Of a DNA stretch of 64,000 nucleotides, positions 1-64,000 are shown one piece after another. The first letter of the stretch is position 1, and the number at the start of each line of letters is the position of its first letter. Source of the DNA: an uncultured beta proteobacterium (GTDB lineage: Bacteria > Pseudomonadota > Gammaproteobacteria > Burkholderiales > Burkholderiaceae_C); NCBI GenBank assembly GCA_903905735.1, contig CAIVHU010000231.1:1-64000 (forward strand), given 5' to 3'. A program made the position numbers and the translations under genes. A model generated the notes under the pieces. It was given only the letters and a program-made list of their open reading frames with translations. It had not been told where the DNA came from and made no database searches.

Positions 1-274
1 CGTGAAGATGGGATAGCGGCGTGTTTGTCGCGGCGTTGAAGGTCCGTGAGCAATCCTTGCAGCGATAACGCTGCATTCCTCGGGCGAGTCCGTTCTTGGT
101 GTACTTAAAGCTGTTGCAGTGTGGACAGCCAACCCCGGCCATCGCCGCTTCAAACGAACTCAATGCATGGGTACGCTGGTACAGACTGTCTGCAGCCACC
201 CGCAAGTTGATAAGCTGCTCGGGGCTGAGACTGGCCAAGTCGGCCAGTAGGTTTTTGAACTGAGAAGCGCGCAT
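1..274 (-). mobile_element. IS1595-type transposase, N-terminal part (cut by window edge)
   Basis: The reverse strand is open from an ATG at 274 to the window edge and encodes about 91 residues. After a helical N-terminus (MRASQFKNLLADLASLSP) there is a zinc ribbon: CPHC at about residues 53-56 and CKDC at about 75-78, the latter followed by SRTFNAATNTPL. This zinc ribbon before a DDE domain is typical of IS1595-family transposases. Only the DNA-binding part is inside the window; the DDE catalytic domain would lie to the left. I cannot see the terminal inverted repeat with confidence, so the element boundary between about 275 and 350 is not defined. Whether the element is intact cannot be judged from here. 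Confidence 0.75.
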
Positions 275-354
275 ACGCAATTCTCATCTGAAAACTCCAA
301 AACATCAACAAAATCCATACAATTCGCGAACAGAGCCACACGGATCCAGTCAGC

Positions 355-380
355 AAAAAGCCCGCATCAGCGGGCTTTTT
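355..380 (-). terminator. Bidirectional intrinsic terminator
   Basis: A perfect 11-bp stem (AAAAAGCCCGC / GCGGGCTTTTT) with the loop ATCA, T-rich on both strands. It sits 25 bp past the stop of the reverse-strand hslR gene and separates it from the IS fragment. Confidence 0.85.
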
Positions 381-405
381 GTTGTGGGTGCCCGCGCTCA
401 GGGCA

Positions 406-816
406 TCACACAGAGGCGCTCCAGCGGTTGCCCAAGCTGTCACCGCGCAGTTTGTCGGCATCGCGACGATCGCGTTTTGTGGGGCGGCCTTGGGTCAGCG
501 TCAGCGCAGGTTCAGGTGCCAAACGGCGCTGTTCAGCAGCCAGTTGGCGACTGCGTATGGATTCTTCTGTTTCCTTGTACAGCAGTGCCGCTACTGGCGC
601 GGGTCCGCGCTTGTCGCTGACCGCCAGTACCGTGACGGTCCGCGTCACCGGGCCCATGCGAAGTTGCAGGCTGTCTCCGGCCTTGACTTCGCGCGCAGGC
701 TTCACCACAACACCGTTGATTTCTACCCGGCCTTTGTCGATGTCGTCACAGGCGAGGCTGCGTGTCTTGTAAAAGCGCGCCGCCCATAGCCATTTGTCGA
801 TACGCAGTTTCTCCAT
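406..816 (-). CDS. hslR: S4-domain RNA-binding protein, heat shock protein 15 family
   Basis: A 136-residue protein opening with a canonical S4 domain (RIDKWLWAARFYKTRS, residues about 5-20, then KGRVEINGVVVKPAREVKAGD). In E. coli Hsp15 this domain binds free 50S subunits that carry a stalled nascent chain and helps recycle them. The length matches the family (E. coli about 133 residues). The C-terminus is basic (GRPTKRDRRDADK), as expected of an RNA-binding tail. The gene starts 8 bp after the gpx stop on the same strand, so the two are probably co-transcribed, and it ends at a strong terminator. Family assignment is confident; the ribosome-recycling role is taken from the family. Confidence 0.88.
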   Translation of the reverse strand: MEKLRIDKWLWAARFYKTRSLACDDIDKGRVEINGVVVKPAREVKAGDSLQLRMGPVTRTVTVLAVSDKRGPAPVAALLYKETEESIRSRQLAAEQRRLAPEPALTLTQGRPTKRDRRDADKLRGDSLGNRWSASV

Positions 817-824
817 GCCGTGGA

Positions 825-1430
825 TTACAACAGGCTTTCGATGTCGCTGATCAGGCTGCGGCTGCTCGGGCTGGTAAAGCTGCTGTAGCTGTCGATGATC
901 TTGCCGTTGCGGTCAATCAGGTATTTGTAAAAGTTCCACTTCGGCGTGGTGCCGGTGGCCTGCGCCAATTCGGCAAACAGGGGGTTGCGCCCGGCACCAG
1001 ACACCACACTTTTGGCAAACATCGGGAACTTGACGGCGTAGGTGTTGAAGCAGAAGTCGGCAATTTGCTTGTTGGTGCCGGGCTCCTGATTGCCAAAGTC
1101 GTTGGACGGAAAGCCCAGTATCACCAAGCCTTTGGGTTGGTATTTGGCGTAGATTGCTTCCAGCCCCTCATACTGGCCAGTGAAGCCGCAGTAGCTGGCG
1201 GTGTTGACCACCAGCACCACCTTGCCTGCGTATTGGCACAGGTCCTGCGGCTTTTCGTCCTGCAGGCGGTTGAAGGTGTGCTTCAGGATGGCGGGGCAGG
1301 CGGGTGCCGTGGTGTCGGCTTTGCGGTCAGGCTTTTTCGTTTGCGCCACCGCCGCAGTCGTCGGCAAAAGCAGCGTGGCTGCCAGCAGCAATCCGGCCGC
1401 ATGAAGGGAATAAGAATGTATTTTCATCAT
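825..1430 (-). CDS. gpx: Exported glutathione peroxidase-family thiol peroxidase
   Basis: 201 residues with a Sec-type signal peptide (hydrophobic core about 11-22, likely cleavage near AVAQ at 27-30). The peroxidatic site NTASYCGFTGQYEG puts Cys81 in place of selenocysteine. The rest of the catalytic tetrad is present: Gln115 in FPSNDFGNQEPG and Trp165-Asn166 in PKWNFYKYL. Cys127 (ADFCFNTYAVKFP) is at the position of the resolving cysteine in thioredoxin-dependent Gpx3-type enzymes, so reduction by thioredoxin rather than glutathione is likely (inference). The role would be removal of peroxides in the periplasm. It precedes hslR on the same strand. The start is the first of two adjacent ATG codons. 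Confidence 0.88.
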   Translation of the reverse strand: MMKIHSYSLHAAGLLLAATLLLPTTAAVAQTKKPDRKADTTAPACPAILKHTFNRLQDEKPQDLCQYAGKVVLVVNTASYCGFTGQYEGLEAIYAKYQPKGLVILGFPSNDFGNQEPGTNKQIADFCFNTYAVKFPMFAKSVVSGAGRNPLFAELAQATGTTPKWNFYKYLIDRNGKIIDSYSSFTSPSSRSLISDIESLL

Positions 1431-1537
1431 TTGAACGCCCCGGTAATAGTTTGGTCAGGCTAGTTTATCCGGTTCATTCCAACTTTGCATACCGGGGCGC
1501 AGCTTCAACCTGCAGGAGCCAGTCGCGTCCTTGTTCC

Positions 1538-2794
1538 TCAGACGCTGGATTCGGCCACCGCCGCCAGCCGCCAGAGTGATGTCACCTCTTTGGCGCGGGC
1601 CTGGTGAAGCACATCGCTGGGGTCGCTGGCCTTGGGGTGAACAGGCTTGGCATCAATGCGGCTGATCACCCTCAGGCCGTGGCTCTCAAAAAGCGCCAGT
1701 AAAGCCTCGCGGGTGCGAAGGCCCAGGTGTTCGGCCAGGTTCGACAAAATCAACCAGCCTTCGCCTTTGGGAGCCAGGTGGGCGCACAAGCCGGCCAGAA
1801 AACCTTGCAACATGCGCCCGCCCTCGTCATACACCGCGCGCTCCAGCGCAGAGCCGGGGCGCGCAGGCAGCCAGGGCGGGTTGCAGACGATCAGCGATGC
1901 CAAGCCAGCTGGAAACAGGTCTGCCTGCACCACGGTGACCTGGTTGCCAAGACAGAGCTGCAAGATGTTGTCGCGGGCGCAGGCCAGCGCGCGGTTGTCC
2001 AGATCGGTGGCGATCACCGTTGCCACTCCCCGGCGCGCCAGCACCGCCGCCAGCACACCGGTGCCGGTGCCAATGTCAAATGCAGTCAGGCTGTCCTGGC
2101 CTTTGGGTGGTTTGGGCAGGTGCGCTGTGGCCACCAGGGCGATGTATTCCCCGCGCACGGGTGAAAAAACGCCGTAATGCGGGTGAATGCGATCACCAGG
2201 TGCTGCGCCCAGTGCCGCCACCTCAACCCCTACACGCCGCCATTCGTGGGCGCTGGTGATGCCCAACAGTTCGCGTAGCGACGCCACGGATGTGCCTGTC
2301 TCGTTTTTCGCGGTATCTTCCGCCGGCCCCCACGCTTCAGTGCAGGCGACTTTGACATCGGGTGCACGGCGCAGGGAGACGCTGTAGTCGGCGTTGAACT
2401 CAATCAGCAGCAGGCCCAGCGTGCGGGCGCGCTGCGACTGCGCCAGGCGGTGCTGGTTGAACGCCTCTGCGGGTGTAATCGGGGCTTCAGCCTTTTTGCG
2501 TTTGCGTTTGGGTACCTGGTCGGCCCGGCGCGCCAGCGCCTGCAGCAGTTGGCGGGCGTTTTGAAAGTCGCCCCGCCACAGCATGGCGGTGCCTTCGCAG
2601 GCGAGCCGGTAGGCGCTGTCAGCAGTGAGGGTGTCGTCGGCGAGCACCACCTTTTTGGGGGCGGCTGCACCACGCTCCGAGCGCCAGCGGGCACTGCGCG
2701 CCTGGTCTGCCTCCAGCCAATGGATCATCGGGGTGGTGTCGGCAGGGGTCGGCAGGGCGGTGGAGGAGTGATCGGGCATGGGGTGCTGACGCAA
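1538..2794 (-). CDS. Class I SAM-dependent methyltransferase (PrmC/RlmG-like NPPW type)
   Basis: 418 residues. A SAM-binding motif I (FDIGTGTGVLAAVLARRG) lies near residue 237, followed by the acidic loop ATDLDNRAL, and the catalytic-type tetrapeptide NPPW (CNPPWLPARPG) lies near residue 305. This NPP[YFW] signature is found in enzymes that methylate planar amide or exocyclic nitrogens (PrmC, RsmC/RlmG, N6-adenine MTases). The N-terminal ~200 residues are not recognised and contain a basic stretch (PKRKRKKAE) that could bind nucleic acid. The substrate cannot be assigned from sequence. The first ATG gives MRQHPMPDHSS; the second ATG, at 2779, is an equally plausible start. Confidence 0.72.
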   Translation of the reverse strand: MRQHPMPDHSSTALPTPADTTPMIHWLEADQARSARWRSERGAAAPKKVVLADDTLTADSAYRLACEGTAMLWRGDFQNARQLLQALARRADQVPKRKRKKAEAPITPAEAFNQHRLAQSQRARTLGLLLIEFNADYSVSLRRAPDVKVACTEAWGPAEDTAKNETGTSVASLRELLGITSAHEWRRVGVEVAALGAAPGDRIHPHYGVFSPVRGEYIALVATAHLPKPPKGQDSLTAFDIGTGTGVLAAVLARRGVATVIATDLDNRALACARDNILQLCLGNQVTVVQADLFPAGLASLIVCNPPWLPARPGSALERAVYDEGGRMLQGFLAGLCAHLAPKGEGWLILSNLAEHLGLRTREALLALFESHGLRVISRIDAKPVHPKASDPSDVLHQARAKEVTSLWRLAAVAESSV

Positions 2795-2810
2795 AAAATA
2801 GGTGAAAAAT

Positions 2811-2831
2811 AAAGGCCCCTTGCGGGGCCTT
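2811..2831 (-). terminator. Intrinsic terminator after the heme-MCP gene
   Basis: Stem AAGGCCCC / GGGGCCTT with the loop TTGC. Read on the reverse strand it is followed by TTATTTTT. It lies about 57 bp beyond the stop of the reverse-strand chemoreceptor gene. Confidence 0.75.
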
Positions 2832-2887
2832 GGGAAAATATGCTGGGTACTTCCCCGGCGTCTGGATGCTATCGTTTAAATAGCAAT

Positions 2888-4453
2888 CTATGAACGACCG
2901 ATAAGGGCTCGGGAGTGATTGTCGTTCAATTTAAAGGCACCCACCACACGCTCCAGGTTTTCCGCCTGATCCTGCAGCGACTGGGCGGCAGCGGCGGCTT
3001 GTTCCACCAGTGCCGCGTTTTGCTGCGTCACCTGGTTCATCTGGTCGATCGAGCCACTCACCAGCTCAATGCCGCTGGACTGGCTGGCGCTGGCCGCGGC
3101 GATCTCACCCATGATGTCGGTCACGTGGCGGATGCTCTCCACAATGTCGTTCATGGTGATTCCTGCCTGTTGCACCAGGGCGCTGCCCGCTTCGACCTTG
3201 TTGACCGAGTCACCAATCAGCGCCTTGATTTCCTGCGCGGCATCGGCCGAGCGTTTGGCCAGGCTGCGCACTTCGGCAGCCACCACGGCAAAACCGCGGC
3301 CCTGTTCACCCGCCCGGGCAGCTTCCACGGCGGCGTTGAGCGCCAGGATGTTGGTCTGGAAGGCAATGCCGTCAATCACCGAAATGATGTCCACAATGCG
3401 CTTGCTGGAGGTGTTGATCGAGGCCATGGTGTCAATCACACCCGAGACCACGCTGCCGCCCTTGACAGCGACGTCAGAGGCCGACTGCGCCAGTTCGTTG
3501 GCACGCCGGGCATGGCTGGCGTTCTGGTTGACCGCGCCAGTCAGGTCGGACATGGAGGCGGCGGTCTTTTCCAGCGAGTTGGCTTGCAGTTCGGTGCGGT
3601 TGGACAGGTCCAGGTTGCCGCTGGCGATGTCGCTGGAGGCGCTGTAAATGGTGTCCGTGCCCACGCGCACCTCCCTGACAATTTTCACCAGACTGGCGTT
3701 CATGTCTTTCAGGGCTTGCTCCAGTTGGCCCATTTCGTTCTTGGACAGCACTTCAACCTGCTGCGTCAGGTCGCCTTGGGCGATGCCACGCGCCAGCCGC
3801 ACGCAGTATTCGAGAGGCTGGGTCACCACCTTGCGGATGAAGGGGTAGATCAGCATCAGCACCGGAATGCACGTGATCAGCGCCGCCAGGATCGATTCAA
3901 ATCGCTGACTGGCCAGGCTGGCGTTGACCTTGTCCAGTGACACCTTCATGCTGACCACACCCAGCACCGTGCCCTCGGGCGAGAGGTGGCAAGTTGTGCA
4001 GTCTTTACCCAGATAGTTCTTGGACGAAATGGCCGGTCGCACTGCGCGCAAATACTCGCCCTTGGCATCGGATTGCACTTCAACAACGGGTTTGCCTGTG
4101 GCCAGCACCTGCTGCTCAATGGCATCTGGCGTGTGATCGTCATTCGCATTGCCAGGCCCAAACAGCTTGATGACGGCTTCGCCGCGCAATACGCGCACGT
4201 CTCGGATGGAGCCCAGTTGTTTGATTTGGTCGAGCAAAATCTCGCGCTGTGGAATGGTTCCGGTCACCATCATGCCGGTGAGCCCGGCCATGGTGGCATC
4301 GTGCATGCTGGTTGAAAAGTCGGTGGCTTGCTCCAACGCCGCTTGCCGGGTGACATGGCCCTGCCAGATGATCACACCCGTCCACACCACCAACAGGGCA
4401 GCGCCAATGGTTGATAACAGTTGGATCCAGATTTTTTGTTTAGATGCTTGCAC
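2888..4453 (-). CDS. Methyl-accepting chemotaxis protein with periplasmic c-type heme motif
   Basis: 521 residues: TM1 (about 8-30), a periplasmic sensor domain (31-187), TM2 (about 188-206), HAMP (about 207-260) and a cytoplasmic signalling domain with the conserved hairpin tip (DGIAFQTNILALNAAVEAARAGEQGRG). The sensor domain contains one CxxCH motif, C152-T-T-C155-H156, just before a strand ending in GTVLGVVSMKVSLDKV. CxxCH exported to the periplasm is the attachment site for c-type heme, so this is probably a heme-based redox, oxygen or NO chemoreceptor, comparable to the c-heme PAS sensors known in Geobacter and DcrA of Desulfovibrio. The start is GTG at 4453, with GGAG five bases upstream. 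No C-terminal NWETF-type tether is present. A terminator follows. Confidence 0.88.
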   Translation of the reverse strand: MQASKQKIWIQLLSTIGAALLVVWTGVIIWQGHVTRQAALEQATDFSTSMHDATMAGLTGMMVTGTIPQREILLDQIKQLGSIRDVRVLRGEAVIKLFGPGNANDDHTPDAIEQQVLATGKPVVEVQSDAKGEYLRAVRPAISSKNYLGKDCTTCHLSPEGTVLGVVSMKVSLDKVNASLASQRFESILAALITCIPVLMLIYPFIRKVVTQPLEYCVRLARGIAQGDLTQQVEVLSKNEMGQLEQALKDMNASLVKIVREVRVGTDTIYSASSDIASGNLDLSNRTELQANSLEKTAASMSDLTGAVNQNASHARRANELAQSASDVAVKGGSVVSGVIDTMASINTSSKRIVDIISVIDGIAFQTNILALNAAVEAARAGEQGRGFAVVAAEVRSLAKRSADAAQEIKALIGDSVNKVEAGSALVQQAGITMNDIVESIRHVTDIMGEIAAASASQSSGIELVSGSIDQMNQVTQQNAALVEQAAAAAQSLQDQAENLERVVGAFKLNDNHSRALIGRS

Positions 4454-4958
4454 AACGACTCCAGTTCCCTTTGGTTACCAGCATAACCTTGATTCAAATG
4501 TCGACTCAGGCATAAAGTTGCTCTCATTTGACAAGACACAAACAACCGGAACTTGACAGATTTGGATCCAGTACTTGACGGCCGCGTTGTCTGGATCAGT
4601 GGGCGCGGTTGGTGCACCAGGTTGCTTATTGAATGAAAAACGCATTTTCGAAATGTCTTCGTCAACAACGAAAATATTTTTCGTCGAACAGACCCGCCTT
4701 GGTGACTTCAGAGCGTGCCTGGGGATATCAGGTGTTTCAAGCATCTCTCACGATACCTCCAGCGCCATGCCAATAACATCAGGCAAACACCTGATTTCGA
4801 CTGGAGAAACACCTGAGAAGTCTTGGCAGGCGTCCCAATGAGTTCAATATGCAAGCTTGGTTGTCGCCCCTAAAATGAACCAAGAACAAGAGGTGGAGCA
4901 TGCATAGTCAGTTCGCAAAAAAGCTTGGGTTGCTCGGTCAAAGGCCGGGAGCAACAGC
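4454..4958. other. 505-bp divergent intergenic region
   Basis: It lies between the reverse heme-MCP gene and the forward HDOD gene. It holds no convincing protein gene apart from a 23-codon leader-like ORF at 4901. It contains the three-part CAGGTGTTT/GGCGC element in reverse orientation (4762-4815) and a single extra CAGGTGTTT box in forward orientation (4729-4737). I saw no well-spaced sigma-70 promoter. Confidence 0.6.
4762..4815 (-). promoter_or_regulatory. Three-part CAGGTGTTT/GGCGC upstream element, copy 1
   Basis: Reading the reverse strand: CAGGTGTTT (4815-4807), 13 bases, CAGGTGTTT (4793-4785), then GGCGC (4766-4762). The two boxes are 22 bp apart, and GGCGC starts 27 bp after the second box start. 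The same spacing is seen at 14874 and 19789. It points toward the heme-MCP start 309 bp away. The function is unknown: it could be an activator site or part of a non-standard promoter. Confidence 0.55.
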
Positions 4959-4972
4959 ATGCGCGCCCTGAG
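4901..4972 (+). CDS. Possible 23-residue leader peptide overlapping the HDOD start
   Basis: A short ORF (MHSQFAKKLGLLGQRPGATACAP) begins 5 bases after AGGTGG, a better ribosome-binding site than the one before the HDOD gene. It ends inside the first codons of the HDOD gene in another frame. It may couple translation to that gene or may be chance; there is no homology evidence. Confidence 0.25.
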
Positions 4973-5810
4973 CCCGGACCTGGCGCTGCGTCTGACTGCT
5001 GCCGTGGACAGCATGCCGGCCTTCCCCAAAAGCGTTCACAAGATTCTGACCCTGACCCGTGATGTGGCCTGTGCACCCAAAGACCTGGTGCATGTCATCG
5101 ACAAAGACCCGGTGGTCACCGTCAAAGTGCTGCGGGTGGTCAATTCAGCCTATTACGGGCTGTCCCGGCAGATCACCTCGATTGACCAGGCGGTGGTTTT
5201 TCTGGGGTTTAACTCGATCAAAAATCTGGCTTTGAGCATTGCCGCCATCGGCATGTTGCCCGAGAGCCCGATGGCCGGTTTTGACGGTCAGCGCTACCTG
5301 TTTCATTCCTTGACCTGCGCCAGCATGGCGCGGCAACTGGCGCATCGGCTGCCGCAGTCCGACCCGCAAGACTGCTTCATTGCCGGCCTGTTGCATGATT
5401 TTGGCAAGGTGGTGGTGGCGCAGTTCATGCCGGTGGAGTTTCGACGCTCGATGGAGCTGAGTGTCTGGAAGGATGTCAGCCTGCATGTGGCGCTGCAGGA
5501 GGTGGTGGGTGTGGACCACGCCAGCATCGGTGCCATGCTGGCGCACAAATGGCATTTTGCCGACGATCTGGTCCAGACCATCGCGCATCTGCACCAGCCC
5601 GAGAAGTACGATACCGACATGATGGCCTGCGTGTTTGCCGCCAATCAGGTGTGCAAGCAACTCGGGTACGACCTGGGCGGCAGTTTGCATGTGCACGAGC
5701 TGGTTCCCACGGTAGCACAGCGCCTGGGCGGTAAACTTCAGGACATCATGGATGACCTGGGCGACATCACCCCTCTGGTTGAGGAAGCCACCGTGTTCTC
5801 GAAGCTGTAA
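4959..5810 (+). CDS. HDOD-domain signalling protein
   Basis: 283 residues dominated by an HDOD domain (about 12-210), recognisable from MPAFPKSVHKILTLTRD, the segment VVTVKVLRVVNSAYYG, and QAVVFLGFNSIKNLALS. HDOD proteins are HD-fold relatives that usually lack hydrolase activity and act as scaffolds or regulators in c-di-GMP, chemotaxis and stress signalling. A partial HD-like HDFGKVVVAQF is present, but the full metal-binding set is not evident. The gene is the first of the forward sensory block and ends 9 bp before the next gene. The ATG at 4959 has only a weak GGGA upstream; an overlapping leader ORF may drive its translation. Confidence 0.82.
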   Translation: MRALSPDLALRLTAAVDSMPAFPKSVHKILTLTRDVACAPKDLVHVIDKDPVVTVKVLRVVNSAYYGLSRQITSIDQAVVFLGFNSIKNLALSIAAIGMLPESPMAGFDGQRYLFHSLTCASMARQLAHRLPQSDPQDCFIAGLLHDFGKVVVAQFMPVEFRRSMELSVWKDVSLHVALQEVVGVDHASIGAMLAHKWHFADDLVQTIAHLHQPEKYDTDMMACVFAANQVCKQLGYDLGGSLHVHELVPTVAQRLGGKLQDIMDDLGDITPLVEEATVFSKL

Positions 5811-5819
5811 GCACCTGAA

Positions 5820-7202
5820 TTGTCTTCAACCCCACACCACGACACTGACATGACCGAGCTGCCTGGCACTGGTTCTACCGAAGCGGCACCGCCCACAGCC
5901 TTGTTCACCATCTTGTGTGTCGATGACGAGCCGAGCATCCTGTCGGCGCTGCGCCGTTTGTTTCGGGCCAAGGGTTTTCAGGTGCGCGTGGCCGAAGGCG
6001 GTCAGGCCGGGCTGGAGGTGCTGGCCACCGAGCCGATTGACCTGGTGATCTCCGACATGCGCATGCCCGAGATGGATGGTGTGATGTTTCTGGAGCAGGT
6101 GCGCCAGCGCTGGCCAGACACCATGCGCCTGCTGCTGACCGGTTACGCCGATATCACCTCCATCATGGGAGCCATCAACCGGGGCGAGATTTACCGCTAC
6201 ATTGCCAAGCCCTGGGACGACAACGACATCATCCTGATCGTGCGCAGCGCCTTGCAGCAGCGCGCCATGGAACTGGAACAGCGCCGCCTTCAGAAGCTGA
6301 TAGCCGCCCAGAACGAAGAGCTCAAAGTGCTCAACTTCAGCCTGGAAGTCAAGGTCGCCGAGCGCACGGCCGAGCTCAAGCAGACCAACGGCGCGCTGGT
6401 GGCAGCCAACGAGCAGCTCAAAAACAATTTCATCACCTCCATCAAAATATTTACCAGCCTGATCGAGCTGCGTGGCAGCCATCTGGCCGGGCATTCGCGT
6501 CGAGTGGCCGACTTGGCCCGGCGGCTGGCCAACAAGCTGGCTCTGGGCAACAAGTCGGCCCAGGAACTCTTTGTGGCTGGCCTGCTGCACGACATCGGCA
6601 AGGTCGGGTTTGATGACGACCTGCTCAACACCCCGGTGGTGATGCTGACCACGGCGCAGTTGCAGGCTTTTCGCAAACATCCGGCGCGTGCGGCGCAGTT
6701 GCTGTTTCCTCTGCCTGAACTCAAGGGTGCGGCGGAAATCATTGCGGCCCAACTGGAGCGGTTCGACGGTGCGGGTTACCCGGACGCCCTGTTGGGCAAC
6801 AAGATTCCACTCGGTGCCAGGATCCTGCTGGTGGCCAGTGATTACGACAGCCTGCAAATTGGCACCCTGGCGCAGCGCAAGCTGGCCCCATCCAAGTCGC
6901 TGGATGCCATCATCGACGGCAGTGGCAAGCGCTATGACCCTGATGTGGTCAGCGCCCTGGTTGGGTTGATGGGTGATGCGGGGCCGTCTACTGCCGCTGC
7001 GCAGCCGCATGTGGAGACGGTTCGCCAGGTCCGTGACCTGCTGCCTGGCATGGTGCTGGCGCGTGACCTGATCACGCCCAGCGGCCTGCTGATGCTGACC
7101 GCTGGCCACCTGCTGGACGATATGGTGATTGGCAAGATCATGGACTTTGAGCGGTCCATGGGCCTGCATCTGATGGTGGAAGTGGAGCCGGATCGACCAT
7201 GA
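5820..7202 (+). CDS. Response regulator with HD-GYP-like phosphodiesterase domain
   Basis: 460 residues. A REC domain (about 30-150) has the acceptor in LVISDMRMPEMDG and the conserved Lys in YIAKPWDD. A coiled coil (about 150-205) follows. An HD domain (about 215-360) has HSRRVADLARR, LLHDIGKVGFDDD and RFDGAGYPDALLGNKIP. The overall layout is that of RpfG-type c-di-GMP phosphodiesterases, but the usual HHE before RFDG reads QLE, so a metal ligand of canonical HD-GYP enzymes is missing; activity may be lost or altered. The ORF opens with TTG at 5820; ATG at 5850 is an alternative, and neither has a clear ribosome-binding site. It overlaps the next kinase gene by 4 bases (ATGA), so the two are probably translated together. 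Confidence 0.8.
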   Translation: MSSTPHHDTDMTELPGTGSTEAAPPTALFTILCVDDEPSILSALRRLFRAKGFQVRVAEGGQAGLEVLATEPIDLVISDMRMPEMDGVMFLEQVRQRWPDTMRLLLTGYADITSIMGAINRGEIYRYIAKPWDDNDIILIVRSALQQRAMELEQRRLQKLIAAQNEELKVLNFSLEVKVAERTAELKQTNGALVAANEQLKNNFITSIKIFTSLIELRGSHLAGHSRRVADLARRLANKLALGNKSAQELFVAGLLHDIGKVGFDDDLLNTPVVMLTTAQLQAFRKHPARAAQLLFPLPELKGAAEIIAAQLERFDGAGYPDALLGNKIPLGARILLVASDYDSLQIGTLAQRKLAPSKSLDAIIDGSGKRYDPDVVSALVGLMGDAGPSTAAAQPHVETVRQVRDLLPGMVLARDLITPSGLLMLTAGHLLDDMVIGKIMDFERSMGLHLMVEVEPDRP

Positions 7203-9907
7203 CTGCCCACGCACACGCCCATGTGCAGCAAGAGCGGCTGCTCAAGCTGTATGCGGCGCTGCTGACATGCGGTCAATCCATCATCCGCTGCGATCATCAG
7301 ACGGCTTTGTTCGAGGACATCTGCCACCATGTGGTCGAACTCGGCGGCATGAAAGCGGCCTGGATCGGCCTGGCCGATGCTGCCGACCCCCAGATCCGGC
7401 CACAAACGCATTGTGGTGACGGACTGAACTACCTGCAAACCATCCGCCTCAGTCTTGGCAGCGGTGACGCGGCAGCGGACCTGGACCCTGTGCGGGCGGC
7501 CATGCGGCAAGACCGCAGTGTCTGGACGCAGGATGTGGCCAGCGACCCCGGCATGCAGGCGTTGCACGCCGAGGCGCATCGGCATGCCTGGCGCGCGGCC
7601 GCGACCCTGCCGCTGCGACTGGCGGGAAAGCCGGTCGGGGTGTTGTGCCTGTACGCTGACCAGGTGAATGCCTTCGATGCCGTGACACGCGACTTGCTGG
7701 AGCAACTGGCCGCCAATATCAGCTACGCACTCGACGGTTTTGAGAACGACAGCCAGCGCCGTCAGGTGGAGTACGCGCTGCAGGAGAGCGAGGTGCGCTA
7801 CAGCGCGCTGTTTGCCAACAGTTGCATGCCGATGGTGATTCTGGACCCGGTTAACGGCCGGATTGTCGATGCCAACATCCTGGCGCTGGATTTTTATGGC
7901 TGGGACAAAGCCACTTTCACGGCCATGACGATCACTGAGGTGAATACCCTGGCACCGGAAAAGGTGCGCCAGGAGATGGCGCTGGCAGCCAGCAGCCACC
8001 GGTCGTATTTCGAGTTTCAACACCGTCTGGCCAGTGGTGAGATTCGCGATGTTGAGGTGTTTAGCCGTCCGGTCACGTTTGACGGCAAGCCGTATCTGAT
8101 GTCGGCCATCCATGATGTGAGTCAACGCAAGGTGTTGCAGACACAGGTGCACAGCGCGCAAACCCTGACCCAGAGTTTCATTGATCACTTGCCGGGCGTG
8201 GCTTTTGTCAAGGACAGCGATTTGCGCCTGACGCTGGTCAACCGCCAGCTCGGCGCGCTGCTGGGCGTGCCACCCGAGTCGCTGATTGGCAAAACCGCCC
8301 ACGACATCTTTCCGCCGGAGTTTGCCGACAAGCTGACCGAGATGGACAGAGAAGTGCTCAGCCAAGGCGGCACCCGGCGTTACGACGAAGCCTATAACGG
8401 TCGCCACAGCGAAGCCAGCTTGTTTGTCATGGATGACGCTGCGGGCCAGCGCTATCTGGGTGGGCTCAGCCTGGATGTCACCGACCGTTACCTGACCAAT
8501 GGGCGCACCCACGCTATGTTGCGGCTCAACCAGATCGAGGCGGAGCTGACCGAAAGGCAATTCTTGAGCGAGGGCCTGGAATCAGCCCAAGCGCTCACCC
8601 AAAGCCAGATCGGGTTTTTGCACTTTGTCAATCCGGACCAGGAAACGCTGGAACTCGTCACCTGGACCGCCGGTGCCCTGCAGGGTTGTACTGCCGCTTT
8701 TGACACACATTACCCGGTCAGCCAGGCTGGCATCTGGGCCGACTGCGTGCGCCAGGGTCAGCCGGTGATTTTCAACAACTACGCCGCTTACCCTGACAAA
8801 CATGGCCTGCCGCCGGGTCACGCCCCTTTGCAGCGGCTGATTTCCGTGCCGGTGATGGATGGCGGGCGGGCCTGCATGCTCATGGGCGTGGGCAACAAGG
8901 CGGTGGACTATGAGCACCAGGATGTGGAAACCCTACTGCTGCTGGGCAACGCCATGTGGCGCATCGTGAGCCGCCAGCGTGCCGAGCGGGCGCTGCAGCA
9001 ACGTGTGCAGGAACTCAGCGATCTCAACCGTGATCTGGCGGCCACCCAGTTGCAATTGCTGCAGTCCGAGAAGTTGGCCTCCATTGGCCAGTTGGCTGCG
9101 GGCGTGGCGCATGAGATCAACAACCCCATCGGTTTTGTCAAATCCAACCTCGGTTCATTGGCCGGTTATGTGGACAAGCTGCTGGGCGTGACCAAGGCGT
9201 ATGCGGCGCTGGAAAACTGCCTTGAAACCCAGGACGAAGCGGCTCGTGACCAGGCGTTGGCAGAGGTTAGGCGCGGCAAGGCTGATGCTGATTTCGAGTT
9301 TCTGTTGACCGACCTGCCGGAGCTGATTGCCGAGTCGCGCGAGGGTGTGGAGCGTGTCAGCAAGATCGTCTTGGACCTGAAGAATTTTTCGCGGGTGGGT
9401 GAAACCGACTTTCAATGGGCCGACCTGCATGTGGGGCTGGAAAGCACCATCAACGTGGTCTGGAACCAGATCAAGTACAAGGCTGACATCACCCGTGATT
9501 ACGCTGATTTGCCGCCGGTGTATTGCGTGGCCTCGCAGATCAACCAGGTGATGATGAACTTGCTGGTCAACGCCGCCCAGGCGATTGCCCAGCGCGGTCG
9601 CATCACCGTTCGCACTGGTGTGGAGGGTGAAAACGTCTGGCTGGAAGTGCAGGACACCGGCGCGGGCATGGATGCCGCCACCCAGGCGCGGATTTTTGAG
9701 CCCTTCTACACCACCAAGCCGGTGGGCGAGGGCACCGGGCTGGGCTTGTCGATCGCGGTGGGCATCGTCAAGCAGCACCACGGCGCGCTGACTGTGCAGT
9801 CCGCGCCAGGGCAGGGCACCACCTTTCGGGTCACCTTGCCCATCAACGGCGGGCGTGAAGGCTTGCCACCCGACGATGCAGGCCCGCCACAGGACAAAAG
9901 CCCATGA
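7199..9907 (+). CDS. GAF-PAS-PAS-GAF sensor histidine kinase
   Basis: 902 residues with no membrane segment. A GAF domain occupies about 20-180, two PAS domains about 195-435 (the first with SCMPMVILDPVNGRIVDAN, the second with GVAFVKDSDLRLTLVN), and a second GAF about 450-600. A coiled coil then leads to HisKA with the phospho-acceptor His638 in GVAHEINNPIGFV, and to a HATPase domain with an N-box (MMNLLVNAAQAI), DTGAGM and GTGLGLSI. It is a cytosolic multi-input kinase. Start and stop overlap its neighbours (ATGA at 7199; the next gene starts at 9904), so the HD-regulator, this kinase and the hemerythrin kinase look like one operon. Its ligands cannot be read from sequence. Confidence 0.87.
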   Translation: MTAHAHAHVQQERLLKLYAALLTCGQSIIRCDHQTALFEDICHHVVELGGMKAAWIGLADAADPQIRPQTHCGDGLNYLQTIRLSLGSGDAAADLDPVRAAMRQDRSVWTQDVASDPGMQALHAEAHRHAWRAAATLPLRLAGKPVGVLCLYADQVNAFDAVTRDLLEQLAANISYALDGFENDSQRRQVEYALQESEVRYSALFANSCMPMVILDPVNGRIVDANILALDFYGWDKATFTAMTITEVNTLAPEKVRQEMALAASSHRSYFEFQHRLASGEIRDVEVFSRPVTFDGKPYLMSAIHDVSQRKVLQTQVHSAQTLTQSFIDHLPGVAFVKDSDLRLTLVNRQLGALLGVPPESLIGKTAHDIFPPEFADKLTEMDREVLSQGGTRRYDEAYNGRHSEASLFVMDDAAGQRYLGGLSLDVTDRYLTNGRTHAMLRLNQIEAELTERQFLSEGLESAQALTQSQIGFLHFVNPDQETLELVTWTAGALQGCTAAFDTHYPVSQAGIWADCVRQGQPVIFNNYAAYPDKHGLPPGHAPLQRLISVPVMDGGRACMLMGVGNKAVDYEHQDVETLLLLGNAMWRIVSRQRAERALQQRVQELSDLNRDLAATQLQLLQSEKLASIGQLAAGVAHEINNPIGFVKSNLGSLAGYVDKLLGVTKAYAALENCLETQDEAARDQALAEVRRGKADADFEFLLTDLPELIAESREGVERVSKIVLDLKNFSRVGETDFQWADLHVGLESTINVVWNQIKYKADITRDYADLPPVYCVASQINQVMMNLLVNAAQAIAQRGRITVRTGVEGENVWLEVQDTGAGMDAATQARIFEPFYTTKPVGEGTGLGLSIAVGIVKQHHGALTVQSAPGQGTTFRVTLPINGGREGLPPDDAGPPQDKSP

Positions 9908-11391
9908 AACTGATGGCCTGGAGCGACCATTTTGTGACCGGCATCGCGCCGGTGGATGCACAGCACCATGCCCTGGTGGACATGATCAACGCGGTGGCTC
10001 CCAGCCTGGCCCTGGGTGAAGACGCGGCCAAACGTGTGGTGGCCCCGTTGCTGGACAAATTGGTGCACTACGCCGATGTGCACTTCAAATTTGAGGAAGC
10101 CCTGATGGCGCGCACCGAGGTGCTGCCTGAGTACCTGGCGCAGCATCACCGCACGCATCAGGCCTTTGTCACCGAAGTGCTGCAAATGCGCCAGCAGTAT
10201 GAGCAGTCGGGCACCTTGAGTGGCAAGGAACTGCTGCAATTTCTGGTGAGTTGGCTGACCTTTCACATCCTCTCGGAAGACAAGCGCATGGCCGCTCAAG
10301 TGCAGGCCATTGGCGCGGGCGAGAGCCCTGAACAGGCCTTTGCGGCGCTCAGCCCGGTTGGGGGTGCGCCCAACGCGGTCTATAACGATGCCTTGATCGA
10401 TTTGTTTGGCCTGCTCAGCGAACGTAACCGCGCACTCACCCGGACCAACCAGCAATTGCTGGCCGCGCAAGCCGAACTGGAGGCGGCCAACCGCTCGCTG
10501 GAATCGCGGGTTCAGGTGCGCACCCAGGAGTTGTCCCAGGCCAATACCGCGCTGCAGGCCGAGCAACAGGCGCTGGAAGCCTCCGTGGCGCAACTGGAAC
10601 GTACCCAGGCGCAACTGCTGCAATCCGAAAAAATGGCGGCAGTGGGCCAGTTGGCTGCAGGCGTGGCGCATGAGATCAACACGCCTGTCGGTTTTGTCAG
10701 CTCCAACATCAACACCCTGGCGCAGTATTCGACACAGCTCCTGGAAGTGATCGACTTGTCTCGCCAGATGGCAAGCCATTTACCCCCTGAGCCAAGACAG
10801 GTACTGGATAGCTTGCTACAAAAAATAGAGTACGACTACTTGCGGCAAGACCTGCCTGATCTGCTAAAAGAATCCAAAGACGGGTTGGCTCGGGTCAAGC
10901 GCATCGTCAGCGACCTGCGCGATTTTTCCAACGCCGATGTCAGCCAACTGTTGCCCACCGATCTCAATGACATTCTGGACAGCGCCCTGAAAAGTGCGGC
11001 CACCGAACTCCATGGCAAGGCAGAGGTGCTGCGCGACCTCGCTCCTCGCGCGCCTGCCCTTTGCAGCGCTGCGCAAATCAGGCAGGTGCTGGTTAACCTG
11101 CTGATCAACGCCGCGCAAGCCATGCCGACGCCAGGACGCATCACTGTGCGCAGCGGTATCACGCAGGACGAGGCCTGGGTGGAGATCAGCGACACCGGTT
11201 GCGGCATGAGTGATGAGGTCAGGAAGCGCATCTTCGAGCCGTTTTACACCACCCAACCTGTGGGGCAGGGCACCGGTCTGGGCTTGTCATTGGCCTGGGA
11301 GGTCATCCAGCGGCACCACGGCCACATCCATGTCACCAGCGCGCCGGGGCTGGGCACCACGTTTCGTGTCAGCCTGCCGCTGGCCCATTGA
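9904..11391 (+). CDS. Hemerythrin-domain sensor histidine kinase
   Basis: 495 residues. Residues 1-130 form a bacteriohemerythrin domain with the complete di-iron ligand set: His21 (DAQHHALVD), His60 and Glu64 (HFKFEEALM), His81 and His85 (QHHRTH), His121 and Asp126 (TFHILSED). A coiled coil (about 170-245) connects it to a HisKA domain with His256 in GVAHEINTPVGFV and a HATPase with GTGLGLSL. Hemerythrin di-iron sites bind O2, so this is most simply a soluble oxygen or redox sensor kinase. It overlaps the preceding kinase by 4 bp. A degenerate fragment of the family repeat (GATAGCTTGCTACAAAAAA near 10807) lies in frame in the coding sequence around DSLLQKIEYDY. Confidence 0.9.
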   Translation: MKLMAWSDHFVTGIAPVDAQHHALVDMINAVAPSLALGEDAAKRVVAPLLDKLVHYADVHFKFEEALMARTEVLPEYLAQHHRTHQAFVTEVLQMRQQYEQSGTLSGKELLQFLVSWLTFHILSEDKRMAAQVQAIGAGESPEQAFAALSPVGGAPNAVYNDALIDLFGLLSERNRALTRTNQQLLAAQAELEAANRSLESRVQVRTQELSQANTALQAEQQALEASVAQLERTQAQLLQSEKMAAVGQLAAGVAHEINTPVGFVSSNINTLAQYSTQLLEVIDLSRQMASHLPPEPRQVLDSLLQKIEYDYLRQDLPDLLKESKDGLARVKRIVSDLRDFSNADVSQLLPTDLNDILDSALKSAATELHGKAEVLRDLAPRAPALCSAAQIRQVLVNLLINAAQAMPTPGRITVRSGITQDEAWVEISDTGCGMSDEVRKRIFEPFYTTQPVGQGTGLGLSLAWEVIQRHHGHIHVTSAPGLGTTFRVSLPLAH

Positions 11392-11424
11392 GCTTGGAAG
11401 TTTTACTTTTGTTGAAAGTTCATC

Positions 11425-13014
11425 ATGTTTGAGTCTGCAGAAATCGGTCACCAGATGACCAAGGCAGCGTACAAAGCTGCCGTTCCCACCTTGCGCGCAG
11501 CGCTGCTGGAGGCGCAGATCAGCCTGTTCGAGAAGCGCAAAACCCCGGTGGTGGTGCTGATCAGCGGGCAGGATGGCGCGGGCAAGGGCGAAACCATCAA
11601 TGTGCTTTACGAGTGGATGGACCCGCGTTTCATCACCACCCTGGCTTTTTCCGAACCCAGTGACGAGGAGCGCGAGCGACCACCCATGTGGCGCTACTGG
11701 CGCAGCCTGCCGCCCAAAGGGCGCATTGGTATCTTTGCCGGGTCATGGTATTCCGACCCGATCCGCGAACGCATTCAGGGTGAGATCTCGGTCAAGGAGC
11801 TTGATGCCCGTGCCGAGCAGATCAACCGGTTTGAAGAAATGCTGGTGGACGAAGGCGCGCTGGTACTCAAGTTCTGGTTTCACCTGACCAAGGACGGGCA
11901 AAAGCAGCGGCTCAAGGCGCTGTCGGCCGACCCGCGCACCGCCTGGCGCGTCACGCAGTGGAACTGGGACCGCCTCAAAACCTACGACCAACTGCAGGAG
12001 GTTGCAGGCCATTTGCTGCGGGTCACCAACACCGCTGCCGCGCCCTGGGTGGTGGTGGAGGGTACCGACGATCGCTATCGCTCGATGACGGTGGGGCAAG
12101 TTCTGCTGGCGGCCATCAAGCAAAAACTGGCCGAGACTGAGCCGCCCCGCGCCGCCGTGGCTCCCATGGTGCGGGTCGACCTGGATGGCCGCAACGTGTT
12201 GTCCGAGCTGGACCTGAGTCTGGCGCTGGCCGCCAAGCCCTACAAGGACGAACTGGCGCGCTGGCAGGGCAAGCTGTCTGAACTCGTGCGCGACGAGCGT
12301 TTCAAGGCCCGTTCGCTGGTGTGCGCGTTTGAAGGGGCGGACGCGGCGGGCAAGGGCGGTGCCATACGGCGTATTGCCGCAGCTCTGGATGCCCGCCAAT
12401 ACCAGGTGACCCCGGTGGCAGCACCGACCGACGAAGAAAAGGCGCAGCCGCATCTGTGGCGCTTCTGGCGGCAACTGCCACGTCAGGGGCAAGTCGCCAT
12501 TTTTGACCGCACCTGGTACGGCCGGGTGCTGGTGGAGCGCGTCGAGGGCTTTTGCACCGAGGCGGACTGGCTGCGCGCCTATGGCGAGATCAACGACTTT
12601 GAGCACGAGATGATCGACGCGGGGGTCATCGTGGTGAAGTTCTGGCTGCAGATCAGCCAGGCCGAGCAGCTCAAACGTTTCAAGGAACGCGAACAAATTG
12701 CCTTCAAGCGCTTCAAGATCACCGAGGAAGACTGGCGCAATCGCGAAAAATGGCACGACTACCAGCAAGCGATCTGCGACATGGTGGAGCGCACCAGCAC
12801 CGGCGAGTCACCGTGGACGCTGGTCGAAGCCAACGACAAGAACTATGCCCGTGTGAAGATTTTACGCACGCTGTGTCAGCGGCTCGAAGCGGCTTTGGAG
12901 GAAAAATCACCTGCTGCAAGCGCGCTGGACGGCAAAGCAGTTAAGAAGCCCGCGAAACAAGACAAAATAGGCAAACCTGCGCCGACGAACAAATCCTCCA
13001 AGCGCAAAACTTGA
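11425..13014 (+). CDS. pap: Two-domain PPK2 polyphosphate kinase (polyphosphate:AMP phosphotransferase)
   Basis: 529 residues made of two PPK2 domains in tandem. The first has a Walker A-type loop GQDGAGKGE at 48-56; the second has EGADAAGKGG at about 303-312, followed by the lid and Walker B-type region WRFWRQLPRQGQVAIFDRTWYGR. Tandem PPK2 enzymes of this length usually phosphorylate AMP to ADP with polyphosphate as donor (class II PPK2, PAP). The first domain has changes in the second half (SWYSDPIRERI replaces DRTWYGR), consistent with the second domain being the catalytic one. The C-terminal tail is lysine-rich. It sits 33 bp after the hemerythrin kinase and 12 bp before the REC-kinase, an unusual place for an energy-metabolism enzyme. 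Confidence 0.88.
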   Translation: MFESAEIGHQMTKAAYKAAVPTLRAALLEAQISLFEKRKTPVVVLISGQDGAGKGETINVLYEWMDPRFITTLAFSEPSDEERERPPMWRYWRSLPPKGRIGIFAGSWYSDPIRERIQGEISVKELDARAEQINRFEEMLVDEGALVLKFWFHLTKDGQKQRLKALSADPRTAWRVTQWNWDRLKTYDQLQEVAGHLLRVTNTAAAPWVVVEGTDDRYRSMTVGQVLLAAIKQKLAETEPPRAAVAPMVRVDLDGRNVLSELDLSLALAAKPYKDELARWQGKLSELVRDERFKARSLVCAFEGADAAGKGGAIRRIAAALDARQYQVTPVAAPTDEEKAQPHLWRFWRQLPRQGQVAIFDRTWYGRVLVERVEGFCTEADWLRAYGEINDFEHEMIDAGVIVVKFWLQISQAEQLKRFKEREQIAFKRFKITEEDWRNREKWHDYQQAICDMVERTSTGESPWTLVEANDKNYARVKILRTLCQRLEAALEEKSPAASALDGKAVKKPAKQDKIGKPAPTNKSSKRKT

Positions 13015-13026
13015 GTTGCCAAGCCC

Positions 13027-14112
13027 ATGAATGCCCCGTCAGCTGCCAAACCCACCAAAATCCTGATTGTTGAGGACGAGGTGATCGTGGCCCGTGACAT
13101 TGCCCAGCAGGTGCGGGCCATGGGTTACCAGGTGTTGGGACCCACCTCCTTGGGTGAAGAAGCCATTGGTCTGGCAGGGATGTGGCACCCTGATCTGGTG
13201 CTGATGGACATCCAGTTGGCAGGTGACATGGATGGCATCAGCGCAGCACGTACCATTCGCCAGCAGTTCGGCGTACCAGTGGTTTTTTTGACGGCTTATG
13301 CGGCTGACGATATTCTGGAGCGGGCCAAACTCACCGAGCCTTTCGGCTACATCCTCAAACCGTTTTCCGAGCGTGAACTCAGTACCGTGCTGGCCATGGC
13401 GCTGTACAAGCACCAGGCCGAGGCCAAGCTGCTGATCACCACACGCCAGTTACAGGCGCTGTCGCGCCGGGTGCTGGAGGCGCAGGAACAAGAGCGCCGC
13501 CGCGTGGCTCTGGAACTGCATGACGAGTTGGGCCAGTCGCTCACCGCCATCAAGATCAATCTGCAGTTGGGTGAACGCTTCAAGGACCAGGCCCCGGCCG
13601 ACCTGTACCAAGAGAACATCCGTATTGTGGAAGATGCTTTGCAGCAGGTGCGCACACTCGCCACGGCGCTGCGTCCGTCCATGCTCGACGACCTGGGACT
13701 GGCTCCGGCGCTCAAATGGATGGCCGAGCAAAGCGCCAGCCGGGGCGGGTTTGAGGTGCAGTTTTTCCATGAGCGCACGCTGCATCGCCTGGCCCCCGAA
13801 ATCGAGACAGCATGCTTTCGCATCGCCCAGGAGGCTTTGACCAACATCAGCCGCCATGCCCATGCCAGCCAGGTGCAGATCAAGTTGTGCCGCGACCAGA
13901 CCGACATGGTGCTGACCGTGACCGACGACGGGCAAGGCTTTGACACGGCGGCCATGCGTGAGCGTGCTGCCACCGGTGCCAGCCTGGGCGTGCTGGGCAT
14001 GCAGGAGCGAGCCACGCTGCTGGGCGGGCAGCTTGAGATCAGCTCTCACCCCGGTGAAGGCAGCACGGTGGCGTTGCGCTGTCCCTGGCGCACACAAGGA
14101 GAATCCCTTTGA
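13027..14112 (+). CDS. REC-HisKA_3 histidine kinase (NarX-like output)
   Basis: 361 residues. An N-terminal receiver domain has phospho-acceptor Asp61 (LVLMDIQLAG) and Lys111 (GYILKPF). It is followed by a HisKA_3 dimerisation domain with His165 (RRRVALELHDELGQSL) and a HATPase domain ending in GEGSTVALRCPW. This is a receiver-first kinase: input presumably arrives by phosphotransfer from another kinase rather than by ligand. HisKA_3 kinases partner with NarL/FixJ regulators, and exactly such a gene begins in the last codon of this one, so the two form a pair. The receiver closely resembles that of the REC-GGDEF-EAL protein 2 kb downstream (ILKPFSEREL is shared), suggesting local duplication. 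Confidence 0.87.
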   Translation: MNAPSAAKPTKILIVEDEVIVARDIAQQVRAMGYQVLGPTSLGEEAIGLAGMWHPDLVLMDIQLAGDMDGISAARTIRQQFGVPVVFLTAYAADDILERAKLTEPFGYILKPFSERELSTVLAMALYKHQAEAKLLITTRQLQALSRRVLEAQEQERRRVALELHDELGQSLTAIKINLQLGERFKDQAPADLYQENIRIVEDALQQVRTLATALRPSMLDDLGLAPALKWMAEQSASRGGFEVQFFHERTLHRLAPEIETACFRIAQEALTNISRHAHASQVQIKLCRDQTDMVLTVTDDGQGFDTAAMRERAATGASLGVLGMQERATLLGGQLEISSHPGEGSTVALRCPWRTQGESL

Positions 14113-14756
14113 GCAACATGCGCGTTTTGCTGGCCGATGATCACACGCTGGTGCGTGCCGGCCTGCGCAAGCTGCTGGAGTCCATACCAGGCCTCAGCGT
14201 GGTGGGCGAGGCTGGTGACGGCCTGGCTTTGCTGGCGCTGGCCGATGAGTTGCAGCCGCATCTGGTGCTGATGGACATCGCCATGCCAGGCTTGAACGGC
14301 CTGGAAGCCACGGCGCGGTTGGTCAAGGCCATGCCCGGCGTCCGGGTGATGATTCTGTCGATGCACCAGAACGAAGAATACGTGCGCCGCGCCCTGCGCC
14401 ATGGCGCGGTCGCCTATCTGCTGAAAGACTCGGCCCCGATGGAGCTGGAGCTTGCCATCATCGCCGTGCTGCGCGGCGAAACGTACCTGAGCCCGGCGGT
14501 CTCCAAAGGCGTGCTCGACGACTACGTGCACCGCCTGCGCGAAGACGACCAGCCCGCCGAGCACCTGTCGCCACGCCAGCGCGAAGTGCTGCAACTCATT
14601 GCTGAGGGCCTGAGTACCAAGGACATTGCCCGCCGCCTGGACCTGTCGGTCAAAACCGTGGAGACGCACCGCACCACCTTGATGCGCCAGTTGGACGTGC
14701 ATGAGATCACCGGGCTCGTGCGTCACGCTTTGAAACTGGGTCTGGTTTCCATATAA
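14109..14756 (+). CDS. NarL/FixJ-family response regulator
   Basis: 215 residues: a receiver domain (Asp56 in LVLMDIAMPG, Lys in YLLKDSAP) and a C-terminal LuxR-type helix-turn-helix (LSPRQREVLQLIAEGLSTKD, then DLSVKTVETHRTTL). It is the expected transcriptional partner of the preceding HisKA_3 kinase. The start is probably the TTG at 14109, because AAGGAG at 14096-14101 stands 7 bases before it; the ATG at 14118 would be 16 bases away. The TTG overlaps the kinase stop codon. The DNA target is unknown; the CAGGTGTTT elements in this window are candidates worth testing. Confidence 0.9.
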   Translation: MSNMRVLLADDHTLVRAGLRKLLESIPGLSVVGEAGDGLALLALADELQPHLVLMDIAMPGLNGLEATARLVKAMPGVRVMILSMHQNEEYVRRALRHGAVAYLLKDSAPMELELAIIAVLRGETYLSPAVSKGVLDDYVHRLREDDQPAEHLSPRQREVLQLIAEGLSTKDIARRLDLSVKTVETHRTTLMRQLDVHEITGLVRHALKLGLVSI

Positions 14757-14762
14757 GAAATC

Positions 14763-14810
14763 GGCCTCTAGCCCTTATGCAGCAAGAGCGAGCAGCTACT
14801 TAATTCATAT
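14763..14810 (+). repeat. Dispersed family repeat, intergenic copy
   Basis: It starts GCCTCTAGCCCTTATG and ends with CAGCTA and an AT-rich tail, 6 bp past the NarL-type regulator stop. It matches copies at 17075, 28178 (reverse), 58273 and others in this window. No open reading frame is present. Confidence 0.7.
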
Positions 14811-14873
14811 TGCAGGTAGGCACGGTTCAGTGCCTGCGCGGCCATGACCGACGGCAGGCTTGCAGCACGCTTT

Positions 14874-14927
14874 CAGGTGTTTCCCCGGCCAGATTCAGGT
14901 GTTTGCCGTATGTTGTTTTGACGGCGC
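14874..14927 (+). promoter_or_regulatory. Three-part CAGGTGTTT/GGCGC upstream element, copy 2
   Basis: CAGGTGTTT at 14874-14882 and 14896-14904 (22 bp apart), then GGCGC at 14923-14927 (27 bp after the second box start). It ends 17 bp before the ATG of the REC-PAS-GGDEF-EAL gene, so it either is that gene's promoter/operator or lies in its leader. The spacers also match copy 3 (GATT before the second box). Confidence 0.6.
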
Positions 14928-14944
14928 GAGACGTAACGTTAGCC

Positions 14945-17098
14945 ATGCTCAATACCCCCTCCATTGCCGAGCACAGTTCAAAGTCTCCCCAGGCCGAGAA
15001 CCCGCCGCGCATCCTGATCGTCGAAGACGAAGCCATCATCCGTTATGACATACGCCAGCAATTGCAGGCACTGGGTTATGAGGTGGCGGGCGAGGCTTGT
15101 TCCGGGCAGGAGGCGGTGTTTTTGACCGGGCGGCTGCGCCCCGATCTGGTGTTGATGGACATTGGCCTGGGCCCGGGCATGGACGGCATTGCCGCCGCCC
15201 GCGCGATTCGCGAGCATCAGGCGCTGCCGGTGGTTTTTTTGAGCGCCTACGCCGCAGACGACATCCTTGAGCGGGCCATGCTGGCAGAGCCTTATGGCTA
15301 CATCCTCAAGCCATTTTCCGAGCGCGAACTGCACACGGTGCTGCAGATGGCGCTCTACAAACATCAGGTGGATGTGCGCGAAGCCGAGCTGGCGCTGCGC
15401 AACCAGGTCATTCTGGATAACCTGACCAGCGGCGTGCTCACCGTGGGGCCGCGTGGTGAGGTTCAGACCATCAACCTGGGCGCTTGCACCATCTTTGGTT
15501 ATGCGGCTGACGAGGTTTTGGGGCAAAACGTATCGATGCTGATGCCCGAGCGCTTCCGTGCAGGACACAACTCCTTCCTGCAGCATGACGAATCCGAGGC
15601 GCTGGGCCGGGTGATCGCTCATCAGCGTGAGGTGAGTGGCCTGCGCAAAAACGGCGAGCAATTTCCGCTGAGGCTCAGCGTGTCTCGCATCACCGTGGCC
15701 GCGCAGGTTTCTTACATTGTTGTCTTGGCAGACCTCAGCCAGCATCGCCAGGCCGAAGAAAAAATCCAGAATCTGGCGTTTTTTGATGAACTCACCGGCC
15801 TGCCCAATCGCCGCCGTCTGCTTGACAGGCTGCAAATGGCCATCAAGGCGGCAACCCGTTCGGAACAGCACGGGGCTTTGATCCTGCTCGATCTGGACCA
15901 TTTCCGGCACATCAATGACACCCTGGGGCCGGGTTATGGCGACGACATGCTGCGCCAGGTGGGTGTGCGCCTGCTGGCCTGCGTGCGTGAGGAAGACACG
16001 GTGGCACATCTGGGCGGTGACGAGTTTGCCATCATGCTCGAAACCCTGGGTTTGGGCGGACAGCTGGCGGCACTGCATGCCAAGGCGGTGGCACAAAAAA
16101 TTCTGCATGCGCTGAGTCAGCCCTATGACCTGCGCGGGCGGCTGTACGTCAGTTCCGCGAGCCTGGGCATCGTGATGTTCGACAAAAACGCCAGCAACTT
16201 TGACGAGCTGCTGAAAATGGCCGACGCCGCCATGTACCAGGCTAAGGAGGCCGGGCGCAAGACGGTGCGTTTCTTTGACCCCTCCATGCAGGCGCTGGCG
16301 GTGGCGCGCATGGAGCTTGAAAAAGACATCCAGCGCGGCCTTGCGCAGCAGGAGTTTGTGCTGCATTACCAGTTGCAGGTGGATGCGCAGGGTGCGCCCG
16401 TTGGCGCTGAAGCCCTGATTCGCTGGCAACACCCGCAGCGCGGCTTGGTGTCTCCGGGGCAGTTCATTGCCGTGGCCGAAGAGACCGGGCTGATCTTGCA
16501 TTTGGGCCAATGGGTGCTTGACACCGCCTGCCAGCAATTGCTGCAATGGGCCGCCAATGAGGCCACGGCGGGCTGGACCATGGCGGTCAACGTCAGCGCG
16601 CTGCAGTTCTCACAGGACGATTTTGTCGAGACCGTGGCGCAGGCGGTGGCCGACAGCGGCATTGACGCGCGCCACCTGAAGCTGGAACTCACTGAGAGCA
16701 TGCTGATTGACGACCTGCAGCAGGTGATCACCAAGATGCGCAACATCAAAGCCATGGGCGTGAGTTTTTCGCTGGACGACTTTGGCACGGGCTATTCGTC
16801 GCTGACGCACCTCAAGCGCCTGCCGATGGATCAGCTCAAGATTGACCAGTCGTTTGTGCGCGACCTGCTGACCGACCCGGATGACGCGGTGATCTGCCAG
16901 ACCATCGTGGCGCTGGGCCACAATCTGGGCATGCAGGTGATTGCCGAAGGGGTTGAAACCCCGGGGCAGCGCGACTTTCTGGCCGGCATTGGTTGCGATG
17001 CCTTTCAGGGTTATCTGTTTGCCAGACCGCTGCCGCCCGAGGCGCTTGTGTCCGTGAAAAATTATATGGAAAATATGCCTCTAGCCCTTATGGAATAA
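14945..17098 (+). CDS. REC-PAS-GGDEF-EAL c-di-GMP turnover protein
   Basis: 717 residues from the ATG at 14945; the frame is open further upstream, but that part carries the regulatory element and looks untranslated. A receiver domain (LVLMDIGLGPGMDG; ILKPFSEREL) is followed by a PAS domain (about 150-270). Next is a GGDEF domain with an intact GGDEF at 357-361, then an EAL domain with EAL at 489-491 and the metal-binding DDFGTGYSSL. Both catalytic signatures are complete, so it could make and break c-di-GMP; which dominates cannot be told. The C-terminus (MENMPLALME) is encoded by a copy of the dispersed repeat that contains the stop codon. No good ribosome-binding site precedes the ATG. Confidence 0.87.
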   Translation: MLNTPSIAEHSSKSPQAENPPRILIVEDEAIIRYDIRQQLQALGYEVAGEACSGQEAVFLTGRLRPDLVLMDIGLGPGMDGIAAARAIREHQALPVVFLSAYAADDILERAMLAEPYGYILKPFSERELHTVLQMALYKHQVDVREAELALRNQVILDNLTSGVLTVGPRGEVQTINLGACTIFGYAADEVLGQNVSMLMPERFRAGHNSFLQHDESEALGRVIAHQREVSGLRKNGEQFPLRLSVSRITVAAQVSYIVVLADLSQHRQAEEKIQNLAFFDELTGLPNRRRLLDRLQMAIKAATRSEQHGALILLDLDHFRHINDTLGPGYGDDMLRQVGVRLLACVREEDTVAHLGGDEFAIMLETLGLGGQLAALHAKAVAQKILHALSQPYDLRGRLYVSSASLGIVMFDKNASNFDELLKMADAAMYQAKEAGRKTVRFFDPSMQALAVARMELEKDIQRGLAQQEFVLHYQLQVDAQGAPVGAEALIRWQHPQRGLVSPGQFIAVAEETGLILHLGQWVLDTACQQLLQWAANEATAGWTMAVNVSALQFSQDDFVETVAQAVADSGIDARHLKLELTESMLIDDLQQVITKMRNIKAMGVSFSLDDFGTGYSSLTHLKRLPMDQLKIDQSFVRDLLTDPDDAVICQTIVALGHNLGMQVIAEGVETPGQRDFLAGIGCDAFQGYLFARPLPPEALVSVKNYMENMPLALME

Positions 17099-17118
17099 GC
17101 GCAAACAGCTATTTATAG
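17075..17118 (+). repeat. Dispersed family repeat spanning a gene junction
   Basis: ATGCCTCTAGCCCTTATGG ... CAGCTATTTATAG. It supplies the last codons and stop of the GGDEF-EAL gene and ends directly at the ATG (17119) of the next kinase gene, leaving that gene without a Shine-Dalgarno sequence. Confidence 0.75.
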
Positions 17119-19812
17119 ATGAGCATCCTCAGGCTATTGCTGTCATGCGTGGTGTGCGCTGTGTGCGGGTTTGCCAGCGCACAGGTGCTGCCCGCTGCAC
17201 CGCCGAAGTCCATCACCGTGGTGCTGGACGACAACTACCCGCCGTTCAGCTTTCGGGATGCCAATGGGCAGCTTCAAGGCATTCTGAAAGACACCTGGGC
17301 GCTATGGCAGGCCCGCACGGGTGTGGCGGTGCAACTGCAGGCCATGGACTGGGCTGACGCGCAGCGAACCATGCAAGCTGGGCAGGCCGATGTGATCGAC
17401 ACGATCTTTGAAACCCCCGAACGGCAAAAGTTGTATGACTTCACCGCACCTTATACGCGTGTTGAGGTGGCGCTGTTTTTTCAAAATAGTCTCGGCGGCA
17501 TTGTCGATGCCAAGTCAGCGCGGGGCTTCACCGTGGGGGTCAAGGAAGGCGATGCCTGCATGGGCACGTTGCGCTCGCAGGGCGTGGACAGTTTCAAACG
17601 CTATGCCAGCTACTCTGACGTGGTAAACGTGGCCAAGGCTGGTGAAGTGCGCGTTTTTTGCATGGACTTGCCACCGGCGACTTATCTTCTCAACCAGATG
17701 GGCGTGGCAGATGACTTTCGGCATTCGCCTCCCATATCGGTGGGAGAGTTCCACCGGGCCGTGCGCAAGGGCGATGCGGCTTTGCTGCATACGCTGGAGG
17801 TCGGTTTTGCGCAAATTGGCGCGGTCGAGTTACAAAAGATTGACGACAAATGGCTCGGCAGCGCGGTTGCTGACAGTAGCCTGCCAAGGTATGTCCGCTA
17901 CGCCGAATACGCGACTCTGGCAACCGCCTTTCTGGTACTGGTGTTGGCGCTATGGAATTTGATGCTGCGCCAACGGGTGCAGGAAAAAACCCGTTCCTTG
18001 ACCGACTCGCTGGTGGCGCTGGACCACACCCGGCTGGATCTGGAGCAAGCCCTGGTGGAGCAGCAAGCCATGCTCAAAAACGACATGGTGGCCATTGCAA
18101 AAGTGCAGGACCGGCTGGTGCTGTGGGCCAATCCAGCCTTTGAGGTGATGTTTGGTTATGGCACGGGTGAAGCCGTGGGCACACCAACGCGCATGTATTA
18201 CCCCAGCGAGGAAGCCTACCTGAAGATGACTCTGCAAGCCTATCCCAAGCTGATGGCGGGTCAGGTGTACCGCTCGCAGATTGAGTTTGTCCGCCGAGAT
18301 GGCCAATCGGTCTGGGTGGAGTTAAGTGGCTCGGCGCTGGCATCACCTCCTGGTGCCTCGTTCTGGACTTTTCTGGACGTCACCGAGCGCCGCCGGGCTG
18401 ATGTCGCCCGCGATGAGGCGCTGAGCCGGCTGCAAAAGCTGGCTAACAGCGCGCCAGGCATGGTGTACCAGTTTCTGCTCCGGCCCGATGGCGGCTCATG
18501 CCTGCCGTTTACCAGTGAGGCCATTCGCAATATCTACCGGGTCAATCCGCAAGATGTGCAGAGCGATGCCTCAGCGCTATTTGCCATGCACCATCCCGAG
18601 GATCAGCAGCAAATCATGGCCTCAATCCAAGAGTCAGCGACACATCTGACGCCGTGGCAGCATGAATATCGTGTCACGCTTGATGATGGCACAGAGCACT
18701 GGCTGTTTGGCAACGCCTTGCCGGAGCGGCTGGATGACGGATTGGTGCTGTGGCACGGCTTCATCACCGACATCACCGAACGTAAGGCGGCAGATGACCG
18801 GCTGCGTCAGTTGTCGCGCTCGGTGGAGCAGGCACCAGTGTCCATCGTCATCACCGATCTGCAGGGCGACATCCTGTATGCCAACCCGACATTCACCCGC
18901 CATACCGGCTACACGCTGGCCGAGGCGATGGGGCAAAACCCGCGCATTCTCAAGTCCGGCCTGACCCCGCCCGAGGTCTATGTTGCGCTGTGGGACACCC
19001 TCAGCCAGGGCGGTGTCTGGCAGGGTGAGCTGCACAACCGGCGAAAAACTGGCGAGTTGTTTATCGAACACGCTGTCATTGCGCCGGTGCTTGATGCCCA
19101 TGGCAAGACCAGCCATTACGTGGCCGTCAAAGAAGACATCACCCAACGCAAGCAGGCTGAACTGGCGCTTCAGAATTCGCTCAAGGATAAAGTGGCGCTG
19201 CTGCATGAGGTGCACCACCGGGTCAAAAACAACCTGCAGGTCATCACCAGTCTGTTGCGTCTGGAGGCGGGTCGAAGCGACCAGCCCGACACGCGCGCCG
19301 TGCTCAAGGAGATGCAGGGCCGCATTTTTGCCATGGCGCTGCTGCATGAGAGCCTGTACCGCGCAGGCACCTTTGCCTCGGTGGAACTCGGGGTCTACCT
19401 CAAGCAACTGGCCACGCAGGCGTTTCGCAGTGCATCCGGGGTGGCTGGCGATGTCCGGCTGGTGCTGGACATGTCTGAGGTGCAGGTTGGCATGGACCAG
19501 GCGACGCCTTGCGGGCTGCTGGTCAATGAACTGATCTCCAATTGCCTCAAGCACGCCTTTCCGTCGGGGCATGGCGGTGAGGTGGTGGTGAGTTCGCAGC
19601 CGTCCGCCCGAACTGGCTGGTGGCACCTGACGGTGCGCGACACCGGGGTGGGGCTGCCAGCGGACTTTGAGGCGCGGCGTACCCAATCCCTGGGCCTGCA
19701 ACTGGTGGCTGACCTGGCGCGGCAACTCGGCGGCCAGCTTGATGTCGGTTCCGGACCGGGTGCTGTGTTCTCGGTGCAGTTCTTCCTTCAGGTGTTTCCC
19801 CCGTCAGATTAG
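17119..19812 (+). CDS. Sensor histidine kinase with periplasmic solute-binding (SBP_bac_3) domain
   Basis: 897 residues. A signal peptide (1-22, ending FASAQ) leads into a family-3 solute-binding domain (about 28-250; DDNYPPFSFRDANGQLQGI) like those of amino-acid ABC transporters and BvgS. A transmembrane helix (about 262-285) follows, then three PAS domains (about 310-690) and a HisKA_2-type kinase with LLHEVHHRVKNNLQVI (acceptor at His699/700) and a HATPase. It probably senses a small polar solute in the periplasm. The start directly abuts the dispersed repeat with no ribosome-binding site; other in-frame starts would remove the signal peptide, so I keep 17119. The coding sequence ends within copy 3 of the CAGGTGTTT element (last residues QVFPPSD). 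Confidence 0.87.
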   Translation: MSILRLLLSCVVCAVCGFASAQVLPAAPPKSITVVLDDNYPPFSFRDANGQLQGILKDTWALWQARTGVAVQLQAMDWADAQRTMQAGQADVIDTIFETPERQKLYDFTAPYTRVEVALFFQNSLGGIVDAKSARGFTVGVKEGDACMGTLRSQGVDSFKRYASYSDVVNVAKAGEVRVFCMDLPPATYLLNQMGVADDFRHSPPISVGEFHRAVRKGDAALLHTLEVGFAQIGAVELQKIDDKWLGSAVADSSLPRYVRYAEYATLATAFLVLVLALWNLMLRQRVQEKTRSLTDSLVALDHTRLDLEQALVEQQAMLKNDMVAIAKVQDRLVLWANPAFEVMFGYGTGEAVGTPTRMYYPSEEAYLKMTLQAYPKLMAGQVYRSQIEFVRRDGQSVWVELSGSALASPPGASFWTFLDVTERRRADVARDEALSRLQKLANSAPGMVYQFLLRPDGGSCLPFTSEAIRNIYRVNPQDVQSDASALFAMHHPEDQQQIMASIQESATHLTPWQHEYRVTLDDGTEHWLFGNALPERLDDGLVLWHGFITDITERKAADDRLRQLSRSVEQAPVSIVITDLQGDILYANPTFTRHTGYTLAEAMGQNPRILKSGLTPPEVYVALWDTLSQGGVWQGELHNRRKTGELFIEHAVIAPVLDAHGKTSHYVAVKEDITQRKQAELALQNSLKDKVALLHEVHHRVKNNLQVITSLLRLEAGRSDQPDTRAVLKEMQGRIFAMALLHESLYRAGTFASVELGVYLKQLATQAFRSASGVAGDVRLVLDMSEVQVGMDQATPCGLLVNELISNCLKHAFPSGHGGEVVVSSQPSARTGWWHLTVRDTGVGLPADFEARRTQSLGLQLVADLARQLGGQLDVGSGPGAVFSVQFFLQVFPPSD

Positions 19813-19858
19813 GGTATTGGCCCGATACCGCTGAACCGGCGCTGTACCTACAGTACAG
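19789..19858 (+). promoter_or_regulatory. Three-part CAGGTGTTT/GGCGC element, copy 3, with palindrome
   Basis: CAGGTGTTT at 19789-19797, a degenerate second box AGGGTATTG at 19811-19819 (again 22 bp), and GGCGC at 19838-19842 (again 27 bp). Directly after is a perfect inverted repeat CTGTAC-N5-GTACAG (19842-19858). It overlaps the end of the kinase gene and lies about 85-155 bp upstream of the REC gene that heads the che operon. Confidence 0.55.
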
Positions 19859-19944
19859 ACCATGTTCAGACATTTGACCCACACGACCTCGAAAGCATTG
19901 ACCAGGCTTTCGGCCCCCACCGTATGGCAGCATGGGAGCTTGGC

Positions 19945-20328
19945 GTGACGCTGCAGATCATGCTGGTGGACGACAACCTGACTTTTCTGGCTTCCGTCAA
20001 AAAAACGCTCAGGCTGGTCGCCAACACACAGGTCGTTGCTGAGGCGCACAACGGCGCGCAGGCGCTGGAGTTGGCGAAACGTCTGAATCCCGACCTGATG
20101 CTTCTCGACATCGTGATGCCAGGTCAGAGCGGTCTTGATGTGGCCAGGGAGATGCAAAGCTGGTCCCGGTCACCACGCGTTTTGTTTTTGTCGATGCACG
20201 ACAACGAGTCTTACCGCACCGCAGCGCAAGCGCTGGGTGCGCTGGGTCTGGTGGGCAAGGCCAACTTTGTCGCCGAGTTGCTGCCCATCATTTCAAACCT
20301 GGCAGCGCAGCCTGGTGAGGTGTCCTGA
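19945..20328 (+). CDS. Single-domain response regulator (CheY-like)
   Basis: About 127 residues consisting of a receiver domain only: acidic pocket MLVDDN, acceptor Asp in [20 protein letters not shown], and the conserved Lys in LVGKANF. It has no output domain. I prefer the GTG at 19945, because GGGAG stands 6 bases before it; the ATG at 19924 would add MAAWELG with no ribosome-binding site. The sequence resembles the receiver half of a NarL-type regulator, so it may be a truncated descendant used as a phosphate sink or kinase partner. Its last base overlaps the next gene (TGATG), tying it to the chemosensory operon. Confidence 0.82.
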
Positions 20329-21482
20329 TGATGCTTCCCTTGCCAAACGATGCCCACAGGTTTTATCCCGCAGCTTGGGGCGTGGTTGCCGCGCTGGTAA
20401 TGGTTTGGATCGGGCAGGCCAGCTTGTTGTCTGTGGGTGCTGCGGTGTTGCTCCTGGCGGGTGCTGTCTTGGTCGGCTGGCTCATGGTCAGACAGGAAAA
20501 GGTCTTGAAACAGGCGGTGGCCGACTATCTGGCGGGCCAGGCCGCTTACAGCCAGCAGGTGGTACCGGTCTGGAACGGCCACATTGAGTCATCGCGCGAG
20601 CAGATGGAAGTCGCCGTCAACGACCTGTCGGAGCGTTTTGGCGGCATTGTTGACAAGCTTGATGCGGCCTTGCGCACCGCCAATCAGGAAACCGATGGTA
20701 TGGACAGCAATGGCAGTGGGCTTGTGGCTGTATTTGCCAAGAGTGAGCAGGAGTTGAGTGCTTTGATCACGGTTCAGGAAACCGCCATGAAGAACCTGGA
20801 GCAGATGCTGACCAAGGTGCAGGGCCTGGACCGCTTTGTGGGTGAACTGCAGGACATGGCCTCTGATGTGGCCCGCATCGCCCAGCAAACCAACCTGCTG
20901 GCCCTGAACGCCGCCATTGAGGCTGCCCGCGCGGGTGATTTGGGCCGGGGTTTTGCCGTGGTGGCCAAAGAGTTCCGTATGTTATCCAACCAGTCCGGCG
21001 ACACCGGGCGCAAGATTGCCGAAAAGGTCAAGGTGATTAGTGCCGCCATTGTGGATACCTGCTCGGCGGTGCGTGAGTCGGTGGTGGCCGAAGACAGCTC
21101 GCTTGAATCAGCGCACACCACCATTGACCGCGTGGTGGCCGATTTCAAGGGCATCACCGAGGCTTTCCAGCGCTCACGCGATGTGCTGCACGGTGAGAGC
21201 CTGAGCATCCAGTCCGAGGTGAACAGCGCGCTGGTGCACATGCAGTTTCAGGACCGGGTGAGCCAGATCCTGACCCAGGTCATCAAAAACATTGCGCGCC
21301 TGCCCGACGTGCTGCAAGACACGCAGCAGACCTTTGCGCAGACCGGTGTGCTCCAGGCGCATGACCCGCAGGAGATGCTGACCGAGATGAAAAAAACCTA
21401 TGTGATGGCGGATCAGCACGTCATTCATGCCGGTGGCAAGGTGGCGCAAAACAGCGGCACCACAGATATCAGTTTTTTCTAG
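20328..21482 (+). CDS. Methyl-accepting chemotaxis protein without a sensor domain
   Basis: 384 residues. Two N-terminal hydrophobic helices (about 15-55) form a membrane hairpin with almost no periplasmic loop. The rest is cytoplasmic signalling domain with the conserved tip ([35 protein letters not shown]). There is no HAMP or ligand-binding domain, so input may come from the membrane state or a partner protein. Such short receptors are common in chemosensory systems that control functions other than flagellar motion (family knowledge; inference for this one). It is tightly packed between the REC gene (overlap) and cheY (10 bp). Confidence 0.85.
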
Positions 21483-21492
21483 AGGACACGCC

Positions 21493-21861
21493 ATGGCCAA
21501 GACCATCATGATTGTTGACGACTCCGCCTCCATGCGACGGGTGGTCGGTATCGCGCTCAAGGGCGCAGGTTATGACGTACTCGAAGGGGTGGACGGCCGC
21601 GACGCCCTGAGCAAACTCACCGGCCAGAAGGTGCACCTGATCATCAGCGACGTGAACATGCCGGTGATGGATGGCATCACCTTCCTCAAAAACGTCAAGC
21701 AGATGCCCGCCTACAAGTTCACGCCGGTCATCATGCTGACCACCGAGTCAGAAGAGTCCAAAAAGCGTGAAGGCCAGTCGGCCGGCGCGCGCGCCTGGGT
21801 GGTCAAGCCGTTCCAGCCTGAGCGGCTGGTGGACGCAGTGCAAAGGCTGTGTCTGCCATGA
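21493..21861 (+). CDS. cheY: Chemotaxis response regulator CheY
   Basis: 122 residues from the ATG at 21493, preceded by GAGGA; the frame extends upstream only as read-through of the MCP gene. Single receiver domain: IMIVDDSASMR, acceptor Asp53 in LIISDVNMPVMDG, TTES, and Lys in WVVKPFQPE. It overlaps the STAS gene by 4 bp (ATGA). With the STAS protein and CheA following directly, this is the probable diffusible output of the kinase. Confidence 0.92.
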   Translation: MAKTIMIVDDSASMRRVVGIALKGAGYDVLEGVDGRDALSKLTGQKVHLIISDVNMPVMDGITFLKNVKQMPAYKFTPVIMLTTESEESKKREGQSAGARAWVVKPFQPERLVDAVQRLCLP

Positions 21862-22169
21862 GCGCGCCCAACGTCTTGAAGATCGATGGCGAGCTGACCA
21901 TCTTTCGCGCCATGGAACTCAAGCCCGTGCTGCTGGCGGTTCCGCCCGTGACCGAGATTGATCTGTCAGGCGTGACCGACCTTGACACGGCCGGTGTGCA
22001 ACTGCTGATGCTGGCCAAGAATACCGCGCTGGCGCAGGGTCGTGACGTGCAGCTCACAGGCCACAGCCCGGCCGTCATTGACGTGTTTGAACTGCTGAAC
22101 GTGGCCGCCTATTTCGGTGACCATCTGGTGATGGATTCGCGCACCCCGGCGGGTGCCGCAAGGAGCTGA
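21858..22169 (+). CDS. STAS-domain protein of the chemosensory operon
   Basis: 103 residues with the STAS pattern of anti-sigma antagonists: EIDLSGVTDLDTAGVQLLMLA, where the usual phosphorylatable Ser is Thr (DTAG). It overlaps cheY at ATGA and ends 1 bp before the cheA start, so it is translated with them. STAS proteins at this position occur in several proteobacterial che operons; the role (phospho-switch partner of CheA or CheY) is not established here. Confidence 0.8.
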   Translation: MSAPNVLKIDGELTIFRAMELKPVLLAVPPVTEIDLSGVTDLDTAGVQLLMLAKNTALAQGRDVQLTGHSPAVIDVFELLNVAAYFGDHLVMDSRTPAGAARS

Positions 22170-22170
22170 C

Positions 22171-24354
22171 ATGGACATGGACGACGCACTGGAGCTGTTC
22201 ATTGTCGAAAGCCGCGAGTTGCTTGAAGACATGGAGACGGCTCTGCTGGCTATTGAAGGCGCAGACGACAAGAGCGAGATGGTCAATGCCATCTTTCGCG
22301 CCGCGCACACCATCAAGGGCTCTAGCGGCCTGTTCAGCCTGGACCATGTGGTGGCCTTCACCCATGTGGTGGAAAGCGTGCTGGACAAGGTTCGCGCCGG
22401 CAAGGTCGAGCTGGATGACAAGCTGGAGGCGCTGTTGCTGACATGCTGTGATCACATTGGCGCATTGATTGATGGTGTTGCTGCCGGGCAGCTGACCCGC
22501 ACGCCCGAAATGCTGGCAAAGGGTGAACCACTGGTGAGCCAGTTGCGGGGTTTCCTCGAAGCTGGCAAGGCAGGTGCCAATGCCACTGGCACCGCTGATA
22601 CGGGCCGCAACGTGCCGACAGCAGATACCGAGCAGGTGCAGCGCATCAGCGGCGACATGGCGCATGCCCACCACTGGCACATCTCCATGCGTTTCGGGCC
22701 GGACGTGCTGCGCAACGGCATGGACCCGCTCTCATTCATCCGCTACCTGGGCACCATGGGCAAGGTGGTGGCCATTGAGACCGTCGCCGACGCGCTGCCG
22801 GATGCCGAACATATGGACCCGGAGCTGTGCTACCTGGGTTTTGAGATGGCGTTCCAGACGGAAGTGGACAAGGCCAAGATCGAGCAGGTGTTTGAGTTTG
22901 TGCGCGACGATTGCCGCCTGGTGATCCTGCCGCCACACAGCCTGATTTCTGAATATGTCAGCCTGATCAACCTGCAGCAGGGCGAACCCGCCCGCCTGGG
23001 CGACATGTTGGTGCGCTGCGGCACGCTCAGTCCGCAAGAGCTGGACATGGCGCTCAACACCCAGGTGGATGCGCCCGATACACCCATTGGCACCATTCTG
23101 GTGGAGCAGGGCTCAGTGCAGCCCGAGGTGGTGGAGGCCGCGCTCACCAAACAAAAGCAGGTCAAGGAAGCCGGTGCTTCCGAAAGCAAGTCCATCCGCG
23201 TGGATGCCGACAAACTCGACCAGCTCATCAATCTGGTGGGCGAGCTGATCATTGCCGGAGCCAGTGTGAACATGATCGCGCACCGCTCCCGAGTGATTGA
23301 GCTCACCGAATCCACCTCCAAACTCGCCACGCTGGTGGAAGAAGTGCGCGACAGCGCCTTGCAACTGCGCATGGTGCGCATCGGTGCCACGTTCAACCGT
23401 TTCCAGCGTGTGGTGCATGACGTGTCGCGCGACCTGGGCAAAGACATCGCCCTGGTGATCGATGGCGAAGACACCGAGCTCGACAAAACCGTGGTTGAAA
23501 AAATTGGTGACCCGCTGATGCACCTGGTGCGCAACAGCATGGACCACGGCATTGAAAGCGCCGAAGTGCGCGCCGCTTGCGGCAAGCCGGTGCAGGGCAC
23601 CTTGAAACTCAATGCGTACCATGATTCGGGGGCCATCGTCATCAGTGTGGAAGACGACGGCGGTGGCCTCAAGCGCGACAAGATTCTGGCCAAAGCCATT
23701 GAACGTGGCCTGGTCGACGCCAACCATCATCTGACCGACACCGAAGTCTATGGATTGATCTTCGAGCCGGGTTTCTCCACCGCCGAGAAGGTGACAAACC
23801 TGTCGGGCCGCGGTGTCGGTCTGGATGTGGTCAAACGCAACATCACCGCGCTGCGTGGCACGGTGGGCATCACCAGCGAAGAAGGCGTGGGCACGATCGT
23901 GACCGTGCGCCTGCCGCTGACCCTGGCCATCATCGACGGTTTTCTGGTGGGTGTGGAGAAATCGGTGTATGCGATTCCGCTGGACATGATTGAAGAGTGC
24001 GTTGCGTATTCGGCAGAGCCGGGCCACGACTACACCAATCTGCGTGGCGAAGTGTTGCCCTTCATCCGCTTGCGTGAGCTGTTTTCGGTGTCTGGCAAAC
24101 CGGCCAAAGGCGAAAACATTGTCGTGCTCAAGCATGCCGGGCAAAAAGCCGGGCTGGTGGTGGACACCCTGTTGGGCGAGTTTCAGACGGTGATCAAGCC
24201 GCTGGGGCAGATGTTTGCCCAAAGCAAATGCATCAGCGGCTCGACGATTTTGGGGAGTGGTGATGTGGCCTTGATTCTGGATGTGCCGTCGCTGGTGCGC
24301 CAGGCCATGGCAAAGAGTGGCCAGGCGCCAGCCGAGCACGCGGTGGTGGCTTGA
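22171..24354 (+). CDS. cheA: Chemotaxis histidine kinase CheA with MshEN-like insert
   Basis: 727 residues from the ATG at 22171, which has AAGGAG 5 bases upstream. Order: HPt domain (His46 in [13 protein letters not shown]), linker, a regulator-binding-type domain (about 169-265), a tandem motif at 275-328, a dimerisation domain (about 335-400), HATPase ([21 protein letters not shown]) and a CheW-like domain (about 585-715). The tandem motif is the unusual part: residues 275-298 fit RLGxxLxxxGxxxxxxLxxxLxxQ exactly, and 305-328 fit it apart from Pro for Arg and two conservative changes. That is the signature of the MshEN c-di-GMP-binding domain of MshE. Enterobacterial CheA has no such segment. 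Function as the central kinase is certain; ligand binding is inference. Confidence 0.92.
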
Positions 24355-24397
24355 GTGTCGGCGGTTTGGTTTGTTCAGTTTTTTCAAGGGGTATGAC

Positions 24398-27300
24398 ATG
24401 TTTGCAAATATGAAGATTGGTGTCCGGCTGGCGGTAGGCTTTGCCGTTACCCTGGTTTTGTTGATTGCCATCGCCGTCGTCAGTTACACGCGGCTGGCAA
24501 CACTCAATCACGAAGTTGAAATTTTGGTCAATGACCAGTTTCCCAAGACCGTGGAGGCTGGCAAATTGGCCGACGCCTTGGCCATTACTGCCCGGCAGTT
24601 GCGCAACGCCTACATCTACAGTGGTGCCGAACAGCAAAAATCGCTGGATGCACTGCCCGAGCAATCGAAGATCATCACCAGCACACTGGAACAGTTGGAC
24701 AAAACCATCACCAGTGACAAGGGCAAAGAATTGCTGAGCAAGGTGAAGTCCGCTCGTGTGGGCTATGTGGATGCACAGGCAAAGACAGTTGATTTGATCA
24801 AGGCAGACAAAAAGGCTGAAGTCGTTGCGCTGATGCAGGGCGATTTGCGCAAAGGTCAGACCGAATACATGGCGACTGTCAACAGCTTGAATGACTACCA
24901 GAATGAACTGGTCAACCAAGCTGGCAAAGATGCCGATGCGCTGGCAACCGCCACCGAAAACATGCTCATCATTCTGGGTATTGTGGCCTCGTTGCTGACG
25001 ATTTTCATGGGTTGGTTCATCACCCGCTCGGTGACTGCCCCTACCCTGAAGATGGTGGCCGGTGCAGACAAGATGGCTGCCGGTGATTTCAACTTCAAAC
25101 TTGACATTGAAAGCAAGGACGAAATTGGCATCCTGGGCAATTCATTCCGTGCCATTCAGACCGCCGTGCAGGCCATGATGGCCGATACCAATGTGCTGAT
25201 CAAAGCTGCCGTGGATGGTCAGCTCGAAACGCGTGCCGATGCCAGCAAACACCAGGGCGACTTCCGCAAGATCGTCGAAGGGGTCAACACCACGCTGGAT
25301 GCCGTCATTGGCCCACTGAATGTGACCGCCAAGTATGTGGACGACATTTCCAAGGGTGTCATCCCGCCCGTTATCACCACCGATTACAAGGGCCAGTACA
25401 ACGTCATCAAGGGCAACCTCAACAACATGGTTAAGATGATGAGCGACTTGCTGGCGCAGACCGACATCATCATCCAGGGCGCTGCCAATGGCGAACTCGA
25501 CAAGCGCGCCAACGCCGACATGTTTGTTGGCGGCTGGAACAAACTGGTGGTTGGTGTGAACGAAACAGTTACCAACATTGTCAACCCACTCAACGTGACC
25601 GCAGATTACGTGGACAAGATCGCCAAGGGGGTCATCCCGCCGGTCATCACCACCGACTACAAAGGCCAGTACAACGTCATCAAGGGCAACCTCAACGCCG
25701 TGGTCAAGATGATGAGCGACCTGCTGGCGCAAACCGACATCATCATCCAAGGCGCTGCCAACGGTGAACTCGACAAGCGTGCCAACGCTGACATGTTTGT
25801 CGGTGGCTGGAACAAGCTGGTGGTGGGTGTGAACGAGACCGTCACCAACATTGTTAATCCGCTGAATGTCACCGCCAAGTATGTGGAAGACATCTCCAAG
25901 GGTGTTATCCCACCGGCCATTACGACCGACTACAAAGGCCAATACAACGTCATCAAGGGCAACCTGAATGCGGTGGTCAAGATGATGGGCGACTTGCTGG
26001 CGCAGACCGACATCATCATTCAGGGCGCAGCCAATGGTGAGCTGAAGAAACGCGCCAATGCGGACATGTTTGTGGGCGGCTGGAACAAGCTGGTGGTGGG
26101 CGTGAACGAAACCGTGACCAACATTGTCAATCCGCTGAACGTGACGGCCGACTATGTGGAACGTATCTCCAAGGGCGACATGCCGCCGAAGATCGTCACC
26201 GTGTACAGCGGAGACTACAACATCATCAAGAACAACCTCAATGCCCTGATTGATGCCACCAACGCGCAGGCTGCAGCAGCGCAAGCCATCTCCAAGGGTG
26301 ATCTCACCACGGTGGTCAATGTGCGCAGCGAGGGCGACATGCTTGCCAAGGCCCTGATTGACGTGACCAAAGCGGTGAACGCACTGGTGGCAGATTCCAA
26401 CGAATTGTCCAAAGCCACTGTCGATGGCAACCTGGCTGTGCGTGCCGATGCCACCAAGCACCAAGGCGATTTCCGCAAGGTGGTGGAAGGCCTGAACGCC
26501 GTGATGGTCGCAGTCAATACGCCGGTGCAGGAACTGCGCGACGTGCTGGGTGCGCTGGAAGGTGGTGACCTGACCCTGTCGATGAAGAAGAACTATGCCG
26601 GTACCTGGGACGAGCTGAAATCTGCCATGACCAACATGCAGAAGAAACTGGTTGAGGTGGTGACCGATGTCAACAGCGGTGCACAGGCCCTGGCCAGCGC
26701 CTCGGAAGAGGTGAGTGCCACCGCCCAGTCGCTGTCGCAAGCCGCCAGCGAACAGGCTGCGGGGGTAGAGGAAACCAGTGCCAGCATCGAGCAGATGACA
26801 TCGAGCATTGCGCAAAACACCGAAAACGCCAAGATCACCGATGGCATGGCCAGCAAGGCGGCCAAGGACGCGGCTGACGGTGGCGAGGCCGTGGAAGCAA
26901 CGGTGACCGCCATGAAACAGATCGCGCAAAAGATTGGCATCATTGACGACATCGCCGCACAGACCAACCTGTTGGCGCTGAACGCGGCGATAGAAGCCGC
27001 CCGTGCGGGCGAGCACGGCAAGGGTTTTGCCGTGGTGGCCGCCGAGGTGCGCAAGCTGGCCGAACGCAGCCAGATTGCGGCGCAAGAGATTGGTGAAGTG
27101 GCCAGCTCCAGCGTGGCACTGGCCGAAAAAGCCGGTCGGCTGCTCAACGAGATCGTGCCCAATATCCGCAAGACATCTGATCTGGTGCAAGAGATCACCG
27201 CAGCTTCCACCGAGCAAAGCAGTGGCGTGGGCCAGATCAACTCGGCGGTGAGCCAGCTCAACACCACCACGCAGCAAAATGCCTCCAGCTCTGAGGAACT

Positions 27301-27526
27301 GGCAGCCACCAGCGAAGAGATGAGCAGCCAGGCTGAACAGCTGCAGCAAACCATGTCGTTCTTCAAGCTTGATAGCGCCTCACAGGGCCGAAGCGTGCAG
27401 CATCAGGTGCGCAAGAGCAGTGCCAGCAGCGGCAAGGCACCCAAGCCAGCAGCCACGCGACCCACCCAGAGCCATGCCATGGCCAGCTCTGACGACCTGG
27501 ATGAATCCCAGTTCACCAAGTTCTAA
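24398..27526 (+). CDS. Methyl-accepting chemotaxis protein with tandem poly-HAMP array
   Basis: 1042 residues from the ATG at 24398 (AAGGGG 6 bases upstream). TM1 (about 7-29), a four-helix-type periplasmic domain (about 30-190), TM2 (about 190-212), HAMP, then a long run of HAMP-like modules including three nearly identical 91-residue units (from [15 protein letters not shown]; residues about 306-578) and a fourth diverged one. The signalling domain follows, with its tip [25 protein letters not shown]. Poly-HAMP relays are known in soluble and membrane receptors (for example Aer2). The recent-looking unit duplication is notable. The C-terminus ends in an acidic [11 protein letters not shown]; a methyltransferase-binding pentapeptide is not evident. 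It precedes cheW by 12 bp. Confidence 0.9.
25313..26131 (+). repeat. Three tandem 273-bp coding repeats
   Basis: Units 25313-25585, 25586-25858 and 25859-26131 each encode 91 residues starting PLNVTA and ending TNIVN, with only a handful of amino-acid differences. A diverged fourth unit starts at 26132. The period is exact, so copy number can change in frame by recombination. Confidence 0.9.
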
Positions 27527-27538
27527 CAGGAGCCGACC

Positions 27539-28090
27539 ATGAACGCATTGGTCAAAGCTGACAAAAAGGGCTTGGGCAACCAGGTAGCGTCCCAGGCGGC
27601 GGTGGAGGAAAAGCAGTACCTCACCTTCATGCTGGGAGGCGAGATGTTCTCCATCAGCATCCTCAGCATCAAGGAAATCATCTGGTACGCCAACCTGACC
27701 GAGGTGCCGATGATGCCCGCGTGTATTCGCGGCGTGATCAACCTGCGCGGCGCGGTGGTGCCGGTGATGGACTTGTCCAACCGCTTTGGCAAGCCGAGCA
27801 CCCCGGTGATCAAGAGCACCTGCATCGTCATCATCGAGGTGCCCACCGCTGTGGAAGGCGAGCACCAGAACATGGGTGTGGTAGTTGATTCGGTGCAGGC
27901 AGTGCTGGAGATTCCCACCTCCGAGATCGAACCCGCACCGAGTTTTGGTGCCAAGATACGGCCCGATTTCATAGAAGGTATTGCCAAGGTCAACGGCAAG
28001 TTCGTCATCCTGCTCAACGTCAACCGGGTGCTCTCCACCGAAGAGATCAGCCAGATGGGGCAGGTGACAGGAACCGCAGAAGGGATGTGA
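27539..28090 (+). CDS. cheW: Chemotaxis coupling protein CheW
   Basis: 183 residues with a CheW/SH3-like fold: QYLTFMLGGEMFSISILSIKEII near residue 24, IRGVINLRGAVVPVMDLSNRFG near 62, and a final DFIEGIAKVNGKFVILLNVNRVL. It couples CheA to the receptors. It is slightly longer than E. coli CheW (about 167) because of an N-terminal extension. AGGAG stands 6 bases before the ATG. It lies 12 bp downstream of the poly-HAMP receptor; a dispersed repeat separates it from cheR. Confidence 0.93.
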   Translation: MNALVKADKKGLGNQVASQAAVEEKQYLTFMLGGEMFSISILSIKEIIWYANLTEVPMMPACIRGVINLRGAVVPVMDLSNRFGKPSTPVIKSTCIVIIEVPTAVEGEHQNMGVVVDSVQAVLEIPTSEIEPAPSFGAKIRPDFIEGIAKVNGKFVILLNVNRVLSTEEISQMGQVTGTAEGM

Positions 28091-28117
28091 GTTGACGCAC
28101 AGCGGCAGCTGGTAGCC

Positions 28118-28178
28118 ATATAAAATAGATAGCTACCCGCCCCTTCCAAATAAGGGCTAGAGGCTAAAAAAGCATATA
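28118..28178 (-). repeat. Dispersed family repeat between cheW and cheR
   Basis: On the reverse strand it reads GCCTCTAGCCCTTATTTGG ... TAGCTATCTATTTTATAT. It fills most of the 100-bp gap and could form structure in the transcript. It is oriented opposite to the copies at 14763 and 17075. Confidence 0.75.
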
Positions 28179-28190
28179 AATATTCAGGGA

Positions 28191-29006
28191 GTGATCTTGC
28201 AGGCCATTGCCATCACCGACGCCGAGTTTGCCCAGTTTCAGCGCTTTATTTTTGAGGCGGCGGGCATCTCCATGGCTGATGCCAAAAAGGCGCTGGTCAC
28301 CGGGCGCTTGGGCAAACGGCTGGCCGCGCATGGGCTGGAGAGCTTTGGCGCTTATTTCAAATTGTTGAAATCCGGCCTGCACCCGGCTGAGGCGCAGATG
28401 GCAGTGGACCTGCTCACTACCAACGAAACCTATTTCTTCCGCGAGATCAAACACTTCGAATTCTTGCGCACGCAGGCGCTGAAGGAGCGCAGCCGCCCCC
28501 AACCGTTTCGGGTGTGGAGCGCGGCTAGTTCCAGCGGTGAAGAGGCCTACAGCATGGCCATGGTGCTGGCAGACTGCATGCAAACCACGCCGTGGGAAAT
28601 ACTGGGCACCGACATCAGCACCCGCGTCATTGACGGCGCGCGCAAAGCGCTTTATTCGATGGAGCGCGGTCGTCACATTCCGCCTGAGTTTTTGAAGCGT
28701 TTTTGCCGCAAGGGTGCCGGACCCTACGAGGGGCAATTGCTTGTGGAGCGCAGCCTGCGCAGCAAGGTGACGTTTCGCCAGGTGAACCTGAATGCTGCAA
28801 TGCCCGAGCTGGGTCAGTTTGACATGGTTTTTTTACGCAACGTGATGATTTACTTTAACAACGACACTAAGCGTGAAGTCGTGGCGCGGGTGATTGCCAC
28901 GCTCAAGCCGGGCGGCTACTTTTGTGTCGGCCATTCCGAGAGCCTCAATGACATCACCCAGGCGGTAAAGATGGTGGCACCGGCCATTTACCGCAAGGCG
29001 CTCTGA
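28191..29006 (+). CDS. cheR: Chemotaxis protein methyltransferase CheR
   Basis: About 271 residues: an N-terminal helical domain (FQRFIFEAAGISMADAKKAL) and a SAM-binding domain (RVWSAASSSGEEAYSMAMVL; LGTDISTRVIDGARKALY; MVFLRNVMIYFN). It methylates receptor glutamates, opposing CheB. The start is ambiguous: GTG at 28191 has AGGGAG overlapping it, whereas TTG at 28197 has AGGGAG 5 bases upstream and may be the true start. It is followed after 1 bp by cheD. Confidence 0.92.
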   Translation: MILQAIAITDAEFAQFQRFIFEAAGISMADAKKALVTGRLGKRLAAHGLESFGAYFKLLKSGLHPAEAQMAVDLLTTNETYFFREIKHFEFLRTQALKERSRPQPFRVWSAASSSGEEAYSMAMVLADCMQTTPWEILGTDISTRVIDGARKALYSMERGRHIPPEFLKRFCRKGAGPYEGQLLVERSLRSKVTFRQVNLNAAMPELGQFDMVFLRNVMIYFNNDTKREVVARVIATLKPGGYFCVGHSESLNDITQAVKMVAPAIYRKAL

Positions 29007-29007
29007 C

Positions 29008-29541
29008 ATGACCCGCCTGAAAGACCTGATGGACATCTTCCTGCAGCCCGGCGAGCTGTTTGTGGGCGATGCCGCCTTTCAGATTCGCACCATTCTGGGT
29101 TCGTGTGTGTCGATCACGCTGTGGCACCCGCAGGCGTGCATCGGTGGCATGTCGCACTTTTTGTTGCCAACCCGTTCCGAGGCGGTGCCGGGGCAGGTGC
29201 TGGACGGTCGTTATGGCGACGAGGCCTTGCAATGGATGATGAAGGATTTAAAGGCCGCCGGGGTCAACCCGAAACAGTGTCAGGCCAAGATTTTTGGCGG
29301 TGGCAACATGTTTCCGGGGCAGACGCGGGCGACGGCCATCACGGTGGGCCAACGAAACGGTGAGGCGGCGCGACTGCTGCTGCAAAACGAGGGCATCGAG
29401 GTGGTCAGCGAGAGTTTGTTTGGTGTGGGGCACCGGCAAATCATTTTCAACGTCAGCAATGGCGATGTCTGGATGCGCCAGGTCCGGCCGTCACAATTTG
29501 AAGTTGCTGCTGAAACGGCAGTCGGAGGATGCGCAACATGA
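29008..29541 (+). CDS. cheD: Chemoreceptor glutamine deamidase CheD
   Basis: 177 residues with the catalytic Cys33 ([13 protein letters not shown]) and His50 (GGMSHFLLP) and the conserved KIFGGGNMF. CheD deamidates receptor glutamines and, in some bacteria, interacts with CheC/CheX-type phosphatases; no CheC, CheX or CheZ gene is seen in this window. It overlaps cheB by 4 bp. Confidence 0.93.
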
Positions 29542-30605
29542 GCCGAATCAAAGTGCTGGTGGTGGATGATTCTGCGGTGGTGCGCCAGGTGGTCACCAGC
29601 CAGCTCAGCGCGGACCCCGAGATTGAGGTCATCGCCGCCGTAGCCGACCCGATTCTGGCGATCGCCCGCATGAAGGTGCAATGGCCGGATGTGATCGTGC
29701 TTGACATCGAAATGCCGCGCATGGATGGCATCACCTTCCTGAAAAAGGTCATGGCAGAGCGACCTACGCCGGTGGTGATTTGCTCAACATTGGTCGAGTC
29801 GGGGGCGCAAACCTCGATGGCAGCCCTGGCTGCTGGCGCGGTCGCGATCATTGCCAAGCCCAAGGTGGGGCTCAAACAGTTTCTGGAAGATGCCTCCCAA
29901 GACATGGTGACTGCCGTCAAGGCCGCAGCCAAGGCCAATGTCAAGGCGCTGCATGTCTCGGTCAAAAACACGGCGGACGTGATCATGCCTGCTGCCGACA
30001 AACACAGCGCCATGATCCAGACCACCGAGCGGGTGGTGGCCATTGGCACCTCAACCGGCGGCACGCAAGCCCTTGAAGTAGTGCTGACCAGCCTGCCACG
30101 CGTGACACCGGGCATGGTCATCGTGCAGCACATGCCAGAAAAGTTCACCGCCGCGTTTGCCCAGCGGCTCAACAGCCTGTGCCAGATCGAGGTGAAAGAG
30201 GCGCAGAACAACGACCGCGTCATCAACAGCCGCGCCTTGATTGCGCCGGGTGGCAAACACATGCTGCTGCGCCGCACCGGCGCGCAGTATTACGTGGAGG
30301 TGATGGACGGCCCGCTGGTGAACCGGCACCGCCCGTCGGTCGATGTGCTGTTCCGCTCGGTGGCCAAATGCGCCGGGGCCAACGCGCTGGGGGTGATCAT
30401 GACCGGCATGGGCGATGACGGCGCGGCGGGGCTGCTGGAAATGCGCAAGGCAGGTGCCCGCACGGTCGGGCAGGACGAAGCCAGTTGCGTGGTGTATGGC
30501 ATGCCCAAAGAGGCGGTCAAGCGTGGCGGCGTCGAAAAAAGCGTGCCACTGAACGCGATTGGCCGCGAGATCATGCAGCAGCTTTCAGGCGTGATGGTGC
30601 GCTAG
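29538..30605 (+). CDS. cheB: Chemotaxis methylesterase CheB
   Basis: 355 residues from the ATG at 29538 (GGAGG 9 bases upstream; the ATG at 29529 has none). Receiver domain with Asp56 ([13 protein letters not shown]), linker, and a methylesterase domain with Ser172 ([10 protein letters not shown]), the catalytic His in IVQHMPEKF and the Asp in GMGDDGAAG. It demethylates and deamidates receptors when phosphorylated by CheA. It is the last che gene of the operon. Confidence 0.94.
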
Positions 30606-30656
30606 CCGCCGCTGTTGCAGTTCGCACAGAATTGAAGTCGTTGTTGGAGAAAAATT

Positions 30657-31040
30657 ATGTCGATCGAATGGAAAGACAGCTACAAGCTGGGTGATGCCAA
30701 GCTTGACGCCCAGCATCAGCATTTGTTTGATCTGGCCAGGAAGATTCTGGCAGCAGATGATGTGGCTACCGTCAAAGGGCTGGCGCTGGCACTTTACAAG
30801 CACACCCGGATTCATTTTGAGGACGAAGAAGGCCTGATGCGTCAGCACGGCTACCCAGGTCTGGAAGCGCATATCGAATCGCATTACCGGCTGCTGGGGC
30901 GGCTCAATACCTTGAGTCAGGATATTGGTAAAGGCAAGCTCGACAAGCCAGCATTGGATGCATTGATGGCCGACTGGGCCATGTTCCACATCCCGCTGGA
31001 CGATGCGCGCTTTGAGACTTTTTTGAACCCTGCTGCCTGA
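30657..31040 (+). CDS. Bacteriohemerythrin
   Basis: 127 residues, a single hemerythrin domain with every di-iron ligand: His20 (DAQHQHLF), His53 and Glu57 (HFEDEEGLM), His72 and His76 (HIESHYRLL), His111 and Asp116 (FHIPLDDARF). Stand-alone bacteriohemerythrins carry or sense O2 in microaerobic bacteria. It lies 51 bp after cheB in the same direction and probably belongs to the chemosensory operon. Together with the hemerythrin kinase at 9904 it supports an oxygen theme for the region. Confidence 0.9.
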   Translation: MSIEWKDSYKLGDAKLDAQHQHLFDLARKILAADDVATVKGLALALYKHTRIHFEDEEGLMRQHGYPGLEAHIESHYRLLGRLNTLSQDIGKGKLDKPALDALMADWAMFHIPLDDARFETFLNPAA

Positions 31041-31060
31041 GCAGCACTTGATGCCGGGGC

Positions 31061-32167
31061 TTAAACCTCGGCCCCCAAGGCCAGCGCAGCTGCTTTGGAG
31101 GCGGCCAGGGTAGCGGCGTCGAGTGTGGTCTGCGTCGGCCAGCCTTGCAGGTGTTGCTGGGTGATTCCCCCCAAAGCTTCAATCCATTGCGGATCGTCGT
31201 TCAGGCAGGGGATGTAATGAAACTCTTGGCCACCGGCGTGCAGAAAGGCCTCACGCGCTTCCTGGTTGATCTCTTCCAGGGTTTCCAGGCAGTCGCAGGT
31301 GAAGGCGGGGCACACCACATCGACCCGCTTCACACCGGCTTTGCCCATCTCGATCAGCGTGGGCTCGGTATAGGGCTCCAGCCATTTGGCGCGGCCCAGC
31401 CGGGACTGGAAGGTGACCTTGAACTGGTCAGCGCGCAAACCCAGTTGGTCTGCGAGCAAGCGCGCGGTTTTGAAGCACTCGCAGTGGTACGGGTCGCCCA
31501 GGTGCAGCGTGCGCTCGGGCACGCCATGAAAACTCATCACCAGCACATCGGGCTGACCGCTGCTTTGCCAGTAGTGCCGTACCCGCGAGGCCAGCGCTGC
31601 GATGTAGCGCGGGTCGTCGTGGTAGTGGTTGATGAAGCGCAGCTCGGGAATGTTGCGCACCGTGGCCGCCCACTGGTACACCGCGTCCCACAGGCTGGCA
31701 GTGGTGGTGGCTGAATATTGCGGGTAGGCCGGCACCAGCAGCACGCGCGTGGCACCTTCGGCCTTGAGGGCATCGAGCTGGCTGGGAATGGAGGTGCTGC
31801 CATAACGCATGGCGTAGCGCACCACCACATCGTGTTTGCGCGTGGACAGCCAGCCCTGCAGGCCCCTGGCCTGGTTGTCGGTCCAGACCTTCAGAGGAGA
31901 GCCCTCCAGGCTCCAGATGCTGGCATATTTGGCACCTGACTGCGCGGGGCGCACGCGCAGCACCACACCGTACAGCAACACCAGCCAGATCAGGCGGGGA
32001 ATTTCCACCACACGCGGGTCACTGAGAAACTCGGCCAAAAACTTTCTGACATCCGGTGTGCTGGGTGTGTCTGGTGTCCCCAGGTTGCAATACAGAATGC
32101 CGGTGCGAGGGACTTGCCCGTGGGCAAAGGGGTGTTCTGCGGCGTAAGGAGGGGAAAAAACAGGCAT
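31061..32167 (-). CDS. hemH: Ferrochelatase
   Basis: 368 residues. TGILYCNLGTPDTPSTPDVRKF at the N-terminus and the active-site region VLVMSFHGVPERTLHLGDPY, with the catalytic His, identify the enzyme that inserts Fe2+ into protoporphyrin IX, the last step of heme synthesis. The C-terminal CPAFTCDCLETLEEI segment is also typical. It is convergent with the bacteriohemerythrin gene (20 bp between stops) and so is not in that operon, although heme supply suits the heme receptor nearby. Confidence 0.93.
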   Translation of the reverse strand: MPVFSPPYAAEHPFAHGQVPRTGILYCNLGTPDTPSTPDVRKFLAEFLSDPRVVEIPRLIWLVLLYGVVLRVRPAQSGAKYASIWSLEGSPLKVWTDNQARGLQGWLSTRKHDVVVRYAMRYGSTSIPSQLDALKAEGATRVLLVPAYPQYSATTTASLWDAVYQWAATVRNIPELRFINHYHDDPRYIAALASRVRHYWQSSGQPDVLVMSFHGVPERTLHLGDPYHCECFKTARLLADQLGLRADQFKVTFQSRLGRAKWLEPYTEPTLIEMGKAGVKRVDVVCPAFTCDCLETLEEINQEAREAFLHAGGQEFHYIPCLNDDPQWIEALGGITQQHLQGWPTQTTLDAATLAASKAAALALGAEV

Positions 32168-32249
32168 CCCTGCATTTTCACCCAGGGTGGCCCTCTGTGG
32201 TGCGCCAGGTGCCTTTAATCCGTAGGACTGACGTAAAACTGCACGGGGC

Positions 32250-34655
32250 TCAGCGTCTGGCGCTTTGCAGGGTCAATGTGCTGCGGGTATTGGCCGCCAC
32301 ATCCGGCTCGTTGAGGTATTCCTGCATGTAGCCACCCACCGCGTAGGCAGCCGCCTGATCGTCGTAATGGCTGTCAAAGAGCACGCCACTTTGCCCCACC
32401 GGATTGATGCCGAGCGCCTGGCCGGGATTGGCAAAGTCGATGATGCGCCGCGTGGACGGGCCATACACCACTGCCCACGGTGCCGGTCCGATCGGCATGG
32501 ATTGGTTGTTGGGTACCTCACGGCCTCCAGGCATCTCGAACGGCCCGACGTTGAATAACCAGCCGAATGGCCACTGCGATGACAGCGGGTGTTTGTGCGT
32601 CAGGGTGTGGGCGTGGCCCCAGCCCCAGTCGTTGGGGCTCGGGCCCAGAGTGGCTTTCAGGTGGGCGATGGTGGCATTCCAGGCGATGCGGACGATGTCC
32701 TCGCGGGTTTCCACCTTTTTGGTCTTGACGTTGTCCCACCAGGGTGAGTTCTCGTCTTCGGCCAGGCGCGGTAGCGCCAGGTCCAGCGCGCGAGTTCCAA
32801 GCAGGTTCTTGAACTGCATCTCGCCCAACTCGTCCGCCATGGCTGCTTTGGCAAGCTCATACAAAAACTGGGTAAATACCGTGGGCGGAATATTCAGCGG
32901 CGTGTATTGGCCGTCCCATAGGGTCAGGCTGTCAAACACCGAGCGCTCCAGTGGGTCACGCACCACTTTACTGAGCACCGGCAACAAGGGTTTGAGCACG
33001 CGCCAATAGTAGGCGGTCTGGGTGCTGAGCTGCAGCGACTGGCTGTTGAGCGCATTCCATTGGATCTTGTCGTCACCGAGGCGGTCTTCCAGCGCCTGGG
33101 CGCGGTCATACAGGTTGTAATAGCCGGGCACCGGCAGGCCACTCGGAGACACGGGTTGCTGGTTGGCTGAGACGATGTAGCCGCGTGGCGGGTTTTCTTC
33201 CTGCGGGTTGTCGCTGAAGCGGTAAAAGCCCAGCTTGTCGGACTCTTCTTCTTCGCCGTCCAGAATGAAGGTGGGTTTGACGCCGGCGGGGCGGATGGGC
33301 AGCTTGGCGGCTGCCCACCAACCAATGTCGCCGCTGGCGCTGGCCCAGACGATGTTCAAACCGGGTGCATGGATCTTGCTGGCCGCCTCACGTGCCTTGG
33401 CCAGAGTGTTGGCACGGTTGAGCTCATAAAACGCGTCCAGAATGGGGTTGTCGGTTTCAAGAAACGTCCACCACATGGCGATCGGCTTGTCACCCAGGGT
33501 GTCGCTGAAAGCACTGGTGATCACCGGGCCCTGCGGTGCGCGTTGCAGCGTCAGGGTGACGGGCTTGGCACCCTTGACCTTGATGATCTCCTGCGTGGTT
33601 TGCAGGTCCACCCACTCGCCCATGCTTGCCACCTGGTTAGGGTTATTGGGATTGACGCGCAGCTTGATCAGGTCCATGTCGTCATTCTGGAACATGGTCA
33701 GGCTCCAGCCAAACTGGCTGTTGTGGCCCAGCAGGGCGGATGAGTTGAGAGCCTGAAAGTGGCCGTATAGCTCAAACCCGGGTGCACTCAGGTGCGCCTC
33801 GTACCACACCGAGGGCACAGAAAAACCAATGTGCGGGTCACCCGCCAGCAGCGGCTTGCCGCTTGAGGTGCGTGTCCCCAACACGGCCCAGGCATTGCTG
33901 CCTTCAAGCAGCGGCACACCGGCGATCTCCTGGGCGGCGTTGGCGGCCTGGGTCAACTCACTGAGGGCCTTCCAGTCGGGGCGGTTGGCTGCGGTGGTGG
34001 CCTTGTTCAGGACACCCAGCGGATGCCAATCCAGGTCAAAAATGCGCAGGTAATCCGCGCCCAGTTCGTCACGCACAAAGGTTAGTACAGGCTCGGTCTT
34101 GAACGCCGCCGCAAAACTGTAAGCCAGGTAGCCCGACACAGCCACCGTGTCGGCCAGGGTAAAAGGCCTTTTGGGGATACCCATCAGGTCAAACTCCATG
34201 GGTGCGGGGTGCGTTGCCTGAAACTGGTTGATGCCGTCCAGATAGGCCAGCTGTGCTTTGACGGCCGGGCTCTCAGAATCGAGCGCGGTGGCCACTTTGG
34301 CAGCGTGCTCGCGCAGGCGCAGGGTGCGAAACAGCTTGTCCACCTTCAGCAGCTTGACGCCCAGCACCTCGGCCAGCTCGCCCTGCGCCAGGCGGCGCAC
34401 CATTTCCATCTGGAACAGCCGGTCTTGCGCGTGCACGTAGCCCAGCGCCCGGTACAGATCAGCCTCGTTGGCCGCCTTGATGTGGGGCACACCGCGCTCG
34501 TCGTAACGCACGGTGACCGGGGCGCTCAGCTGCGTCAGGGTCAACTCGCCCGAGCGCTGTGGCTTCTTGGTGGAAACATACCAAAACCCGCCTCCTGCCA
34601 GCAGTAGCAGCAGGACCAGCAAGACGCTGGCGGTGATCTTCAGGGCCAGTTTCAT
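32250..34655 (-). CDS. Penicillin-acylase-family N-terminal nucleophile hydrolase
   Basis: 801 residues. An N-terminal hydrophobic segment (about 7-28) works as signal or anchor, followed by the small-chain region (VRYDERGVPHIKAANEADLYRALGYVHAQDRLFQM). The new N-terminus of the large chain is Ser near residue 250 in LLEGSNAWAV, followed by SGKPLLAGDPHIGFSVPSVWY. Family members self-cleave at this Ser and hydrolyse amides such as penicillin G, cephalosporin side chains or acyl-homoserine lactones; the substrate cannot be chosen from sequence. Gene direction and the 82-bp gap would allow co-transcription with hemH, without evidence for it. Confidence 0.88.
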   Translation of the reverse strand: MKLALKITASVLLVLLLLLAGGGFWYVSTKKPQRSGELTLTQLSAPVTVRYDERGVPHIKAANEADLYRALGYVHAQDRLFQMEMVRRLAQGELAEVLGVKLLKVDKLFRTLRLREHAAKVATALDSESPAVKAQLAYLDGINQFQATHPAPMEFDLMGIPKRPFTLADTVAVSGYLAYSFAAAFKTEPVLTFVRDELGADYLRIFDLDWHPLGVLNKATTAANRPDWKALSELTQAANAAQEIAGVPLLEGSNAWAVLGTRTSSGKPLLAGDPHIGFSVPSVWYEAHLSAPGFELYGHFQALNSSALLGHNSQFGWSLTMFQNDDMDLIKLRVNPNNPNQVASMGEWVDLQTTQEIIKVKGAKPVTLTLQRAPQGPVITSAFSDTLGDKPIAMWWTFLETDNPILDAFYELNRANTLAKAREAASKIHAPGLNIVWASASGDIGWWAAAKLPIRPAGVKPTFILDGEEEESDKLGFYRFSDNPQEENPPRGYIVSANQQPVSPSGLPVPGYYNLYDRAQALEDRLGDDKIQWNALNSQSLQLSTQTAYYWRVLKPLLPVLSKVVRDPLERSVFDSLTLWDGQYTPLNIPPTVFTQFLYELAKAAMADELGEMQFKNLLGTRALDLALPRLAEDENSPWWDNVKTKKVETREDIVRIAWNATIAHLKATLGPSPNDWGWGHAHTLTHKHPLSSQWPFGWLFNVGPFEMPGGREVPNNQSMPIGPAPWAVVYGPSTRRIIDFANPGQALGINPVGQSGVLFDSHYDDQAAAYAVGGYMQEYLNEPDVAANTRSTLTLQSARR

Positions 34656-34762
34656 GGCGTGCCTGCGAAAAAAGTCCGGTTCATGGCTGCATCATAAAGG
34701 GGCGGGTAGGGTGGGTGTGGCGATCCCGGCATAATTTGCCGCTTCAATCACAGGAGACGTTT

Positions 34763-35182
34763 ATGAGCTTATTTGATTCAGTCTTGAGCGCCGTCAGTGG
34801 CCAGGTGGAGCAGCATGGCGGCATCGCCAATGTGTTGAGTGGTCTGCTGGCCAACAACGGCGAGATGGGTGGTTTGAACGGTCTGGTGGACAAGTTCAAC
34901 CAGGCCGGTATGGGTGACGTGGTGAAGTCATGGATTGGCACCGGTGCCAATCAGCCGATCTCAGGAGCCCAGATTTCGCAGGTGCTCGGCGGTGGCATGT
35001 TGGACCAGGCTGCCAACAAGCTGGGCATGGAACCGGCGCAACTCAGCGATCAGCTCTCGGCCATGCTACCTGGCCTGATCGACAAGCTGACCCCTCAGGG
35101 CCACCTGCCCGAAGGTGGTGTGGGAAATTCCGGTGACTTGATGGGGATGCTCGGCGGTCTGTTGTCCGGCCACACGGCCTGA
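34763..35182 (+). CDS. YidB/DUF937-family protein
   Basis: 139 residues from the ATG at 34763, with AGGAG 6 bases upstream; the frame extends further but without a ribosome-binding site. Glycine- and leucine-rich, with VKSWIGTGANQPISGAQISQ and LADQL/LPGLIDKLTPQGHLP-type segments typical of the YidB family, whose function is unknown. It has no signal peptide or membrane segment. It is convergent with hpnE (4 bp between stops). Confidence 0.82.
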   Translation: MSLFDSVLSAVSGQVEQHGGIANVLSGLLANNGEMGGLNGLVDKFNQAGMGDVVKSWIGTGANQPISGAQISQVLGGGMLDQAANKLGMEPAQLSDQLSAMLPGLIDKLTPQGHLPEGGVGNSGDLMGMLGGLLSGHTA

Positions 35183-35186
35183 CAGC

Positions 35187-36545
35187 TCAGGCTTGGCCTG
35201 CGGTGAGTGCGTGTGCAGCTGCCACACCGCTCCTCACTGCGCCCTCCAGCGTGGCCGGGTAAGGCCCCGCCACATAGTCGCCGCAAGCCAGCAGGCCAGG
35301 TGCGATCTGCAGGGCAGGGCGCTGCAGGCCGGGCGTACAGGCAAAGGTGGCCCGTTTCTCAATCACGGTTTGCACCGGCTGCAGTGTCAGCCCCAACTGA
35401 GCCCGGGCCTGCGCCAGCACCTGCGCTTGAATCGTTGCCCGGTCCCCATCTGAAGCGCTGACCACGAACGCCAACAGGCCTGCCGGGCCGCCGAGCGCAC
35501 CCCGGTCAAAAACAAACTGCGCCGGGTGATCCACATCGCTTCGCAGCGCCAGCATCGGTTGGGCCAGCGTCACGCTGGCTGACCAGGCATACACCGTGGC
35601 AATCGCTTCAAAGCGCAAAGCCTGCGTGGTCTGCATCCACTCCTGCAACTGCATTGATATGGTTTCAGGAGCTGACAGCCCATATTGCATAAGGACTGAG
35701 GCCGTATTTGACGATGCAGTGGCCCAGATCACGGCATCAAAATCGGCGTCTGCCACCGAGCCCAGGCCCTGGCCGCTGAGTCGCCAGGGAGATTGGCTGG
35801 TCGCATTGAGCTGCGATGTTGTCTGCGTTAGGTCTTGCGCCAGGGTTTCGACCCGCGCCTTGAGCAATACCTGCCCGCCGTGCTGCGCAATCCAGCTGGC
35901 GGCGGCCTGTGGAAACAGCACACCCAGATCCACTGTGGGCAGCAAAAGGTGCGAGCCGCCCGCCGCACCAAACAGCGCGTCGCGCAGCACCCGCAAGAAA
36001 ACGCTGGCGCTGGCCTGGTCGGCTGGGGTGTTCAGGGCCGACACGCACAGCGGCTCGATCAGCTCGGCGTTGATGCGCGGTGTGAGGTCGCGGCACAGGT
36101 CGGCCACGTTTTGATGGGCATCGCACAGAAACCCATTGAACCGCCAGCGCAATGCGGCCTTCAGCAGAGACACTTTGTCACCCAGCGACCAACCGCGTGC
36201 ACCCAGGATGCCACTAAGCGCGTCCAGCGGTGTGGGCCAGTCGGGGAATCGGATGCCCCGGCCATCGGGGAACTGCAGCGTGATCGGCATGTCCAGCAAG
36301 ACATTGCGTGACTCGATACCCACAGTGCGCATCAGGCGTAGCGTTTCGCTGTAGGCACCAATCAGGATGTGCTGGCCGTTGTCCAGGGTGATGGGCGTAC
36401 CGTCAGGTAAAATGCCTTTTAAGGCTCTAGCCCTTCCACCGAATGCGTCAGTAGCTTCCAAAACTGTAGCGACATGACCATTTTGGATGGCGGTTACCGC
36501 AGCAGCCAAACCAGCCCAGCCCGCCCCGACGATGGCGATGTTCAT
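35187..36545 (-). CDS. hpnE: Hydroxysqualene dehydroxylase HpnE
   Basis: 452 residues of the FAD-dependent amine oxidase/phytoene desaturase fold: an N-terminal dinucleotide motif (AIVGAGWAGLAAA), GGRAR near residue 36, and LDNGQHILIGAYSETLRLM. In the HpnCDE pathway it reduces hydroxysqualene to squalene. It follows hpnD with a 22-bp gap. Parts of its coding sequence match the dispersed repeat (35651-35698 reverse, 36418-36470 forward). The first match encodes VLMQYGLSAPETIS, suggesting the repeat was absorbed into the gene. No squalene-hopene cyclase gene is in the window. Confidence 0.9.
   Translation of the reverse strand: MNIAIVGAGWAGLAAAVTAIQNGHVATVLEATDAFGGRARALKGILPDGTPITLDNGQHILIGAYSETLRLMRTVGIESRNVLLDMPITLQFPDGRGIRFPDWPTPLDALSGILGARGWSLGDKVSLLKAALRWRFNGFLCDAHQNVADLCRDLTPRINAELIEPLCVSALNTPADQASASVFLRVLRDALFGAAGGSHLLLPTVDLGVLFPQAAASWIAQHGGQVLLKARVETLAQDLTQTTSQLNATSQSPWRLSGQGLGSVADADFDAVIWATASSNTASVLMQYGLSAPETISMQLQEWMQTTQALRFEAIATVYAWSASVTLAQPMLALRSDVDHPAQFVFDRGALGGPAGLLAFVVSASDGDRATIQAQVLAQARAQLGLTLQPVQTVIEKRATFACTPGLQRPALQIAPGLLACGDYVAGPYPATLEGAVRSGVAAAHALTAGQA
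35651..35698 (-). repeat. Dispersed repeat embedded in hpnE
   Basis: The reverse strand reads GCCTCAGTCCTTATGCAAT ... CTGTCAGCTCCTGAAACCATAT, a diverged but alignable copy of the family repeat. It is in frame within hpnE and adds about 15 codons without a stop. Confidence 0.5.
36418..36470 (+). repeat. Possible diverged dispersed repeat in hpnE 5' part
   Basis: GGCTCTAGCCCTTCCACC ... CAGTAGCTTCC aligns with the repeat core, but it lies over the conserved GGRAR region of hpnE, so chance similarity cannot be excluded. Confidence 0.3.
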
Positions 36546-36567
36546 CGCGCAAGTCCGCCCAAGTGCG

Positions 36568-37407
36568 CTACAGCCGACCCAGCGCCTGAACGCGCCAGGC
36601 CAGCCAGAACTTGCGCAGTGGAGTCAGGCTGATGCGCTGGTGCAGCACCTTGAACTGCTCACGCTCGATCTCGCCGAGCAGCGCCCGGTAGATGCTGGCC
36701 ATCATCAGCCCGGGCTTTTGCGCACGGCGGTCGTCGGCATTGAGCAGGGCCAACGCCTGGTCGTACAAGCCTTGCGCGCGCTGCCCCTGAAAGCGCATCA
36801 GCGCGGTGAACCGGTCTGAATAGGTGCGATCCAGAATCTCTTGCGCCGTGACACCGAACTGCTGCATTTCATTCATTGGCAGGTAGATGCGCCCGCGCAT
36901 CGCGTCTTCACCCACGTCGCGGATGATGTTGGTGAGCTGAAGCGCCTGGCCCAGCGTGTGGGCATAAGCCGTGGTTTGCGCCTGCGTCTGGCCAAAAATC
37001 TGCGCTGCCACTTCGCCCACCACACCGGCGACCAGATGGCAGTAGCGCGACAGGGCGGCGTAGTCCAGATAACGCGTCTGGTTCAGGTCCATCTGGCAGC
37101 CTTCGATCACCGCCTGCAAGTGGCGCTGCTCGATCGAAAAATCTTTGGCAATTGGCATCAGCGCCAGCATCACCGGATGGCTGGGCTGCCCGGCATACGA
37201 CTTGGCCACCTCCTGCTGCCACCAGGCCAGCTTGGTGGCGGCCACGCTGATGTCGGTGGCATCATCAACCACGTCATCGACCTCGCGGCAAAACGCGTAA
37301 AACCCGGTGATGGCAGCGCGCCGGGGCGGCGGCAGGAACAAAAAGGCGTAGTAAAAACTGCTGCCGGAAGCGGCGGCTTTTTGCTGGACGTAATCTTGGG
37401 GGGTCAT
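36568..37407 (-). CDS. hpnD: Presqualene diphosphate synthase HpnD
   Basis: 279 residues of the squalene/phytoene synthase family, with both aspartate-rich motifs: FCREVDDVVDD near residue 42 and TNIIRDVGEDAMRGRIYLP near 155. HpnD condenses two farnesyl diphosphates to presqualene diphosphate; HpnC converts this to hydroxysqualene and HpnE reduces it. The gene directly precedes hpnE. The assignment to HpnD rather than HpnC follows from the MTPQDYVQQKAAASGSSFYY N-terminus and the canonical second motif. Confidence 0.88.
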   Translation of the reverse strand: MTPQDYVQQKAAASGSSFYYAFLFLPPPRRAAITGFYAFCREVDDVVDDATDISVAATKLAWWQQEVAKSYAGQPSHPVMLALMPIAKDFSIEQRHLQAVIEGCQMDLNQTRYLDYAALSRYCHLVAGVVGEVAAQIFGQTQAQTTAYAHTLGQALQLTNIIRDVGEDAMRGRIYLPMNEMQQFGVTAQEILDRTYSDRFTALMRFQGQRAQGLYDQALALLNADDRRAQKPGLMMASIYRALLGEIEREQFKVLHQRISLTPLRKFWLAWRVQALGRL

Positions 37408-37986
37408 AGGGTGGCTTGGTTGCGTCTGAGTTTAAACGGGGACTTGAAACGGTTTGGCGCAGGGGTGTGATGCAAACGGGTTTGGTAGCGTGGATTGCGA
37501 CTGTGCCAGTTGGTCCTCGGACGGGTTCAATGCGCTATTTGGTTGCGGGAGTTGGGCATCAAACATTGCACATTGGCCTTTGGTATTGAGGCACGGCAGG
37601 TCGACTGGGTCATGTGCATGCGGTTTTGGGGCGAAATCACGCGCGGGGCAGGGGCCTCAGCTTGCGCGGGCCTGTGGACGCGCGCCTTCCGTCCCAAAGC
37701 CCGGTCACATGACCCAATCACCCTGCATCAACGCTGATGGATATGGCGGAAGATCCGAATTCACGAGGCTTTTGACCAAGTTGTCGATCAACTTGACTGT
37801 TATCAGCGACTTGCTGATGACCAACTGGTGTCCCCAAATTGATCAGATGCTGCAGCGCTGCAGGACATGTGGGGCAAGGCCGGGGGCCGATGTCGCAAAG
37901 GGAACCGCGTCTGAGGCCCCCGGTCTTTGACACTGCCAGGCAAAGTCACACGCCAAACAGTAAATCAACGAGTTAAGCCAAAGTAC
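37408..37986. other. 579-bp gap between hpnC and hpnD
   Basis: HpnCDE genes are usually contiguous; here the first is separated. Open frames exist (for example 37454-37930 forward), but their translations are low-complexity and resemble no family I know, and they lack ribosome-binding sites, so I call no gene. An inverted repeat at 37880-37923 and the short palindromic stretch AAGTTGTCGATCAACTT near 37780 are the only visible structures. The gap may be a decayed insertion. Confidence 0.5.
37880..37923. terminator. Perfect 9-bp inverted repeat downstream of hpnC
   Basis: CCGGGGGCC and GGCCCCCGG are separated by 26 bases. It lies 64 bp past the hpnC stop on the reverse strand. No T-run follows on that strand, so if it terminates it is not a standard intrinsic terminator. 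It suggests hpnC is transcribed apart from hpnDE. Confidence 0.35.
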
Positions 37987-38877
37987 CTACCTCATCCACA
38001 CCGCCCGCCAAAGCAAAACTGGCACATCCCAGGCCGTGAGCTTGGGCCGCCGCTGCCAGGTCACACAGCCCAGCGCCTCAATTTTGTCCAGAATCCGCAG
38101 GCCGCCTTGCACCACCAGCCGCAGTTCCCAGCCCGCGCGGCCCGGTACTTTTAACGGTAATGCAGCACCTTTGAGCATCAAATCCCTTGCACTGCTTGCG
38201 TTGGCAGCTATCAATAACGCAGCGTTTGCAGAGCGGTTGGCGGGCAGGAAGTCTGCCTCGGTGACCTGGAAGCGCGCCATGGCCTCTTGCGTGATGTACC
38301 AGCGCCCACGCGCCGCGTCCACGCTCACGTCCTGCCAGAAGTTGATGAGCTGCAAGGCGCTGCAAATCTGGTCGCTTTGCGCCATCAAGGCTTCGTCATG
38401 AATGTCGTACAAGTGCAGCAGCAACCGCCCGATGGGGTTGGCCGAGCGGCTGCAGTAGTCCAGTAATTCGGCATCGTCCACGTAGCGGCGATGCTCGGCG
38501 GTGAACACCACGTCCTGCTCAAAGGCATCCAGCAAGTCTGTGAGCAAGCGCACAGGCAGATGGTGGGTTTGCAGGATACGCTGAAGGGGCGCAAACACGC
38601 TGGCCCAGCGTGGGCCGATGGTTTGCCCGGCGGCAGCGGTCAGCAGGTCACGACGATAGGCTTTCAGATCATCCAGTCTGACCTGCGCGTTGGCGCTGCC
38701 TTCGTCAGCCAGATCGTCCGCCGTGCGGGCAAAGTGGTAAATGGCGGCGATGGCCGGGCGCAAATGCGCCGGGCACAGGATGGAAGCCACCGGAAAGTTC
38801 TCGTAGTGGGTCACGGCTTGCACCGGATGTGCAGTGTCTGGGTTCGGTGGCGTATCAGGCAGGCTCATGGGGTGCAA
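37987..38877 (-). CDS. hpnC: Hydroxysqualene synthase HpnC
   Basis: 296 residues of the squalene/phytoene synthase family. The first motif is FARTADDLADEG (about residue 50) and the second is NFWQDVSVDAARGRWYIT, with Ser-Val in place of the usual Gly-Glu, as is typical of HpnC. N-terminal VQAVTHYENFPVASILCPAHLRPAI is also the HpnC pattern. It converts presqualene diphosphate to hydroxysqualene. A stretch resembling the dispersed repeat (about 38180-38225, ending GGCAGCTATCAATAACG) lies in its C-terminal part. It is divergent from the RND efflux genes. Confidence 0.88.
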   Translation of the reverse strand: MHPMSLPDTPPNPDTAHPVQAVTHYENFPVASILCPAHLRPAIAAIYHFARTADDLADEGSANAQVRLDDLKAYRRDLLTAAAGQTIGPRWASVFAPLQRILQTHHLPVRLLTDLLDAFEQDVVFTAEHRRYVDDAELLDYCSRSANPIGRLLLHLYDIHDEALMAQSDQICSALQLINFWQDVSVDAARGRWYITQEAMARFQVTEADFLPANRSANAALLIAANASSARDLMLKGAALPLKVPGRAGWELRLVVQGGLRILDKIEALGCVTWQRRPKLTAWDVPVLLWRAVWMR

Positions 38878-38937
38878 GCAGGTATTCTTTGCCCTTCGGG
38901 GCGTTGATGTCGGGGTGGGGTATTGCCAGGTTTGGGT

Positions 38938-38986
38938 TTGACAGCTATCCGGAAAAAACTAGAATTAATAACCAAATGGTCAGTAA
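38938..38986 (+). promoter_or_regulatory. Sigma-70 promoter with overlapping palindromic operator
   Basis: TTGACA (38938-38943), 16 bases, TAGAAT (38960-38965). From 38965 to 38986 lies an imperfect palindrome, TTAATAACCA-AA-TGGTCAGTAA (8 of 10 arm positions match), covering the expected transcription start. This is the layout of a TetR-type repressor site in front of RND efflux genes. No repressor gene is adjacent in the window. Confidence 0.65.
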
Positions 38987-39011
38987 CTATTTTGTGTCTG
39001 AAAGTTTTCTC

Positions 39012-40211
39012 ATGTTGCCCTTGCCATCCATCCCTCGTTTGACGGGTTTGAGCCTGACTATAGCGTTCGCTTTGCTGCTGTCGGCTTGCTCCAAGCCTGC
39101 CGCGCCCGAGGAGCCGATCCGTTCGGTCAAGGTGATGACCGTCGGCCCGCAGCCCCTGCAGTCCGGCCTGGAATACGCTGCCGAGGTGCGCGCCCGCGTT
39201 GAGTCGCGCCTGGGCTTTCGGGTCGGTGGCAAACTGATCGCCCGCACCGCGGAACTTGGCCAGCGTGTCAAGGCCGGTCAGGTGCTGGCGCAACTGGACC
39301 CGCAAGACCTGAAATTGGCCGCCGATGCCGCGCGCTCGCAAGTGGCGGCGGCGCGCACCAACCTTGATCTGGCGGCGGCCGATTTCAAGCGTTACCAGGC
39401 CCTGAAAGAGCAGAACTTCATCAGCGCCGCCGAACTGGAGCGGCGTGACACCACTTTGAAAGCGGCTCAGGCGCAGTTCGATGCGGCCCAGTCGCAACTC
39501 TCAGCCCAGTCCAATCAGGCGGCTTATGCCAATCTGGTGGCTGACAGCGCCGGGGTGGTTACCGCGGTGCTGGCCGAAGTCGGGCAAGTGGTGGCTGCCG
39601 GGTCGCCGGTGGTTCAGTTGGCGCAGGACGGCCCGCGTGACGCGGTATTTGTCGTGCCTGAAGACAAAGTGGCTGCACTGAAGGTGGGCTCGTCTGTTGC
39701 CGTGCGCGTATGGGCGGGCAACGCAACGCAAAACGCTGTGGTGCGCGAGGTAGCGGCCAGTGCGGATCCGGTCACGCGCACGTTTACCGTCAAGGCCGCT
39801 TTGCCAGCGGCGGCTGATCTGGCGCTGGGCAGCACGGTGTCAGTGCTGCCCTCGAGTTTGCAGCACAGTGGCCTGGAAGTCATCAAGCTGCCCACCACCG
39901 CCTTGCGCCAGCAGGGTCAGGCCACCGTGGTGTGGGTGCTGGATACGACGACGATGACGGTCCGGCTGCAACCCATTCAGGTCGCCACGGCCGATGGCAA
40001 CGAGGTGGTGGTAGCCAGTGGTTTGACACCCGGCATGCAGGTGGTGACCGCTGGCGTGCATGTGTTGAACCCCGGTCAGAAGGTCACCATTTATAAGGAA
40101 AATCAGCCTCCAGCCATGACCAGTCAAGCGCAGACAGCTATCAGTGGTGTAGCGACACAAGCGGCGGTCAGCACGGTACCAGCAGCGGCTGCTCCAGCCC
40201 CGGCGCAATGA
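39012..40211 (+). CDS. RND efflux periplasmic adaptor (membrane fusion) lipoprotein
   Basis: About 399 residues from the ATG at 39012. This start gives a lipoprotein signal (LPLPSIPRL ... FALLLSACSK, lipobox LSAC) and leaves the palindromic operator upstream; the ATG at 38976 would lie inside that operator. The adaptor fold follows: barrel (SRLGFRVGGKLIARTAELGQ), lipoyl-type and alpha-hairpin region (LKLAADAARSQVAAARTNLDL ... SAAELERRD), and beta-barrel/MP domain. It links the inner-membrane pump to an outer-membrane channel; no TolC-type gene is present here. The Ala/Gln-rich C-terminal tail (from about residue 364) is partly encoded by a dispersed repeat. It lies 7 bp from the pump gene. 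Confidence 0.88.
   Translation: MLPLPSIPRLTGLSLTIAFALLLSACSKPAAPEEPIRSVKVMTVGPQPLQSGLEYAAEVRARVESRLGFRVGGKLIARTAELGQRVKAGQVLAQLDPQDLKLAADAARSQVAAARTNLDLAAADFKRYQALKEQNFISAAELERRDTTLKAAQAQFDAAQSQLSAQSNQAAYANLVADSAGVVTAVLAEVGQVVAAGSPVVQLAQDGPRDAVFVVPEDKVAALKVGSSVAVRVWAGNATQNAVVREVAASADPVTRTFTVKAALPAAADLALGSTVSVLPSSLQHSGLEVIKLPTTALRQQGQATVVWVLDTTTMTVRLQPIQVATADGNEVVVASGLTPGMQVVTAGVHVLNPGQKVTIYKENQPPAMTSQAQTAISGVATQAAVSTVPAAAAPAPAQ
40098..40147 (+). repeat. Dispersed repeat in the 3' end of the adaptor gene
   Basis: GGAAAATCAGCCTCCAGCC ... CAAGCGCAGACAGCTATCAG matches the repeat core (GCCTC-AGCC ... AAGCGC-CAGCTAT). It encodes ENQPPAMTSQAQTAIS in frame, an extension beyond the conserved adaptor domains. 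Confidence 0.55.
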
Positions 40212-40218
40212 GGCGCGC

Positions 40219-43200
40219 ATGAGCGACACCCATCTGCACCCTGAAAAGGATTTCAACCTGTCGCGCTGGGCGCTCGAGCATGCGCCGCTGACGCGCTTTT
40301 TGATGATCGTGCTGATGGTGCTGGGAGCAGCCAGCTACTTCCAGCTGGGTCAGGATGAAGACCCGCCATTCACCTTCCGGGCCATGGTGGTACGTGCCTA
40401 CTGGCCGGGGGCCAACGCCCAGCAGATGGCCGAGCAGGTCACCGATAAACTGGAGCGCACCCTGCAAGAGGTGCCCTATGCCGACAAAATTCGCAGCTAT
40501 TCCAAGCCGGGTGAGTCACAAATCATCTTCCAGATCAAGGACTACGCGCGCGGCCCCGAGGTGGCCAACGTCTGGTACCAGACACGCAAAAAGATCGGTG
40601 ACATGCGCAGTACCCTGCCGCAAGGCGTGCAGGGGCCGTTTTTCAATGACGACTTTGGCGATGTGTTTGGCGTGATCTACGCGCTGCAGGCCCCGGGCTT
40701 CAGCTATGCCGAGGTCAAAACTTTTGCCGACGATGTGCGCCAGCAGTTGCTGCGCGTGCCGGACGTGGCCAAGGTGGAGCTGTTTGGAGATCAGGACGAA
40801 AAGCTGTTTGTGGAGATCTCGCAGAAGCGCCTGGCGCAGCTTGGGCTGGACATGAATTCGGTTCTCTCGCAGCTCAGCGGACAAAACGCGATCGAGTCAG
40901 CCGGTGCCGTGCAGACACCGCTCGACATGGTGCAGGTGCGCGTCGCCGGCCAGTTCAAGGCCATCGAGGACCTGGCAGCGATGCCGATTCGCGGTGGCGG
41001 CTATGGCGCGGGCAGCAGCGCTGCGGTCAGGCAGATCCGCCTGGGTGACATTGCCGAGATCAAGCGCGGCTATGTTGATCCGCCCTCAGTGACGGTGCGT
41101 TTTCAGGGCCAGCAGGTGGTGGCGCTGGGCGTGTCCATGGCCAAGGGTGGCGACATCATTGCCATGGGCAAGGCGCTCAAAGTTGCCACGCAGCACATCG
41201 AAAAAAACCTGCCCGCCGGGGTGACGCTGGGGCAAATCCAGGACCAGCCCACCTCAGTGGAGAGCTCTGTCAACGAGTTTGTAATGGTGCTGATGGAGGC
41301 GGTGGCGATTGTGCTGGCGGTGAGTTTTCTTAGTCTAGGGTTGCACAAGCGCCCTGGGGCGCATCCCTTCTTCAAGCGTTGGACACTCGACATGCGCCCC
41401 GGCCTGGTGGTGGGCATCACCATCCCGCTGGTTCTGGCGATGACGTTTCTGGCCATGAACTACTGGGGCATCGGGCTGCACAAGATCTCGCTGGGCTCGC
41501 TGATCATCGCGCTGGGTCTGCTGGTGGACGATGCCATCATTGCGGTGGAAATGATGGTGCGCAAGATGGAAGAGGGCTACGACAAGGTGCGCGCGGCCAC
41601 CTTTGCCTACGAGATCACCGCCATGCCGATGCTCACCGGCACGTTGATCACCGCCACCGGTTTTTTGCCGATCGGCATTGCCAAATCGATGACCGGTGAA
41701 TACACCTTTGCGATTTTTGCCGTGACGGTGATTGCGCTTTGCCTGAGCTGGATTGTCTCGGTGTACTTCGTGCCTTATCTGGGTGTGCGCCTGCTCAAGG
41801 CACCACCGCATGTGGTGGCGCACGCTGAGAGTGGCGCTGTGCTGGAGCACGGCGAGGTCCACGACATGTATGACACGCCGTTTTACAACAGCTTTCGCCG
41901 CACGGTGAATGCCTGTGTGCGCCACCGCTGGACCACCATCGCGGTGACGCTACTGCTGTTTGCGGCAGGTCTGCTGGGCATGACCCAAGTTCAGCAGCAG
42001 TTTTTCCCCGATTCTGTGCGGCCTGAACTCACGGTGGATTTGTGGTCGCCCGAGGGCACCTCGTTTGCCAGTACCGAAGAAGTGGCCAAACGGGTGGAAG
42101 CACGCCTGCTGACGGAGCCCAGCGTGCTGTCGGTGGCGCAATGGGTGGGCTCGGGCGTGCCGCGTTTCTATTTGCCGCTGGACCAGATTTTTCAGCAAAC
42201 CAATGTGTCGCAGATGATCGTCCAGCCCCAAGATCTGGCCGCGAGAGAGGTACTGCGTCACCGGTTGCCGGTACTGCTGGCGCAGGAATTTCCTGAAGTG
42301 CGTGGCCGGGTCAAGCTGCTGGCCAACGGGCCGCCGGTGCCGTATCCGGTGCAGTTTCGGGTGATTGGTCAGGACCCTCAGGTCTTGCGGGTGCGTGCTG
42401 ACGAGGTCAAGGCGCTCATGTTGCAAAGTCCCAACACACGTGGCGTGAACGACAACTGGAATGAGTCCATCAAGGTGATGCGCCTGGAGGTTGATCAGAC
42501 CAAGGCGCGCGCGCTGGGGGTCAGCAGCCAGTCCATCGCCCAGGCGGCCCAAACCATGCTGAACGGCACCACAGTGGGTCAGTTCCGCGAGGGCGACAAG
42601 CTCATTGACATCGTGTTGCGCCAGCCGCTGAGCGAGCGCAATGCCATCACCGACATTGCCAACGCGTATTTGCCCACGGCCTCGGGCCAATCGGTGCCGT
42701 TGACGCAGATCGCCAAGCCAGTGTTCACCTGGGAGCCCGGTGTGTTGTGGCGCGAGGGGCGTGACTACGCCATCACGGTTCAAAGCGACATCGCAGAAGG
42801 CTTGCAGGGTGCCACGGTGACCAATGAGTTGTTGCCGAAACTCAAAGCGCTGGAGGCCCAATGGGGCCAGGCCGGGTTGGGTGACTACCGCATTGAAGTG
42901 GCTGGTGCCGTGGCGGAAAGTGCCAAGGGCTCGACGGCCATCGTGGCAGGTATTCCGATCATGCTGTTCATCACCTTCATGGTGCTGATGCTGCAGTTGC
43001 ACAGTTTCAGCCGGGCCATGCTGGTGTTTTTGACCGGGCCGCTCGGCATCACCGGGGTGGCAGCGGCCTTGTTGCTGCTGAACCGGCCGTTTGGCTTTGT
43101 GGCGCTGCTGGGGGTCATTGCTCTCATGGGCATGATCCAGCGCAATTCGGTGATCCTGATTGACCAGATCGAGCAGGACCGCGCCCGCGGCGTGCCAGCC

Positions 43201-43419
43201 TGGGAGGCGATTGTCGAATCCGCCGTGCGACGCCTACGTCCGATTGTGCTGACGGCAGCTGCCGCCGTGCTGGCGATGATTCCGCTGTCGCGCTCGGTTT
43301 TCTGGGGCCCCATGGCGGTGGCGATCATGGGCGGTTTGATGGTGGCCACGGTACTGACACTACTCGCTTTGCCTGCCATGTATGCGGCCTGGTTCAGGGT
43401 GACACCCCAAAGCAAGTAG
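40219..43419 (+). CDS. RND efflux transporter, inner-membrane permease
   Basis: 1066 residues with the HAE1/AcrB-type arrangement: TM1 near residue 20-40, a large periplasmic loop, six TMs (about 340-530), a second periplasmic loop and six more TMs (about 880-1060). Motifs include LGLLVDDAIIAVEMMVRKME in TM4, with the paired acidic residues of the proton relay, and AAAAVLAMIPLSRSVFWGPMA near the C-terminus. It exports drugs or other hydrophobic compounds by proton antiport. A GAGG lies 6 bases before the ATG. With the adaptor it forms a two-gene operon under the promoter at 38938. Confidence 0.92.
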   Translation: MSDTHLHPEKDFNLSRWALEHAPLTRFLMIVLMVLGAASYFQLGQDEDPPFTFRAMVVRAYWPGANAQQMAEQVTDKLERTLQEVPYADKIRSYSKPGESQIIFQIKDYARGPEVANVWYQTRKKIGDMRSTLPQGVQGPFFNDDFGDVFGVIYALQAPGFSYAEVKTFADDVRQQLLRVPDVAKVELFGDQDEKLFVEISQKRLAQLGLDMNSVLSQLSGQNAIESAGAVQTPLDMVQVRVAGQFKAIEDLAAMPIRGGGYGAGSSAAVRQIRLGDIAEIKRGYVDPPSVTVRFQGQQVVALGVSMAKGGDIIAMGKALKVATQHIEKNLPAGVTLGQIQDQPTSVESSVNEFVMVLMEAVAIVLAVSFLSLGLHKRPGAHPFFKRWTLDMRPGLVVGITIPLVLAMTFLAMNYWGIGLHKISLGSLIIALGLLVDDAIIAVEMMVRKMEEGYDKVRAATFAYEITAMPMLTGTLITATGFLPIGIAKSMTGEYTFAIFAVTVIALCLSWIVSVYFVPYLGVRLLKAPPHVVAHAESGAVLEHGEVHDMYDTPFYNSFRRTVNACVRHRWTTIAVTLLLFAAGLLGMTQVQQQFFPDSVRPELTVDLWSPEGTSFASTEEVAKRVEARLLTEPSVLSVAQWVGSGVPRFYLPLDQIFQQTNVSQMIVQPQDLAAREVLRHRLPVLLAQEFPEVRGRVKLLANGPPVPYPVQFRVIGQDPQVLRVRADEVKALMLQSPNTRGVNDNWNESIKVMRLEVDQTKARALGVSSQSIAQAAQTMLNGTTVGQFREGDKLIDIVLRQPLSERNAITDIANAYLPTASGQSVPLTQIAKPVFTWEPGVLWREGRDYAITVQSDIAEGLQGATVTNELLPKLKALEAQWGQAGLGDYRIEVAGAVAESAKGSTAIVAGIPIMLFITFMVLMLQLHSFSRAMLVFLTGPLGITGVAAALLLLNRPFGFVALLGVIALMGMIQRNSVILIDQIEQDRARGVPAWEAIVESAVRRLRPIVLTAAAAVLAMIPLSRSVFWGPMAVAIMGGLMVATVLTLLALPAMYAAWFRVTPQSK

Positions 43420-43539
43420 CCTGGATCGTCATTTCTGGGCATTTATCCCGTGGGGCTGGCCGGATGACGGTTCTGCGTCGGGTTAAAATCTATGGCTAAC
43501 CAATTTCTGGGGGCGGTAGTTACCAGCCCCCATTAATTT

Positions 43540-43626
43540 GCGCGGGTGGCGAAATTGGTAGACGCACCAGGTTTAGGTCCTGACGTCCGCAAGGATGTGC
43601 GGGTTCGAGTCCCGCCCCGCGCACCA
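43540..43626 (+). tRNA. tRNA-Leu (anticodon UAG)
   Basis: An 87-nt cloverleaf with acceptor GCGCGGG / CCCGCGC, the T-arm GGTTCGAGTCC, a long variable arm and encoded ACCA. The anticodon loop TTTAGGT gives UAG. Confidence 0.93.
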
Positions 43627-43648
43627 CTCATATTTTTGGAGATGAAAG

Positions 43649-44965
43649 ATGGCCGTAGCTGTAGAAACCCTTGAGAAGCTCGAACGCAAGATGACGTTGA
43701 GCCTGCCTCTGAACACCATTCAGTCTGAGGTCAATGCGCGCCTGAAGAAGATGGCCCGCACCGTCAAGATGGACGGTTTCCGTCCTGGCAAGGTGCCAAT
43801 GAATGTGGTAGCGCAGCGTTATGGCTATTCGGTGCAGTACGAAGTCATGAACGACAAGGTCGGTGAAGCCTTCTTCAATGCAGCCACTGAAGCGCAGCTG
43901 CGCGTGGCCGGTCAGCCCAAAATCAACGAAAAAGACGGTGCTCCCGAGGGTGAGTTGGCGTTTGAAGCGGTGTTTGAGGTCTATCCGGATGTCAAGATTG
44001 GCGATTTGACGACGGCTGAAGTGGAAAAAGTGACCACTGAAGTATCTGAAGCAGCCATCGAAAAAACCCTGGACATCCTGCGCAAGCAGCGTCGCACTTT
44101 CTCGCAACGCCCGCATGACGCACAAGCCGCCGCTGGTGACCGAGTGACCGTTGATTTTGAAGGGAAAATTGACGGTGAACTGTTTGAAGGCGGCAAGTCG
44201 CAAGACTTCCAGTTCATCCTGGGTGACGGCCAGATGCTCAAGGAATTTGAAGAAGCCACGCTGGGCTTGAAAATGGGTGAAAGCAAGACTTTCCCGCTGG
44301 CTTTCCCGGCCGACTACCATGGCAAGGACGTGGCTGGCAAAACCGCTGACTTCATGGTCACGGTCAAGAAGATTGAAGCGGCCCACCTGCCTGAAGTGGA
44401 TGGCGCTCTGGCGAAATCTCTGGGTATCGAAGATGCCACCGTCGAAGGCCTGCGTGCAGACATCAAGAAAAATCTGGAGCGCGAAGTCAAGTTCCGCCTG
44501 CTGGCGCGCAACAAGACTGCCGTGATGGACGCTTTGGTGGCCAAGGCTGAGCTCGATTTGCCCAATGCCAGCGTACAGGCTGAAATCGCCCGTTTGCTGG
44601 AAGGCGCGCGCGCTGACCTCAAGCAACGCGGGATCAAGGACGCCGACAAGGTCACGATTCCTGATGACGTGTTCCGCCCGCAAGCTGAGCGCCGTGTGCG
44701 TCTTGGCCTGGTGGTGGCTGAGTTGGTGCGCGCCAACGGCCTGCAAGCCAAGATGGAGCAGATCAAGGCGCATGTGGACGAATTGGCTGCCAGCTACGAA
44801 AAACCCGCTGAAGTGTCTCGCTGGTATTTCAGCGACAACAAACGCCTGGCCGAGGTGGAAGCCATCGTGTTGGAAAACAATGTGACCGATTTCGTGCTCT
44901 CGAAGGCGAATGTCACCGAAAAAGCGATCGGTTTCGATGAGTTGATGGCGCAAAACCAGGCGTAA
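43649..44965 (+). CDS. tig: Trigger factor
   Basis: 438 residues: an N-terminal ribosome-binding domain ([17 protein letters not shown]; signature [12 protein letters not shown]), a FKBP-type PPIase domain (about 150-245; [14 protein letters not shown]) and a C-terminal chaperone domain. It is a ribosome-associated chaperone that meets nascent chains. It precedes clpP, clpX and lon, the usual arrangement in proteobacteria. A terminator-like hairpin separates it from clpP. Confidence 0.96.
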
Positions 44966-44986
44966 ATCGCTGGAGCCGTCTGAATT

Positions 44987-45037
44987 GGGGCTTGTGTCTG
45001 GCTTGTCGTCAGGCAAACAAGCCCCATTTCATTTATT
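44987..45037 (+). terminator. Hairpin after tig
   Basis: GGGGCTTGT and ACAAGCCCC (perfect 9-bp arms with a 21-base loop that can pair further) are followed by ATTTCATTTATT. Probably an attenuating terminator between tig and clpP. Confidence 0.6.
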
Positions 45038-45103
45038 GGCTTGCGTTTTTGGCTACAGTAGAGCCAGTTTTTGACAATTAACCCCAACCTTCACGGGAGT
45101 GCA

Positions 45104-45703
45104 ATGGACATTCAGAATCTGGGCATGGTGCCCATGGTGATCGAGCAATCAGGCCGTGGCGAACGTTCTTACGACATTTATTCACGTCTGCTCAAGGAGC
45201 GGGTGATTTTTCTGGTCGGCCCGGTGAATGACCACGTGGCCAATTTGGTGGTGGCGCAACTGTTGTTTCTTGAGAGCGAAAACCCTGACAAGGATATTTC
45301 GTTTTACATCAACTCGCCAGGCGGTTCGGTGAGCGCAGGAATGGCGATTTTTGACACCATGAACTTCATCAAGCCACAGGTGTCCACTTTATGTACCGGC
45401 TTTGCGGCCAGCATGGGTGCGTTTTTACTGGCAGCGGGTGAAAAAGGCAAACGGTTTTCACTGCCCAATTCCAAAATCATGATTCACCAACCGTCCGGCG
45501 GCAGTCAGGGTCAGGCCACTGAAATTGAAATTCAGGCGCGTGAAATCCTGAAAACCCGTGAGCAACTCAACAAGATTCTGGCCGAGCGTACCGGACAGCC
45601 ACTGGAGCGCGTTGCGCGCGACACTGAGCGCGACTATTACATGTCGGCAGATGAATCCAAGGAATATGGTCTGATTGACCAGGTTATCTCCAAAAGGGCG
45701 TAG
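45104..45703 (+). CDS. clpP: ATP-dependent Clp protease proteolytic subunit
   Basis: 199 residues from the ATG at 45104, with GGGAG upstream. Catalytic Ser103 ([11 protein letters not shown]) and His128 (IMIHQPSGG) with the downstream Asp in the [14 protein letters not shown] region form the serine protease triad. It assembles as a double heptamer capped by ClpX, which is encoded 5 bp downstream. Confidence 0.96.
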
Positions 45704-45708
45704 TTGAT

Positions 45709-46971
45709 ATGGCCGACAAAAAAGGCTCCTCCGGCGAAAAGACGCTGTACTGTTCGTTTTGCGGTAAAAGCCAGCATGAAGTCAAAAAGCTGATTGCTGG
45801 CCCGTCGGTGTTCGTGTGTGATGAGTGCATTGAGCTGTGCAACGAAATCATTCGCGACGAGTTGCCACCCACCACCGAAAGTACGGGTACCGACGATCTG
45901 CCAACGCCAGCGGACATTAAGGCCAACCTGGACAATTATGTCATTGGCCAGGAACCCGCCAAACGCATTCTGGCGGTGGCGGTGTACAACCATTACAAGC
46001 GACTCAAACACCAGGAAAAATCCTCCAAGGACGACGTGGAACTGTCCAAAAGCAACATCTTGCTGATTGGCCCCACTGGGTCGGGCAAGACGCTGCTGGC
46101 ACAGACCCTGGCGCGCATGCTCGACGTGCCTTTTGTCATGGCCGATGCCACCACGCTGACCGAAGCGGGCTATGTGGGTGAGGATGTGGAAAACATCGTC
46201 CTCAAACTGCTGCAAAGCTGCAATTACGAGGTCGAGCGGGCGCAGCGTGGCATTGTGTACATTGATGAAATCGACAAGATCTCGCGCAAATCTGACAACC
46301 CTTCCATCACGCGTGACGTGTCAGGCGAGGGCGTGCAACAGGCGCTGCTCAAGCTGATTGAAGGCACCATGGCCAGCGTACCGCCGCAAGGTGGTCGCAA
46401 GCACCCGAATCAGGACTTTGTGCAGGTCGATACCACCAACATTCTGTTCATTTGTGGCGGAGCGTTTGCCGGGCTCGAAAAAGTCATCGATAACCGCACA
46501 GAATCATCGGGCATCGGTTTTGGTGCCGCCGTCAAGAGCAAGCAAAATCGTAGCTTGACCGATGTTTTCAAGGAAGTCGAACCGGAAGATCTGATCAAGT
46601 TTGGTTTGATTCCGGAACTGGTCGGGCGCATGCCGGTCGTGGCGACGCTGGGCGAACTTAGCGAAGAAACGCTGGTGCAGATCCTGACCGAACCCAAGAA
46701 CGCGCTGGTCAAGCAATACAGCAAGTTGCTCTTGATGGAGGGTGTCGATCTGGAAATCCGGCCTTCTGCCCTGAAAGCGATTGCCAAGAAAGCGCTGGCT
46801 CGCAAGACAGGTGCACGTGGTTTGCGCTCCATTCTGGAATTGGCGCTGATCGACACCATGTTTGATTTGCCCAATGCGTCCAACGTGGAAAAAGTGGTGC
46901 TCGACGAGTCCACCATCGAAGAAAACAAGGCTCCCTTGCTGGTTTACCGCGAAGTAGCCAAGAAGGCCTGA
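45709..46971 (+). CDS. clpX: ATP-dependent Clp protease ATP-binding subunit ClpX
   Basis: 420 residues. An N-terminal C4 zinc finger (Cys15, Cys18, Cys37, Cys40) for substrate and adaptor binding is followed by an AAA+ domain with Walker [13 protein letters not shown], Walker [11 protein letters not shown] and the ClpP-contact region. It unfolds tagged proteins for ClpP. The start is 5 bp after the clpP stop. Confidence 0.97.
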
Positions 46972-47092
46972 TTAGGTCTGTCTTCGCGGGGTTTTTGCTC
47001 CCATAGAGTTTTCATGGTTTGTTGATAATGGTCTGGCTGCTTGAAAAGTGGCCACGCCACTCCATATCCACCAGGTAAGAAAAGGATGTTTT

Positions 47093-49534
47093 ATGTCTGG
47101 CCACACACCATTACCTGCTGATCCCCTTGACCTGCCACTGTTGCCGTTGCGCGACGTGGTGGTGTTTCCGCACATGGTCATTCCGCTGTTTGTCGGCAGG
47201 CCCAAAAGCATCAAGGCGCTGGAAGCCGCCATGAGCACCGACCGGCGCATCATGCTGGTGGCGCAAAAGGCCGCAGCCAAGGACGATCCGCTGGTCACCG
47301 ACATGTTTGATGTAGGCTGTATCTCGACCATTTTGCAAATGCTCAAACTCCCCGATGGCACTGTCAAAGTGCTGGTGGAGGGGCAACAACGCGCTCTGGT
47401 GAACAAAGTGGAGGACGGTGAGTCGTACTTTGTGGCCAGCATCACGCCGCTGGAAGTCATGACCGAGCCTGAAACCAAGTCCAAGAACAAGGCCAGTGAA
47501 ATTGAGGCCTTGCGCCGCGCCGTGATGCAGCAGTTTGACCAGTACGTCAAACTGAACAAGAAGATCCCACCAGAAATCCTGACGTCGATTTCCAGCATTG
47601 ATGACCCGGGCCGCATGACAGACACCATTGCAGCGCATTTGCCCTTGAAGCTCGACAGCAAACAAGCGGTGTTGGAACTGTCCAACATCAAGGAACGCCT
47701 GGAAAACTTGTATAGCCAGATTGAGCGTGAAGTTGATATCTTGAACGTGGACAAGAAGATCCGTGGCCGGGTCAAGCGCCAGATGGAAAAAAACCAGCGT
47801 GATTTCTATTTGAATGAGCAAGTCAAAGCCATCCAAAAGGAACTGGGCGAAGGCGAAGATGGTGCAGACATCGAGGAGATCGAAAAAAAGATCAAAGCCG
47901 CCAAGATGCCTGTCGAGGCGTTGAAAAAAGTCGAGGGTGAGCTGAAAAAGCTTAAGCTCATGTCACCCATGTCTGCAGAAGCCACTGTGGTGCGCAATTA
48001 CATTGATGTGCTCACCGGCATGCCCTGGGCCATCAAGACCAAGATCAAACACAACCTGGCCAACGCCGAGACCGTTCTCAACGAAGACCATTACGGCCTG
48101 GACAAGGTCAAGGACCGCATCCTTGAATACCTTGCGGTGCAGCAGCGGGTGGACAAGGTGAAAGCACCGATTCTGTGCCTGGTTGGCCCACCGGGTGTCG
48201 GTAAGACATCACTGGGACAGTCCATCGCCAAAGCCACAGGTCGAAAATATGTGCGCATGGCGCTGGGTGGCATGCGCGATGAGGCTGAAATCCGTGGTCA
48301 CCGTCGCACTTACATTGGTGCCATGCCGGGCAAAGTGTTGCAGAGTTTGTCCAAGGTTGGGACTCGTAACCCCTTATTCCTGCTCGATGAAATCGACAAA
48401 TTAGGAACTGATTTTCGGGGTGATCCTTCCAGCGCGCTACTGGAGGTGCTGGATCCAGAGCAGAACCACAAGTTCGGGGATCACTACGTCGAGGTTGATT
48501 TTGACCTGAGCGATGTGATGTTTGTTGCCACCTCCAATTCGATGAACATTCCACCAGCCCTGCTGGACCGCATGGAAGTGATTCGCCTGGCGGGCTATAC
48601 GGAAGACGAAAAAACCAATATCGCCATCAAGTATTTGTTGCCTAAGCAACTCATGAACAATGGTGTCAAGGAAACCGAGCTGCTTGTCACTGAAGAAGCG
48701 GTTCGCGACATCGTTCGCTATTACACGCGTGAAGCGGGTGTTCGGTCCCTGGAGCGTGAAATTTCAAAAATCTGCCGCAAGGTGGTCAAAGGCTTGCAAC
48801 TCAAGAAGATGACCGGTCTTGTGACGGTAGCTGGCGACAACCTGAACGATTTTCTGGGTGTTCGCAAGTATGACTATGGCCGGGCTGAGAAGAAGAATCA
48901 GGTCGGCCAGGTGGTGGGTTTGGCTTGGACCGAGGTAGGCGGTGATCTGCTCACCATTGAGGCGGCCATGATGCCTGGCAAGGGCGTGATCACCCGCACT
49001 GGCTCGTTAGGTGACGTGATGAAAGAGTCAGTGGAGGCGGCCCGCACCGTGGTGCGCAGCCGTTCCCACCGGCTGGGCATCAAGGACGAATTTTTTGAGA
49101 AACGAGACATCCACATCCATGTGCCTGACGGTGCCACGCCCAAGGATGGTCCAAGTGCTGGTGTGGCCATGACCACGGCGTTTGTGTCTGCCATGACTGG
49201 CATTCCCGTTCGTTGCGATGTGGCCATGACAGGTGAAATCACCTTGCGCGGCGAAGTAACGGCCATTGGGGGACTGAAAGAAAAACTGCTGGCTGCGCTG
49301 CGGGGCAATGTGAAGACAGTGATCATCCCTGAAGACAACGCCAAGGACTTGCAGGATATTCCAGAGAATGTCAAAAACGGACTTGAAATAGTTCCAGTGC
49401 GCTGGATCGACAAGGCGCTTGAGATTGCACTGGAGCGTATGCCGACGCCGCTGCCCGAAGACGAGCCGACGGTTGTCGCCGCTGCCGAGGCGGTGATTGA
49501 TCCCGTGCAACTGTCAGGCGCAGTTAAACACTGA
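47093..49534 (+). CDS. lon: ATP-dependent protease Lon
   Basis: 813 residues from the ATG at 47093 (AAAGGA upstream); an in-frame earlier start lacks a ribosome-binding site. N-terminal LON domain (LPLLPLRDVVVFPHMVIPLFVG), AAA+ domain (GPPGVGKTSLGQS) and protease domain with Ser688 (KDGPSAGVAM) and the catalytic Lys about 43 residues later. It is the cytosolic quality-control protease. It lies 121 bp downstream of clpX and could have its own promoter; I saw no clear heat-shock promoter. Confidence 0.97.
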   Translation: MSGHTPLPADPLDLPLLPLRDVVVFPHMVIPLFVGRPKSIKALEAAMSTDRRIMLVAQKAAAKDDPLVTDMFDVGCISTILQMLKLPDGTVKVLVEGQQRALVNKVEDGESYFVASITPLEVMTEPETKSKNKASEIEALRRAVMQQFDQYVKLNKKIPPEILTSISSIDDPGRMTDTIAAHLPLKLDSKQAVLELSNIKERLENLYSQIEREVDILNVDKKIRGRVKRQMEKNQRDFYLNEQVKAIQKELGEGEDGADIEEIEKKIKAAKMPVEALKKVEGELKKLKLMSPMSAEATVVRNYIDVLTGMPWAIKTKIKHNLANAETVLNEDHYGLDKVKDRILEYLAVQQRVDKVKAPILCLVGPPGVGKTSLGQSIAKATGRKYVRMALGGMRDEAEIRGHRRTYIGAMPGKVLQSLSKVGTRNPLFLLDEIDKLGTDFRGDPSSALLEVLDPEQNHKFGDHYVEVDFDLSDVMFVATSNSMNIPPALLDRMEVIRLAGYTEDEKTNIAIKYLLPKQLMNNGVKETELLVTEEAVRDIVRYYTREAGVRSLEREISKICRKVVKGLQLKKMTGLVTVAGDNLNDFLGVRKYDYGRAEKKNQVGQVVGLAWTEVGGDLLTIEAAMMPGKGVITRTGSLGDVMKESVEAARTVVRSRSHRLGIKDEFFEKRDIHIHVPDGATPKDGPSAGVAMTTAFVSAMTGIPVRCDVAMTGEITLRGEVTAIGGLKEKLLAALRGNVKTVIIPEDNAKDLQDIPENVKNGLEIVPVRWIDKALEIALERMPTPLPEDEPTVVAAAEAVIDPVQLSGAVKH

Positions 49535-49597
49535 CGATTTTTTTGAATTTTGAAAAAAAGCGGGTCCATTTTTACACTATACTTATGGGCTTGCGAC

Positions 49598-49673
49598 GCG
49601 GGAATAGCTCAGTTGGTAGAGCGCAACCTTGCCAAGGTTGAGGTCGAGAGTTCGAGCCTCTTTTCCCGCTCCA
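49598..49673 (+). tRNA. tRNA-Gly (anticodon GCC), copy 1
   Basis: 76 nt with acceptor GCGGGAA / TTCCCGC, anticodon loop TTGCCAA, T-loop GTTCGAGC and encoded CCA. Confidence 0.95.
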
Positions 49674-49713
49674 TAGGTTCTTTTGAGAGGTGCAAATTCC
49701 GGTTTGCATCCAT

Positions 49714-49789
49714 GCGGGAATAGCTCAGTTGGTAGAGCGCAACCTTGCCAAGGTTGAGGTCGAGAGTTCGAGCCTCTTTTCCCGCTCCA
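49714..49789 (+). tRNA. tRNA-Gly (anticodon GCC), copy 2
   Basis: Identical to the copy at 49598, 40 bp downstream. The spacer contains a small hairpin (TGCAAATTCCGGTTTGCA, 49691-49708). A terminator follows at 49801. Confidence 0.95.
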
Positions 49790-49800
49790 TATTTCAAAAA

Positions 49801-49824
49801 GGGAAGCTGCCGCTTCCCTTTTTT
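49801..49824 (+). terminator. Intrinsic terminator after the tRNA-Gly pair
   Basis: GGGAAGC-TGCC-GCTTCCC followed by six T. It separates the glycine tRNAs from tRNA-Cys. Confidence 0.85.
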
Positions 49825-49836
49825 GTCACAGGTTTT

Positions 49837-49910
49837 GGCGCGATAGCAAATCGGTTATGCAACGGATTGCAAATCCGTCTAGCCCAGTTCGACTCTGGGT
49901 CGCGCCTCCA
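49837..49910 (+). tRNA. tRNA-Cys (anticodon GCA)
   Basis: 74 nt with acceptor GGCGCGA / TCGCGCC, anticodon loop TTGCAAA, T-loop GTTCGACT and encoded CCA. Confidence 0.94.
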
Positions 49911-49940
49911 GAATTCGGAGTCCAAATAAGCTCATGCAAG

Positions 49941-49969
49941 CCTCGCAAACTCAAACTGCGAGGTTTTTT
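49941..49969 (+). terminator. Intrinsic terminator after tRNA-Cys
   Basis: CCTCGCA and TGCGAGG with a 9-base loop, followed by TTTTTT. Confidence 0.85.
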
Positions 49970-49988
49970 AGTTTCACAATACAGCCGT

Positions 49989-50081
49989 GCCCGAGTGGTG
50001 AAATAGGTAGACACATCGGACTTAAAATCCGCCGCTTCGTGAATAACGGGCATACCGGTTCGATTCCGGTCTCGGGCACCA
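49989..50081 (+). tRNA. tRNA-Leu (anticodon UAA)
   Basis: 93 nt with acceptor GCCCGAG / CTCGGGC, long variable arm, anticodon loop CTTAAAA and encoded ACCA. The last ~25 bases are partly repeated at 50966-50990. Confidence 0.93.
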
Positions 50082-50241
50082 TTCAACGGTTTCACACCGT
50101 ACCAAAACCACTCAAAACCCGCTCGTCTATCTACGGTAGAGGGTTTTCATTTATGGCTGGGTCAGTTATCAAAGTGTGGGTATTGAAAAATTGCGACTTT
50201 CGGAGCATGCTTGCCGCGGATGCATTGAGTGAGGTGAAATC

Positions 50242-50691
50242 ATGTTTTTTCAAGGCTTGAGGTCAAGGGCTGCTCCAAGTCAGGCTGCGCTTACAGTGAC
50301 GGTATTGCTGACGTTTGCGAGCTGCCCGCTGCACGGGCAGGTTGTTTTTAGATGCAAAAACGTGACTGGAGAAGTTGTCTTTAGCGACAAGAGGTGCACG
50401 GGTGACCTCTCTGCGGCGAACGTTCTGCCGTTAGTTGACTCAGACTCGTCTCAGCGCAAAGCCGAGCACGATGCCATAGTCTCGCGGGACAAGGCACTTG
50501 CCGCCCAGGTTGAGGCCAGCCGTATGGCCAGAGAACAAGCTCAGATTTCGGCGGCGAATCAACAACTTCAGGCCAATAAGGCCGTGAACGACAGATACGA
50601 GCAGGAACGCTCAAAACAAAATGCAGCGACAGTCAGTAGTCCTGGAGTCACCCAAGTTACGCCAGTGGGTACCTTTCCAACATCGCAGTGA
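50242..50691 (+). CDS. Small exported DUF4124-like protein
   Basis: 149 residues. A signal peptide (hydrophobic core about 15-27, ending near LHGQ) is followed by a short domain VVFRCKNVTGEVVFSDKRCTGD, with the two-cysteine, GxxxYSD-like pattern of DUF4124 proteins. A coiled-coil-prone Ala/Gln/Glu-rich stretch (about 70-130) and a low-complexity tail follow. The family has no known biochemical role. GAGGTG is 5 bases before the ATG. The gene lies between tRNA-Leu and the partial copy of its 3' end, so it may be a small acquired insert. Confidence 0.7.
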   Translation: MFFQGLRSRAAPSQAALTVTVLLTFASCPLHGQVVFRCKNVTGEVVFSDKRCTGDLSAANVLPLVDSDSSQRKAEHDAIVSRDKALAAQVEASRMAREQAQISAANQQLQANKAVNDRYEQERSKQNAATVSSPGVTQVTPVGTFPTSQ

Positions 50692-51001
50692 GGCAATGGA
50701 TACTGGTTGTTGTGACTAGCGATAGGTGGGCGATGCTTGTCATCGCCCATCGAAATAGCCGGACACGGACCAGTCAATGTGAGTCATTGCTTTGCAAGTA
50801 CCTGGTGATAAGCTGATCTGACATTGTTGAAACTTGAAGGGTTATCATCGCTCCAACCCACATGGTGTCACAGTGTCGCAACAATGATACAGATTGGAAA
50901 ATGACGATACTTTTTTTCAGACAAGAAATTTAATTCAATCAAATCAAACACTTAGAGGCTGGACGCGGTTCCGGTCTCGGCACCATTTAAACTCCAGACC
51001 T
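50692..51001. other. 310-bp intergenic region
   Basis: It contains no credible ORF. It is AT-richer than its surroundings and holds the partial tRNA-Leu 3' end at 50966-50990. No promoter could be assigned. Confidence 0.5.
50966..50990 (+). repeat. Partial duplicate of the tRNA-Leu(UAA) 3' end
   Basis: TTCCGGTCTCGGCACCATT (50969-50987) equals bases 50064-50083 of the tRNA-Leu 3' end and flank with one G missing; a few flanking bases also agree. It lies 12 bp before the next gene start and, with the tRNA, brackets about 0.9 kb. Confidence 0.6.
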
Positions 51002-51643
51002 ATGGCACGCTACAACGCCCCTTTTGAAATCCATGTGCATGGCCAAGTGGCCTTGCGTGCGGATGTGACCCCTGACAACCTGCAAGACGCACTCAAACCG
51101 CTTTGGAAATACGCTGGTGCCAAATCTTTGGCTGCGGCGTCGGGCAGCTTTTATGAAGACGAGCCAGGCATTAAATTTGATGCCCAGGAGCACCTTCTGC
51201 AGATGTGCTGGACCGTTGAAGGGGATGATGACTTTCGCCAGGCACTAGACGAAATGTGCATGAATCTCAACGACGTGGCCCAATCCGGTGCTGCCATTGA
51301 GGTCACTTTTTACGACACCGAATTTGATGATGATGAAGAAGATGATGAAACGTCCGATGCCGAGTCGCGGGATGACTTTGTCATGCTGTTTGTCGGACCC
51401 GACCCGGCTTCCATCATGCAGGTGCAGCGTGATTTGCTGGTGCAGGATGTGGTCAACCTGATGGAGCGGCACTTTGATGGTGCCGAACTCGGTGGGGTGG
51501 TGGCCGCTATCGACAGCCTGTTCAGCCAGCGTTTTGATGACTTGGTCAACTCCCTGCAACTTGGCAAGCCGCCACGTGGTTCGGGTGGTGGCTCTGGCGG
51601 CATGGGCCACGGCGGGGGCCGCAAACCCCGTCATTTGCACTAA
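51002..51643 (+). CDS. Conserved protein of unknown function
   Basis: 213 residues from the ATG at 51002 (ARYNAPFEIHVHGQVALRADVTP). Two globular segments flank an acidic run (FDDDEEDDETSDAESRDD, about 116-133), and the C-terminus is glycine-, histidine- and basic-rich (GSGGGSGGMGHGGGRKPRHL), which could bind metal or nucleic acid. I do not recognise a characterised family. The upstream open frame runs through the tRNA remnant and is unlikely to be translated; no strong ribosome-binding site precedes 51002. It ends 18 bp before mshE, so it may be transcribed with the pilus genes. Confidence 0.65.
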   Translation: MARYNAPFEIHVHGQVALRADVTPDNLQDALKPLWKYAGAKSLAAASGSFYEDEPGIKFDAQEHLLQMCWTVEGDDDFRQALDEMCMNLNDVAQSGAAIEVTFYDTEFDDDEEDDETSDAESRDDFVMLFVGPDPASIMQVQRDLLVQDVVNLMERHFDGAELGGVVAAIDSLFSQRFDDLVNSLQLGKPPRGSGGGSGGMGHGGGRKPRHLH

Positions 51644-51661
51644 TCCGGAGCGTTTGCGGGT

Positions 51662-53413
51662 ATGAATCAGGCCGTGACTTCACCAACCGCAGCAGTTTCA
51701 CCCTCCTTGCCGGGTCGCCCTGAGAAGCTGCGGCTGGGCGACGTGCTGGTGCAGCAGCGCCTGATCTCTCAAGAGCAGTTGCAGCAAACGCTGGTGCTGC
51801 AGAAGCAGACCGGTAAGAAGATGGGCCGCCTGCTCATTGAAACCGGGCTGATCACTGAAGAGCTGTTGGCCAATGGTCTGGCGCGCCAGCTACGGATTCC
51901 TTTCGTCAACCTCAAAACCTTCCCGTTTCGTGCCGATGTGGTCAAGCTCCTGCCGGAATCCGCCGCGCGACGTTTCCGCGCCCTGGTGCTGGAAGACAAA
52001 GGCGACATGCTTCTGGTGGCGCTGGCTGACCCGCTGGACCTGTTTGCGTATGACGAGCTGACACGGTTGCTCAAGCGGACGATTTCCGTTGCGGCAGTGC
52101 CTGAGAGTCAGCTTGCATTGGCATTTGACAGGCTCTATCGCCGCACTGAGGAAATCAGTGGCTTGGCCCGTGCCTTGGAAAAAGATCTGGGTGACGCGGT
52201 TGACTTTGGCGAACTCACCGCCAGTGTCGGCACTGAGGGCGCACCCGTGGTGCGGCTGTTGCAGTCGCTGTTTGAAGATGCCATGCAGGTGGGGGCATCC
52301 GATGTGCACATTGAGCCGCAGGAATCCGGCCTGCAGATTCGCGTGCGGGTCGATGGTGTCTTGCAAACCCAAACCCAGGCCGACAAGCGCATTGGCGGTG
52401 CCTTGGCGCAGCGACTCAAACTCATGGCCGGACTGGACATTTCTGAAAAACGCCTGCCGCAAGATGGTAGATTCAGCGTGCGCCTGCGAGACACCACGAT
52501 CGATGTCCGGCTTTCGACTTTACCCACGAATTACGGTGAATCTGCTGTCATGCGCCTGCTCAAACAAGGTGCGGGCATGAAGCAGCTGGATGACATTGGC
52601 ATGCCAGCCGAGATGCTGCGGCGGTTCCGTGAGGTGATTGGTCGCGTCTCGGGTCTCGTGCTGGTGACCGGCCCGACAGGTTCGGGCAAAACGACCACGC
52701 TGTATGCGGCCCTGTCTGAAATCAATGCGACCGAGCTCAAGGTCATCACGGTCGAAGATCCGGTGGAATACCGCATGCCTGGCCTGACTCAGGTGCAGGT
52801 GAACGACAAGATTGACCTGAGCTTTGCGCGTGTGCTGCGCGCTTGTCTGCGCCAGGATCCGGACGTGATTCTGGTCGGTGAGATGCGCGACGAAGAAACG
52901 GCTGAAATTGGCCTCAGGGCCGCCATTACCGGGCATCTTGTGCTATCAACTTTGCATACGCGGGATGCGATGAGCACACCTTTCCGGTTGCTGGATATGG
53001 GCGTGCCACCCTTCATGGTGGCGACCTCTTTGCAGGCCGTGATCGCTCAACGGCTGGTGCGGCTGAACTGCCCCGAGTGCAACCAGCCTCACCAACCCAC
53101 GCCGCAAGAGCTGTCCTGGCTGGCAGGCATGGTCGATGATGTCGGCACGGTGGTCTCCATGCGAGGGCGAGGTTGCTCGTCTTGCAATGGCACCGGTTAC
53201 GCGGGCCGCCAAGGCGTGTATGAGTTGCTTGAGATGGACGCTGCGCTGACCCAGGCCGCGTCCCGCTCTGACCCGGCGGCTTTCATGAGGCTCGCGCGTG
53301 AGCGCATGAAGGGCTACACCCTGTCTTTTCATGCGCTGGAACTTGTTCGCCAAGGGCGCACCTCGCTGGCCGAAGCCTTGCGCATCGGTTTTGACGTGGA
53401 AGATCTTGACTGA
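51662..53413 (+). CDS. mshE: MSHA-type pilus assembly ATPase MshE
   Basis: 583 residues. The N-terminal MshEN c-di-GMP-binding domain has two 24-residue motifs at 24-47 (RLGDVL ... LVLQ; Arg replaces the usual Gly) and 53-76 (KMGRLL ... LARQ), separated by 5 residues as in Vibrio MshE. A GspE-type ATPase follows: Asp-box GASDVHIEP, Walker [13 protein letters not shown] near 337, VEDPVEYRMPG, LSTLHTRDA, and a C4 zinc site (CPEC ... CSSC). It powers pilin polymerisation when c-di-GMP is bound (family knowledge). It is the first gene of the pilus locus, with mshG 20 bp downstream. Confidence 0.9.
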   Translation: MNQAVTSPTAAVSPSLPGRPEKLRLGDVLVQQRLISQEQLQQTLVLQKQTGKKMGRLLIETGLITEELLANGLARQLRIPFVNLKTFPFRADVVKLLPESAARRFRALVLEDKGDMLLVALADPLDLFAYDELTRLLKRTISVAAVPESQLALAFDRLYRRTEEISGLARALEKDLGDAVDFGELTASVGTEGAPVVRLLQSLFEDAMQVGASDVHIEPQESGLQIRVRVDGVLQTQTQADKRIGGALAQRLKLMAGLDISEKRLPQDGRFSVRLRDTTIDVRLSTLPTNYGESAVMRLLKQGAGMKQLDDIGMPAEMLRRFREVIGRVSGLVLVTGPTGSGKTTTLYAALSEINATELKVITVEDPVEYRMPGLTQVQVNDKIDLSFARVLRACLRQDPDVILVGEMRDEETAEIGLRAAITGHLVLSTLHTRDAMSTPFRLLDMGVPPFMVATSLQAVIAQRLVRLNCPECNQPHQPTPQELSWLAGMVDDVGTVVSMRGRGCSSCNGTGYAGRQGVYELLEMDAALTQAASRSDPAAFMRLARERMKGYTLSFHALELVRQGRTSLAEALRIGFDVEDLD

Positions 53414-53433
53414 CCGGGGGCATTCAGGCGCTT

Positions 53434-54678
53434 ATGGCAGCTTATGCATGGCGGGGTCGCAATAGCCGGGGTGAGGCAGTTCAGGGGCAACTCGATGCCC
53501 TGAGTGAAAACAGTGTGGCCGATCAACTGCTGGCCATGGGGGTGGCGCCGGTGCATATCGGTGCAGTCACGCAATCCGCCAAAGATAAAGTCACGCAAGA
53601 CAGCTGGTTCGAGCGCCTGAGCCGTCCTGCGGTGGTGGTGGAGGACATCCTGATCTTTTCACGCCAGATGTACACCCTGAACAAAGCCGGGGTGCCCATC
53701 TTGCGGGCCTTTGCCGGACTGGAAGCCTCCAGCACCAAACACGCGATGGTCGATTTGCTCAAAGACATCCGTTCCAGCCTGGACCAAGGACGTGAACTTT
53801 CGGCCGCGTTGGCGCGGCACCAGGACATTTTTGGGGCGTTCTATATCTCGATGATCCGTGTGGGCGAGATGACCGGCAAACTCACTGAGGTGTTTTTGCG
53901 GCTCAACGAGCACATGGAATTTGAGCGCGACGTGCGTGAACGCATCAAGCAGGCCATGCGTTACCCGGTGTTCGTGATGATTGCCATGGCCATTGCGGTG
54001 ATGATCCTGAACATCTTTGTGATCCCGGTGTTCGCCAAGGTGTTTGCTGGTTTTCATGCCGAACTGCCGCTGATCACCCGCGGGCTACTGGGTTTTTCGT
54101 CCTTTATGCTGGCCTGGTGGCCGCTGCTGATCGCCGCTGCGGTGGGTGTTGGCATGCTGGTGCGCAGCTATATCCGCACGCCTGCTGGGCGCTACAACTG
54201 GGATTCGCGCAAGCTCAAGCTGCCCATCGTGGGTGAGATCATTTTGAAAGCGACCCTGGCTCGCTTTGCCCGCAGCTTCGCGCTGTCCAGTCAGAGCGGC
54301 GTGCCACTGGTGCAGGCCTTGACCGTCGTGGCGCAAACCGTGGACAACGCCTTTATAGGCAGTCGCATCGAGCAGATGCGAGACGGTATTGAGCGCGGCG
54401 AAAGCATCTCGCGTTGCGCCGCAGCCACGGGCGTTTTCACGCCCGTGGTGTTGCAGATGATTTCAGTGGGTGAAGAAACCGGAGAATTGGACAACCTGCT
54501 GTTCGAGATTGCCGGCATGTATGAACGCGAGACGGACTACAACATCAAAGGCTTGTCCGCTGCGATTGAGCCCATTTTGCTGGCCATCGTGGGCGTGCTG
54601 GTGTTGTTGCTGGCCCTGGGTGTCTTTCTGCCGCTGTGGAACATGGGTCAGGCGGCTATGGGCAAGGGCGGGGGTTAG
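53434..54678 (+). CDS. mshG: MSHA-type pilus inner-membrane platform protein MshG
   Basis: 414 residues of the GspF/PilC family: N-terminal AYAWRGRNSRGEAVQGQLDA, two GspF repeats (each beginning IFSRQMYTLNKAGVPIL- or FARSFALSSQSGVPLVQ-like) and three TM helices (about 185-205, 225-250, 385-405). It forms the membrane platform that couples the MshE ATPase to the growing pilus. It follows mshE and overlaps nothing; the next gene starts 2 bp after its stop. Confidence 0.9.
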   Translation: MAAYAWRGRNSRGEAVQGQLDALSENSVADQLLAMGVAPVHIGAVTQSAKDKVTQDSWFERLSRPAVVVEDILIFSRQMYTLNKAGVPILRAFAGLEASSTKHAMVDLLKDIRSSLDQGRELSAALARHQDIFGAFYISMIRVGEMTGKLTEVFLRLNEHMEFERDVRERIKQAMRYPVFVMIAMAIAVMILNIFVIPVFAKVFAGFHAELPLITRGLLGFSSFMLAWWPLLIAAAVGVGMLVRSYIRTPAGRYNWDSRKLKLPIVGEIILKATLARFARSFALSSQSGVPLVQALTVVAQTVDNAFIGSRIEQMRDGIERGESISRCAAATGVFTPVVLQMISVGEETGELDNLLFEIAGMYERETDYNIKGLSAAIEPILLAIVGVLVLLLALGVFLPLWNMGQAAMGKGGG

Positions 54679-54680
54679 GT

Positions 54681-55184
54681 ATGGCGCACAGCGCCAACGC
54701 GCGCTTGCAAACCCTGAGTTTGCGACGGCCTATTGAGTGGTTGTTGATGGCAGTGCTGATCATGGTTTTGCTGGCGGTCTTTATGCGATATGTGCGTCAG
54801 GTCCAGGGCCAGAGCGAGCTGGCTGCTATCAAATCAACAGTTGGCACCTTGCGCACGGCGTTGGTGATTGACCATCTTAGGCGGCAGGTGTTGCCCACCA
54901 AAGCGCAAACTGCGCCACCCACTCGCAATCCCTTTGAACTGGTCAAGCAGAAACCTGGCAACTATTTTGGGGTGGTGAGCAAGACCCAATCCGCTTCGGT
55001 GCCGCCGGGTTCGTGGGTTTTTGTGGACAGTTGCGCCTGTGTTGGCTACTTGCCCCTGGATGGCCTCTGGCTGGACAGCCCCAGCAGCGACCCGCTGATT
55101 TGGTTTGACGTCACGGGTGCACCAGGCGTTTTACAGTTGGTCCCAAAGGAAAGGTACCTTTGGGGCACCTATTTAGTGGATTGA
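54681..55184 (+). CDS. MshF-like membrane protein of the pilus locus
   Basis: 167 residues from the ATG at 54681. A single TM helix (about 19-38, LLMAVLIMVLLAVFMRYV) is followed by a periplasmic part with pilin-like features (QGQSELAAIKSTVGTLRTAL, then a Cys-containing SCACVGYLP segment). There is no prepilin peptidase motif. Sequence similarity alone does not identify it; the position between mshG and the major pilin matches mshF in Vibrio. A possible partial dispersed repeat (GCTGCTATCAAATCAAC) occurs near 54821. Confidence 0.65.
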   Translation: MAHSANARLQTLSLRRPIEWLLMAVLIMVLLAVFMRYVRQVQGQSELAAIKSTVGTLRTALVIDHLRRQVLPTKAQTAPPTRNPFELVKQKPGNYFGVVSKTQSASVPPGSWVFVDSCACVGYLPLDGLWLDSPSSDPLIWFDVTGAPGVLQLVPKERYLWGTYLVD

Positions 55185-55277
55185 ATGGCGCTGAGTGTCT
55201 ATACTTCACCTGTTGGTGCTATGGTTTTGGATAGCGGATTTGATTTACAACGAACCGATTTTTTTAAGGTGGACAAC

Positions 55278-55727
55278 ATGAAACAAGTGCAACGCGGTTT
55301 TACTCTCATTGAGCTGGTGATGGTGATCGTGATTTTGGGCATTCTGGCGGCGGTGGCGTTGCCTAAGTTTGTGGATTTGAAGAGTGATGCCAATAAGGCT
55401 GCGGCTTCTGGTTTTACTGGTGCCCTGGCCTCGGCTAATGCCATTAATTACGCGGCTTGCTCGATCAAATCGGCCGCTAGTGGAAACACCAAATGCACTG
55501 CGGTGGCGAAGTGTTCTGATCTTGGAGCTGCCTTAAGCCCTGCGGTAACGCTCTCCCTTTTTGCGGCAACTGCAGCACAGGGAACGGTCAACTTGGTGGC
55601 TGATACCGCAGTAGCTGTTGGAGTCAGCGGTACGTGCACAGTAGTTTATGGTGATGGTTCAGCGACTGGTGTCACAAAAGATGTGAACGGCACAACACTT
55701 ACCTATCCAGTAACCGGCACAAACTGA
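55278..55727 (+). CDS. mshA: MSHA-type major pilin
   Basis: 149 residues from the ATG at 55278 (AAGGTGG 6 bases upstream); the upstream open frame carries no homology. It is a type IV prepilin with a short leader (MKQVQRG), cleavage before FTLIE with Glu5, and the hydrophobic helix LVMVIVILGILAAVALPKF. Four cysteines in the C-terminal half (two close pairs) could form disulfides. A strong terminator follows at 55765, as expected for a highly expressed pilin. It may correspond to mshA or mshB; only one such pilin is present. Confidence 0.88.
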   Translation: MKQVQRGFTLIELVMVIVILGILAAVALPKFVDLKSDANKAAASGFTGALASANAINYAACSIKSAASGNTKCTAVAKCSDLGAALSPAVTLSLFAATAAQGTVNLVADTAVAVGVSGTCTVVYGDGSATGVTKDVNGTTLTYPVTGTN

Positions 55728-55764
55728 GCTACTGGATTGGGGTAATCAGGATCATGAATCCAGG

Positions 55765-55787
55765 AGCCGCTTTCGAGCGGCTTTTTT
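55765..55787 (+). terminator. Intrinsic terminator after the pilin gene
   Basis: AGCCGCT-TTCG-AGCGGCT followed by a run of T. It lies 38 bp past the pilin stop and would reduce transcription into the minor pilin genes. Confidence 0.88.
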
Positions 55788-55909
55788 GTATCAAATCGCC
55801 AGTCTGGTGCCCTGTTCAAAACGGAATTGAGTGTGGGAACATGAACCGAAAGACTTTTAACGTACAAAAATGCCCCCTGGCTAACTGCTAGAGCGTCGCT
55901 ATTAACCGT

Positions 55910-56395
55910 ATGCACATGTCTCGTTCGGATATCAGCGCCAGCATCCATCCGCATGGCGGCAACGACCGCCAAAGTGGCTTCACCATGATCGAGCTGATCA
56001 TGGTCATCGTCATTTTGGGTGTGCTATCTGTATTTGCTGCACCGCGCCTTCTCAATACCGGTGACTTCAACGCCAGAGGTTTTCACGACGAAACCTTGTC
56101 ATTGTTGCGCTACGCCCAAAAAGCGGCCATTGCCCAGCGCCGTGTGGTGTGCGTGAGTTTGAATCCGACCGGCGTCACCTTCACTATCGATACCAACTCC
56201 CCGCCCGACGGTATTTGCGATACTGACTTGGCACCGCCCAGTACCCCGAGTGGTGGTAGTGGTCTGAGTGGGTCGATCCCGGCTTTCCAGTATTCCGGTT
56301 TGGGTGGCACCAATCAGACGACGGCAGTCAAGGTCACCATTGCCAACACGACAGACATCACCGTTGAAGCCGCCACGGGTTATGTGCATGATTAG
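55910..56395 (+). CDS. mshC: Minor pilin MshC
   Basis: 161 residues with a 23-residue leader ending SG, then FTMIELIMVIVILG (Glu5 present) and a GspH-like segment (TLSLLRYAQKAAIAQRRVVCVSL). It is a prepilin-peptidase substrate and probable minor pilin for initiation. It overlaps mshD by a few bases. The long leader is unusual, and a later start is not available because the next ATG lies in the helix. Confidence 0.82.
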   Translation: MHMSRSDISASIHPHGGNDRQSGFTMIELIMVIVILGVLSVFAAPRLLNTGDFNARGFHDETLSLLRYAQKAAIAQRRVVCVSLNPTGVTFTIDTNSPPDGICDTDLAPPSTPSGGSGLSGSIPAFQYSGLGGTNQTTAVKVTIANTTDITVEAATGYVHD

Positions 56396-56852
56396 GTCAC
56401 AACGCGGCTTCACGCTGATTGAACTCATCATCTTCATTGTGGTGGTGAGCGCCGGACTGGCGGGCATCTTGTCGGTGATGAACACCACGGTCAAATTCAG
56501 TGCCGACCCGATGGTGCGCAAGCAGACGGTGGCTATTGCCGAGTCGCTGCTCGAAGAGATTTTGCTCAAGGAATATGCGAAGCCCACTGGCAGCACGGCC
56601 TTGGGGTTTTCGGCCGGCGGGACCCGGAATCTATTTGATTGTGTGGATGACTACAACAACTACACCACAACCTCGGGCATCGTGGATATGGTGGGAGCCA
56701 CTACGCCGGGACTCTCGCCGTACAACATATCGCCTGCGGTCACCGTTGCAACCACGACTGATCTTGCCGGCGTGACTGCCAAAAAGATCACGGTGTCGGT
56801 CACCGGGCCGGGTGGCACCATTAGCTTGAGTGGCTACAGGGCTAACTACTGA
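56388..56852 (+). CDS. mshD: Minor pilin MshD
   Basis: 154 residues from the ATG at 56388, overlapping the mshC stop (an ATG at 56382 is also possible). A short leader MIRSQRG is followed by FTLIELIIFIVVVSAGLAG, with Glu5. It is of the PilV/MshD type, with TVAIAESLLEEILLKEY after the helix. It is followed after 2 bp by mshO. Confidence 0.82.
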   Translation: MIRSQRGFTLIELIIFIVVVSAGLAGILSVMNTTVKFSADPMVRKQTVAIAESLLEEILLKEYAKPTGSTALGFSAGGTRNLFDCVDDYNNYTTTSGIVDMVGATTPGLSPYNISPAVTVATTTDLAGVTAKKITVSVTGPGGTISLSGYRANY

Positions 56853-56854
56853 CC

Positions 56855-57745
56855 ATGATTACGCACTTTGTCCCACGGTCTGCCCAGCGCGGCTTCACGC
56901 TGGTGGAACTTGTCATGGTCATCGTCCTGATGGGCGTGATTGGCGGCATGGTGGCGGTGTTCATGAAGAGCCCGATCGATGCCTACTTTGCCAGTGCGCG
57001 CCGGGCTGGTCTGACCGATGAGGCGGATACGGTCGTCAGGCGCATGGCGCGCGACATTCGCAATGCCCTGCCCAACAGCATTCGCAGCGCCGGTAGTCAG
57101 TGCGTGGAATTCATCCCGACCAAGACGGGTGCCCGTTACCGGGCCGAGGTGGGTGGTGGCGGTGCCGTGCTTGACTTCACCGTGGCCGACAGCAGCTTCA
57201 ACATGCTGGGAAACAACGCGGTGTTGCCGACCGATCAACAAATAGCCGCAGGTGACATCATTGCCGTCTACAACCTAGGAATACCAGGCGCTGATGCGTA
57301 TGCAGGCGACAACACCTCGGTGGTGACCAGCGTCAGCGGCGTGTCGGGCTCGCCGGTTGAGAGCGTCATCGTCATCAATCCTCCAAAGCAATTCCCGCTG
57401 GCATCGCCCAACAACCGCTTTCATGTGATTGCCGCTGCCGAGCAGGTGGTGCGCTATGTGTGCATTGGTGCACCTGGCACCAACGCCCAAGGCAACGGGA
57501 GTGGCACGCTATATCGCCAGGTGCTGACGCTGCCGCTGGCAGCCAGTAGCGTCTGCCCGACATCGGTCACGGGTGCATCAGTCACGAGTGCAGCGGTCAT
57601 GGCCAACAAGGTGAGCGCATGCAATTTCAATTACAGCGGGTCGGACCTGCAGCGCAACGCTCTGGTCAGCATGCAGTTGCAGTTGACGGACACGGGCGAG
57701 ACGGTGAGCCTGCAGCACGAAGTGCACGTGAGTAATACGCCATGA
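56855..57745 (+). CDS. mshO: Minor pilin MshO
   Basis: 296 residues with leader MITHFVPRSAQRG, then FTLVELVMVIVLMGVIGGMV (Glu5 present) and ADTVVRRMARDIRNALPNSIR, as in PilW/MshO proteins. Two cysteines near VRYVCIGA and VSACNFNYSG may pair. It overlaps mshP by 4 bp (ATGA). Confidence 0.83.
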   Translation: MITHFVPRSAQRGFTLVELVMVIVLMGVIGGMVAVFMKSPIDAYFASARRAGLTDEADTVVRRMARDIRNALPNSIRSAGSQCVEFIPTKTGARYRAEVGGGGAVLDFTVADSSFNMLGNNAVLPTDQQIAAGDIIAVYNLGIPGADAYAGDNTSVVTSVSGVSGSPVESVIVINPPKQFPLASPNNRFHVIAAAEQVVRYVCIGAPGTNAQGNGSGTLYRQVLTLPLAASSVCPTSVTGASVTSAAVMANKVSACNFNYSGSDLQRNALVSMQLQLTDTGETVSLQHEVHVSNTP

Positions 57746-58170
57746 GGCAGCAGGTTTATTTTCCGAATGTCAAAGGCCTTAGAGGCCGCGGTTTCGCTGC
57801 GATTGCTGCTATCTTTTTGGTGGTTGTTTTGGCAGCTTTGGGCGCGTTCATGGTCACTTTTTCCAATACACAGCAGCTGACTTCTGCGCAGGACGTGCAG
57901 GGCACGCGGGCGTTTTGGGCGGCTCGCGCCGGGCTGGAGTGGGGCGTAGCCAAGGCGATGGGGGCATCATGCGCTGCATCGACTCCCTTGGCGACAACAT
58001 TCGATGGCGGTTTCACGGTCACCGTCGCATGCGCATCGGCAGCCTATATTGAGGGCGCTGTGTCGGTGAACATCTACACCATCACCTCAACGGCCAAGCC
58101 AGGCGGTGGTGCCACCGTGGGTAGCGTGGGCTATGTGGAGCGCAGCATGAGTGCGACCGTCGAGCATTGA
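57742..58170 (+). CDS. mshP: Minor pilin MshP (lacks Glu5)
   Basis: 142 residues with leader ending GRG, then FAAIAAIFLVVVLAALGAFMV. The residue at position 5 is Ala instead of Glu, as in PilX/GspK-type tip subunits. The following SAQDVQGTRAFWAARAGLEWGVA is the PilX/MshP signature. It overlaps mshO and ends 92 bp before mshQ. Confidence 0.82.
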   Translation: MRQQVYFPNVKGLRGRGFAAIAAIFLVVVLAALGAFMVTFSNTQQLTSAQDVQGTRAFWAARAGLEWGVAKAMGASCAASTPLATTFDGGFTVTVACASAAYIEGAVSVNIYTITSTAKPGGGATVGSVGYVERSMSATVEH

Positions 58171-58262
58171 GAGCCAGATCGTAGAATGAAAATTCCGCCA
58201 CAACCTCTTGTGAAACATTCAAAACAACGGGTCAAATTTGCGTTTAGCCATTTCAGGAAAAT

Positions 58263-61200
58263 ATGAGAAATTGGTCTCTAGCCCTTATTTATAAAGCGCG
58301 AGTAGCTATCGTATTGATATTTCTTGGCTTGTTCGCGAACTTAGTTCACAGTGCCAGCGTTACCGTCGCGACAGGGGCTAGTGCAATCGCATCAAATACC
58401 GCGCCTGGTTGTGCGGTTGCAGGTACCTGGACAGCAATCACCGGGCCGAAGATCACGGAGGTCAGTGCCGGCGACATCCATACTGGAACCATTGTCTTGA
58501 ATGCTCCGGCAGGATTTGAGTTTAATACCGCCAGTGCGGTCACGGTTCTGGTCACTGGCAGTTCCACGGCCAACAATAATGTCAACAACATAGCAACTGG
58601 TACATCAGTGGCGGTGCTATCAATTTCAGCGACGGCAATCAATTTTTCTGTGACGGCAGCCAGCACGAGTAAAAATTCGTTGACCTGGCAGGGCATTCAA
58701 GTGCATCCCACAGCCTCTGCGCCGTTGGCTGCCGGCAACATCACCTTGTCGGGTACCTCGGCAATCGTTGGCGTGGCCAGTGGATCGAACCTGGGGTCGC
58801 TCAGTGAAGTGAGCTCCACCCCAGTCTGTTATCCAGTGCCAGCAGTTTCGTCCATCAGCACCGCTAGTACCAACCCGACTTCGGCGAATTCGACGGTGTC
58901 CTGGTCGGTACTGTTCAATACCACAGTGACCGGAGTCGATGTGTCAGACTTTTCCCTGGTGCAAGCCGGTGGAGTGACTGGTGCAGCCATCAGTTCGGTC
59001 ACAGGTAGCGGCACAAGCTACACCGTGTCAGTGACTACCGGGACGGGCAGCAGCGGCACCCTGACACTGAAATTGGTCGATGATGATTCCATCGTCAATA
59101 CTGCCAGTGTGCCGCTGGGCGGTGTGGGTGTTGGAAACGGGAGTTTCACCGGGCAGTCTTACACCTTGGTACCGCCAGCGCCTACCTTGTCGAAATCTGC
59201 CAGCAGCTCAGCAGGGGTGGTGGGTGATGTTGTAACTTTCTTGATCACTGCCAGCAATTCTTTTGCGACACCACTGAGCAATGTGGTTGTCACTGACACG
59301 CTTCCAACCGGTTTGAGTTATGCCGCGAGCGCGCCAACGCTGGGGACCGTGTCGGTATCTGGACAGGTGATCACTTGGACTGTGCCTTCCATACCTGCCA
59401 GTGGCAATGCTCAACTGACGCTGGCAGTGAATTTGCTGGCGCAAGGGTCGTATACCAACACGGCAGTTTCAACGGGTGCCACCAATGCCAGCGCGTCGAT
59501 ACTGGTGCTTCCTGCCGCTACAACCGACTTTCGAATGGATGAACCCGCAGGCTCCTGGACAGGTGCTGCGGGCGAGGTCCTGGACAGCGGCGGCACCGGC
59601 TTGCAAGGGCGGCGGGTGACAACATCGTTGCCAACTACCACCAATTCGGTCTCACCGAGCCCAACCATCGCCTCGCAAAATCCCTCGGTTGTCGGTGGCT
59701 TTTGCAATGCTGGCAATTTTGATGGCAATGCTGTGGTGACGGTGTCCAGCAATCCATTGCTTCAATACACCAACAAGCTGTCTGCGTCAGCTTGGATTTA
59801 TCCGACGGCTTATCCGGGCGGTGATTTGTACTCAATACTGTCGAATGACGTGAATTACGAATTCCACATCAATCCTTCCGGCAAGCTGTACTGGTGGTGG
59901 CAGGACTCCGACCTGACATCCAACACCACTATTCCATTGAACACGTGGACACATGTGGCCATCACCATGGATTCATCGGCAACCGGTGGCCGTGAACGCA
60001 TCTATATCAACGGGGTGCTCGACGGTAGCCAAAATACATGGAAAGGCACTTTGGCGACGAACAATTGCGATTTTTATATAGGTGGCGATATCGGTACAAA
60101 TACTGGGTGTACGCTGATCTCAGCACGCAACTTTCACGGCATGATTGACGAAGTCAAGCTGTACAACTATGAGTTGTCCGCTGCAGAAGTTAAGGCGGAT
60201 ATGACACTGGGCCGATCATGCTCCGGGGCCTATGACCACATTCAAATCGAAGATGATGGTTCCGGTTCGGTCTGTAGCCCTGAAACCGTGGTCATCAAGG
60301 CTTGCCTGGATGCTGCTTGCAGCACGCTTTATACCGGCAATGTGACGCTTAACCTGTCAACACCTACGGGAGCCAGTTGGGTCAACGGGGCAACCTTCAG
60401 TTTCAGCGGCGGTATCACGACGCGGCAACTCAGCAACGGTACAGCTGGTACCGTCACATTGGGTACCACCAGCGCGTCTCCGCTGGCAACCAACCCAACC
60501 ATTTGCAAGGTCAATGGGGTGTCAAACTGCAACATGAATTTTGCTGCGGCTTCATGCGCCTTCGATGCAGTTGAGTCAGGCGCGGCACCACACACGCGCA
60601 TCTATACCAAGCTGGTGGGCACCAATTTCAATATCGATGTGCTGGCCATGGGCTCGGGCACCAATATCAACACCACGTACACAGGAAGTGTGAATGTTGA
60701 TCTGGTGGATGCCAGCACGTCCGCGTGCCCCAGTAGCGCAGGGTTGACAACGGCGACCCCCGTCGTTTTTGCCCCTGGCAACAGTGGACGCAAGACAGTG
60801 ACGTTCAACTACGTTAACGCTGCGCGTAATGTCCGGGTGCGCGCCCAGGTTGGTAGCACCGCGCCAGCGTGTTCAACGGACAACTTCACCATACGCCCAT
60901 TGACTTATTCATCGGTCTATTCAACCAACGCCAAAGCGGATAGCACCGGATTGAGTACCTCGGCGACACCCGTGCTGGCTGCGGGTACCACGTTCAACGT
61001 GACGGCCGACACCAACAAGGTGGGCTATGACGGCACACCCAAGGCCAATGTGGCACTGCTGGAGTGGCCGGGTGTGCCTGCCGGTGGCCGTGCCGTACCC
61101 GGAGTCGGGACATTGTCCGGTGGACCAGCTTTTTCTGGTGCAGCATCAGTTGCCACTGGTAACGGGGCCAGTGGCAGCTTCACTTACGATGAAGTCGGCT

Positions 61201-62321
61201 ATTTCCGCTTCATGGTGGAGGGCGTGTATGACGACACTTTCACGGTGACGTCTGGTGATCAGGCTGGCGGGGATTGTGTGGTCGGCAGCTACTCCAACAC
61301 CCTTAACAGCAATGGTAAATACGGTTGCAATTTTGGCAATGCATTGGCCAGCAGCCATATCGGGCGCTTCATGCCGGATCATTTTGCTGTGGTTTCGTCG
61401 TCGTTTGCGCCAGGTTGTGGCACTTTCACTTACATGGGCCAGCCTTTTTTAGCCTTGGCAACGGTTCAGGCTCAAAACTCTGCAGGTGGCAAGACCAGTA
61501 ACTTCAGCGGTACCTTTGCCGGTGCCACAGTGGTGCCCGAACTTGAAAATGCCAACAATGGTGTCAGTCTGAGCGTGTCACGCTTGACAGGCTTGGGTTC
61601 GCCGGTCTGGGCTACCGGCGAATATCCTTTTGTGGCTACCGGTTTCACGAGACTCGCAACACCCGACGGCACCTACGACAGTTTGGATATCGGTTTAGAA
61701 GTGTTGCCACTCAATGCAACTGACACCGCCAACCTGATCAATCGTGACATGGCTGCCAGCGCGACAAACTGCACAGCAGATGCCGTAGGCACGAGCAATG
61801 GCACCTGTACGTCCAAGCGCATAGCCGCTGGCTCCAAAATGCGATTTGGTCGCCTGCGCTTGCAAAATGCTTTTGGCTCTGAGAGGTTGGCGTTACCTGT
61901 GCCGTTGCAAGCCCAGTACTGGAATGGTGGCTATTTTGTGAACAACACCGACGACAGTTGCACGGCACAGAGCGTGCCTGCATCCCAAACGCTGGGTGTG
62001 GGTGCCGCACCGACGGGCACGCCTGGTTTGTATTTTTACCCATTGGCCACCGGGAAAAACCAGTTGCAAAGCAGCAGCGCTGTGCCCACTCTGGTCAGTC
62101 CGTTGACGGCAGGCACGTCCACCATGCAGTTTCCCGCATCGCAACAGCAGGGGTGGCTAGACATCATTTTGCAGGTACCCAGCTATCTGTTGGGCAATTG
62201 GGGTAACTGTGATGGTCAGACGGGAGCCGTTGGCTTGTATGACGATTTGCCGTGCGCTCGCGTAACCTTCGGTGTTTATGGGTCAAAATCCCCCATCATT
62301 TACCGACGTGAAAACTACTGA
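58263..62321 (+). CDS. mshQ: MshQ-like giant surface protein with LamG domain
   Basis: 1352 residues. A signal peptide (about 1-30) is encoded partly by a dispersed repeat. A Ser/Thr/Val-rich beta region follows (about 35-300), then a DUF11-type repeat (about 304-395; LSKSASSSAGVVGDVVTFLI), a LamG/concanavalin-like domain (about 420-652; LSASAWIYPTAYPG, YINGVLDGSQNTW, MIDEVKLYNYELSAAEV) and a long C-terminal DUF6701-type region (about 680-1352; GRFMPDHFAVVS). MshQ proteins end MSHA operons and are thought to be secreted or pilus-tip adhesins; the LamG part could bind glycans (inference). The high Ser/Thr/Asn content and lower GC differ from neighbouring genes. Confidence 0.83.
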   Translation: MRNWSLALIYKARVAIVLIFLGLFANLVHSASVTVATGASAIASNTAPGCAVAGTWTAITGPKITEVSAGDIHTGTIVLNAPAGFEFNTASAVTVLVTGSSTANNNVNNIATGTSVAVLSISATAINFSVTAASTSKNSLTWQGIQVHPTASAPLAAGNITLSGTSAIVGVASGSNLGSLSEVSSTPVCYPVPAVSSISTASTNPTSANSTVSWSVLFNTTVTGVDVSDFSLVQAGGVTGAAISSVTGSGTSYTVSVTTGTGSSGTLTLKLVDDDSIVNTASVPLGGVGVGNGSFTGQSYTLVPPAPTLSKSASSSAGVVGDVVTFLITASNSFATPLSNVVVTDTLPTGLSYAASAPTLGTVSVSGQVITWTVPSIPASGNAQLTLAVNLLAQGSYTNTAVSTGATNASASILVLPAATTDFRMDEPAGSWTGAAGEVLDSGGTGLQGRRVTTSLPTTTNSVSPSPTIASQNPSVVGGFCNAGNFDGNAVVTVSSNPLLQYTNKLSASAWIYPTAYPGGDLYSILSNDVNYEFHINPSGKLYWWWQDSDLTSNTTIPLNTWTHVAITMDSSATGGRERIYINGVLDGSQNTWKGTLATNNCDFYIGGDIGTNTGCTLISARNFHGMIDEVKLYNYELSAAEVKADMTLGRSCSGAYDHIQIEDDGSGSVCSPETVVIKACLDAACSTLYTGNVTLNLSTPTGASWVNGATFSFSGGITTRQLSNGTAGTVTLGTTSASPLATNPTICKVNGVSNCNMNFAAASCAFDAVESGAAPHTRIYTKLVGTNFNIDVLAMGSGTNINTTYTGSVNVDLVDASTSACPSSAGLTTATPVVFAPGNSGRKTVTFNYVNAARNVRVRAQVGSTAPACSTDNFTIRPLTYSSVYSTNAKADSTGLSTSATPVLAAGTTFNVTADTNKVGYDGTPKANVALLEWPGVPAGGRAVPGVGTLSGGPAFSGAASVATGNGASGSFTYDEVGYFRFMVEGVYDDTFTVTSGDQAGGDCVVGSYSNTLNSNGKYGCNFGNALASSHIGRFMPDHFAVVSSSFAPGCGTFTYMGQPFLALATVQAQNSAGGKTSNFSGTFAGATVVPELENANNGVSLSVSRLTGLGSPVWATGEYPFVATGFTRLATPDGTYDSLDIGLEVLPLNATDTANLINRDMAASATNCTADAVGTSNGTCTSKRIAAGSKMRFGRLRLQNAFGSERLALPVPLQAQYWNGGYFVNNTDDSCTAQSVPASQTLGVGAAPTGTPGLYFYPLATGKNQLQSSSAVPTLVSPLTAGTSTMQFPASQQQGWLDIILQVPSYLLGNWGNCDGQTGAVGLYDDLPCARVTFGVYGSKSPIIYRRENY
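58273..58320 (+). repeat. Dispersed repeat at the start of mshQ
   Basis: GGTCTCTAGCCCTTATTT ... AGTAGCTATCGTATTGATAT begins 10 bases after the ATG and encodes SLALIYKARVAIVLI, that is, the positive region and the first part of the hydrophobic core of the signal peptide. Confidence 0.8.
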
Positions 62322-62331
62322 TTTAGATTCT

Positions 62332-62389
62332 TTGGGCTTTTTTGACCCTTAGCCCTTGTATATCATGGGCAGATAGCTATTAAAATTAG
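62332..62389 (+). repeat. Dispersed repeat downstream of mshQ
   Basis: CCCTTAGCCCTTGTATATC ... CAGATAGCTATTAAAATTAG, 10 bp past the mshQ stop. The T-run TTTTTT just before it could help terminate transcription. Confidence 0.6.
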
Positions 62390-62473
62390 AGCGATACATC
62401 CGACCTTCCTCAACTCAGAAATGCTTGCCAACTCCCGCTTTTCTTTCCAACCTTCACGGCGGTGCCAGTAACC

Positions 62474-63565
62474 ATGCGCTGGCCGTGGCAACGCAGCTTT
62501 TCCACCAACCAGTGGGTACTGTCCTGGTCCGGGCAGGAACTGGCGTATGTTCACGCCAAGCCTCTGGAGGGGGGCTCGTTTGATGTGCTGGCATTAGGTG
62601 TGGAGCATCGGGGTCTGGATGATGACAACCATTTCAAGCAGCGCTTGCAGGCGTTGGGGCTCAAGGGTGTGGATGCAACGTTTATGCTGCGGTCTGATCA
62701 ATATCAGTTGCTGCAGATAGACACCCCCAATGTGCCTGTGGAAGAGCTGCGCGCCGCGGCGCGTTACCAAGTGCGCGAGATGCTGCAAACCCATGTGGAT
62801 GATGTCACCATCGACGTGATGCGCGTGGGTGACGGCCAGCAAAAAGGTGCCGGAGCCGGGCACTCGTTCGTGGTGGCGGCGACCAACGTGGTGGTCAAAA
62901 CCACGCTGGACTTTGCTGCGTCACTGGACTGCCGCGTGTCGGTCATCGACATCCAGGAAACCGCCCAGCGCAATCTGCAAACCGCGATGGCTATGCGTGA
63001 TGGCTCGCTGGAGCGCGCCAGTGCAGCGCTGATCCTGGCCGAAGGGCAACAGGCGGTGTTGACCATCAGCGCCAACGAAGAATTGTTTTACACCCGCCGC
63101 TTTGATGTGCCGGACGGTTTTTTGACCGGCACCTGGGGCCAGGGTGTGGCGGTGGACGCACCCATTGACGGTTTCACGCCGGTGCAAGAGTATGTGCCGG
63201 CCTACGGCTCGGGTGATATCTCACTGGATAGCGATTTCCTGGTGGATGCGCCGACCTCGTCTGCCGAGTATGGCGCAATGCCCGCCAACGATGACCAGTC
63301 CCAGCGTCTGGTGCTGGAGGTGCAGCGTTCTCTGGATGTGTGGGACAGAACTTGGTCCAGCCTGCCTTTGACGGGTGTGCGGGTGTTTGCCGGTGAACGC
63401 AGCGCCGAGCTGGCCACCTGGCTGACCCGCCAACTCGGTCAGGTGGTGGTACCGCTGGACCTGAAGCCGGTTTTTTCAGGGCTGGGCCCGGTCAGTGCAC
63501 ATGATCTGGCCACGTGCCTGCCATTGCTGGGCGTGTTGTTGCGCACGGAGGGCTCGACGTTGTAG
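62474..63565 (+). CDS. mshI: MshI-like (PilM/GspL-type) pilus assembly protein
   Basis: About 363 residues from the ATG at 62474; GTG at 62462 is an alternative start. It has an actin-like ATPase fold of the PilM/GspL kind: WVLSWSGQELAYVHAKPLEGG, the segment PNVPVEELRAAARYQVREML, and VVVAATN/VKTTLDFAASLDCRVSVIDIQETAQRNL. It probably forms the cytoplasmic part of the inner-membrane alignment complex. In Vibrio, mshIJ lie upstream of mshE; here they follow mshQ. Confidence 0.75.
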   Translation: MRWPWQRSFSTNQWVLSWSGQELAYVHAKPLEGGSFDVLALGVEHRGLDDDNHFKQRLQALGLKGVDATFMLRSDQYQLLQIDTPNVPVEELRAAARYQVREMLQTHVDDVTIDVMRVGDGQQKGAGAGHSFVVAATNVVVKTTLDFAASLDCRVSVIDIQETAQRNLQTAMAMRDGSLERASAALILAEGQQAVLTISANEELFYTRRFDVPDGFLTGTWGQGVAVDAPIDGFTPVQEYVPAYGSGDISLDSDFLVDAPTSSAEYGAMPANDDQSQRLVLEVQRSLDVWDRTWSSLPLTGVRVFAGERSAELATWLTRQLGQVVVPLDLKPVFSGLGPVSAHDLATCLPLLGVLLRTEGSTL

Positions 63566-63591
63566 CCAGCCTGCAAACGTTATCCAACACC

Positions 63592-64000
63592 ATGCCGCAA
63601 CAAATCAATCTGTGCCTACCCATTCTGCGCAAGACGGAAAAGCGTTTTGCCGCCCAATCGCTGGCGCAGGCACTGGCCGTGGTGTTGCTGGTGGGTGGGG
63701 TTTTGGGGGCGGCCTGGATCTGGAATTTGAACAAAGCCTCTGAGAGCCTGCAAGTCACCCTGGCGGCGCAAGCCAAAGAACTCGATGATTTGCGTGCCGC
63801 TCTGGAACGCTCCAAAGCCAGCGCAGGCCAGGGTGAATCGGCCGCCATGCAAGAACTCAGGCAGCGCAGGCAAGAGCTGCAACAGCGCCAAAGCGTGTTG
63901 GCGGCTTTGAGTCAGGGCTTGTTTGAGCCAGGCCAGGGCCATTCGGCACGCTTGGGGATGGTGGCGCAAACCATTCCTGCGGTGGCCTGGCTGACACACA
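63592..64000 (+). CDS. PilN/MshJ-like pilus assembly protein (cut by window edge)
   Basis: 136 residues are visible from the ATG at 63592. A short cytoplasmic N-terminus (PQQINLCLPILRKTEKRF) resembles PilN, followed by one TM helix (about 26-45) and a coiled coil (about 50-105, rich in Glu, Gln, Arg). The rest lies beyond the window. It continues the mshI operon, 26 bp after its stop. Confidence 0.7.
   Translation, partial: MPQQINLCLPILRKTEKRFAAQSLAQALAVVLLVGGVLGAAWIWNLNKASESLQVTLAAQAKELDDLRAALERSKASAGQGESAAMQELRQRRQELQQRQSVLAALSQGLFEPGQGHSARLGMVAQTIPAVAWLTH

Follow-up and report, generated by a model that had tools for sequence, protein, structure and literature searches.

The ATPase MshE of Vibrio cholerae (PDB 5htl) has an MshEN_N half, built of two tandem 24-residue motifs with a spacer of 5 residues between them, and an MshEN_C half. 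The Arg at the start of each motif stacks on guanine and the backbone amides of Gly-3 contact guanine, and ligand contact is the published role of Gly-3 and Gln-24 in MshEN motifs (PMC5013675). A change of Gly-11 in MshE abolishes binding, while MshEN_N alone (residues 1-62) binds at 0.35 uM, and a basic patch of Lys5, Arg7 and Lys8 precedes motif 1 (PMC5013675). The published motif also demands hydrophobic residues at position 11, and in the looser motif that Wang et al. used for searching, the first position may be R, K, P or N (PMC5013675).

PilF, a pilus ATPase of Thermus thermophilus, has three regions of this type. GSPII-B, with Lys and Leu and no Arg at its motif starts, binds at 6 nM, and the authors assign the weaker site, of about 460 nM, to GSPII-C, which has Pro at position 1 of its second motif (PMC11731258). 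GSPII-A, one motif of which is degenerate, shows no binding, and small changes can block binding (PMC12002112).

CheA has been described as a kinase lacking its own sensor domain (PMC10782961). The auxiliary domains named in the survey of CheA proteins by Berry et al. (2023) are P2/CheY-binding, CheY-like and CheC/CheX, and its main text, when searched, contained no instance of MshE, T2SSE, c-di-GMP or DUF4388 (PMC10782961). The association of MshEN with CheA is not new: it has been in print since 2016, when Wang et al. named CheA and CheX among MshEN-associated proteins, and the accessible text of that paper does not say that any CheA was tested (PMC5013675). Among the papers listed by literature searches, in which few subscription journals were covered, none describes in its title or abstract opening the binding of c-di-GMP to a CheA MshEN domain.

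The CheA described here is encoded in a stretch of 64,000 nucleotides (the window) from an uncultured beta proteobacterium. A sequence-only reading of the window had noticed an MshEN-like tandem motif in it and proposed a possible c-di-GMP input into the kinase. Like MshE, this CheA has two tandem 24-residue motifs, but only the first starts with Arg, the spacer is 6 residues and there is no MshEN_C half. The second motif starts with Pro, as does that of PilF GSPII-C (PDB 6f8l; motif 2 PLGEILVELGLARPEDVEEALQKQ), where the spacer is 7 residues; unlike CheA, GSPII-C has three motifs and is part of a pilus ATPase. As judged from published descriptions of gene sets, the gene cluster around cheA is similar in content to the Shewanella oneidensis Che1 cluster, which includes an anti-sigma antagonist (PMC9855816), and to the F7 stage 1 cluster (PMC7184735), and differs from both in gene order.

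The cheA gene and its insert

The gene encodes a complete CheA, with the Pfam Hpt, H-kinase_dim, HATPase_c and CheW domains all over their cut-offs. The stretches AAHTIKG, NSMDHG, DDGGG and GRGVGLD, which we take to be CheA catalytic motifs, were all found. The residue numbering 275-328 for positions 22993-23154 presumes the ATG at 22171 as the start. The features of the gene, and the MshEN_N domain of the MshE also encoded in the window, are as follows.

22171..24354, + strand: cheA, 727 residues from the ATG at 22171
22153, + strand: alternative GTG start of cheA, adding 6 residues
22186..22458, + strand: P1 (Hpt) domain, residues 6-96 (PF01627, 64 bits)
22672..22950, + strand: P2-like region, about residues 168-260 (from position, sequence and alignment only)
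22993..23064, + strand: MshEN_N motif 1, residues 275-298 (translation, NF053729 and motif count)
23065..23082, + strand: spacer between the motifs, residues 299-304 (alignment of 87 CheA proteins)
23083..23154, + strand: MshEN_N motif 2, residues 305-328 (translation and NF053729)
23155..23193, + strand: linker to P3, residues 329-341 (alignment of 87 CheA proteins)
23185..23364, + strand: P3 dimerisation domain, residues 339-398 (PF02895, 48.7 bits)
23509..23922, + strand: P4 kinase domain, residues 447-584 (PF02518)
23938..24303, + strand: P5 CheW-like domain, residues 590-711 (PF01584)
51731..51889, + strand: MshEN_N of the window MshE, residues 24-76, the reference copy (NF053729, 63.3 bits)

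The insert lies between the P2-like region and P3, which is where it had been placed, between a regulator-binding-type and the dimerisation domain; the P2-like region takes its name from its position, and the Pfam scan reported no P2 match. Residues 275-298 fit all eight fixed positions of the simplified motif used in the sequence-only reading, as claimed there, and are the sole 8/8 match in a six-frame scan of the window; the two motif copies of the window MshE score 7/8 and 6/8. Residues 305-328 form the imperfect second copy that had been described, with 5/8 fixed positions and the stated spacer of 6. The fit to the full published motif is partial. Copy 1 has the eight simplified positions, but position 11, which should be hydrophobic, is Thr in copy 1 and Ser in copy 2. 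Copy 2 departs further at positions 1, 2 and 17, and with Arg at position 1 of the first motif and Pro at that of the second, CheA does not have Arg, Lys or Leu at both motif starts.

Identity of the insert

The NCBIfam model NF053729 ('cyclic di-GMP-binding domain-containing protein, MshE-related', c-di-GMP_motif, 53 positions) describes a general domain and is not specific to CheA. Run against the whole of the window CheA it matched residues 275-328 with 39.0 bits, over a cut-off of 38, and the isolated segment scored 45.8 bits. In the whole-genome search the two halves in the window CheA were scored separately and summed to 45.6 bits. All 74 members of alignment A1, a MAFFT alignment of CheA proteins with the insert, matched the model at E <=0.001.

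The searches in the other direction gave the same picture. A profile made solely from CheA inserts found PilF as its best match in the PDB (stretch 302-360, 47.3 bits, in GSPII-C), together with PilB and MshE (34.8 bits for 5htl). In genomes its matches showed a score gap, from 3.7e-15 to 8.9e-12, after which further proteins appeared, and several of these non-CheA matches sit directly before PF05157 matches. Aligned with hhalign, A1 matched 13 motif-bearing PF05157 proteins (12 and the window MshE) with a probability of 98.8% and an E value of 1.4e-16, against a probability of 8.3% for 16 degenerate PF05157 proteins. Profile tests in both directions, together with the conserved ligand-contact positions described below, uphold the earlier identification, and CheA 275-328 is almost certainly an MshEN_N domain. 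It is expected to fold as a four-helix bundle.

The Pfam model named MshEN (PF05157), which had been suggested as the check, is misleading here. It has no match in CheA up to E 10, because the model starts after the two motifs and covers the neighbouring half of MshEN. In the window MshE it matches residues 77-163, while the two motifs lie at 24-76. We fetched 30 proteins with a PF05157 match, lost one (L140) to a contig end, and sorted the 60 residues preceding the match by eye in the other 29: two recognisable motifs were present in 12/29, a degenerate version in 16/29 and neither in 1/29 (L127). PF05157 was dropped as the deciding test for the CheA insert. Scans that rely on Pfam may miss a stand-alone MshEN_N domain, as the half that PF05157 leaves out is the one with the c-di-GMP-binding motifs.

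Other models also touched the insert. DUF4388 was rejected as its identity, with 21.3 bits against a cut-off of 25, and the similarity was taken as a shared half motif of the LGxxL type. The model of NfrB, a c-di-GMP-activated glycosyltransferase with a different output from CheA (NF008411), matches 20/74 CheA inserts, and another glycosyltransferase model, NF012033, matches 64/74. The EpsG tyrosine kinase model TIGR03029 (NCBIfam) matches 9/74, with the window insert aligned to model positions 2-29, which raises the possibility that EpsG contains half an MshEN-type motif.

Conservation of the motifs and the linker

To sample CheA we took 122 loci, of which 116 had CheA-like best matches, and aligned 102 proteins that were 640 residues or longer. 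Before alignment, one window copy and four paralogues lacking the insert were set aside. A second window copy, L026, L029, L036, L072 and L097 (no alignable insert), and ten near-copies or gappy rows were dropped after it, leaving 86 rows and the window CheA (n=87).

All 87 proteins keep Gly-3, Gly-10, Leu-17, Leu-21 and Gln-24 in motif 1 and Gly-3, Ala-19 and Gln-24 in motif 2, in a count whose pattern assumed Gly-3 of both motifs and the Gln of motif 2 and which 0 rows failed. The MAFFT alignment A1, with 74 of the 87 rows, has the same invariant columns for Gly-3 and Gln-24. Arg-1 of motif 1 is kept in 71/87, and position 11 of that motif is Thr, Ala or Ser in 82/87. Motif 2 keeps Ala-20 in 86/87, Leu-21 and Lys-23 in 84/87 each and Val-17 in 79/87. 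All of the motif 2 counts are to be read with the way in which the named loci were found: they come from among the matches listed by a scan with six peptide patterns, one of which, TKQKQVKE, extends into the end of motif 2, and this may favour rows that keep the motif. The turn residue Gly-10 of motif 2 is kept in just 34/87, and position 1 of this motif is Pro in 54 proteins, Lys in 13, Gln in 9 and Arg in 3. Mean entropy is 0.45 bits at the published contact positions and 1.58 bits at the others (p 0.0004), with some structural positions as conserved as the contacts.

The degenerate PF05157 domains (n=16) have lost these residues, with Gly-3 present in 1/16 first motifs and 0/16 second motifs and Gln-24 in 0/16 of either; as they were chosen for motif loss, they show that loss occurs in the family and not how often. 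These sixteen proteins (L130, L133-L138, L141, L143-L146, L148-L150 and L152) are taken to be PilB-type ATPases and are presumably non-binding. The motif-bearing PF05157 rows have Gly-3 in 13/13, and position 24 of their second motif is Gln in 7/13 and Lys in 6/13.

The spacer between the two motifs varies from 5 to 28 residues across the 87 CheA proteins. The distance from Gln-24 of motif 2 to the IRV-type stretch of P3 is 13 residues in 81/87, 14 in five and 15 in one. A freely moving domain needs no such near-fixed linker, and this near-constancy suggests mechanical coupling of the insert to the dimerisation helices.

In two CheA proteins the motifs are frayed or gone. Variovorax sp. N23 (L097) has a frayed motif 1 and no motif 2, and a Comamonadaceae MAG (L072) has neither; the remainder of the protein aligns in each.

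Distribution of the domain

The genome from which the window comes has 6 places with a P3 domain, and the insert is present in two of them, the window CheA and a second CheA on contig C259, which has a partial NF053729 match of 20.9 bits, below the cut-off. With filters off and at E 1, the A1 profile found nothing in the frames of the other four P3 places, three of which extend past the locus examined. A whole-genome search with the same profile at E 0.001 gave three matches in this genome, two of them the window CheA and the C259 CheA. The flagellum-linked CheA on contig C49, about 5 kb from the FliM and FliN genes, is without the insert. The C259 CheA (L188) adjoins chemoreceptors with PAS-HAMP and zinc-binding (CZB) domains and a CheW-receiver protein.

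CheA-type matches to the A1 profile, the window genome included, were found in at least 19/276 genomes of the class (at least 27 places, E up to 3.7e-15), at least 56/300 of the order (at least 61 places, E up to 3.3e-13) and at least 10/299 of the phylum (at least 12 places, E up to 3.9e-14), and all are lower bounds, as about 20 candidates were scored per genome and inserts that are weaker or partial do not reach these limits. The phylum count excludes five genomes outside the class with matches from 4e-13 to 7e-11. For comparison, 179/276 genomes of the class have any P3 domain. CheA-type matches are those in long frames that are separated in score from other proteins, many being judged by frame length only; 18 loci (L154-L171) were confirmed as CheA against the window protein, and further loci likewise when the tree was made.

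A quick, unrooted tree of the kinase core was made with 88 of 145 rows and with the insert left out. Insert-bearing CheA proteins group together: a supported branch separates 79 domain-bearing rows, four rows that lack the domain and L097 with its frayed remnant from the four other kinases of the window genome. Six changes are needed on this tree. It has long branches (L161, L006 and L001), and as most of its rows were picked for similarity to the window CheA or the insert profile, CheA without the domain is under-sampled. The simplest reading would be one early gain of the domain and several losses.

Does the domain bind c-di-GMP?

From the conserved contacts and the described relatives, we think it likely that the CheA MshEN_N domain binds c-di-GMP. 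The absent MshEN_C half is no obstacle, because the isolated MshEN_N of MshE binds. The earlier reading had warned that loss of the second Arg could abolish binding. This concern is weakened by the precedents of PilF GSPII-C and GSPII-B, yet Pro at position 1 of motif 2 is common in degenerate relatives too (10/16). As GSPII-C has three motifs, its binding cannot be credited to the Pro-bearing pair, and it provides a precedent rather than a proof. No evident counterpart of the basic patch before motif 1 of MshE is seen in the aligned CheA proteins, in which this stretch is often acidic.

The best explanation of these patterns, in which we have reasonable though limited confidence, is that MshEN_N in CheA binds c-di-GMP and adjusts phosphorylation in the array through P3. 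One c-di-GMP would most likely bind between the two motifs, and the binding state would be passed through the short linker of fixed length to P3. The intracellular level of c-di-GMP would thereby tune how strongly the array phosphorylates its CheY partners. Taken by itself, an effect of c-di-GMP on CheA kinase activity is plausible, and we lean slightly towards it. The wider proposal is that c-di-GMP directly gates the CheA of a beta- and gammaproteobacterial array subfamily, so that receptor signals and messenger would be weighed in one kinase, with output to CheY and perhaps to a STAS partner-switch protein; for this we put the chances at about even. Were the domain to bind c-di-GMP, the chemosensory kinase itself would be the target of a second messenger, an effect that could be tested in one purified protein.

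The fold might instead have been kept as a structural or docking module, for the STAS protein, CheW or a receptor for example, after c-di-GMP binding was lost, the fixed linker then reflecting array geometry. Several features are consistent with this. The Arg of motif 2 is mostly replaced by Pro, and Ala-19, Ala-20 and Lys-23 of that motif are conserved beyond the published motif, as they would be for an added interface. Related domains can be silent, as in PilF GSPII-A (PMC12002112), and 70/71 named loci have a STAS homologue upstream of cheA. Against it, the ligand-contact residues Gly-3 and Gln-24 of both motifs are invariant in 87/87 proteins, and the 16 degenerate and presumably non-binding homologues keep the domain's place in the protein almost entirely without them. 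We regard this reading as rather unlikely. The same invariance of the guanine-contacting Gly-3 (PMC5013675) makes a ligand other than c-di-GMP, for instance some other cyclic dinucleotide, improbable, although the departures from the motif are systematic, with position 11 of motif 1 affected in 82/87 and Val-17 of motif 2 present in 79/87.

The CheA-LID domain, which tethers arrays to the cell pole in species with ParP and ParC, occupies the same place, between P2 and P3 (PMC7534058; PMC5706961). A comparison by position and neighbouring genes found no second CheW-like protein and no ParA-type ATPase among ten proteins scanned at 19924-31037, and with three profile tests identifying the insert as MshEN_N, we consider an identity with CheA-LID very improbable. 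The motif is short and degenerate, and a chance resemblance of linker helices has to be weighed as well. Against it, shuffling the CheA protein gave an 8/8 match in 0/20,000 trials and two tandem copies that each reached 5/8 or better in 10/20,000, the contact residues recur in 87/87 aligned CheA proteins, and NF053729 is over its cut-off. Chance is refuted for practical purposes. The reading that we prefer remains that of a c-di-GMP-binding domain acting on P3.

Gene neighbourhood

The chemosensory genes around cheA, from a scan of the cluster, are as follows.

21427..21861, + strand: CheY-like response regulator
21849..22169, + strand: STAS-domain protein, directly upstream of cheA
24395..27526, + strand: chemoreceptor with a 4HB sensor, HAMP and five HAMP_2 domains
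27539..30605, + strand: cheW, cheR, cheD and cheB

A CheY homologue lies upstream of cheA in 67/71 named loci, and in the other four cheA has a contig end no more than about 1.1 kb away; these loci, like the count of STAS homologues above, come from a set selected for likeness to the window CheA, and the C259 CheA has other neighbours. The STAS neighbour hints at a partner-switch output of the array.

The sequence-only reading had also pointed to c-di-GMP-related genes elsewhere in the window, and all three are present: a REC-PAS-GGDEF-EAL protein at 14810, which is the GGDEF-EAL protein claimed; a protein with REC and HD_5 domains at 5820, which is the HD-GYP relative; and MshE at 51662, with its NF053729 match. 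A GGDEF-EAL homologue was found in 4/71 named loci, with flanks of at most 4 kb; as the window copy is over 5 kb upstream of cheA, out of reach of such flanks, this count decides nothing about a conserved link.

Two further observations concern the receptors of the cluster. A protein of 384 residues with a partial MCP signalling domain is encoded at 20328-21482, upstream of the CheY gene, and its homologues recur upstream of cheA in many of the named loci. In the chemoreceptor gene that follows cheA, positions 25312-26245 are a tandem repeat of 273 bases (3.4 copies, 83% matches) that encodes the HAMP_2 stretch, which suggests a recent HAMP duplication in this chemoreceptor.
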